Source: a bacterium
GTDB taxonomy: Bacteria > UBP15 > UBA6099 > JAJRTR01
DNA: 29,202 nt
Direction of reading: 5' to 3'
Assembly: GCA_024278215.1 (NCBI GenBank)
Contig: JAJRTR010000200.1
Span: forward strand, 1 to 29,202
The position numbers and the translations under genes are program-made. This document shows positions 1-29,202 of the stretch, piece after piece. The notes beneath the pieces were generated by a model. The model saw nothing but the letters and a program-made list of their open reading frames with translations. It searched no databases and was not told the DNA's origin. Within the stretch, counting starts at the first letter, position 1; each line of letters starts with the position of its first letter.

Positions 1-252
1 GCGCAGAGTGGCAAGCACGGTTGCGGCATGACCATGAGGCAGACTGCGCACGATCTCGAAAGCATCCTGCGGCAGAGCGCCGTCGTCGATGGAATGGCCC
101 TTGAGAAGCAGCCGCAGCCCCTCGACAATATGCGGCGGCCAGTTAGTCAGATTTGCGATAGTGCGTTTGCGCACCTTACCGTCCTCGCGGTAAGACTCGC
201 GAAGCAGAATACAGGGCGGAGAATTGCGATTAGGAACAGATTCGATATACAT
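1..252 (-). CDS. IS1634-family transposase, N-terminal part (runs off the window)
   Basis: The minus strand encodes 84 codons from an ATG at 252 to the window edge. The protein opens with MYIESVPNRNSPP and continues through RESYREDGKVRKRT, ANLTNWPPHIVEGLR and LPHGHAATVLATLR. I recognise this as the conserved start of IS1634-family (IS4 superfamily) DDE transposases. The catalytic core would lie beyond the left edge. The start codon is fixed by a consensus sigma-70 promoter only 7 nt upstream, and there is no Shine-Dalgarno site, so the mRNA is probably leaderless. A decayed relative of this transposase lies at 12671-13184. Whether the element is intact cannot be judged from here. Confidence 0.88.
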   Translation of the reverse strand, partial: MYIESVPNRNSPPCILLRESYREDGKVRKRTIANLTNWPPHIVEGLRLLLKGHSIDDGALPQDAFEIVRSLPHGHAATVLATLR

Positions 253-259
253 GAACACC

Positions 260-288
260 ATTATAGTATACAAAAGCTGTTATGTCAA
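260..288 (-). promoter_or_regulatory. Consensus sigma-70 promoter of the IS1634-type transposase
   Basis: On the minus strand, TTGACA (283-288) and TATAAT (260-265) are separated by exactly 17 nt. The -10 box ends 7 nt before the ATG at 252, so transcription should start at or within a base or two of the start codon. Confidence 0.8.
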
Positions 289-400
289 GTACTTAAAGCA
301 TATTTACATGGGTACAAATATCAACTACAGTTCATGAAATATTCTTTTGTTTGCAGGCATTTTTGTCATAATCCAGCCATTTTCAGGGGGGAAGTTCAGT

Positions 401-1645
401 TTAAACCGTGTTGCCTCTATCGAAGTTCCGGAATTCGGAATAGAGTTTACGCTCGTATCTCTTGAGTATTTCAATCTGTTCGCCTGCGCCCTGCATATCG
501 TCGAACGCTTCTGAAACCGCGATATTTGTGTATGCGACAAGCTCCGGGATAATTTGCACAAGTATCATGGATTCGAGGAGCGCACTGTCTTTGCCGGCGA
601 TGTGCCTGCTTATCTGGTTTGCTACAGATGTCATGAAATTCTTTTTACCGGTGTAGCTTTTCAGCATATCATTAAACTGCATAACATCGTTCAGACTATG
701 GTTCATCGAATCGAAGTAGCCCATCATAAACCTGGATATCATTTTCTTTTCAATATATTTTTTTTCATCGAGCCACATGCCCGACAGGACAAACTGGCAT
801 GCCTTTATCGCCATCTCTCCATCGCCTGAAAGTTTGCTGTTTACCACTGCCACGCCGTTTCCCGATTCTGTCGATATTCGATGCAGCAAAGTAACCGCGC
901 TCCGGAACCACGTTTCCCGCGCCTGCCTCAGATACACATTCAGGAGATTTACCTCTTTCTGGTACTCGTACACTTCTTCAGGGGCAGCATCTCCCCTGCC
1001 CCGCACTTCATTCTTCACAGCGGACAGCCCGGTACCGGCTTCACCTGAATGTATTACATCCTCATTATCATAAATATAGTTTCCACTCGCATTTCCCACG
1101 GATACAGATTCAACATCATCCGCTTTTTCTATATCTGCAACGGATACTCCGGAATCGAAATAATATTTTTCTGTCGAACAATTGTCATCAGTTGTCCCTC
1201 TCTCACCTGCATCCGGCTTCATATTTATTTCGTGTTCTTCTTCATGCTTTTCCGCCGGTGGCTTCTTTCTGAATGCCCCGAATATTGTTTTTATTTTTTT
1301 CCCTACCCTGCCGATAACTCCCGGTTTCTTTTCGGTTGCGCTCTTGTCAACAATCGTTTCAGTATAAGTTTCCTCTCCCGATTCGACATTTACGGCAGCA
1401 ACATCAATACCTTCATCAGCCGGAGTTGCATCAGCGGTTTCGGCGATATGCGACTCCGCATAATCCGTTTTCTCATCGGCAACAAACCCCTGCGACGACT
1501 GACCGGCCCCCCGCGATTCGATGGGTTCTGTTTCAGTCTCGTTCAGATTCTCTTCAAGTCGTTTCGGGATATTTGTCTGCATGCCGCAGCCGGTGCAGAA
1601 TATTCTGTCTTCTCTTAATTCTTTCCCGCATTTTTTACAGAACAT
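401..1645 (-). CDS. Zinc-ribbon protein of unknown function with long acidic linker
   Basis: The product is about 414 aa. It begins MFCKKCGKELREDRIFCTGCGM, a double-CxxC zinc ribbon (Cys3, Cys6, Cys17, Cys20) of the kind found at the N-terminus of many bacterial proteins. An upstream in-frame ATG at 1663 would add six residues, but family members normally start at MFCxxCG. Residues ~25-220 are rich in Glu, Asp, Thr and Ser with one basic patch (GRVGKKIKTIFGAFRKKP), and look disordered. The C-terminal ~180 residues (from about EVYEYQKEVNLLNVYLRQARETW) look helical and globular. No membrane segment is seen. I do not recognise the C-terminal domain, and the function is unknown. It stands alone upstream of the IS1634 copy. 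Confidence 0.75.
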   Translation of the reverse strand: MFCKKCGKELREDRIFCTGCGMQTNIPKRLEENLNETETEPIESRGAGQSSQGFVADEKTDYAESHIAETADATPADEGIDVAAVNVESGEETYTETIVDKSATEKKPGVIGRVGKKIKTIFGAFRKKPPAEKHEEEHEINMKPDAGERGTTDDNCSTEKYYFDSGVSVADIEKADDVESVSVGNASGNYIYDNEDVIHSGEAGTGLSAVKNEVRGRGDAAPEEVYEYQKEVNLLNVYLRQARETWFRSAVTLLHRISTESGNGVAVVNSKLSGDGEMAIKACQFVLSGMWLDEKKYIEKKMISRFMMGYFDSMNHSLNDVMQFNDMLKSYTGKKNFMTSVANQISRHIAGKDSALLESMILVQIIPELVAYTNIAVSEAFDDMQGAGEQIEILKRYERKLYSEFRNFDRGNTV

Positions 1646-1712
1646 GCAGCTTATTTCTTTCATTTTAAAGAGATCTATGTGTTTTAACTTAAAGGCGATT
1701 CAAACATACCAA

Positions 1713-1742
1713 ATTGTATGTTACCACATAACATTGTTTCAA
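1713..1742 (-). promoter_or_regulatory. Possible promoter with a palindrome in its spacer, for the zinc-ribbon gene
   Basis: On the minus strand, TTGAAA (1737-1742) and TACAAT (1713-1718) are 18 nt apart and lie ~70 nt upstream of the gene at 1645. Between and partly overlapping the boxes is the inverted repeat ATGTTA-ccaca-TAACAT (1718-1734), placed where a repressor could bind. The rest of 1646-1902 holds no convincing gene. Confidence 0.35.
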
Positions 1743-1902
1743 TAAAGAACAAATGCAACTGGGTGGGGCGCGTCGCGACTTTCACAACAATGAGGGGATT
1801 TGAATTACACAGGGGGGATGCAGCCCTGATAAGAACCTACCGGAGCAAGTTGCGTGTAATCATAGCCGATCAAAATGGAATCCTTTGAAACACATGAAAA
1901 CT

Positions 1903-2775
1903 TCAGAGGCCGGGGAACGGACGCTCCGCAAGTCCCTTTTTTATCATCTCGCGGATACTGTTTTTTACGGTTTCTATGTGGCCGCTGATTTTGTCGGGAT
2001 GCGGAAGATCGTCTTTGTATTCCGAGAAATCAATGGGTTCGCCAAAATAAATCCTGTATTTGCTGGGGTATGGAAGGAACCCTACCGGCCCGAACCACGG
2101 GAAAGTGGGCGTGATCGGAAAGTAAGGCATTCCGGTGAGGTCGGCCAGGGGTTTGTAATCGACAAAAGAAGGTGCCTGCTCTTCGCCGCCGATAACCGCT
2201 GTCGGAATAATCGGCGCATTGAACCTGATGGAAAGTTCCAGAAAACCGGGTGTGAATCTCTGAAGCTGGTAACGTTTTTCCCATGTTTTGCCCGAGCCGC
2301 GTATGCCCTCGGGGAATATCATCAGCAACTCTTCGTTCGAGAGAAGTTTCTCGGCGTTTTCGATGAAGCCAGGCACCTGGCCCGCCCGCGCGAATATCAG
2401 GCTGACGACTGGCAGTGTGGGAAACCATTTTTCGACCATCGCACGCGGCAGGCGCGGGTTTTCCATCTGTGTCACGCACGCCACTGCTATCAGCATCCCG
2501 TCGAGCGGCAACTGCCCGCTGTGATTGGGCACTATGATCGCCGGGCCTTTTGTCGGTATCCTGTCGATGTCGAACGTCTCGGCTCGAAACCAGCTATTGT
2601 ATGCAAACATTGAAGCCTTCACAAAAATCTTCAACTGCTCTTTGTTCAGTCCGAACTCGTCGTAACCCGAACCGGTAATCTCGTGAATATCGAGCTGATC
2701 GATTTTCTCGAGTATTTCCGGCGGCAGGGTTTTTTCGGCTCTCTCGACAAGCTTTTCAATTATTTTCTTTTGCAT
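1903..2775 (-). CDS. PlsC-like lysophospholipid (1-acylglycerol-3-phosphate) acyltransferase
   Basis: The 290-aa product belongs to the PlsC/LPLAT family (PF01553), which moves an acyl chain onto lysophosphatidate or a related lyso-lipid at the inner membrane. Visible motifs, in order, are VPNHSGQLPLDG (acceptor/catalytic block I), FPEGIRGSGK (block III) and PIIPTAVIGG (block IV). Block I has six residues between His and Asp instead of the textbook four, a variant I associate with one LPLAT subgroup, so the exact acceptor is uncertain. The start is the ATG at 2775: AGAGGTG lies 7 nt upstream, and the GTG at 2784 would sit inside that site. No lipid genes are adjacent. Confidence 0.85.
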   Translation of the reverse strand: MQKKIIEKLVERAEKTLPPEILEKIDQLDIHEITGSGYDEFGLNKEQLKIFVKASMFAYNSWFRAETFDIDRIPTKGPAIIVPNHSGQLPLDGMLIAVACVTQMENPRLPRAMVEKWFPTLPVVSLIFARAGQVPGFIENAEKLLSNEELLMIFPEGIRGSGKTWEKRYQLQRFTPGFLELSIRFNAPIIPTAVIGGEEQAPSFVDYKPLADLTGMPYFPITPTFPWFGPVGFLPYPSKYRIYFGEPIDFSEYKDDLPHPDKISGHIETVKNSIREMIKKGLAERPFPGL

Positions 2776-2960
2776 CGTTCGCACCTCTTATTGCAATGAA
2801 TTGATTGTATCACATCTATGCGATATGCGACAACTTCGGGCAAGTAATCATGACATTGGCATAATACTGATCTTGTGCGTTTTTGAAACATGTGCAGACG
2901 CGAAATATCATTCAACAACAATTACCGGATAACTAAAACCGCTGCATTTTTTAGTTTTTA

Positions 2961-2969
2961 TGGTATGAT
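2961..2969 (+). promoter_or_regulatory. Extended -10 promoter candidate for the coxE-mob-moe cluster
   Basis: TGGTATGAT is an extended -10 (TGn then TATGAT) with no good -35. It would start transcription near 2976, just before the palindrome at 2981-3008, so the leader would begin with a hairpin. These two sites are all I see in the 314-nt gap 2776-3089. Confidence 0.4.
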
Positions 2970-2980
2970 ATGAAAGCAGG

Positions 2981-3008
2981 GTAACACTTCAGAAGGCTGA
3001 AGTATTAC
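2981..3008. repeat. 28-nt palindrome, copy 1 (5' leader of coxE-like gene)
   Basis: GTAACACTTCAG and CTGAAGTATTAC form a hairpin with 11 of 12 pairs and a 4-nt loop. A related sequence with the same GTAACACTTCAG arm lies at 16726-16756, so this is a small dispersed repeat and not only a leader structure. Confidence 0.6.
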
Positions 3009-3089
3009 TTATTGTGTTATATCGCTGTGCGAAGAAATTCAAGCATCCGTTTCAGCTATTTTTCTTTAATACGAGGTCGGTAAATAATA

Positions 3090-4328
3090 ATGTTTATACG
3101 ATTTTTCATAGAACTCAGAAGTTTCGGCATACCGGTGACGGTGAAGGAATGGCTCACACTCGTGCAGGCTCTGGAGAAAGGTCTATGCGAAGCGAGCCTC
3201 GAAAGTTTCTACTATCTGGCGCGTGCGATTCTTATAAAAAACGAAACATTCTTCGACCGCTATGACCAGGCTTTTCAGCATTTCTTCAAAGGCGTGGAAG
3301 TGGACAGGGCGATGCTTGACGAAATACTCGAAGGGCTGAAGAAAGTCGACCCACTCGAACTCACAGAGGCTGAAAAACGGCTTCTGAAGGAACTTTCTCT
3401 GGATGAAGTTCTTGAAAACTTCCGCAAGCAATTCGAGGAAGGCCACTTCAAGGAACATGTCGGCGGAGACAAAGCCATCGGCACAGGCGGACGCTCCACA
3501 CAGGGCGCTTTCGGCTACAATCCCGCCGGGGTACGCATCGGACAGGGCGAAAGTCGGCATGGACGCGCTATCCAGATTGCCGAAAAAAGGAAGTTTCGCA
3601 ATTATTCCAGCAGTCACGTTCTCGACACACGCACTCTGCGTGTAGCTCTCACAAAACTTCGCACGCTGCTGCCCGAAGGCCCCGAAGATGTGCTTGATCT
3701 CGACAGTACAATAGATAAAACGTGCAAAAATGCCGGCGACCTCGAGCTTGTCTGGAAGCGCGACAGGCGCAACAGGGTGAAACTCGCGCTGTTTATGGAC
3801 GTCGGCGGCTCGATGGAACCCTACCAGATAGCTGTCAGCAAACTTTTCAGTGCGGCCAAGTCGCAGATTCGCGATCTGAAATATTTCTATTTTCACAATT
3901 GCATATATCAGGATATCTGGGACAATATCGAGATGGGCAAGCCGATACCCACCAAGGAGGCAATCAACTCTCTTTCCGACGATTACAAACTGATTTTTGT
4001 CGGCGATGCTTCTATGGCGCCCAGCGAATTGCTCGATGTCAACGGTTGTATCGAGTATTTCTATAACAACGATGTGCCGGGAATATGGTGGATGCACAAA
4101 TGGGCTGCGAAATTCAAATCAGCCGTCTGGCTCAACCCCATTCCGCCACATTCCTGGAATTACTCGATGAGCACGCGCATCATAAATAAGGTGTTTCCCA
4201 TGTATCCTTTGACGATTGACGGTCTTGGCGATGCGATCAAAAAACTTCTCAAACCTTCGCGGCCGATTATTACAAATGCCGAAATCCAGTCCATAGTCTC
4301 CGCGCGGCGAAGACCATATTATTATTGA
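3090..4328 (+). CDS. VWA domain protein, CoxE-like (molybdenum enzyme maturation)
   Basis: The 412-aa product matches the CoxE-like family along its length: N-terminal helical part (FYYLARAILIKNE), a middle GTGGRSTQGAFGYNPAGVRIG segment at ~131-150, and a C-terminal von Willebrand A domain with the MIDAS motif DVGGS (237-241), FYFHN (~266-270) and IFVGDASMAPSELLD. CoxE works with a MoxR-type AAA ATPase (CoxD) in inserting or maturing the metal centre of CO dehydrogenase-type molybdenum hydroxylases. Here the MoxR partner is absent. The gene instead leads mobA, mobB and moeA on the same strand, which supports a role in molybdenum enzyme assembly. The start is the ATG at 3090, with GAGGT about 13 nt upstream. 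The target enzyme is not in the window. Confidence 0.88.
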   Translation: MFIRFFIELRSFGIPVTVKEWLTLVQALEKGLCEASLESFYYLARAILIKNETFFDRYDQAFQHFFKGVEVDRAMLDEILEGLKKVDPLELTEAEKRLLKELSLDEVLENFRKQFEEGHFKEHVGGDKAIGTGGRSTQGAFGYNPAGVRIGQGESRHGRAIQIAEKRKFRNYSSSHVLDTRTLRVALTKLRTLLPEGPEDVLDLDSTIDKTCKNAGDLELVWKRDRRNRVKLALFMDVGGSMEPYQIAVSKLFSAAKSQIRDLKYFYFHNCIYQDIWDNIEMGKPIPTKEAINSLSDDYKLIFVGDASMAPSELLDVNGCIEYFYNNDVPGIWWMHKWAAKFKSAVWLNPIPPHSWNYSMSTRIINKVFPMYPLTIDGLGDAIKKLLKPSRPIITNAEIQSIVSARRRPYYY

Positions 4329-4428
4329 ATCCGGCACTCCGCACAGCTTCTCTTTCACAATTGCTTTTTTTCACCCTATAATAAATCGTATCTTTTGCAA
4401 ACACGTTGCCGTGGATAATGGAATAATT

Positions 4429-5064
4429 ATGACCAGCGCCGACATGATACCATCACATAAAGCTGTCGCAGTGATACTTGCAGGCGGGCTCAGCTCGCGT
4501 ATGGGCGAGAACAAGGCTGAAATCAAATTTCGAGGAACATCCATGCTGGAACGGCTCGAACAGGAACTTTCCGCCTACTTTGAAAAAGTCATGATCTCGA
4601 CGAGGGCAGGCACGAGTAGTCAACTGGTTGCCACCGGCACAATCGGAGAGATCGTCGAAGACGTTCTGCCCGGACGCGGACCGCTGGGTGGTCTTTTTTC
4701 GGTTATGAAATATGTCGAGAGCGAACTGTATTTCGCTGCCGCATGTGACATGCCTTTTCCCGACGGACAACTTGCGGCCGGAATGATCCGGGCTGCATCC
4801 GATACCTTCGATGTGGTAATACCCCGCATGAACAATGGCAATCTTCATCCGCTGTTCGCTGTTTACAGAAGAACCTGTCTGCCCTTCATCGACGCGCAGT
4901 TGAAAACCCGAAACAACAAGATTATCGACTTTTTCGACCGTGTTAATGTCCTCTATTATGATGAAGTCCTGTTGAGAGATGCCGATCCGCAACTGCGTTG
5001 CCTTGAAAATGTGAATACACGCGAAGACCTGGAGAGAATTATCAGGATGGAAGATGAAAACTGA
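4429..5064 (+). CDS. mobA: Molybdenum cofactor guanylyltransferase
   Basis: MobA transfers GMP from GTP to molybdopterin-Mo to make the guanine dinucleotide cofactor. The product is ~211 aa, close to the family's usual size. The nucleotide-binding signature LAGGLSSRMG is at 17-26, followed by a conserved Lys (ENKAEIKF), GRGPLGGL and AACDMPF (metal-binding Asp), then HPLFAVYRR. The ATG at 4429 is preferred; a GTG at 4411 (+6 aa) and an ATG at 4444 are possible, and none has a strong Shine-Dalgarno site. It lies 100 nt after the CoxE-like gene and ~97 nt before mobB, with a repeat remnant in the second gap. A cytidylyltransferase relative (MocA) shares the fold, but the mobB neighbour favours MobA. 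Confidence 0.9.
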   Translation: MTSADMIPSHKAVAVILAGGLSSRMGENKAEIKFRGTSMLERLEQELSAYFEKVMISTRAGTSSQLVATGTIGEIVEDVLPGRGPLGGLFSVMKYVESELYFAAACDMPFPDGQLAAGMIRAASDTFDVVIPRMNNGNLHPLFAVYRRTCLPFIDAQLKTRNNKIIDFFDRVNVLYYDEVLLRDADPQLRCLENVNTREDLERIIRMEDEN

Positions 5065-5082
5065 TCAAGTAATATATCAGGT

Positions 5083-5121
5083 GAGCCGGTCGCAGCAGAA
5101 TCAGAATGTTGCAATCGGCTC
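5083..5121 (+). repeat. 39-nt remnant of the 178-nt GAGCC/GGCTC element
   Basis: This piece starts with GAGCC and ends with GCAATCGGCTC. Its body (GTCGCAGCAGAATCAGAAT) matches the right-hand end of the copies at 21713 and 29010. It looks like an internally deleted copy keeping both tips. It lies 18 nt after the mobA stop. Confidence 0.7.
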
Positions 5122-5160
5122 AGGTGCATAATAAAATTCTGTCATCGTGGAGCAACTCGC

Positions 5161-5742
5161 ATGAACGATAACAAAAGCAAAGCCGCCGGACAGGCCGGTG
5201 TCCCCCCATTAATTTCAGTGGTCGGCAAATCGAATTCGGGAAAAACTACTTTTCTTGAAAAGTTGATTGCAGAATTCAAACAGCGTGGCTGTAAGGTCGG
5301 AGTCATCAAGCACGACGCTCATTCGTTTGAAATAGATCACAAGGGAAAAGACAGCTACCGCCTTAAACATGCCGGGGCGGACACGATGATAATATCTTCG
5401 TCCACACAACTTGCAATGGTGAAAAACACGACGGAAGACACTGCTCTCGTCAATCTGCGGGCGGCATACATGATGGACATGGACATTATTCTCGCTGAGG
5501 GGTACAAGAGAGAGCGTGCACATAAAATAGAGATTTCACGACGTGAGAATTCCACGGATATACTGTGTGAGGAAGATGACTGCCTGGCCCTTGTAACAAA
5601 CTGGAACCCGCCGCTTGACGTACCGAAGTTTGCACTCGACGACGTACAGGGTATCGCTGATATGATACAGCAGCGTTTCCTTAACAACAGTAGTGGTTGC
5701 GGTCAACGGCATTGCGAAGGAACATCGAATGATCGAGTATGA
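5161..5742 (+). CDS. mobB: Molybdopterin-guanine dinucleotide biosynthesis protein B
   Basis: MobB is a GTP-binding P-loop protein that assists MobA in cofactor guanylation. The 193-aa product has the Walker A motif GKSNSGKTT (22-30), then VGVIKHDAH, SYRLKHAGAD and ILAEGYKRE, all standard for MobB. The ATG at 5161 gives the expected N-terminus. The reading frame ends with TGA at 5742, overlapping the start of moeA by 14 nt, so the two are probably translationally coupled. Confidence 0.93.
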   Translation: MNDNKSKAAGQAGVPPLISVVGKSNSGKTTFLEKLIAEFKQRGCKVGVIKHDAHSFEIDHKGKDSYRLKHAGADTMIISSSTQLAMVKNTTEDTALVNLRAAYMMDMDIILAEGYKRERAHKIEISRRENSTDILCEEDDCLALVTNWNPPLDVPKFALDDVQGIADMIQQRFLNNSSGCGQRHCEGTSNDRV

Positions 5743-6940
5743 AGAAGCGCAAAAAATAATAATTGATTCAGTGCAGGCTGTCGGGCAGGAAGAAGTGTCG
5801 CTCGAAGAAGCGCCGGGCCGTGTTCTTGCCGAAGACGCCGCGGCGGATGCGGACATTCCCGTGTGTGACAATTCGACAATGGACGGTTTTGCTGTCAGGC
5901 GCGAGGATGTAAAAAACGCGAAGCCCGGATGTCCCGTGCGTCTCGAGGTTGTCGAGACGATAGCAGCAGGCCACCTGCCTGAAAAGCAAGTCGGGCGTGG
6001 CCGGGCAAGCCGCATAATGACCGGCGCTGTCATTCCGACCGGAGCCGACGCTGTCGTCATGTTTGAAGATACAGAGAATGACGGCGAGACTCATGTGTTG
6101 ATAAGAAAACCTGTTGGTAACAGGTCGAATATAAGAAAAGCCGGAGAAGACGTGAAGAAGGGAAGCATCGTGCTTTCGGCAGGCCGTCTTCTGAAACCTG
6201 CTGATATCGGCATATTGGCTGCATCAGGTCATCCATCCGTTCATGTTTCCCGCCGCCCTGTCATTGGGATCATTTCCACAGGCGACGAGATCATCGCCCC
6301 CGATCAGCCGCTGGTCAAAGGCCGGGTGCGCAACAGCAACAGTTTCGCGCTCTACACGAAGTGCATCGCCGCAGGCACGGTTCCGCGAAGGCTCGGCATT
6401 GTTCGAGACAGCCGCGAAGACCTCGAAAAAGTATTGTCCGATGCTGCCGCGGAATGCGACATAGTACTTACCACAGGCGGCGTTTCCATGGGTAAGTTCG
6501 ACAGGGTGAGAGATACTGTCGAGACGCTGGGAAACATCATATTCCGGGGAGTGCGTATAAAGCCGGGAAAACCGCTGGTGTTCGGGGAAATATGCGGAAC
6601 TCCGATATTCGGACTTCCCGGCAATCCGGCGGCTGCTATGGTTGATTATGAACTTTTTGTAAGACCCGCACTGATGAAAATGGTCGGAGCGAAACAGATA
6701 TTCAGGCCGCTTTACATCGGTGTTCTTGATCATGATCTTAAGATTCGCAAAAGCGGTTTCGTTCATGCACTGCATGCAACGGCAACCATAAAAAAGGACG
6801 GGTATCACCTGTCCACAGCATATAAGAAGAGCCCGGGAATGCTAAGCGGCATGGTTATTGCAAACTGCCTCGCAATTGCAGATGACATGCCGAAGCAACT
6901 GCGAAGAGGCGATCTGCTGGAATTCTTCTTCGTTGATTGA
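5729..6940 (+). CDS. moeA: Molybdopterin molybdenumtransferase
   Basis: MoeA inserts molybdate into adenylylated molybdopterin. The 403-aa product shows the family motifs in order: DNSTMDGFAVR near the N-terminus, RIMTGAVIPTGADAVVM, GIISTGDEI, TTGGVSMGKFDRVRD (the molybdate/nucleotide loop, usually GGVSVGDYD), RIKPGKPLVFG and FGLPGNPAAAMV, ending in the C-terminal beta domain (about residues 330-403). The ATG at 5729 is chosen because GAAGGAA lies 7-8 nt upstream and the protein then begins MIEYEEAQ as usual; the frame is open back to 5693 but those codons overlap mobB. No gene for molybdopterin adenylylation (MogA/MoaB) is adjacent. It is the last gene of the cluster. Confidence 0.94.
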   Translation: MIEYEEAQKIIIDSVQAVGQEEVSLEEAPGRVLAEDAAADADIPVCDNSTMDGFAVRREDVKNAKPGCPVRLEVVETIAAGHLPEKQVGRGRASRIMTGAVIPTGADAVVMFEDTENDGETHVLIRKPVGNRSNIRKAGEDVKKGSIVLSAGRLLKPADIGILAASGHPSVHVSRRPVIGIISTGDEIIAPDQPLVKGRVRNSNSFALYTKCIAAGTVPRRLGIVRDSREDLEKVLSDAAAECDIVLTTGGVSMGKFDRVRDTVETLGNIIFRGVRIKPGKPLVFGEICGTPIFGLPGNPAAAMVDYELFVRPALMKMVGAKQIFRPLYIGVLDHDLKIRKSGFVHALHATATIKKDGYHLSTAYKKSPGMLSGMVIANCLAIADDMPKQLRRGDLLEFFFVD

Positions 6941-7016
6941 ACAACCCTGCGGCAGAATTATACGTTTTGTCATTTATCCGTACCGGCGGCAGAGGATAAA
7001 AAAACTTTTCATCATG

Positions 7017-7032
7017 ATTTTACAATTGGCTC
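7017..7032 (+). repeat. Possible short tip of the 178-nt element
   Basis: ATTTTACAATTGGCTC matches the right tip of the 178-nt element with one mismatch. It lies ~75 nt after the moeA stop. At 16 nt it may be chance. The gap 6941-7136 shows no gene. Confidence 0.35.
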
Positions 7033-7136
7033 AATACAATAATATTTTTACAAAGTCAAAAAGGTGCATGTCGCCGGCTCCAGTTCTGCCTGAGCGGTTT
7101 TATCACAACGATTCCCCTGGCAGTGATATGCGAGAG

Positions 7137-8438
7137 TTAACGCTTGTATGGCGCTGAGTTCATGGACCGCGGTTTCCGGCGATACCCACCTTTGCCACGA
7201 CCGTGAGAGGGTCGTTGACGGCTTGAGCCATATTGCTGCTTCGTCGCTCTCTTCCGGATATTGGGTTCAAGGTCCGTGGGTGGAGGCGTTTTGTATGTTG
7301 AGCGGTATGGGTAATCAGACTGCACGACCGGAATCCACTTCTGCATAAGGCGCTCTATGGCAGGCAGATATTTCCGTTCGGTTTCGTCGCAGAACGAAAT
7401 GGCGATACCCTCCATACCGGCACGACCGGTGCGTCCGATACGATGCACATAGCTTTCGGGCTCGTTAGGCAGATCGAAGTTGATCACATGTGATACATTG
7501 TCCACATCAATGCCGCGCGATGCGATATCCGTAGCGACGAGAACACGGCAACGACCGCGCTTGAAATCGGTCAGGGCGCGTGTGCGCGCATTCTGTGATT
7601 TGTTGCCGTGTATGGCGGCGGCCCTGATTCGGGCTCGAAGCAGTTTCTTGCACACTTTATCCGCTCCGTACTTGGTGCGGGTGAATATGAGCACACGGTC
7701 CATACCGGCATCCTTCAACAGGTGTATGAGCAAATTGATCTTGTCGGCTTTTTCCACGAAGTATAGATTCTGCTCGATGAGGTCCACAGTAGAAGCCGGG
7801 GGGTCTACAGCCACGGAGACAGGGTCGGTTAATATGGAGTCGGCCAGGTTGCGTATTTCAGCGGGCAGTGTTGCTGAAAAGAGAAGTGTCTGCCGATTGC
7901 GGGGCAACACTTTTACGATGCGGCGCACATCATGGATAAAGCCCATGTCAAGCATACGGTCGGCTTCGTCGAGCACAAACACTTCGAGAGCATCGTAGCG
8001 GATGAAACCCTGATTGGTGAGGTCGATGAGCCTTCCCGGCGTGGCCACGAGAATATCCACGCCGCGTCGAAGCGAGTCGGTCTGCGAACCCTGTTTGACG
8101 CCGCCGAATATGACTGCGCGGCGTATCCCTGTGTGCCTGCCATAGGATGCGAAGCTGTCGCCGATCTGTGAGGCCAGTTCGCGGGTGGGTGTCAGGACGA
8201 GTACACGCACGGGACGTCGTCCCTTGTGAAATTGACGCCCGACACTCAGCCGCTGCAGGATGGGCAGAGCGAAGGCCGCTGTCTTGCCCGTGCCGGTCTG
8301 AGCACAACCCAGCACGTCACGGCCCTCGAGCACGAGCGGTATTGCCTGTTCCTGGATAGGCGTGGGTTTTACATAGCCCTCGGTTGTAACCGCGCGAATC
8401 AGCTCGCCATTGAGTTTCAAATCTTTAAAATCTTGCAT
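7137..8438 (-). CDS. rhlE: DEAD-box ATP-dependent RNA helicase, RhlE type
   Basis: The 433-aa product carries the complete DEAD-box motif set: Q motif ([10 protein letters not shown], ~25-34), Walker A AQTGTGKT (46-53), [33 protein letters not shown], then in the second RecA domain [20 protein letters not shown] and [10 protein letters not shown]. The last ~50 residues are rich in Arg, Lys and Gly, typical of RhlE-like helicases and likely to bind RNA. The role is ATP-driven remodelling of RNA, for example in ribosome assembly or at low temperature. It is transcribed alone from the minus strand, convergent with moeA. No strong Shine-Dalgarno site precedes the ATG at 8438. Confidence 0.92.
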
Positions 8439-8892
8439 AATACTTCACACAGGAGACCGCTAAGCAGTCTCGTCCTTTATCTGAATTACCTGTACTCCGC
8501 AATATGACAGCTCACTCTTATGCCGCCGTCTTGCGCAGGTCCATCCGGGCGAACACACGTCCTTATTATGACGTTTGTTTACCGAACCGGATTTGCGGAC
8601 TTTATTTATATCTGACAGTGGAGGAGTATCGAGAATTGTGAAGTGCTCGTACACACCGCTTCGTGCGATGTCCTGATACCTGATATAATTATTTCAACGA
8701 TCCGCATTGGTTGTTATACGGCCCTGACCGTCTTCCTTTGTAAGCATAGCACGTCATAATGCAAATAACAGGGTTTGGCGAAAATCGGGTGTAACCTGCT
8801 CACGAAGGGTTCTGTCCCGCATTGGTAAAATACGCGGGATGTAATTCTCACAAATCATCAACAAGACGCACAAGTTAAGTTAAAATATTACT
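8439..8892. other. 454-nt gap between divergent genes
   Basis: The gap must hold the promoters for the helicase (leftward) and the unknown gene at 8893 (rightward), but I cannot fix either one. The only clear structure is the palindrome at 8816-8838. Short open frames here (for example 8460-8654 minus) lack a ribosome site or any family resemblance. Confidence 0.5.
8816..8838. repeat. 23-nt palindrome, copy 1
   Basis: The arms CCCGC and GCGGG enclose ATTGGTAAAATAC. Near-identical sequences lie at 15582-15604 and 24838-24860. This copy is 54 nt upstream of the gene at 8893. Confidence 0.7.
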
Positions 8893-9708
8893 ATGAATAA
8901 AAACAATACCGACAGCGAAAAAAAATATTTCGCGGCAAGCCGCCATATCGACAATCATCTTGAAAATGTAATCAGGCTGATAACGTATGATGACGTTTCA
9001 ATTCGAACGGCTGGAATAAAACAGGAGACATTGAGAGCATTCAGGAGAATGTGCGAATTGTATCATTCTCTTATTACTCTTGATTCTGTCGAGCATTACG
9101 AGGCGACGACTGCACTTGCGGCGCTGCTTTACGAAAGGCACATGGATTTTGTGTTGCTTTCCGGCGATAAACGCGGCGAAATGGAAATGCGGTATCGTGA
9201 ATTCATGAAACTTCAGAAATACAGGTCGGCGCACAGGATGGTGTCGTTCTATGACGAAAGCAAGGGGCGAACCGCGCTCGATGTTGAAACACAGAAGGAA
9301 TACAAGCGCCTGTCGGGCGGCATCGAAGAGATAAGGAAAAGGGTGGCGGAAGTATGGGGACCTGACAACAGAGGCAAATCGAGTTATCCCGTGCACTGGT
9401 CGGGCCGCAAGTGCACACGGGTTATATCGAGCGAATTGGGTGTCGAGTACGAGGAATTGTATATCGAAGCCTATGCAGTCCTGAACTGGCTTCTGAGCAG
9501 CGGCCTGTACGAAAATCAGGAACTTCCGCGGGCGACCAAAGAAGGAATATGCGAATGGGCGCATTATGTCGGTCAATTGACAATGCTGGATGCTTATTCC
9601 AGGTTGATAAATATGTTTGATTCAATCGCAAAACCTGAATGGTTGGACGAAGTAGTGAATAAGTTGCGCAATCACCCCGGGAAAACATTGAATGATATTG
9701 ATGTGTGA
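8893..9708 (+). CDS. Uncharacterised protein, possibly DUF5677-like
   Basis: The 271-aa product is mostly helical and has no signal peptide or membrane segment. Features such as HWSGRKCTRVISSELGVEYE and ELYIEAYAVLNWLLSSGLY recall the WSG...LSS..H pattern of DUF5677 proteins, a helical family of unknown function, but the match is by eye only. The ATG at 8893 is the first in frame and lacks a clear Shine-Dalgarno site. It stands alone and converges with the acetyltransferase at 9800. I assign no function. Confidence 0.75.
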   Translation: MNKNNTDSEKKYFAASRHIDNHLENVIRLITYDDVSIRTAGIKQETLRAFRRMCELYHSLITLDSVEHYEATTALAALLYERHMDFVLLSGDKRGEMEMRYREFMKLQKYRSAHRMVSFYDESKGRTALDVETQKEYKRLSGGIEEIRKRVAEVWGPDNRGKSSYPVHWSGRKCTRVISSELGVEYEELYIEAYAVLNWLLSSGLYENQELPRATKEGICEWAHYVGQLTMLDAYSRLINMFDSIAKPEWLDEVVNKLRNHPGKTLNDIDV

Positions 9709-9799
9709 AATCGCTCGTGATCCGGAGTTTATTACATGGACAAACTCAAAGGGCAAACAGCGTCCGGCTACAATCAGTTTGAATTAAGAGATGAACATT

Positions 9800-11008
9800 T
9801 TAAAAACGATCAAGTCCCCAGAAAATGAAATCACGCGGAGCAAGCAGGGTTTCAAATAATGGATTTAGTTCGGTATAATTTATTCCATGAAAGCCGGAAA
9901 CACCGAGAAGCCGCATCACGAACTCAGATTGGTCGATTTCCTTTATTTCCAGCGTTTTGCATTTATTGATGTTTATTATGGAAAGATTTCTATTTTGCCA
10001 TTCGAGGGCGATGCTTCCACAACCTGAGATATTCAATCCATAACGGCCGTCTTCGATTGTATGGTGGTGAGAGCGAAGGTCGTTTTCAAAAACATGCTCA
10101 AGTTTTTCAACAAGCTTGTTCAGATCAAGTATCTTTCCCATAATATCCCTGGTTATTGTTCTGCAACCGCCGAGCAGCGCGATTTTTACCGCAAGCGGAT
10201 GAGTCTCCGGAAGATCTCCGGCAAGAGTTTTCAGTCTGCGCCGTCGCGTTTCGGCAAGTGCGGCACGCAGCAGATTCTTTGGTGCCTCGTCGTGTCCAGC
10301 AAGGTTGCGGCATTCATGTATCCACATGATTTTCGTTTTTTTGTCTTTTCTTATGAAACAAACCGCAACCGGTCTGTCATCCTCGAAAGCTGTGAAGCAT
10401 ATATAATTTCTGATAAATACCCATTTCGGCAGGCTGTCGGCATAAGCTTTGTTTCTTGTGAAGCAGCCGGAGTATTTCATTTTGTTTGCTGCGCTGATCT
10501 CGCGCAGCAGTTCAAGTGAATAATTCAATGCAGTCCGTCTTACAGTGTACCTGTCAGGCACCGGAAAAAGCGGAGTAGATGCGTCAAGCATATATTGTGG
10601 AACAGGGATCATTCGCCATCCATGCGCACCGTAGAAACTGTGTTTGTCCGAGCATAGAAGCGAGAAAAGGTATCCCTCCTTCTTCATATATTCGACAGCG
10701 TCCGCCAGCAGGTCGAGCCCGTATCCTTTTTTGCGGTGCGCTCTTTTTATGTGAACATCCGCGATTGCGCCAGTCGGTACCGGTACCCCGGCGATATTTA
10801 TATACCGTTTTAATATATTCAGTCCGCCGACAATATTATCATCGACTATATAAAGTCGCGTATTGCTCAATTTGAATCCCGGAGACTTCGTATTGATATA
10901 AAAGAAATCATTTTCACCAACCCCGAAGGCCTCCGCCGAGCTTTTTACCATAAGATCGAATTCCGAACGTGACACGGCACTACGTATATATGTGTTGTTT
11001 CCTGTCAT
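9800..11008 (-). CDS. GNAT-family N-acetyltransferase, Eis-like architecture
   Basis: The 402-aa product opens with a GNAT domain: GAIADVHIKRAHRKKGYGLDLL contains the acetyl-CoA pyrophosphate-binding signature (RKKGYG), followed by YMKKEGYLFSLLCSDKHSFYGAHGW, a common GNAT ending. A second region (~170-290, with YICFTAFEDDRPVAVCFIRK) looks like another GNAT-like fold, and the last ~100 residues could be an SCP2-like domain. This order resembles Eis/GNAT proteins of ~400 aa that acetylate amines on small molecules or proteins. AGGA lies 8 nt before the ATG at 11008. It follows the radical SAM gene by 97 nt on the same strand and may share its transcript. The substrate is unknown. Confidence 0.82.
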   Translation of the reverse strand: MTGNNTYIRSAVSRSEFDLMVKSSAEAFGVGENDFFYINTKSPGFKLSNTRLYIVDDNIVGGLNILKRYINIAGVPVPTGAIADVHIKRAHRKKGYGLDLLADAVEYMKKEGYLFSLLCSDKHSFYGAHGWRMIPVPQYMLDASTPLFPVPDRYTVRRTALNYSLELLREISAANKMKYSGCFTRNKAYADSLPKWVFIRNYICFTAFEDDRPVAVCFIRKDKKTKIMWIHECRNLAGHDEAPKNLLRAALAETRRRRLKTLAGDLPETHPLAVKIALLGGCRTITRDIMGKILDLNKLVEKLEHVFENDLRSHHHTIEDGRYGLNISGCGSIALEWQNRNLSIININKCKTLEIKEIDQSEFVMRLLGVSGFHGINYTELNPLFETLLAPRDFIFWGLDRF

Positions 11009-11105
11009 CTAATTATCCTGTTCTTTTTCAAGTAGCTTTTCATTTCGGTTTATAATATCGAAAGGATTCTTCGGACTTCAGGCTGGTGCAATTTATTGTC
11101 GATAA

Positions 11106-12473
11106 TCAGTTATACCGCTTACGCACTTCCAGTCTCAGTCTTTTCCCGAGATTTTTCAATTCACCGAATTCCTCCGTTGTAATATTCGGATGCTGGAACA
11201 TTATAATCGACGAATTCTGCAACAGGGGGTCCTTGTCCGGCGTATACCTGAATGTATTCACGGCACGCTCGAAATCAGGTGTTCCCGGAATCGGCGAATA
11301 CTCGGTAAGCACCGGCTCGACTCCGTTTCCCGCAGCTTCTCTAACGGCATTTTCTATATCCGCATAGTGCTGAGCCGGGTGTCCGCAAAGAATGTACGCG
11401 CCAAGGTCCGCACCTTTGAAACCTGCGTTCCTGAGTGTCAGCGCGGCACGCCGGAATGTGTCGGTGTCGACCTTGCCGCCGCTTTCAGACTGAAATCTCG
11501 CATCAGCAGACTCAAAACCAAGCCGTATATGCGTAAAATTATTCTTCTTCATCAGATATGCAATTTCCGGCGTAATGCTTCTCGCATGAACGGCATTCGG
11601 TATGTAGAAGTTTATCTTTATTCCGTCGGCATACAACTTTTGCATAACCGGCACAAAAACTTTTTCGGCATTCACGAGCAAAGCGTCATCTGCGAATGCG
11701 ATATTCTTTGTCTTAAATATTTTATTAAGATTCGTCAGTTCGGCGACGACATCATCGGGGTTTCTCTGCTCGAAACGCGGAGCGAGCATCGACGAAACGC
11801 AATATGTACATTTAAAAGGGCAGCCTCTGCTGAACGAAACAGTCGAAGCCCCGTGGTCGCGATTTAGGTCATGCGCAGGTATTGGAAATTCATTATATTG
11901 TCGCGGCACACTGATTCTACAGCCGGTAATGTCGTGGAGCAAATCCGCCGCTCTCTCATCGAACGGTCCCGTAAAAACCACATCAGCGCCGCTGTTGTTC
12001 TTCGCATGTCCCGAACATATTGTTGCGTATCTGCCGCCAAGAATTAAGGGGACATTCGGCCACTTTTCTTTCGCGGTTGCGATCACATTGAAAACACCGG
12101 GATACCAGTATGTCATCGACGACGTGACGAGGATGACGTCAGGACGGTCGGTGGAGTCGAGCTGTGCCGCGAAGGAGGCTTCGGTGATTCCATACCTGCC
12201 GTAAAGACGGGGCGCGAAACTTAACGATTCCGGTTTGTCAATCAGTGTTTTGAGGAATCTGCCGGTTCCGTCCCGCCTTGACTTCAGACCCGCGGACACC
12301 TGCGATGGGTCAGTCCTGTCGAGACAATCTATAAGCTGTACATCGAAACCGGAATTGCGCAGAATCGCGCCAATATACAATAATGAAAGCGGCTTGAACC
12401 AGAAATCATAGGCCGCGAAATCCGTGATCCACGGATTCAACAAAAGTGCTCCGGGCTTTCCTTTCATAAGCAT
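11106..12473 (-). CDS. Radical SAM protein with N-terminal cobalamin-binding-like domain
   Basis: The 455-aa product has a Rossmann-like N-terminal half (KPLSLLYIGAILRNSGFDVQLIDC, PDVILVTSSMTYWYPG, PLILGGRYATI) of the B12-binding radical SAM type, though the cobalamin ligand motif DxHxxG is not seen. The radical SAM core follows with SFSRGCPFKCTYC (CxxxCxxC for the 4Fe-4S cluster), NIAFADDALLVN and HIRLGFESAD. Such proteins include methyltransferases and other C-C or C-S bond enzymes; the substrate cannot be read here. The ATG at 12473 (MLMKGKPGALLL) fits the family N-terminus, and GGA lies 11 nt upstream. The open frame extends to 12539, but those 22 residues look like leader sequence. Confidence 0.87.
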   Translation of the reverse strand: MLMKGKPGALLLNPWITDFAAYDFWFKPLSLLYIGAILRNSGFDVQLIDCLDRTDPSQVSAGLKSRRDGTGRFLKTLIDKPESLSFAPRLYGRYGITEASFAAQLDSTDRPDVILVTSSMTYWYPGVFNVIATAKEKWPNVPLILGGRYATICSGHAKNNSGADVVFTGPFDERAADLLHDITGCRISVPRQYNEFPIPAHDLNRDHGASTVSFSRGCPFKCTYCVSSMLAPRFEQRNPDDVVAELTNLNKIFKTKNIAFADDALLVNAEKVFVPVMQKLYADGIKINFYIPNAVHARSITPEIAYLMKKNNFTHIRLGFESADARFQSESGGKVDTDTFRRAALTLRNAGFKGADLGAYILCGHPAQHYADIENAVREAAGNGVEPVLTEYSPIPGTPDFERAVNTFRYTPDKDPLLQNSSIIMFQHPNITTEEFGELKNLGKRLRLEVRKRYN

Positions 12474-12624
12474 ATATATTACTATCCGTTTGAATGTATT
12501 TATACGTGATGCTGATTTATAATTTTCACAACGTCTCACTTTACCCCAATACCGTTTGCTTTAGCAACAATGATGCGCAAAAAAAGCCTGTATTTATCGC
12601 GAATATTGATACATACATCTTAAC

Positions 12625-12637
12625 CCGGCATAGCCGG
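12625..12637. repeat. Small perfect palindrome
   Basis: CCGGC-ata-GCCGG lies ~45 nt upstream of the decayed transposase. It may be a remnant of the element's flank. No related copy was noticed elsewhere in the window. Confidence 0.35.
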
Positions 12638-12670
12638 AACCAAAAAGGTCGCATTTTCGTGCCCAAATAA

Positions 12671-13184
12671 ATGCGGTTTGAGCACGGCACACAGAGTTTC
12701 AATGTTCCCGCAGTCATGATTGTCGCCCGTGTGCTTGACCCGCGCTCGAAACTCACGACTGCTCAGGGTCTCGATACGGAAACCATGTGCAGCTCTCCTA
12801 GCGAGTTGTTGGATGTCGGTGAGTGTGATGAAGACGAATGGCACATGCGCCGGGCGCTCGCGCCCATCCTGTTCGACGACCGCACACCCGACGCCCCGGA
12901 CGAACGCGCATCAGCAGTCGCGCCTGTGCAACTATCGTCCGCCGCCGCCCGCAAAGCCCGCACAAAACGAACAGACGACAGCTATACAGTACAGAGCTTA
13001 AGGCAAGTGCTTACAAATCTCGGTACCATCACCATCCGATCTCGTACAAGCGAAAGTGGCCGGAGCCGAAACATTTTACAAAATAGCCCGTCCCACCAGC
13101 CGGCAGCAACGAGCACTGGACCTGCTCGGCATACGACTTCGTGTAATCGGACGTGCACATAAGAAAATACAAATATCCCGATAA
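12671..13184 (+). pseudogene. Decayed IS1634-family transposase with core deleted
   Basis: Two separated parts of an IS1634-type transposase are joined in frame. MIVARVLDPRSKLTTAQGL through LLDVGECDEDE comes from the N-terminal third. It is followed at about 12833-12839 directly by WHMRRALAPILFDD, which belongs near the C-terminus, so several hundred residues including the DDE catalytic core are missing. The tail (TKRTDDSYTVQSLRQVLTNLGTITI) then breaks twice: near 13042 the frame shifts to YKRKWPEPKHFTK, and near 13085 to ARPTSRQQRALDLLGIRLR, ending at TAA 13182-13184. The first ~100 residues and the left boundary are unclear. It cannot encode active transposase. Confidence 0.82.
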
Positions 13185-13232
13185 ACACTGGCTTTATTGA
13201 GTTTTATCATTGGAAAGTTCAGATAAAGAAAA

Positions 13233-13255
13233 AAGCCGCTCCACTGGAGCGGCTT
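13233..13255 (-). terminator. Rho-independent terminator facing left
   Basis: A perfect 10-bp stem (AAGCCGCTCC / GGAGCGGCTT, 3-nt loop) is followed on the minus strand by TTTTTTCTTT (A-run at 13229-13234 on plus). On the plus strand there is no T-run, so the direction is leftward. No minus-strand gene lies upstream of it for the next several kb. Confidence 0.65.
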
Positions 13256-13264
13256 CCCTCTAGG

Positions 13265-13283
13265 GTGTTGCAATCGGCAACAC
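13265..13283. repeat. Hairpin next to the leftward terminator
   Basis: GTGTTGC-aatcg-GCAACAC is a perfect 7-bp inverted repeat 9 nt from the terminator hairpin. On the minus strand it would be transcribed just before the terminator. Confidence 0.55.
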
Positions 13284-13455
13284 TAACTTCAACTCATTAT
13301 ATACATCGACACAAACCCCAATAAACTTTATACTAATTGAAAAATAAATTCATCTACGTTCGTAGACAGAATTTTATGGCGGAATATTACAAATCGAGAC
13401 GCTATTTATGCTATTATTATGTATGGAGTTTTTCAGATAAAGGGGGTATCCCGCA

Positions 13456-13662
13456 ATGAGTGATGATTTTACAAAATATGATGCGATATTTGTCGAATCT
13501 ATTGTCGAGGAGATAAACGAGATACTGGTGGAAAAATACAAGGACGAGGAAACCGTGCCGATTCTCGGGGTTATAGAAAAAGACAAACTGCCTGAAGATT
13601 TTGCTATATGGCTGAAGATTTTTAAAACTGAAGACATCGAAGAAAAACTTGATTTTGACTGA
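13456..13662 (+). CDS. Small acidic protein of unknown function
   Basis: The 68-aa product (start MSDDFTKYDAIFVESIVEE, end EEKLDFD) is strongly acidic and soluble, with no Cys pair or membrane segment. A strong Shine-Dalgarno site (AAGGGGG, about 8 nt before the ATG) supports it as a real gene despite its size. It lies 60 nt upstream of the MBL hydrolase on the same strand and may share its transcript. I do not recognise the family. Confidence 0.7.
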   Translation: MSDDFTKYDAIFVESIVEEINEILVEKYKDEETVPILGVIEKDKLPEDFAIWLKIFKTEDIEEKLDFD

Positions 13663-13722
13663 TTATTCCGGCTTTTCTACAGCAATCGACACGGAATCAA
13701 CGTTGTTGGAATTGGATATAAG

Positions 13723-14613
13723 ATGAGACTCAGACAAATTGCCGACAATATTTACTTTTTCCCCGGCGCTTTCTTTATGTTCTATGTTGTAAAAGGGAAA
13801 AAACGAACAGCGCTGCTTGAGCTTGGTATCAGCCAGCTTGTGCCGCAGGTGATGCACGACTTCAGGGAAAACTTCGATCATGCGGACGCGCCCGGCTTGC
13901 TGGTGGCGCTGCACGGGCATTTCGACCATGCAGGGTCTGCCGCGAGGTGGAAAAAGGAGCTGCCTGACGCAGAACTTGCAGGCGCGCAGGCGGCGGCGAA
14001 CGCGCTGGGCAACCCGGATATGATGCCGGGCTACAGGAGATCGATGGAAGCTGCGTCAGCAAACCCGTTTTTCAAGGATATGTTTCCTGAATCTGAGGAT
14101 GATGTTTTCCTTGAACCTGTGAAATTCGATACGATTTTGAAAGAGGGCGATACGATTGACCTCGGCGGAGAAGTCCTCGAAGTATTCGAGACGCCCGGAC
14201 ACTCGGAATGCAGCCTTTCGCTTTTTCACCCATCGAGCTCGACGTGTTTCGCCTCCGACGCCTGCGGGCTGCCACTGCCCAACGGGCGTATATGGCCAAC
14301 GTCGTTTATCGACAAATCGCAATATCTGGATTCCATACGAAAACTGAAGGGGCTCGATGCGGAAAACCTGTGCATGGGGCACACTATGCCCTACAGGGGT
14401 GCACACAAGATAGGCCGACTGCTTGATAAAAACATCGAAGCGGTCTCTAATTTCTATGCGCTCACCGAGCGGTTATGGAATGAGACAGGTGACGAGAAAC
14501 AGGTTCTCGATGCTCTTTACAAGGAATATGCAGGTGACGGATTGCCGGCTATCGGCTGGGTGGTAAAATACGGCAATAAGGTAATGGCCAGGCAGGTTAT
14601 GAGAAAATCATGA
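13723..14613 (+). CDS. MBL-fold metallo-hydrolase
   Basis: The 296-aa product has the metallo-beta-lactamase metal site HGHFDH (64-69), the later metal ligands in ETPGHSECSLSLF (His) and FASDACG (Asp), and a final MGHTMPYRG (His). This is the two-metal hydrolase pattern of the glyoxalase II / flavoprotein-like branch. The substrate cannot be told. It has no signal peptide, so it should be cytosolic. GGA lies ~9 nt before the ATG at 13723. Its TGA stop (14611-14613) overlaps the ATG of the following NTF2-like gene (ATGA at 14610), which implies coupling. Confidence 0.86.
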   Translation: MRLRQIADNIYFFPGAFFMFYVVKGKKRTALLELGISQLVPQVMHDFRENFDHADAPGLLVALHGHFDHAGSAARWKKELPDAELAGAQAAANALGNPDMMPGYRRSMEAASANPFFKDMFPESEDDVFLEPVKFDTILKEGDTIDLGGEVLEVFETPGHSECSLSLFHPSSSTCFASDACGLPLPNGRIWPTSFIDKSQYLDSIRKLKGLDAENLCMGHTMPYRGAHKIGRLLDKNIEAVSNFYALTERLWNETGDEKQVLDALYKEYAGDGLPAIGWVVKYGNKVMARQVMRKS

Positions 14614-15137
14614 CACATAAGAAACATGACGGGCTGCTGTCGGGGAAAAAAAGAAAGATCAACACGGGAAAGATTCTCAAAATCACCCTGGCCCTTGTCG
14701 TCATTATAGCAGTCCCGCTTGTTTACATGTTTTTTCTCAGCCCGGAGGCGCAGGTTAAAAGAGCTTTTTAGCGGGCGGTGTCCGCCTTCGAGCACATGGA
14801 TACAGATGCGGTTCTCGACTGCATTTCCGATTCCTACGGCGACGAGGTCGGAAACACTAAAGATTCCATCGCCGCGGTTCTGCCGAAACTCTTCGCCATG
14901 TTCAAAGGGCTATTCGTCCACATCACAGAATTTGAGACAGTATTTCGCGAGGGCGACCTTGCAGTTGTTTCGGTAACAGGGGCAATAATATTCACGCAAA
15001 AAGATGACACGCGTATGAGAATCAAGCTCGACGAGCCGATGAAGGTTCATTTTAAGAAGGAGTCCGGCGGCTGGAAACTGATCGCCATCGAAAATCCCGG
15101 CGAAGACTTTTCAAATCTACCGAATATGATTCTCTGA
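14610..15137 (+). pseudogene. NTF2/DUF4440-like membrane-anchored protein, interrupted by TAG
   Basis: Starting from the ATG that overlaps the MBL stop, the frame reads a basic N-terminus, one membrane segment (ITLALVVIIAVPLVYMFFL) and VKRAF, then TAG at 14769-14771. The same frame continues without further stops (RAVSAFEHMDTDAVLDCISD ... GGWKLIAIEN) to TGA at 15137, giving ~175 codons in all. The downstream part looks like an NTF2-like/SnoaL fold, and the TAG falls inside its first helix. A GTG at 14778 could restart translation to give 119 aa without the anchor. TAG is an ordinary stop elsewhere (17th-kb dCTP deaminase-like gene, HTH gene at 25747), so a nonsense mutation, such as CAG to TAG, or a sequence error is most likely. 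Confidence 0.75.
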
Positions 15138-15253
15138 GTTTTCAATTTCACAACAACAACGAGCAAAAAGTTCAGTAACAGCGGAAATCAATCACACGAA
15201 TACGAAATATGGCAATAAAAAGACCGTGATCTTCGAGATAGTATCTTGAAAAG

Positions 15254-15385
15254 ATATAGTTGCGTTGTCGGCACAAAATTGTCCTCAACGCACTCCGCGA
15301 GTACGTCTGCGATGTTTTCGCGCCTTCGACTTGCTCTGAACAATTTCGCTTGCCATCGCTACGAACATAATTTTGCAATTGACTA
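15254..15385 (-). repeat. 178-nt element, copy A (truncated)
   Basis: In minus orientation this matches the left ~130 nt of the copies at 21713 and 29010: tip CAATTGCAAAATTATGTTCG, AGCGAAATTGTTCAGAGCAAG, the GACGTACTC...GAG core and CCGACAACGCAACTAT. The other end is lost. Its intact tip lies near 15385. Confidence 0.8.
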
Positions 15386-15430
15386 TATTGTTGCTAAAAT
15401 AATGTGACTCATCGCAAAAAGAGCAATAGC

Positions 15431-15455
15431 CCGGATTTCTCACAAAGAAATCCGG
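15431..15455. repeat. Perfect 10-bp hairpin
   Basis: CCGGATTTCT-cacaa-AGAAATCCGG. It lacks a T-run, so it is not a clear terminator. It lies between the element copy A and the 23-nt palindrome. Confidence 0.55.
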
Positions 15456-15581
15456 AAAACCGTGAGAACCCCCATTCTACTGCGTTGCGGCGGCGATTCG
15501 GGATCGGTCACATACCGGCAGTATGCTCCCTCACCACTCACTTGCCGCGCCTTGTATTATGGGCATTCTTCCGGTTTTTCA

Positions 15582-15604
15582 CCCGCATTTGTGAAATATG
15601 CGGG
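15582..15604. repeat. 23-nt palindrome, copy 2
   Basis: CCCGC-ATTTGTGAAATAT-GCGGG, related to the copies at 8816 and 24838. The similarity to the 24838 copy extends upstream (CCGGTTTT). It ends 12 nt before the Shine-Dalgarno site of the nitronate monooxygenase gene, so it lies in that leader. Confidence 0.75.
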
Positions 15605-15631
15605 ATAGAACATAATAAGGAGCAAGCAAAT

Positions 15632-16711
15632 ATGCTGAAGACATGGCTTACGGAACAAGTGGGGATAAAGTATCCGGTGATACATGGCGGTATGGGACCA
15701 TACAGCACAAACAATCTGTGCGCGGCGGTTGCCGATGCAGGTGGACTCGGCATAATCAGTCTGATAGGGATGGGAGTACAGCACTCGGAAGCTACACCTG
15801 TCGACCCTGTGCTTGTTTTCGGCGAGGGCACAACCGAAGAATATCTCGAAAAGAGCATAGCTTTTGTGCAAAATAAAACTGCGGTATCCGGTGGAATATT
15901 CGGCGTTAATTGCCCGGTTTCCGCGGAATTCATGGAGGCTGCGAAGTTGCTGATAGACGGCGTCATCAGCATCAGGGACAGGGATGAGGACCTCAAAAAG
16001 AGATTGAAAGTGATAATAACATCCGCTGGCGACCCGGTGCCATGGGCTGAACATATAAGGAAAACCGATTTGATCTGGTTCCATGTGATACCGTCGATAT
16101 ATCACGCAAAGCGAGCGTCGAAAGCAGGTGTCGACGCAATAATCGCTTCGGGCCATGAAGGCGGCGCTCACATATCGTGGCAGCCGGTACATTCGATGGT
16201 CCTTATTCCCGGTGTCGTCGATTCGTCGTCTCTGCCCGTCATAGCCGCAGGCGGGATATGCGACGGTCGCACAATAGCCGCCGCATTCGCGCTCGGCGCG
16301 GTCGGCGTTCAGATGGGCACGCGATTCATTGCCACACAGGAATGCGATTTCTGGGATGTATGGAAGCAGGGCATTATAAAGAGTTCCGACAGGGACACGC
16401 TCGTCGGGCGTGGTATGTTCGGTCCGATGAGATTCATTAAAAACAAAGCGTCTTTGAAGCTCGTCGAGAAAACGGCGCTGTTGCTTCCGGATTTCCTGAA
16501 GGGTGAGCCGGTCGAGTTGAACGAGGAGATTCTCGAGATAGAAAAGGCAGGCTTCGCGCGTCTGATAGATAACGATGAATCCGGCTCGCTTATACTCGGC
16601 GGCGAGGCATCGGGCCGAATCGACGATATGCCCACATGCAAAGACCTGATCGAACGAATCGTCGCCGACGCTGAAAAGGTTATGAACTCGATGCCGGAGC
16701 ATTGCAGTTGA
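15632..16711 (+). CDS. Nitronate monooxygenase (2-nitropropane dioxygenase family)
   Basis: The 359-aa product is an FMN-dependent TIM-barrel enzyme of the NMO / enoyl-reductase II family. Visible motifs are IHGGMGPYSTNNLCAAVADAGGLG at the N-terminus (flavin site), DAIIASGHEGGAHIS (~170, with the catalytic His of the family), and PVIAAGGICDGRTIAAAFALGA followed by GVQMGTRF (phosphate-binding region). NMOs oxidise alkyl nitronates, and relatives reduce enoyl-ACP (FabK), so the true substrate is open. The ATG at 15632 has AAGGAG 9 nt upstream and gives the normal family N-terminus. It is convergent with the dCTP deaminase-like gene. Confidence 0.9.
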   Translation: MLKTWLTEQVGIKYPVIHGGMGPYSTNNLCAAVADAGGLGIISLIGMGVQHSEATPVDPVLVFGEGTTEEYLEKSIAFVQNKTAVSGGIFGVNCPVSAEFMEAAKLLIDGVISIRDRDEDLKKRLKVIITSAGDPVPWAEHIRKTDLIWFHVIPSIYHAKRASKAGVDAIIASGHEGGAHISWQPVHSMVLIPGVVDSSSLPVIAAGGICDGRTIAAAFALGAVGVQMGTRFIATQECDFWDVWKQGIIKSSDRDTLVGRGMFGPMRFIKNKASLKLVEKTALLLPDFLKGEPVELNEEILEIEKAGFARLIDNDESGSLILGGEASGRIDDMPTCKDLIERIVADAEKVMNSMPEHCS

Positions 16712-16725
16712 TAATTGCTTTCGGA

Positions 16726-16756
16726 GTAACACTTCAGTCAAGTGAAGAATTTACTT
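16726..16756. repeat. Relative of the 28-nt palindrome (copy 2)
   Basis: GTAACACTTCAG is followed by TCAAG and TGAAGAATTTACTT, matching the repeat at 2981 in both arms but with a weaker stem. It lies between two convergent genes, where it could act as a transcription or mRNA end. Confidence 0.5.
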
Positions 16757-16784
16757 CAGCCGGTTGAAATGTTTCCTTCCGGAA

Positions 16785-17351
16785 CTATTCCCGGTCGCCC
16801 TGAACGATGCCCGTTTGAATGCTTTTCTGCGCTTGATATTTACCTTTTTTGTCGGCATAAGATGTTTCGCACACTTCATCCGCGCCGATGAATACCACCT
16901 GCCCGATTCCCTCGTCGGCATATAGCCGCACCGGCAGCGGCGATGTATTCACGATGCAGATTGTCACGTATCCTTCCCACTCGGGCTCGAGTGGTGTGAC
17001 ATTTACGAGAACACCGCAACGCGCATAAGTTGATTTCCCTGTTACAATCGCGAGAACATCACGGGGGATGCGGAAATATTCCAGACTGCGCGCGAGCACA
17101 AAACTGTTCGGTTTCAACTCCAGCACATCGGTTATGATCTCTTCGTATTCGATGCCGCCGCCGGATTTCGGATCGATATAAGAATCTTTCCCGAAAACCG
17201 GAGCTTTGAATATGTTGCTGATACGCATATCATACCCATAAGACGAAATACCGTAGGAAACCACCCCGCCGCTCACCTGCCCGGACTCGAACGGTTCGAG
17301 CATTCCGCGTTCTTCGGACATCTTTTTTATCCATTTATCATTTTTAACCAT
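16785..17351 (-). CDS. dcd: dCTP deaminase-like protein with altered active site
   Basis: The 188-aa product aligns along its length with dCTP deaminase, which makes dUTP for thymidylate synthesis: [68 protein letters not shown], then [18 protein letters not shown] and [12 protein letters not shown]. Ser107 and Arg111 of the GKSTYAR loop match Ser111 and Arg115 of the E. coli enzyme. However, the residue matching the catalytic Glu138 (LEFxN in normal enzymes) is Cys132 (TICIVN). Activity is therefore doubtful. The ATG at 17351 has GGAG 6 nt upstream; the frame also allows a TTG at 17363. The stop is TAG. Confidence 0.88.
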
Positions 17352-17373
17352 TTTTGTCTCCAATTACGTTTTT

Positions 17374-18480
17374 TTACTTCTCGGGCTCATCGTCGAAATT
17401 ATGATATTTGTAGAACGAGTAATATGAAGCGAGGACGATAAAGTCCATGCCGGGGTGTTCGATGTTGCTGATCGGATGTACTGTCTCCCATTCTTTCGGG
17501 CTTCGCTCCCAGCGGTAGCCCCAGTGATAACCTGTCGGTTTCCATCTGTTGGGCAACTCGGCAGGGAATGCGCGCAGTTCTTTCTTAATCAGTTTATCGG
17601 TTTTCAGTCCGAAGACTTTTCCATAGAACCAGTTGAATAGCGGGTTGCCGTCTTTGCGTACAGGTTTGAACCATGTTTTTATCATATCGTCAAGGCCCGT
17701 GAGTTCGGGACGCAGAATCTTCGCGACGAAAAGGCGCTCGAACATCAGGTTCAATGAAAAATAGTTGACACTTCCCGTCCTGATAAGGTACGCCTGTTTG
17801 AATTGCAGAAAGAATTTTTCTTTTTCCGAATCGAACGTCTCGCCGGGTCCGTAGATATCGACATCGATCTCCAGTTTTTCCGCGAGCAGTTGGAACAGCA
17901 ATTTCAAATCAGTGCAATCCGTCCACGGACCCTCGCCGTAAATCCAGTTGTGAGCCTTTCCGTAAACTATTATATTGCGGGTGATGCGCGCTATTTCATT
18001 TCTGAGTTCGGGCGGTCCGTGCAGAGCGACCTCCGCCATTCCCATCAACATTTCGCCATACTGATCGATGCTTGTCTGGCCGTGCCCGTAGTCGTCGGGT
18101 ATCTCCGGCCATCTTTTGTACCTGCCGGGCTCGACCTCGATCTCCTCCCAGTATCTCAGCCCATCACGAACAAGGTCCCATCGTTCATCGAGCGCGAAAG
18201 CCGACATCGTGAGGCCTGTCCAACCCTGACTGTCGCCAAGGCCCACGTATTTAACGACTGCTGTATGCGAGTCGTCAAGTTCCGCTTCCGCAGTGCCGCC
18301 CTTATACATATGCCGCGTGACAAAGGATTCCATGTAGTGGTTGTGTTTTTCGAGGATATCCGGCGGGAGCGCCTTTTGAACCGAAGGTTCGGACATAGTC
18401 TGCCCGGCGCTGAATACCATAGCCGATACCAGCAGCAGGAACAAAAAACAACAGGTATTTCGCCGACATGATAATCTCAT
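17374..18480 (-). CDS. Secreted protein of unknown function
   Basis: The 368-aa product begins with a signal peptide: basic RLSCRRN, hydrophobic CCFLFLLLVSAMVF and a likely cleavage after the SAG region (~25). The mature part is rich in aromatic residues and helices (DLVRDGLRYWEEIEVEPGRY, TDLKLLFQLLAEKL, NPLFNWFYGKVFGLKTDKLI), and I see Trp/His/Tyr-rich stretches such as YHWGYRWERSPKEW near the end. The look is of an (alpha/alpha) repeat periplasmic enzyme, but I recognise no family. It starts 22 nt upstream of dcd on the same strand and probably shares its transcript. The start ATG at 18480 has no strong Shine-Dalgarno site. Confidence 0.78.
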   Translation of the reverse strand: MRLSCRRNTCCFLFLLLVSAMVFSAGQTMSEPSVQKALPPDILEKHNHYMESFVTRHMYKGGTAEAELDDSHTAVVKYVGLGDSQGWTGLTMSAFALDERWDLVRDGLRYWEEIEVEPGRYKRWPEIPDDYGHGQTSIDQYGEMLMGMAEVALHGPPELRNEIARITRNIIVYGKAHNWIYGEGPWTDCTDLKLLFQLLAEKLEIDVDIYGPGETFDSEKEKFFLQFKQAYLIRTGSVNYFSLNLMFERLFVAKILRPELTGLDDMIKTWFKPVRKDGNPLFNWFYGKVFGLKTDKLIKKELRAFPAELPNRWKPTGYHWGYRWERSPKEWETVHPISNIEHPGMDFIVLASYYSFYKYHNFDDEPEK

Positions 18481-18502
18481 TTAATCTCACACCGAGTTTC
18501 AT

Positions 18503-18554
18503 CGTTCCCAAAGCGTATCCTGGGAACGCCTGGAACTGGAAGCTCCAGCTTCCA
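18503..18554. repeat. Tandem palindromes upstream of the secreted protein gene
   Basis: Two perfect 8-bp inverted repeats lie side by side: CGTTCCCA/TGGGAACG (18503-18528) and TGGAAGCT-cc-AGCTTCCA (18537-18554). They fill the leader or promoter region of the gene at 18480. This resembles dispersed palindromic repeats common in bacterial genomes, but only one copy is in the window. Confidence 0.6.
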
Positions 18555-18670
18555 CCGATCTCTTTTCAACATTTCTTTACCACCTTGCGCATTTACAAGT
18601 GTGACACGACACTATACCCGGAACGACAGAACCTAAGTGAACGGCATGTTTTCGTAAGTTGGAATTGCAG

Positions 18671-19399
18671 TTATTTCCTGCTGCCGAAAACGATTGTTCC
18701 GCCTGCATGTCCGATCGCTGCAGCAAGTGGAATCGCGAGGAAATATAGAACCAGCAACGGCACATTGTACTCGTCCTGCGACAGAACGCCTGCTTTCGCG
18801 TGCGTGAGGGTTGTGATCAGGGAAAGAGCGATAAGCAGTTGTCCGGCGAAAATCTTGAATTTGTATGTGCCGCCTGAAACCTTTCCGTATTTGAACACCC
18901 AGTGGAACAGCCCTGAGATATACGCTGCCGGAGCGGTCAGAAGGCCCACAATCATAAGGTAATAAGCTGTTCTCTCGAATGCGGCGACATCCAGAATATA
19001 GAACAGCGAGAGGAAAACCGGCGCGAGCACAAAAACCGCCTGCGGGAAATGTACCAGTATCGGATGCGGGTGCATATCGATTATCTGTTGTATCGCATCG
19101 GGTGGGCGGGACTGGACAGGGGCGGAGAGCGGTTCGGAATGTTCGCGGACGGTCGTTGCCTCCGTATCGGCTTTGAGTATGCCGACTTTCTCCACGCGCT
19201 CGAATACTTCGGTGCCGTGCGGCGCGTTTGCAAAATCGGCTGTGAGGTCGGCGCCTGCCGTGTGTTTATTCATGTGCCGGCCTTCTTTCCACATACTGCT
19301 CGCCGAGACATCGTAAACATTTCCATCCCGGGCCACATAAGCAGGTTTGCCGCCTCGACCGTGGTTTTGCGACAGTTCGTTTTCAGTGAATTCCTTCAT
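18671..19399 (-). CDS. Cytochrome b5-like heme domain fused to DUF2231 membrane domain
   Basis: The 242-aa product starts with a cytochrome b5-like heme/steroid-binding domain (~1-75): FTENELSQNHGRGGKPAYVA, GNVYDVSASSMWKEGRHMNKHTAGADLT and NAPHG, with the His residues of RHMNKHTAG as likely heme ligands. From about 100 it becomes a DUF2231-type membrane protein, HPHPILVHFPQAVFVLAPVFLS, with four hydrophobic segments. This places a heme next to the membrane, suggesting electron transfer, but no partner is visible. The ATG at 19399 is chosen from the domain boundary and AAGGGATAGGG just upstream; the frame is open to 19456, and an ATG at 19441 is an alternative. Confidence 0.85.
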   Translation of the reverse strand: MKEFTENELSQNHGRGGKPAYVARDGNVYDVSASSMWKEGRHMNKHTAGADLTADFANAPHGTEVFERVEKVGILKADTEATTVREHSEPLSAPVQSRPPDAIQQIIDMHPHPILVHFPQAVFVLAPVFLSLFYILDVAAFERTAYYLMIVGLLTAPAAYISGLFHWVFKYGKVSGGTYKFKIFAGQLLIALSLITTLTHAKAGVLSQDEYNVPLLVLYFLAIPLAAAIGHAGGTIVFGSRK

Positions 19400-19511
19400 T
19401 GTCCCTATCCCTTCGATAGTCTTTTGTATTGTATCGGTCATTTGATCCGCTTGCAATAATCTGTTTCGCAGCGAGTAGGCTCATTACGTAAACGCAGTTC
19501 AGTTCACAACA

Positions 19512-20324
19512 TCATTGTACAAGCCAGTTACGGATGTGTTCGAGACAGGGGAGTTGCGAGCGGAGTTTGTCCTGCGCGTCGAAATCTATCTCGGCCAGGG
19601 CGATATCCTCGCGGTCGGGAACGACTGCGAGTACGTTGCCCCATGGCTCGGCGATAAGGCTTTTTCCGTAGCATTGCCGCTTTTTTGTTAGCCTGCCGCA
19701 CTGCGCGGGCGCGGCGATGTACACAAGGTTTTCTATCGCCCTGGCTTTCAGCAGCGGAACCCAGTGGTCTTTCCCTGTGTGCAGAGTGAACGCTGCCGGA
19801 ACGAAGATCATGCGCGCGCCTTTCAACGTGAGCCGCCTGAAAAGCTCGGGAAATCTGAGGTCGTAGCATACAGTGAGTCCTATGGGGCCGACTTCGGTTT
19901 CCGCCACGATCACTTCATCGCCCGGCTCCACCACATTTGATTCCTTGTGTGTCGCGCCTGCGTTTATCTCTATATCAAAGAGATGAATCTTTTTATATTT
20001 TGCGACTATCTCGCCGCCGGGTCCGATAACAGGGCAGGTGTTGAACACTTTCCCGCCGGGCGCCGGTTCCGGTATGGTCCCGGCGACGAGAGTGATCTTT
20101 CGTTCGCGGCAAAGCCGGCGCAGCAGTGCCACAGGGCCGTCGTCCAGGGGAAGAGTGTCGGGAGGCGGATCGTCGTTGTCTCTGATGCGCGACCAGTTTT
20201 CCGGCAGTCCGACGAGTTTCGCGCCGCGATCCGCCGCTTTATCGACAAGCTCCAGCGCTTTGTCTGTATTCCGCTTCATATCTTTTGTGGATGTCATCTG
20301 AACAACTGCCGCGAGAAAACTCAT
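19512..20324 (-). CDS. Carbon-nitrogen hydrolase (nitrilase superfamily, Nit-like amidase)
   Basis: The 270-aa product has the complete Glu-Lys-Cys triad: Glu42 in LPENWS, Lys112 in KYKKIHLFD and Cys153 in VCYDLRFPE. The length and the sequence around the Cys (VCYDLRFPELFRRL) match the Nit1/Nit2 branch, whose members hydrolyse omega-amides or deaminated glutathione. The exact substrate is inferred. GGGAG lies ~9 nt before the ATG at 20324. It follows the metallophosphoesterase stop by 21 nt on the same strand, so the two are probably cotranscribed. Confidence 0.9.
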   Translation of the reverse strand: MSFLAAVVQMTSTKDMKRNTDKALELVDKAADRGAKLVGLPENWSRIRDNDDPPPDTLPLDDGPVALLRRLCRERKITLVAGTIPEPAPGGKVFNTCPVIGPGGEIVAKYKKIHLFDIEINAGATHKESNVVEPGDEVIVAETEVGPIGLTVCYDLRFPELFRRLTLKGARMIFVPAAFTLHTGKDHWVPLLKARAIENLVYIAAPAQCGRLTKKRQCYGKSLIAEPWGNVLAVVPDREDIALAEIDFDAQDKLRSQLPCLEHIRNWLVQ

Positions 20325-20345
20325 GTTGCTGCTCCCATGTCCTTT

Positions 20346-21584
20346 TCAGCGCCCCAGTACTTCGGAGAAAGTGCGGTTGTGCATGTCCCAGCCGGCGATT
20401 CTGCCGTCGCGCACATGCACTATGCGGAATCCCCAACTCGGGTTGTCGCTGTCTTTGCCGCCTCCGAGTCCCGCCGCCTTTGTCCACACTTCGGTCGTAT
20501 ACTTGCCCAACTTTTCTATGCGGTTGTAGTGCATGTGTCCGACGAAAACATAGCCGACTTTGTAGTGATCGAGCAGCTTAGTGAATTGCGCCACAGATGC
20601 GCCCTTCACCTTGATGACCGGCGAAAATCCCATCTTGCGCCCACCCTGCAGAAACTTATTCGGGATGTGCGTATATATAACAAATTCCTTGAAACCCCGT
20701 TTGCTCGCGTCCGCCATATCGTTTTTAAACCATTTCCATTGTTTCGGCCCGATGTTCGAGTTTATCGGGATGCCGAGGAAAACATAGTCGGCGTTGAACC
20801 GGTCACGAAGCTTCTTCGGCCAGTCGAAACTGTTGAGACCGACGAAATGAATGTCTCCGTAGTCGAAAGAGTTGTATGTCGGGCCGTATGCGGCGTCCCA
20901 GTACGGACGTCCGTCGATGGGTTCGTCGGGGCGGTTATCCACATACTGTTCGTGATTGCCCGGCACCATAAACATGGGCAGCGTCATTTGTTTTGCGAAT
21001 ACGTCGTATCCGTAAATGTAGTCCCTGTCATAAGTTTCCGGGTTGAGACCGAGGTCGCCCGAGAACAGCACGAACTCGACATTCATCTTCGCGAGGTCCT
21101 TTATCAGCGCGAGCCGGACTTTGTTCGCGTCTTCTATGTCGCCGCCTTTTTCCACGTTGAAATGTATGTCTGTAATGTGCACGAAATCGTAATCTTTCTT
21201 GAACTCTTTTACTACCTTCACCGAGTGAATCTGAGTGTCCGTACTGCCGTCGTCGAATGTTACTTTAAGGTCGTACAGCACATCGGGCGTGTCTTGCGGT
21301 ATCGCAGCGGAAAAGACGACGGTGTCTTCGTCCGCGCTGATTCTGTCGAGTGTGAGAGCGACGCGGTATGCCTTCATCACGGTACCGGAAAGTTCAGCAC
21401 CCGCTACCTGCTTCGCTCCGGGTTTCAAGACCAGTTCGAACGCTTCGCCCGACTTCACAATCGCAGGCACGCTCAACAGCGGCTTTTGTATTTCGTGCAC
21501 CCTCTGCACAGGCACGGCGAACGCAGCCGCCGACACGAACAGCAAAGCAACCAGGATCAAAAAATATTTCGATAATCTTCTCAT
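20346..21584 (-). CDS. Secreted calcineurin-like metallophosphoesterase
   Basis: The 412-aa product has an N-terminal signal peptide (MRRLSKYFLILVALLFVSAA, cleavage near AFA), a ~100-residue beta-rich region, and a calcineurin-like phosphoesterase domain. The metal-ligand blocks are present in order: VHITDIHFN (DxH), VLFSGDLG (GD), VPGNHEQY (GNH), YTHIPNKF (His) and VFVGHMHYN (GHxH). It acts outside the cytoplasm on a phosphate ester or diester that cannot be named here. The ATG at 21584 is preferred because GGAG lies 9 nt upstream; ATGs at 21599 and 21590 would add five and two residues. It lies just upstream of the nitrilase gene. Confidence 0.88.
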   Translation of the reverse strand: MRRLSKYFLILVALLFVSAAAFAVPVQRVHEIQKPLLSVPAIVKSGEAFELVLKPGAKQVAGAELSGTVMKAYRVALTLDRISADEDTVVFSAAIPQDTPDVLYDLKVTFDDGSTDTQIHSVKVVKEFKKDYDFVHITDIHFNVEKGGDIEDANKVRLALIKDLAKMNVEFVLFSGDLGLNPETYDRDYIYGYDVFAKQMTLPMFMVPGNHEQYVDNRPDEPIDGRPYWDAAYGPTYNSFDYGDIHFVGLNSFDWPKKLRDRFNADYVFLGIPINSNIGPKQWKWFKNDMADASKRGFKEFVIYTHIPNKFLQGGRKMGFSPVIKVKGASVAQFTKLLDHYKVGYVFVGHMHYNRIEKLGKYTTEVWTKAAGLGGGKDSDNPSWGFRIVHVRDGRIAGWDMHNRTFSEVLGR

Positions 21585-21712
21585 TGCCATAAACTCCATT
21601 CACAAACGAATCAGGAAATATAGAAATACAACTGCGCAGACTGCAAAATCATGTTCGACTGCTGTTATTCTATACATCTTCGTAAAAAATGGAAGTTATA
21701 TACCATACAGAT

Positions 21713-21890
21713 GAGCCAACTGCAAAATCATGTTCGTGGCGAAGTCGAGCGAAATTGTTCGGAACAAGGCGGAGGTATAAAATCCTCGCAGGCGTACTTG
21801 CAGAGTATGTCGAGAACAATTTCGCACCGACAACGCAACTATGGACAATAGCAGCCAACCGCAGCAGAATCATAATTTTGTAATTGGCTC
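21713..21890 (+). repeat. 178-nt element, copy B (full length)
   Basis: The ends are GAGCCAACTGCAAAATCATG and ATAATTTTGTAATTGGCTC, terminal inverted repeats of ~18 nt. Inside are an AAGTCGAGCGAAATTGTTC block, a GGCGTACTTGCAGAGTATGTC hairpin core and CGACAACGCAACTATGGAC. It is exactly as long as the copy at 29010 (178 nt) and clearly alike over its length. It sits 12 nt from the stop of the gene at 21903. Confidence 0.85.
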
Positions 21891-21902
21891 AGATATTACA
21901 AC

Positions 21903-22613
21903 TCACTTGTGGCGAGACAAAGGGCTATGTGTGCCGATACCGGACCGGTGCCCCGAGACCTGCCGGGGCACATAGGGGACGGTCTCAGTCAGCGTCGCCC
22001 TTTTCGCAGGGAGCCCGTATTCAAAGACGCCTTTTTTATCATTTTCGACGGCATCCCCGCGCAGTGGCCATGAGCCTTCGGACAAATATCCCTTTTCGAC
22101 AAGGTCCTGCAAGTTGTTTATGTTTCCATTCTGAGATTGTTGATTCCCTGTTCCAACATAACTGCCGTTCTCGGGATGATAAAACAAACCGATCGCCACG
22201 ATCACGACGATTGACAGCACTATTATGAGCATTCCGCAGATTGACCAGAAACGCTGAGTTTCCTTAAACTGTTTCACGCTGTCGAACGTCCTCGCCTTCC
22301 ATGCCAGCTCGTTGCCCTTGAACCCGAGATAGAGCGAAACGGCAAAACCGATAATTACAGTAAACGGGATCAGACATGTAGCGAGCAGGACGGCAAAAAA
22401 CAGCCACAGCCTGTGAGCCGCCGTCCAGAATATGCTGAGCGAAAACGCGCCGAAATTAAAACCTTTAATCTCATCGGGCACGGGGCGGCGGTTTGCAGGT
22501 GCCTCATCCGGGCACACCGCGCCTCTGACGGCCCTGCTGCCAGGCCGACCCCCACAATTTTCGCAGCAGGAGGCTGCGTCGTTGTTGTTATGTCCGCAAT
22601 TCGGACATTCCAT
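21903..22613 (-). CDS. Zinc-ribbon membrane protein
   Basis: The 236-aa product begins MECPNCGHNN with a zinc ribbon (Cys3, Cys6, Cys17, Cys20), then a linker and IKGFNFGAFSLSIFWTAAHRLWLFF, typical of small membrane proteins whose ribbon precedes two or three membrane helices (~50-100 and ~125-150). The role is unknown. Its Shine-Dalgarno site (GGAAGGTGA) overlaps the stop codon of the GH84 gene and the gap is 3 nt, so translation is coupled. The last ~25 residues (VPRQVSGHRSG...SPLSRHK) are read through a GC-rich hairpin (21948-21971) and look like intergenic sequence, so the original C-terminus may have been shorter. Confidence 0.78.
   Translation of the reverse strand: MECPNCGHNNNDAASCCENCGGRPGSRAVRGAVCPDEAPANRRPVPDEIKGFNFGAFSLSIFWTAAHRLWLFFAVLLATCLIPFTVIIGFAVSLYLGFKGNELAWKARTFDSVKQFKETQRFWSICGMLIIVLSIVVIVAIGLFYHPENGSYVGTGNQQSQNGNINNLQDLVEKGYLSEGSWPLRGDAVENDKKGVFEYGLPAKRATLTETVPYVPRQVSGHRSGIGTHSPLSRHK
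21948..21971. repeat. GC-rich hairpin within the 3' end of the zinc-ribbon gene
   Basis: GTGCCCCG and CGGGGCAC form a perfect 8-bp stem with an 8-nt loop. An outer stem CTATGTG (21925-21931) / CACATAG (21969-21975) is an alternative. There is no T-run. Confidence 0.5.
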
Positions 22614-22616
22614 TTT

Positions 22617-23912
22617 TCACCTTCCGATATACGACATAACAGGAACCACAGCCGCGGGTATCGTATTGACTTTCCTTCCGCAAAGGGCCGCTCTCGCCTT
22701 TATCACTGCTGCCTTCAGCGCCGGCCCATCCTCTGCCACCGCCGCTTCGACAGCGCGCAATGCGATTTTACAATACTTTGCAGTCTCCTTCGCAAGCGGT
22801 CGGACATCGTTGTAGAAAAGTCGCAGCGCGTCGGCTTCTTTTAACAGCGCCGGTAACTCAATGAATTGTTGCAACACATTTTTCAATTTGTGCAATTCGC
22901 CGTTCCCTGCGGCGTCAATTGCGGATACAGTCGGCGAAGGCGGCTCTCCGAAGAAAAACGACGCCGGGTGGAGTGCGCAGAATTCGAGCAGCAGATCACG
23001 GTCGCCGGCGGAAAGTTTCTGTCCCCAGGGCGCAACAGTCGCTTGAGCGAGAGCCGCGCGCGGATCGTAATCGTGCGGCGAACGCAGCCACTGCGCGATC
23101 GTCAACAGCGGTATGGCGGAAGCCGCCGCTTCGTTCATCGGGTTGGCGTAGTAGCCCGCCAGCATCGAAGGCACGTCCGGTTCGCGTCCTGCGATGGGGC
23201 CGAGATTAAGTTTGCAGCGGTTGTAGTCGTTCACAGGATAGTTGTCCCACAGCAACGGTTTTCTTTTTATTATGCCGGCAATGGATTTCGTGTCTTCGGT
23301 CGTAATTCGCGGTGAAACCACCAGCGGCCCGGTCCAGAATATCTCGATCGAGCGGGAAATATCTTTGCCGATAGTTTCAAGATATGGAGTCGGCTTTACG
23401 CCAATGTATTCTGTAGGGCAAAAAAGCAGGCGCGCGCCGGGCACTCTTTCCAAAAGCACGTCGGCAAGCCTGTTCACGAGATCGGCCTGTGCCGAGGCGA
23501 GAGAGCTCCATTTATTCCTGTCGGACACATGCGAAAGTACTGGTGGAATGTCGTCGAGAAACAGCGCGAAACTTCGTACTCCATAATCAGAGATGGAAAC
23601 AAACTTGTCGGCGAGCGCATCGAAATCTTTGCGCTCTGAATACCTGATCGACAGGCCGGGGCTGAGCGCCCAGCAGAAGTTGATGTTTTTTTTGCCGCAT
23701 TTGTTTATGGCGGCGACGAGATGTTTCCGGGCGACGGCAGTGTAGGGTGTCCGCCACCTCTTGCGATGAAACGGATCGGCCTTCGGTGCGTAGATATAGG
23801 AATTGAAACCGGCGTAAGACATAAAGTCAATAAAACGCAATCGTGCGGCGGCGCTCCACGGTTTCCCATAAAACCCCTCGACAACACCCCGGTCATAATC
23901 TGTTTGTTCCAT
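22617..23912 (-). CDS. GH84 beta-N-acetylglucosaminidase (O-GlcNAcase-like)
   Basis: The 431-aa product matches the GH84 catalytic barrel: RGVVEGFYGKPW at the N-terminus, YIYAPKADPFHRKRWR (Lys44 substrate contact), FALFLDDIPP with the catalytic Asp120-Asp121 pair, FCPTEYIG, IFWTGPLVVSPRI and LLWDNYPVND. A helical domain follows from ~300. GH84 enzymes remove terminal beta-linked GlcNAc by substrate-assisted catalysis. There is no signal peptide or binding module, so it should work in the cytoplasm, unlike secreted GH84 toxins. The ATG at 23912 (MEQTDYDRG) follows a GGA site; the frame runs on to 24116, overlapping the radical SAM gene, and is not used. It is the middle gene of a three-gene operon. 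Confidence 0.93.
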   Translation of the reverse strand: MEQTDYDRGVVEGFYGKPWSAAARLRFIDFMSYAGFNSYIYAPKADPFHRKRWRTPYTAVARKHLVAAINKCGKKNINFCWALSPGLSIRYSERKDFDALADKFVSISDYGVRSFALFLDDIPPVLSHVSDRNKWSSLASAQADLVNRLADVLLERVPGARLLFCPTEYIGVKPTPYLETIGKDISRSIEIFWTGPLVVSPRITTEDTKSIAGIIKRKPLLWDNYPVNDYNRCKLNLGPIAGREPDVPSMLAGYYANPMNEAAASAIPLLTIAQWLRSPHDYDPRAALAQATVAPWGQKLSAGDRDLLLEFCALHPASFFFGEPPSPTVSAIDAAGNGELHKLKNVLQQFIELPALLKEADALRLFYNDVRPLAKETAKYCKIALRAVEAAVAEDGPALKAAVIKARAALCGRKVNTIPAAVVPVMSYIGR

Positions 23913-23943
23913 CTGTCCGCGCTTCCCGTCCTGAAGCTTATAC

Positions 23944-24816
23944 TCACAACGCTCTGAGAAATTCCGGGCGCAGGAAACGCCCGGGATCGGCAAGAGCAGC
24001 GTCGATAGTGCCGAGCAGCTTTTCTCTATCCTGCGCCAGCACCCCCTTGAGAGGCAGGTAGTTCGACGCGTGATTTGTCCTGAAAATGCAGCCGTCGGTA
24101 CGAAGCTGATCGACAAGTTGCCTGACTTCCCGCAACAGCTCGAGTTTTGTCAGAAATCGAAAGTCCGGCCCCATCTGTTCCGCGAAATAATCTTCGAGCG
24201 GACCGAGCATCAGTGAGAGCGCGCTGACATAGGTCGGATTCATTTCCGAACATACCGATGCGGTGTCTGCAATGTGCTGCTCGGACATTTTTGCGCCGCC
24301 GAGCCCGAGCAACACGGTGACAGAAAGAGGGAATCCCGCCTCGAGCGCCTTGCCGCCAGCCTCGATCATTTCCGCCCGAGTCGTGCCTTTGTCCACTTTA
24401 CGCAACACGTCGTCGTTGCCCGACTCCAGGCCGAAATAAAGAATATCGAGACCTTCCTCACGAAGCAGGCGAAGTTCGCCCATCGTTTTTACGAGCAGAT
24501 TTTTTGGGTTTGCGTAGGAAGTTACGCGCTCGAGTTTGGGGAACTTGGCGTAGAGCAGCCTGAGGATTTTGCTCAGAGTCGATGTTTTTATAACAAGCGC
24601 GTCGCCGTCCGCGAGGAATATGCGTTTTGTGTGCGGCATGGTTCCCGCGCACTCGAGGACATCCTTCTTGAAATCGTCGAACCTGCGTATGCGAAACTTC
24701 TTCATCTTGTACATACCGCAGAAAAGGCATGTGTTGTTCGAGCAGCCATAAGTGGCTTGCAGTATCAGGGAATCCGCTTCACTTGGCGGCCTGAACAGTG
24801 GCTGATCATATTCCAT
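23944..24816 (-). CDS. Radical SAM protein with Cx4CxxC cluster motif
   Basis: The 290-aa product has the cluster motif TYGCSNNTCLFCGMY (Cys25, Cys30, Cys33), which is Cx4CxxC and not the usual Cx3CxxC. KKFRIRRFDDFKKDV, RIFLADGDALVIKT and DILYFGLESGNDDVLRKVDKG follow, as in small HemN-like/COG1032 radical SAM proteins of unknown role. The ATG at 24816 has GGGAG ~8 nt upstream. The open frame continues to 25068, but that AT-rich extension crosses the palindrome at 24838 and is rejected. The gene starts a run with GH84 (31-nt gap) and the zinc-ribbon gene (3-nt gap). Confidence 0.88.
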   Translation of the reverse strand: MEYDQPLFRPPSEADSLILQATYGCSNNTCLFCGMYKMKKFRIRRFDDFKKDVLECAGTMPHTKRIFLADGDALVIKTSTLSKILRLLYAKFPKLERVTSYANPKNLLVKTMGELRLLREEGLDILYFGLESGNDDVLRKVDKGTTRAEMIEAGGKALEAGFPLSVTVLLGLGGAKMSEQHIADTASVCSEMNPTYVSALSLMLGPLEDYFAEQMGPDFRFLTKLELLREVRQLVDQLRTDGCIFRTNHASNYLPLKGVLAQDREKLLGTIDAALADPGRFLRPEFLRAL

Positions 24817-24837
24817 ATTCTTTCTCCCGGTTTTGAA

Positions 24838-24860
24838 CCCGTATTGGTGAAATATTCGGG
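24838..24860. repeat. 23-nt palindrome, copy 3
   Basis: CCCGT-ATTGGTGAAATAT-TCGGG, related to copies at 8816 and 15582. It lies 21 nt upstream of the radical SAM start, in the leader or promoter. Confidence 0.72.
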
Positions 24861-25273
24861 TTAATATCAAAAATAATTTATGTGCCAATTCCGACAATAC
24901 AACATGTAATACATTATACATCATAAAATAAATATCACTGATTGGAAACAAAATGTTAAACGAAAATGTTATTGTTTGACAGAAAAAGAATAATTTTAAG
25001 TATGATCTTGACTGATATGGCAAAATTATCTTATTATAGGGAAGATCAAATAAGTGGCTGCCGGGCAAATAGATGCAAAAATTAGTAATAATTATTCATA
25101 ATTTGTTTGAGGCAAAGAAGGCAATTGCGTATCCGGCTGTTCAATAGATATTTCTCGACACAATGGGTTTACAAAGAATAAATATTTCTATTGAATATGC
25201 AAAGGAAAGAAGAAGAGATTATTATAGACAGTGATGGCGGCAAACTGTTCATAAATGCGATTTGCAAACAAGC

Positions 25274-25302
25274 TTGAATGAAAGACATAAGGCAAATAGA
25301 AT
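25274..25302 (+). promoter_or_regulatory. Promoter of tRNA-Arg
   Basis: TTGAAT (25274-25279) and TAGAAT (25297-25302) are 17 nt apart. The expected start is ~15 nt before the tRNA. Confidence 0.55.
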
Positions 25303-25323
25303 AGTTAGAGTTAAAAGAGAATT

Positions 25324-25397
25324 GCGCCCGTAGCTCAGCTGGATAGAGCGTTAGATTCCGGATCTAAAGGCCAGGCGTTCGAATCGCCTCGGGCGTA
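25324..25397 (+). tRNA. tRNA-Arg (anticodon CCG)
   Basis: A full cloverleaf can be drawn: acceptor GCGCCCG / CGGGCGT (first pair G-U), D arm GCTC..GAGC, anticodon stem TTAGA/TCTAA with loop TTCCGGA (anticodon CCG, reading CGG), and T arm AGGCG-TTCGAAT-CGCCT. The discriminator is A, and CCA is not encoded. Confidence 0.95.
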
Positions 25398-25462
25398 TAC
25401 TAAATGCACATTGCATCAAGTATTAAAATGTGCAAATATTAAGAATTGAGGGTGATAGAAAC

Positions 25463-25747
25463 ATGAGTGAAGGAGCATTTTTAAAGAAACAACGTCTGAA
25501 AAAAGGAATGACAATCCGAGACGTCGTAGCCATGACAGGGGAAGAGATCGACAAAACTACGATCTCAAGGATTGAGCGCGATGAAAGGAAAATCTCTTTA
25601 AAAGCAGCGTTCTATTTCTCGAAGATATATGAACTGCCTATGGAAGAGATTGCCAAAAAGGCACTTGGCCCGAAGGCTAAGATTAAGAAAATCAAGATCG
25701 TCAAGAAAAAACGCGGTCGAAAAAAGGGCTCGGGAAACAAGAAATAG
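25463..25747 (+). CDS. Small XRE-type helix-turn-helix protein with basic tail
   Basis: The 94-aa product has an XRE-like HTH at ~5-65 (FLKKQRLKKGMTIRDVVAMTG, DKTTISRIERDERKISLKAAF, FSKIYELPMEEIAKKAL), then a Lys/Arg tail from ~70 with KKKRGRKKGSG, similar to an AT-hook. It should bind DNA, probably as a small regulator. The ATG at 25463 has GAGGGTG ~8 nt upstream; a GTG at 25430 in the same frame lacks one. It begins 65 nt after the tRNA on the same strand, so cotranscription is possible. The stop is TAG, and a terminator hairpin follows at 25804. Confidence 0.85.
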   Translation: MSEGAFLKKQRLKKGMTIRDVVAMTGEEIDKTTISRIERDERKISLKAAFYFSKIYELPMEEIAKKALGPKAKIKKIKIVKKKRGRKKGSGNKK

Positions 25748-25803
25748 CAGAGTAGAATTTACTTTGTGGCAGACTTTTTCCGGTTTAACAACAACAGTAT
25801 ATA

Positions 25804-25839
25804 AATGTGAGGCAGTATTTTTTAGTGCTGCCTCACATT
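25804..25839. terminator. Terminator-like hairpin after the HTH gene
   Basis: A perfect 12-bp stem, AATGTGAGGCAG / CTGCCTCACATT, with a 12-nt loop. The T-run lies in the loop and not after the stem, so the mechanism is uncertain. It separates the convergent HTH and transporter genes. Confidence 0.55.
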
Positions 25840-25971
25840 ATATTATCATGGGCTTAAGCGTAAGGCTGCTATATACGTATTCAGAGTCCGCGAAGAAATA
25901 AGCTGGAAGTGTTGAAACGACATAGTATTATTTTGAAGAGAATGTTTTTACTGATGGGTATACCGGACCGG

Positions 25972-27465
25972 CTACTGTATCAAAACAGGCATGCCCATGG
26001 CGGGCCAGATGAATCTTATAAATATTGCAAGCACAAGCAACAGGATTATGCTGGCCGGAATACCGGCAGCGAAGAATTCGCCGGATGAAAACTGTTTGCT
26101 GCCGTAAGCGATGGCATTTGGGGCGGCTCCGACAAGCAACATAAACGGCATACCGGCAACGGCAAGCGAGGCGAACAGAATCACCTCGGGCGCTACGCCT
26201 ATATATGGCGCTATAACCAGCGCTACAGGCAGTGAGATTGCTATCGCCGCGACGTTCATAATTATGTTCGTCAATATAAGTACCAGGAAAGCTATACTCA
26301 TCACGAAAACGAACCAGGGGGCGTTTCGGAACAGGACCATCCAATTGACCGCCAGCCATTCGGCGGCACCGGTCTGCCACAAACAGAATCCGATGCTCAT
26401 GGCACCACCGAAAAGCAGGATGATATTCCACGGAACGTCTTCAAGGTCCTCAATATCCAGAATCTTGAACGCAAAGAACATAACAGTGACGACAAGTATG
26501 ACGGCACTCTTATGAAAAGGTTTAAGTTCCGGTATGAAAGACCTCGCACCGAGAAAAGCTATACACAAAAAAACAAGAACTATGGAAATTATTTCCTGAG
26601 TAGTGATCGGACCGAGTTTATGATGTAGTTCCATCGCTCGTTTTCGCAGCCCCGGTATGGTCTTTTTTTCCGGTTTGTACACGATAATAAAATATACCCA
26701 TAGAATAATAGTCATCAGCACGCCCAGCGGCAGCATGAAGTAGGTGAGCCTGAAGAATGTGATTTCATAGCCGGTGATGTCCCTGAAAAAGCCGATGGCG
26801 ACCGCCCCGCGTGCCGCTCCCAGAAGGGTGATTATGCTGCCCGCGCCGGCGACGTAAGCCATTCCCATGAAAAGCCCCTTGCCGAACTTCGTTTCCTTGT
26901 CTCCTTCGCCATATAATGAATAAATCGCCATAAGCAATGGGAAGATCGTCGCCGCCACCGCGGTATGTGCCATCACCAGCGTCATAGCGGACGTCATGAG
27001 AAAACAACCAAGATATATCATACTCGTTCTTTCTCCCACGAGAGAAAGCATCTTGTATGCCATTCGTTTTGTGAGCCCCGTCTTGGTGAAAACGAGTCCG
27101 ATCACGATGGAACCGAAAATGAACCAGACCGAAGGATCGAGGAAATCCGTCAGGGCGGTCCGTGTGTTGCGTATGAGAAATATCGACTGGAATACTCCGA
27201 TAGCTATGCTGGTAACACCTATGGGCACCACTTCCGTGACCCACCATGTGACCGCAAGCAGGAACAGCGCCAACGCGGCTTTTCCCTCTCGCGTCAGGGC
27301 AAAATGTTTTCCCATGGGGTCCACGGCGTCAGGAAGCGGCGGCGCGAGATACAACATCGCGAAAAGCCCCACTCCCAGCAACAGCAGGATGGTTCTTTTC
27401 ATATCCAACTTCGCCGGTTTCTTGTATATCCGGCGACTCTTTCCATTTTGTTTCTTATATGCCAT
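25972..27465 (-). CDS. DASS/SLC13-family sodium-coupled anion transporter
   Basis: The 497-aa membrane protein has about 11-12 hydrophobic segments. VTWWVTEVVPIGVTSIAIGVFQ and FLDPSVWFIFGSIVIGLVF, then VPWNIILLFGGAMSIGFCLWQTGAAEWLA and LVGAAPNAIAYG, are family hallmarks. These carriers import dicarboxylates, citrate or sulfate with sodium. The two SNT substrate motifs are changed: the first region reads MAHTAVAATIFP (AHT) and the second NIIMNVAAIAISLP (MNV), so the usual substrate is in doubt. The ATG at 27465 has GAAGGGAT ~9 nt upstream; the frame is open to 27492. The N-terminus is basic (KKQNGKSRRIYKKP). Confidence 0.9.
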   Translation of the reverse strand: MAYKKQNGKSRRIYKKPAKLDMKRTILLLLGVGLFAMLYLAPPLPDAVDPMGKHFALTREGKAALALFLLAVTWWVTEVVPIGVTSIAIGVFQSIFLIRNTRTALTDFLDPSVWFIFGSIVIGLVFTKTGLTKRMAYKMLSLVGERTSMIYLGCFLMTSAMTLVMAHTAVAATIFPLLMAIYSLYGEGDKETKFGKGLFMGMAYVAGAGSIITLLGAARGAVAIGFFRDITGYEITFFRLTYFMLPLGVLMTIILWVYFIIVYKPEKKTIPGLRKRAMELHHKLGPITTQEIISIVLVFLCIAFLGARSFIPELKPFHKSAVILVVTVMFFAFKILDIEDLEDVPWNIILLFGGAMSIGFCLWQTGAAEWLAVNWMVLFRNAPWFVFVMSIAFLVLILTNIIMNVAAIAISLPVALVIAPYIGVAPEVILFASLAVAGMPFMLLVGAAPNAIAYGSKQFSSGEFFAAGIPASIILLLVLAIFIRFIWPAMGMPVLIQ

Positions 27466-27596
27466 GTAAGAAATATCCCTTCGGTATTCCATAACACATT
27501 TTCGCGAAATCGCCCTGAAAGGCTTATATATGATGTCAGTTATCGTCTATTGCTGATCGACAATTGTCGACATGAACTTATTGCACATTACCCATT

Positions 27597-27763
27597 GAGG
27601 CAATTGCAAAATTCTGACTCTGCTGCGATTGTCCATAGCTGCGTTGTCGGCATAAAATCGTCCTCGACGTACTCTACAAGTACGTCTGCAATGATTTTAC
27701 ACCTACGCCTTGCACTGAACAATTTCGCTCGACCTCGCTACGAACATAATTTGCAATTGGCTC
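27597..27763 (-). repeat. 178-nt element, copy C (167 nt)
   Basis: In minus orientation it runs from GAGCCAATTGCAAATTATG to AATTTTGCAATTGCCTC and matches copies B and D, with ~10 nt missing near one end (next to CAGCAG). The tip at 27763 is 3 nt from the CBS gene stop codon (27767-27769). Confidence 0.85.
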
Positions 27764-27766
27764 CCA

Positions 27767-28297
27767 TTATTCATTCAGAAGATGGTATATCCTGTCGAAA
27801 ACATCTACAGAACGAACGACGCCCACGACAGTTTCTCCGTCAAGCACGGGAATAAGCGCCACATTGTTTTCCACCATCTCATACACGATTTTGCCGAGAT
27901 GATCCTCGTGAGTGACTGTTCCTTTTACAGGCTTCAGTATTTCATCTACCGTTCGTTGCGTCTTCGTCTTTATCTCTTCTATGAGGTGGTCATAGTTAAG
28001 CTCGGTAAGGTTGGGATCAATCCTTACATCGAACAGCATCTTTCTGTACCCCATAGATTTTGACGAGAGAAAATCGGGCTCAAGCCCTCTGAGTATGTCC
28101 CGCCTTCTCACTATTCCCATCAAATCGTCGTTCTCATTAAAAACCAGCAGCACACGTGGTAGTGATGTCTTGCCGTTGATCTGAAGATGTGTCCGGTCGA
28201 AAACCTCCATAGCATCCAGAAGCGTACAATTCGTATTTATATACGGATAATCCTTAAGCGGAATCATAATGTCATTCGCTCTTTCAGCATTCTGCAT
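27767..28297 (-). CDS. CBS-domain pair protein
   Basis: The 176-aa product is almost entirely a Bateman module: CBS1 at ~10-75 (DIMIPLKDYPYINTNCTLLDAMEVF, LVFNENDDLMGIVRRRDILRGL) and CBS2 at ~113-175 (DEILKPVKGTVTHEDHLGKIV, ALIPVLDGETVVGVVRSVDVF). CBS pairs bind adenine nucleotides and regulate a partner, which is not evident here. A strong Shine-Dalgarno site (GAGGAGG) precedes the ATG at 28297. It lies upstream of the DASS transporter on the same strand, ~300 nt apart with an element copy between. Confidence 0.9.
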   Translation of the reverse strand: MQNAERANDIMIPLKDYPYINTNCTLLDAMEVFDRTHLQINGKTSLPRVLLVFNENDDLMGIVRRRDILRGLEPDFLSSKSMGYRKMLFDVRIDPNLTELNYDHLIEEIKTKTQRTVDEILKPVKGTVTHEDHLGKIVYEMVENNVALIPVLDGETVVGVVRSVDVFDRIYHLLNE

Positions 28298-28435
28298 GTT
28301 CTGCCTCCTCTCAAGGTAGAATCAGGCTTATAGCGCAATTGTATTTGCAATTTGCACGGGCAGAAAATATCAGCTCCCTCAATCGCAACAACATAAAAGC
28401 ATTTTCAATGGATTCAGTACCGGCCAGAGGAACTT

Positions 28436-28482
28436 CCTGTTGTCCTCGCTATAGACGACAGGATAATTCTGCAATTGGCTCC
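28436..28482. repeat. Hairpin joined to a tip of the 178-nt element
   Basis: CCTGTTGTC and GACGACAGG form an imperfect stem (28436-28462) followed by ATAATTCTGCAATTGGCTCC (28463-28482), which matches the GGCTC tip of the 178-nt element. The rest of the element is absent. Confidence 0.55.
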
Positions 28483-28552
28483 ACCGGATAAGACTTTCCG
28501 GGAATAGCTTTCCTGTTCATGTTTTTTCATAAACGGATTTTCCGACTGCTTC

Positions 28553-28581
28553 TTGACACCCGATGTATCCAACAGTATAAT
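28553..28581 (+). promoter_or_regulatory. Consensus sigma-70 promoter of the DUF6788 gene
   Basis: TTGACA (28553-28558) and TATAAT (28576-28581) are exactly 17 nt apart. Transcription would begin near 28588, giving a ~75-nt leader. Confidence 0.8.
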
Positions 28582-28655
28582 TAACTGTAGGCAAAAGTCA
28601 AGTGCAAAAAATAATTCAGGACACACAGTATATTTACCTGTAGGGAGATGTCAAG
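28574..28655 (+). repeat. Direct repeat pair in promoter and leader of the DUF6788 gene
   Basis: A 29-nt sequence at 28574-28602 recurs at 28627-28655 with 24 of 29 identities (shared parts AGTATA, CTGTAGG and GTCAAG). The first copy covers the -10 box and start point, and the second covers the ribosome-binding region. Confidence 0.65.
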
Positions 28656-28661
28656 ATATAA

Positions 28662-29006
28662 ATGGTGAAATACAAGACGCACACCAGAGAAGAACTGGAG
28701 CAATTTGAACAAGAGTATGAGCATTTGAAGCAAAGAATATTGGCCCTCGGGCATGTTGTGCAGGGTTCGTTGACTGAAAGAATGATGGTATGCGGAAAGC
28801 CCGAATGCCGATGTCATGCGGACCCGGAATATCGACATGGTCCTTATATACAATTTAGCTGGAAGGAAGACGGAAAAACAATATCGGTTTATCTCACGGA
28901 GGAGCAGGCTGAATTATGCAGGAAGTGGATCGCAAACAATCATGAACTCGAAGAAATCATTCATCAGATGAGAAATATATCGAGAAATATCGTACGCTTT
29001 AAATGA
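28662..29006 (+). CDS. DUF6788 protein, likely transposon passenger
   Basis: The 114-aa product contains LGHVVQGSLTERMMVCGKPE followed by CRCHADPEYRHGPYIQFSW and YLTEEQAELCRKWIANNHEL. This CGKPxCRCH...RHGPY pattern is that of DUF6788, a short family I know mainly next to transposase genes of the ISNCY type. Three Cys and several His residues may bind zinc. The ATG at 28662 follows GGGAG by ~15 nt. A copy of the 178-nt element starts 3 nt after the TGA, so any transposase partner would lie beyond the window. Confidence 0.8.
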   Translation: MVKYKTHTREELEQFEQEYEHLKQRILALGHVVQGSLTERMMVCGKPECRCHADPEYRHGPYIQFSWKEDGKTISVYLTEEQAELCRKWIANNHELEEIIHQMRNISRNIVRFK

Positions 29007-29009
29007 TAA

Positions 29010-29187
29010 GAGCCAATTGTAAAATTATGTTCGTAGCGAGGTCGAGCGGAATTGTTCAGAGCAAGGCGGTGGTGTAAAATCCTCGCAGGCGTACTTGTAA
29101 AGTACGTCGAGGACGATTTCGCGCCGACAACGCAGCTATGGACAATAGCAGCCGACCGCAGCAGAATTAGAATTTTGCAATTGGCTC
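29010..29187 (+). repeat. 178-nt element, copy D (full length)
   Basis: It runs from GAGCCAATTGTAAAATTATG to AGAATTTTGCAATTGGCTC, near-perfect terminal inverted repeats of ~18 nt. The core ATCCTCGCAGGCGTACTT / AAGTACGTCGAGGACGAT can fold into a long hairpin. It begins 3 nt after the DUF6788 stop codon. Confidence 0.88.
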
Positions 29188-29202
29188 AATAAGAGTGGAA
29201 GA

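Follow-up and report, generated by a model that had tools for sequence, protein, structure and literature searches.

The window, the whole 29,202-nucleotide stretch of DNA that was analyzed, encodes on its reverse strand (positions 16785–17351) a 188-residue protein of the dCTP deaminase (DCD) family that lacks the catalytic glutamate and that, from its open reading frame, translation, profile matches, and AlphaFold model, is predicted to be a dUTPase. The start codon is ATG, and an alternative TTG 12 nucleotides upstream would give a protein of 192 residues. The window protein scores above the cut-offs of both TIGR02274 (dCTP_deam, 141 bits with a cut-off of 92.8) and PF22769 (103 bits with a cut-off of 27). 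It matches the archaeal dUTPase model NF002598 weakly and falls outside that family (26.3 bits with a cut-off of 130), and PF00692, the classical trimeric dUTPase family, is absent from its Pfam matches. The neighbors of the gene give no hint of function. Immediately upstream, separated by 22 bases and on the same strand, is a gene for a 368-residue protein with no Pfam match (17374–18480), which is possibly co-transcribed with the DCD gene. Elsewhere in the window, MobA-like, MobB, and MoeA genes stand in a row in a molybdenum cofactor cluster (4411–6940). A dispersed intergenic repeat of about 130–180 nucleotides, with copies 79–92% identical and in both orientations, is found at 15256–15384, 21713–21891, 27596–27763, and 29010–29188, as well as on contig 89 of the same genome (L126, positions 1–141). 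In the copy at 21713 the two ends are complementary (GAGCCAA...TTGGCTC), and the sequence folds into a single long hairpin (−67.8 kcal/mol); the repeat has no match in Rfam and resembles a MITE or REP element present in many copies.

In E. coli Dcd the catalytic residue is Glu138, a role to which the titles of deposited mutant structures also point. In an alignment of the window protein with 199 relatives, E. coli Dcd, and the Pyrococcus furiosus dUTPase, Cys132 lies opposite Glu138 of the E. coli enzyme and Met105 of the P. furiosus enzyme, and it also stands opposite the Glu of the solved structures 4dhk, 3km3, and 4a6a (M. tuberculosis). The E. coli Dcd sequence used carries S, R, H, D, and E at residues 111, 115, 121, 128, and 138, as expected, and that of the P. 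furiosus enzyme is identical to PDB 9ln0, with Met in the Glu column. The initial annotation, which read the segment at 16945–16965 as TICIVN with a TGC codon where the catalytic Glu should be, is thus confirmed, with the codon at 16956–16958 (reverse strand). Its further reading that the frame is intact and that the Ser and Arg of GKSTYAR are kept also holds, as the gene is a full-length open reading frame of 188 residues in which Ser107 and Arg111, the equivalents of E. coli S111 and R115, are present in the motif (residues 105–111, 17019–17039, reverse strand).

The remainder of the active site is retained. Glu122 (16986–16988, reverse strand) stands in for E. coli Asp128 and P. furiosus Asp95, and this conserved acidic position is a Glu in nearly all members of the DCD subtype to which the window protein belongs. 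Gln151 (16899–16901, reverse strand) corresponds to Gln124 of the P. furiosus dUTPase and to Ala157 of the monofunctional E. coli Dcd. Along with the GKSTYAR motif, which is over 95% identical in both groups, S107, R111, E122, Q151, and the C-terminal Y165/Y172 are more than 95% conserved in proteins with and without the Glu. Aside from the Glu column itself, the largest difference between the groups is a loop at residues 51–70 (17142–17201, reverse strand), a region of low model confidence, in which F51, T52, N53, F64, S68, and V70 are conserved in the Glu-bearing group and not in the Glu-less one, so that the window protein too has lost the FTN...S.V pattern. A changed loop together with a preserved phosphate side looks, as far as the alignments go, like the loss of one of two functions. 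Among Glu-bearing relatives, those with Phe directly after the Glu come mostly from genomes with a separate PF00692 dUTPase (15/19) and those with another residue mostly from genomes without one (73/96); this position may mark monofunctional versus bifunctional enzymes, in a comparison that is confounded with lineage.

It is likely from these alignments that dCTP deaminase activity is lost along with the Glu. An enzyme that still deaminates dCTP with another base, for example through water activated by a different acid, would account for the retention of the fold and most of the pocket, and the initial annotation had raised another mechanism of this kind. We consider it highly improbable, since the Glu column varies freely, tolerating Ala, Gly, and Met, and no invariant acidic residue takes its place: the best candidate columns in the Glu-less group are 40%, 33%, and 69% acidic. 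The same tolerance speaks against the residue now at this position having taken on a catalytic function of its own. The suggestion that the protein may be inactive seems right for deamination and probably wrong for the protein as a whole. A catalytically dead sensor or subunit that binds dCTP or dTTP and regulates something else, close to the nucleotide-binding regulator also proposed at first, would explain why both the Glu and the conserved loop are gone; it is rather unlikely, less so than a deaminase with another base and yet less likely than a dUTPase, as the phosphate-site residues are so uniformly kept in both groups and no apparent partner gene adjoins.

Loss of the Glu is, by the alignments, a clade-wide state and not an oddity of the window gene. 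All six other genomes of the same order lack it, with Ser or Asn instead, and of about 190 proteins in this DCD subtype 42 are without it. These 42 have Ser (23), Ala (10), Gln (3), Gly (2), and Cys, Asn, Met, and Thr (one each) in its place; on the question raised at first, whether close relatives share the Cys, the answer is that they share the loss of Glu and not the Cys itself. Examples occur in Endomicrobiia (L032, L034, L048), Goldiibacteriota (L073), Zixibacteria (L076), and a deltaproteobacterium (L045). An ordinary dCTP deaminase in which a single codon is wrong through faulty sequencing or assembly, conceivable in a draft genome of 207 contigs, was considered and rejected as an explanation. 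It is very unlikely, to the point of being negligible, because the six same-order genomes and 35 further relatives also lack the Glu, making the window protein a member of a 42-sequence group, and because its neighboring residues and loop 51–70 match that group as well.

A tree of the first set of sequences, built with the motif columns removed, separates 17 Glu-less from 59 Glu-bearing rows on one branch (bootstrap 96, SH-aLRT 86). A larger tree, built by a faster method and with an outgroup, requires six changes in the Glu column, three of which are forced by supported branches. The Glu is present in 9/9 outgroup DCDs of another subtype, which makes it the probable ancestral state. In one sister genus, four Glu-less genes have dN/dS values of about 0.03–0.06, indicating purifying selection and thus working genes. 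In another genus, three proteins (L206, L207, and L209, from genomes G107, G422, and G294) have Glu, Ser, and Ala, respectively, at the catalytic column; none of the three genomes has a dCMP deaminase match, and the two Glu-less ones also have no ThyA or ThyX match. This genus represents a recent loss of the Glu that is at odds with the dCMP deaminase pattern described below. Two Glu-bearing DCDs (L211 in G066 and L213 in G285) carry an in-frame insert that resembles an intein; it follows GKSTYARC immediately, within the active-site motif.

The genome that contains the window, a draft of 207 contigs estimated to be 95% complete, has one DCD, and the second dcd that the initial annotation suggested looking for was not found in it. 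The other enzyme suggested there, a CMP/dCMP deaminase elsewhere in the genome, is present: contig 89 encodes a dCMP deaminase (G000:C89; 6e-35 with profile TIGR02571) with HAE and PCxxC zinc motifs that matches the S. mutans dCMP deaminase at 2e-25. It gives this genome a source of dUMP that is independent of dCTP deamination. A thymidylate-synthase-like (ThyA-like) gene is present as well, and ThyX was not found in the draft. MazG-family genes are present, while searches of the draft detected no PF00692 match at E ≤ 0.001 and no other specific dUTPase.

This combination is usual across the group. Using PF00692 and TIGR02571 (E < 1e-12), we compared gene content in a first sample of 79 genomes, 18 with a Glu-less and 61 with a Glu-bearing protein. 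A dCMP deaminase is present in 16/18 and 9/61 of these, respectively, and for PF00692 the counts are 1/18 and 24/61. We then set this pattern down as a prediction for a second sample of 23 Glu-less and 54 Glu genomes, in which it held for dCMP deaminase (18/23 versus 6/54, p = 2e-8); PF00692 occurs there in 1/23 versus 14/54. Pooled, the counts are 34/41 versus 15/115 for dCMP deaminase (Fisher p = 5e-16) and 2/41 versus 38/115 for PF00692 (Fisher p = 3e-4), although these p-values overstate independence, as the genomes are related by descent and each group clusters on the tree. The number of switches available to a phylogenetically independent pair test, about six with three of them well supported, is too small for power. 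The absence of PF00692 is by itself weak evidence, since 77/115 Glu genomes lack it as well. Seven of the 41 Glu-less genomes have no strong dCMP deaminase match, and two of these contain fragments (G390, at a contig end, and G199). Each of the 41 has a single DCD locus, an additional match in G118 being its dUTPase. A profile search for the dimeric dUTPase family (PF08761) gave no match, with none in any control genome either, and so carries no weight on whether that family is absent.

MazG-type pyrophosphatases occur in 39 of the 41 Glu-less genomes and could remove dUTP there, as the reading of the window protein as a dead regulator would require of them or of other pyrophosphatases. The family is not dUTP-specific to our knowledge, and being present nearly everywhere it does not discriminate between explanations; a dead regulator would also leave these genomes with no detected specific dUTPase at all. 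An unlikely though more serious alternative is a pyrophosphatase acting on dCTP, or on dCTP and dUTP. Such an enzyme would bind dCTP and cleave off its phosphates, and the resulting dCMP would be converted to dUMP by the dCMP deaminase, so that deamination would have passed to another enzyme, acting on the next intermediate. This explains the link to dCMP deaminase no less directly than a dUTPase would, and it fits an ancestor that bound dCTP; the E138A mutant of E. coli Dcd was solved with dCTP (title of 1xs4). It would, however, leave dUTP removal unexplained in genomes that, with PF00692 in so few, would have no specific dUTPase. The characterized Glu-less relative also speaks against it: P. 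furiosus P45, annotated as a dCTP deaminase, is described in 'Life without dUTPase' (PMC5122711, citing Hogrefe 2002) as an efficient dUTPase without deaminase activity. There is a small chance that the bacterial Glu-less proteins at large are dCTP or dual dCTP/dUTP pyrophosphatases feeding a co-inherited dCMP deaminase; the route to dTTP would then have its deaminase step shifted to a second enzyme, with the old DCD keeping the hydrolase half only.

As nearly all of the Glu-less genomes lack an ordinary dUTPase and most would make dUMP through a different deaminase, the Glu-less protein is most likely the dUTPase of the cell. We consider it probable that the window protein is a DCD-fold enzyme acting as a monofunctional dUTPase (dUTP → dUMP + PPi), and we infer that it hydrolyzes dUTP, does not deaminate, and forms a trimer. 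With the deaminase Glu lost, the amino group of cytosine would no longer be removed, while the retained triphosphate site (Ser, Arg, the acidic residue, and a motif-IV-like Gln), which hydrolyzes dUTP in bifunctional relatives, would continue to do so. Most dUMP would then come from dCMP through the zinc dCMP deaminase, with a further contribution from dUTP hydrolyzed by the window protein. The ancestor may have been bifunctional and may have lost deamination once a dCMP deaminase was at hand, and loss of the Glu would accompany a change in where dUMP comes from, with dCMP taking the place of dCTP as the substrate that is deaminated. The role of a dUTPase is to keep uracil out of DNA, and many bacterial genomes are reported to have none (PMC5122711). 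Some of these genomes could be explained by Glu-less 'dCTP deaminases', which are probably dUTPases, and a single residue, Glu versus anything else, would separate deaminase from dUTPase in annotation. We found no description of the bacterial Glu-less clade in the literature searched, which left out most subscription journals.

The AlphaFold model of the window protein (pLDDT 92) is closest to 4dhk (Z 24.0, 1.2 Å over 165 residues), followed by the bifunctional M. tuberculosis enzyme 2qxx (Z 23.2, 179 residues), the DCD-fold dUTPases 9ln0 (Z 21.6, 151 residues), 8y1w (Z 20.6), and 2zdc (Z 17.5), and the classical dUTPases (Z about 11); likeness of fold alone does not decide its function. Classical trimeric dUTPases (PF00692) belong to the same superfamily, carry a small residue in place of the Glu (E. 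coli Dut), and catalyze the reaction predicted here, but the window protein is below the search threshold for this family and retains DCD-type N- and C-terminal parts. With canonical dCTP deaminase (EC 3.5.4.13) it shares the family and the Ser111/Arg115 pair, but not the catalytic Glu. Bifunctional dCTP deaminase:dUTPases (EC 3.5.4.30; M. jannaschii, M. tuberculosis, B. halodurans) have the same fold, phosphate-site residues, and motif IV Gln, but convert dCTP to dUMP using the deaminase Glu that the window protein lacks. The nearest proteins in both fold and sequence (49–55% identity across the aligned structure) are the DCDs 4dhk (Burkholderia thailandensis) and 3km3 (Anaplasma), which have sequence motifs in common with it, including those at the C-terminus, but keep the Glu (LEFSN), whereas the group of the window protein has lost it together with the FTN...S.V loop pattern. 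A DCD-fold dUTPase without the Glu is, given P45, already known in Archaea, where such enzymes are represented by P. furiosus P45 (9ln0), Thermococcus pacificus (8y1w), and Sulfolobus tokodaii (2zdc). Like the window protein, these combine a DCD fold and a dCTP deaminase annotation with a replaced Glu and a preserved Ser, Arg, acidic residue, and Gln; they differ in being shorter and archaeal, with the bacterial protein about 26% identical to them and short of the NF002598 cut-off. Because the Glu-less proteins of bacteria nest with DCDs of the 4dhk/3km3 type, their loss of the Glu looks separate from the archaeal one, and the window protein most likely resembles the archaeal DCD-fold dUTPases in how it would work while standing outside their sequence family.

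Follow-up and report, generated by a model that had tools for sequence, protein, structure and literature searches.

A GAGCC-ended MITE family with a hairpin core that may be an old module carried by several transposase families

Bacterial MITEs are usually seen as unrelated, genome-specific debris, and to our knowledge the movement and origin of ERIC have remained unsettled since its discovery around 1990. ERIC (IRU, RU-1) is an intergenic imperfect palindrome, about 127 bp long and free of any transposase, that forms a long RNA hairpin; it has TA at its termini (PMC2229807) and is hosted by Enterobacteriaceae and Vibrionaceae (PMC10969869). The Correia/NEMIS repeats of Neisseria are abundant intergenic palindromic MITEs as well, transcribed with genes and also ending in TA (PMC2229807). 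The Chunjie MITE of Geobacter uraniireducens, with dozens of mostly intergenic copies measuring 178-235 bp, resembles by description the element analyzed here (PMC10969869). As of 2007, RUP was the only bacterial repeat for which ends resembling those of an IS had been found (PMC2229807). A catalogue of the stem-loop families of 40 genomes does not, in the part of it available to us, tie ERIC to families of other phyla (PMC2267715), and our literature search, mostly outside subscription journals, returned no paper linking the ERIC core to other MITEs. The element analyzed here shares the palindromic, intergenic build of ERIC and Correia/NEMIS and, like ERIC, has no transposase, but its ends differ from those of both. 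It is built like ERIC without being a member, since it has GAGCC ends and 4-bp duplications, and its host belongs to a phylum represented by 7 genomes in our collection, thus not to the enterobacteria.

The window, i.e., the whole stretch of DNA that was analyzed (29,202 nt), is the entire contig C178 of a 4.55-Mb genome in 207 contigs, 95% complete; contigs of this fragmented bin often end inside copies of the element, the window included. An earlier note on the window had described four copies sharing ends, body, and a central GTACTT/AAGTAC hairpin, two of them exactly 178 nt long and three lying 3, 3, and 12 nt from stop codons, and all of these observations were confirmed, the hairpin as GTACTT/AGTAC. 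Target duplications, a second related family (15430-15604), and three relics went unmentioned there. The note had also proposed a covariance model. Two were built for the inner ~97 nt, hereafter the core, namely, R1 (38 sequences, this genome excluded) and R2 (128 matches, ERIC excluded), and the window copies are found with up to 61.7 bits. The features of the window are as follows:

5084 to 5122, plus strand: relic, 3′ tip of the GAGCC family.
7013 to 7032, minus strand: relic, lone GAGCC tip.
About 15254 to 15385, minus strand: copy A, decayed, 3′ tip lost; 15.6 bits with R1 and 28.9 bits with R2.
15430 to 15604, minus strand: member of the second family, same core, IS1380-type ends CCCGCATATTTCAC ... 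GAGAAATCCGGG; 4-bp duplication CTAT, reading ATAG on the plus strand at 15426-15429 and 15605-15608.
15468 to 15565, minus strand: core of the second family member; 41.2 bits with R1, E 8.6e-8.
21626 to 21657, plus strand: probable relic, left-end-like, upstream of copy B; repeat family, 84% to copy B.
21713 to 21890, plus strand: copy B, 178 nt; 4-bp target duplication AGAT at 21709-21712 and 21891-21894.
21754 to 21850: core of copy B; 41.8 bits with R1.
27597 to 27763, minus strand: copy C, 167 nt; 5-bp target duplication CCATT at 27592-27596 and 27764-27768.
27627 to 27723: core of copy C; 61.7 bits with R1, E about 1e-12.
28662 to 29006, plus strand: DUF6788 gene, 114 aa (PF20586, E 2.6e-33), directly upstream of copy D and outside the element.
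29010 to 29187, plus strand: copy D, full-length GAGCC-family MITE of 178 nt; ends GAGCCAATTGTAAAATT / AATTTTGCAATTGGCTC.
29051 to 29147: core of copy D; 61.5 bits with R1, E about 1e-12.

Copies B and D are 88% identical. Copy D starts 3 nt past the TGA of the DUF6788 gene (29004-29006), copy C lies 3 nt from the TAA (27767-27769) of the gene at 27767-28297, and copy B is 12 nt away from a TGA at 21903-21905. The right flank of copy D, aataagagtggaaga, is the contig end, and because the same flank adjoins a copy on contig C25, this junction may be an assembly artifact.

The earlier note took a scarcity of further copies as evidence against a mobile family, but hundreds more were found in the genome. 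The left tip (up to 3 mismatches) matched 295 times in the 4.55 Mb versus 0 for the reversed pattern, and at least 40 copies are 94-97% identical to copy D; by simple arithmetic (295 copies of 178 nt), the family makes up ~1% of the genome. From these, 71 unique full copies were extracted with their flanks, a sample that favors young copies because it was partly picked by high score. Their length is 178 nt in 46 cases and 179 nt in 14, their median identity to the consensus is 96%, and the terminal inverted repeat is a perfect 17 bp (GAGCCAATTGCAAAATT). An exact 4-bp duplication abuts the tips of 45/71 copies (flank-shuffle mean, 1.5) and an exact 5-bp duplication those of 6/71 (mean, 0.24), so that 51/71 carry one or the other. 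Copy D folds into one long hairpin (-79.5 kcal/mol, z = -9.3 against dinucleotide shuffles), and the consensus reaches -86.3 kcal/mol. As the note had stated, the 178 nt have no coding capacity, and no open reading frame for a transposase lies within them. Given the duplications that abut the tips, the GAGCC family is a MITE, as the note had suspected, and it agrees with every testable feature of one, including a length below 500 bp. At the gathering threshold, Rfam returned only a tRNA in the window, with nothing at E ≤ 1 for copy D, and blastn against plasmid and phage collections gave no match.

The note had further supposed that movement would need a transposase in trans, and both the ends and the duplication length suggest the IS1182 family as the probable mobilizer. 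The ISUnCu17 type element of that family has ends GAGCCTCTTGCAAAA and a TCCT/TCCT duplication, and an IS1182-annotated element of Comamonas pBHB has ends GAGGCTCTTGCAGAA with TGGT/TGGT. The GAGCC tips (GAGCCAATTGCAAAA) equal those of ISUnCu17 at 13/15 positions, and the 4-bp duplication length is the same, although ISUnCu17 and its relatives are autonomous, about 1.4 kb long, and without the hairpin core. A transposase with similar ends thus exists elsewhere, while in this 95%-complete assembly no intact IS1182 transposase was found. Of the assembly's three PF01609 (DDE_Tnp_1) transposases, none has GAGCC ends, and the IS1182 family model detected two C-terminal remnants (contigs C188 and C62). 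Insertion sequences readily drop out of metagenome bins. Intact IS1182 copies are present in two relatives (G001 and G004), with ends that differ from GAGCC, and an IS1182 element of a relative (L266) has ends GATTCCGGCGCAAAAA and a 7-bp duplication. A deltaproteobacterial genome with a related hairpin element (L108) contains an incomplete transposase gene between GAGCCTTTTGCAAAA and TTTTGCAAGAGGCTC, whose best NCBIfam match is IS1182, below the curated cutoff for this partial protein; the Comamonas pBHB and ISUnCu17-type elements are its complete relatives on plasmids. Homologues of the L244 transposase were detected neither in the host phylum nor in viral contigs. By analogy, we infer that an IS1182-family transposase moved the GAGCC element in trans: it would cut at GAGCC...GGCTC, and the cut element would insert into AT-rich intergenic DNA. 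The lack of an intact transposase here and the incomplete tip match (13/15) were counted against IS1182.

The second family has sister copies elsewhere in the genome, with YTAR-like duplications, and its ends are those of another IS family. IS1380 elements have ends CCYGCATTTCTCACC and a YTAR duplication, as does this hairpin family, but they are autonomous and lack the core. A Bryobacterales genome contains two intact IS1380 elements (L218 and L224) whose tips and CTAA/CTAG duplications recur in hairpin elements of the same genome, and hairpin elements with these ends (CCYGCATNTCTCAC) have 4-bp YTAR duplications in 9/14 cases. IS1380 was also considered as the mobilizer of the GAGCC family and rejected, as this genome holds only a decayed fragment of it and the ends differ. 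Like IS1182, IS1380 is a DDE family. With IS1182-type and IS1380-type families in one window, a single genome thus combines the same core with two types of ends.

The core, marked by the internal-loop motifs CAAGGCG and CAACGC, extends well beyond this genome. R1 finds it in all six related genomes, with 103 hits in one relative of the same order (G005), where the elements have interiors 73-75% identical and other ends (GAGGCTCTAACAAAA). A pattern made of the central hairpin and AAGGCG matched at least 79 stretches in many phyla, against an estimate of about one by chance; these include Desulfuromonadales, other Deltaproteobacteria, Gammaproteobacteria, Acidobacteria, Selenomonadales, Phascolarctobacterium, Nitrospirae, Omnitrophota, and others. 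The downstream motif CAACGCnGC is conserved in them though absent from the search pattern. Elements with GATG/GACG ends in Deltaproteobacteria, which are IS1182-like, mostly have 6-bp duplications (12/20). The core model matched nothing inside the IS elements examined, and the core is therefore not derived from these. Viral contigs gave no match to the first pattern; a single match to a second pattern, on viral contig L087, lacks the downstream motif and was taken as chance.

In our reading, the core is an old hairpin module that several transposase families have carried. As a tentative proposal, which we hold with some reserve, it would be a single strand-specific module, present in MITEs of many phyla and in ERIC, that has come together with ends from several transposase families (those of IS1182, of IS1380, and of the mobilizer of ERIC) and is needed for spread rather than by the host. 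If the common core is real, bacterial MITEs across phyla would form one superfamily, ERIC would gain relatives with nameable transposases (IS1182 and IS1380), and compensatory mutation could test what the hairpin does in transposition. A single covariance model could then label many repeats that lack annotation and that break metagenome assemblies. A somewhat doubtful alternative is that one ancestral MITE spread with its ends drifting alongside related DDE transposases, without any swapping of modules. The GAGCC, GAGGCTC, GATG, and GACG ends are indeed all IS1182-like, and the GATTCCGGCGCAAAAA ends of L266 (7-bp duplication) lie near those of the GATGCTTTCGCAAAAA families (mostly 6-bp), but such drift fits poorly with one genome in which the same core has IS1380-type and IS1182-type ends, with YTAR-like targets for the former versus any 4 bp for the latter.

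For the module reading, the place of ERIC depends on six loci, taken from E. coli, Klebsiella, Enterobacter, Citrobacter, and Kosakonia. The ERIC core shows the CAAGGCG ... CAACGC motifs and a GCTTAC/GTAAG apical stem followed by GA, and it is the same by covariance model. R1 aligned along its full length to 6/6 loci, each at the right position and on the right strand (E 5e-6 to 0.14), three of them clearly (the Citrobacter, Enterobacter, and Kosakonia copies) and three weakly (10.5-14.4 bits). R2, built without ERIC, also matched 6/6, with 14.7-33.5 bits (E 4.5e-8 to 0.006). Since all six loci match while the best background score in 49 kb of E. coli K-12 was 11.7 bits, the core and ERIC probably have a common origin. 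That unrelated hairpins converged on similar internal loops is unlikely: the three weak scores with R1 would suit it, whereas matches at the right place and strand in every locus, over the full model and up to 33.5 bits with a model that contains no ERIC, argue against it, as does the low background. It is more improbable still that the GAGCC element is a plain internal-deletion derivative of IS1182 whose hairpin is a by-product of palindromic growth, with no common origin. Tips and duplications alone would account for its mobility, and its copies decay neutrally, but its interior is absent from the IS elements examined, is matched at E 1e-12 by a model drawn from other phyla (which refutes this explanation in large part), contains stems that covary across families, and recurs in the IS1380-tipped family of the same window.

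The covariation was measured on a MAFFT alignment of 38 sequences that was not fitted to structure, with 500 shuffles as controls. Paired cells amounted to 90.6% versus 75.3% in shuffled alignments, double-change cells to 123 versus 45.4, and the covariation score to 0.385 versus 0.116; 0/500 shuffles reached the observed values of pairing, double change, or covariation, and when partners were slid, only 22-40% were paired. Most of the signal lies in the outer helix and in helices 2 and 4. The invariance of the central hairpin is given by construction, because the search pattern fixes most of it. Independent evidence is limited to the other stems, the CAACGC motif, and the one free position of that hairpin, which is a U in 37/38 sequences (a conserved G-U pair). 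The plus strand folds better in 60/61 families, and in 53/61 after neutralizing the central hairpin, although these strand and family counts are not independent because the families are related.

Within the GAGCC family, substitutions at first seemed to spare base pairs (46% kept versus 33%), but this excess reflects subfamily founders, since it is gone among private substitutions, i.e., those of a single copy, which keep the pair in 24% of cases versus 26% expected; among private variants, paired sites are no less variable than unpaired ones. Selection on the fold after insertion was therefore rejected. The fold is kept between families over long times and not in the host after insertion. That it persists across families while copies decay neutrally suggests that the hairpin helps the element spread. 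It might act as a strand-specific fold that the transposase or a host factor recognizes or, alternatively, as RNA made from the element. The core would then be an old module whose strand-specific fold is maintained along the line of active source copies, with individual copies decaying neutrally in the host afterward.

Placement relative to genes was assessed with a home-made codon-usage caller, and the gene calls are approximate. Only 1/71 copies overlaps a called gene, with ~17% of the sampled DNA being intergenic. At distances of up to 15 nt from a copy, there are 13 facing stop codons versus 4.0 expected from uniform intergenic insertion, about a 3-fold excess, and 2 facing starts versus 4.1. 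The earlier note's placement next to stop codons is thus a real enrichment that fades farther out, most copies being away from stops. Its further suggestion of a mobile 3′ mRNA end found no support: copies point randomly with respect to the gene whose stop faces them (within 300 nt), 26/50 being in sense, so that a terminator with a fixed orientation was likewise rejected, and base pairs are not spared by private substitutions. ERIC in Yersinia is reportedly able to affect transcripts from beside stop codons. Even so, a host-beneficial mRNA 3′ element (stabilizer, terminator, or RNase target) kept near stops for its effect on transcripts is very improbable, since the stop enrichment, the very stable RNA fold, and the processing of ERIC and Correia transcripts by RNase E and RNase III (PMC10969869, PMC2229807) stand against an unbiased orientation, private variants with no preference for preserving pairs, equally variable paired sites, and 21/66 copies (those with two called neighbors) located between divergent genes.

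The modest excess beside stops is best explained by the loss of insertions that hit genes, promoters, or ribosome sites; those in genes or just upstream of starts would be removed by selection. Overall, we consider it likely that the GAGCC family is a MITE mobilized, as its ends suggest, by IS1182, with a modest stop excess left by selection and an old hairpin core kept in the source lineage. The DUF6788 gene beside copy D was considered as part of an autonomous element, but no transposase follows it, and its position was taken as coincidence; its sole homologue in the genome is a divergent copy located 188 nt upstream of another GAGCC element.

Many contigs of this genome start or stop within a copy of the GAGCC family, the ~178-nt MITE with IS1182-like ends (C25, C60, C63, C81, C93, C173, and C174), and several of these breaks sit ~141 nt into the copy. 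The MITE itself therefore breaks up the assembly. The window's final 15 bases (29188-29202) are identical to the sequence that follows another copy on its right side, on contig C25 (stretch L036). Since two copies have this flank in common and an exact target duplication is absent at both junctions, i.e., the window end and L036, the junction at the repeat is likely an assembly artifact. The GAGCC copy at the window end, copy D, begins 3 nt past the end of the DUF6788 gene (28662-29006). A single further DUF6788 gene was detected in the genome, on C40; it too has a GAGCC copy downstream, at 188 nt, and both genes may be mobile-element remnants.

A second MITE family has the same core, the inner ~97-nt hairpin, and IS1380-type ends. 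Its members considered here are as follows.

15430-15604, minus strand: window member, 45 nt from the decayed GAGCC copy A
L169:13125-13242: copy with changed apical hairpin
L171:10977-11094: copy with changed apical hairpin
L174:14475-14596: copy with changed apical hairpin

The window member is overlapped by an ORF listed with its start at 15404; the true start of this gene is thus probably further downstream. In the L169, L171, and L174 copies, a longer hairpin (GCCGGCCAGCC...) takes the place of the apical hairpin, suggesting that the core tip is exchangeable. An array form of the core is found in Oscillospiraceae SIG629 (L140:4287-4608), where three core hairpins stand in tandem with a spacing of ~114 nt.

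On contig C62, a ~100-nt hairpin element (L267:1787-1888) adjoins an IS1182 remnant; its ends, GATTCCGGCGCAAAAA, are common to an intact IS1182 of the relative G001 (L266). Within the window, a frame at 12671-13162 appears by eye similar to the C-terminal part of an IS1634-like transposase fragment on C48 (L078).
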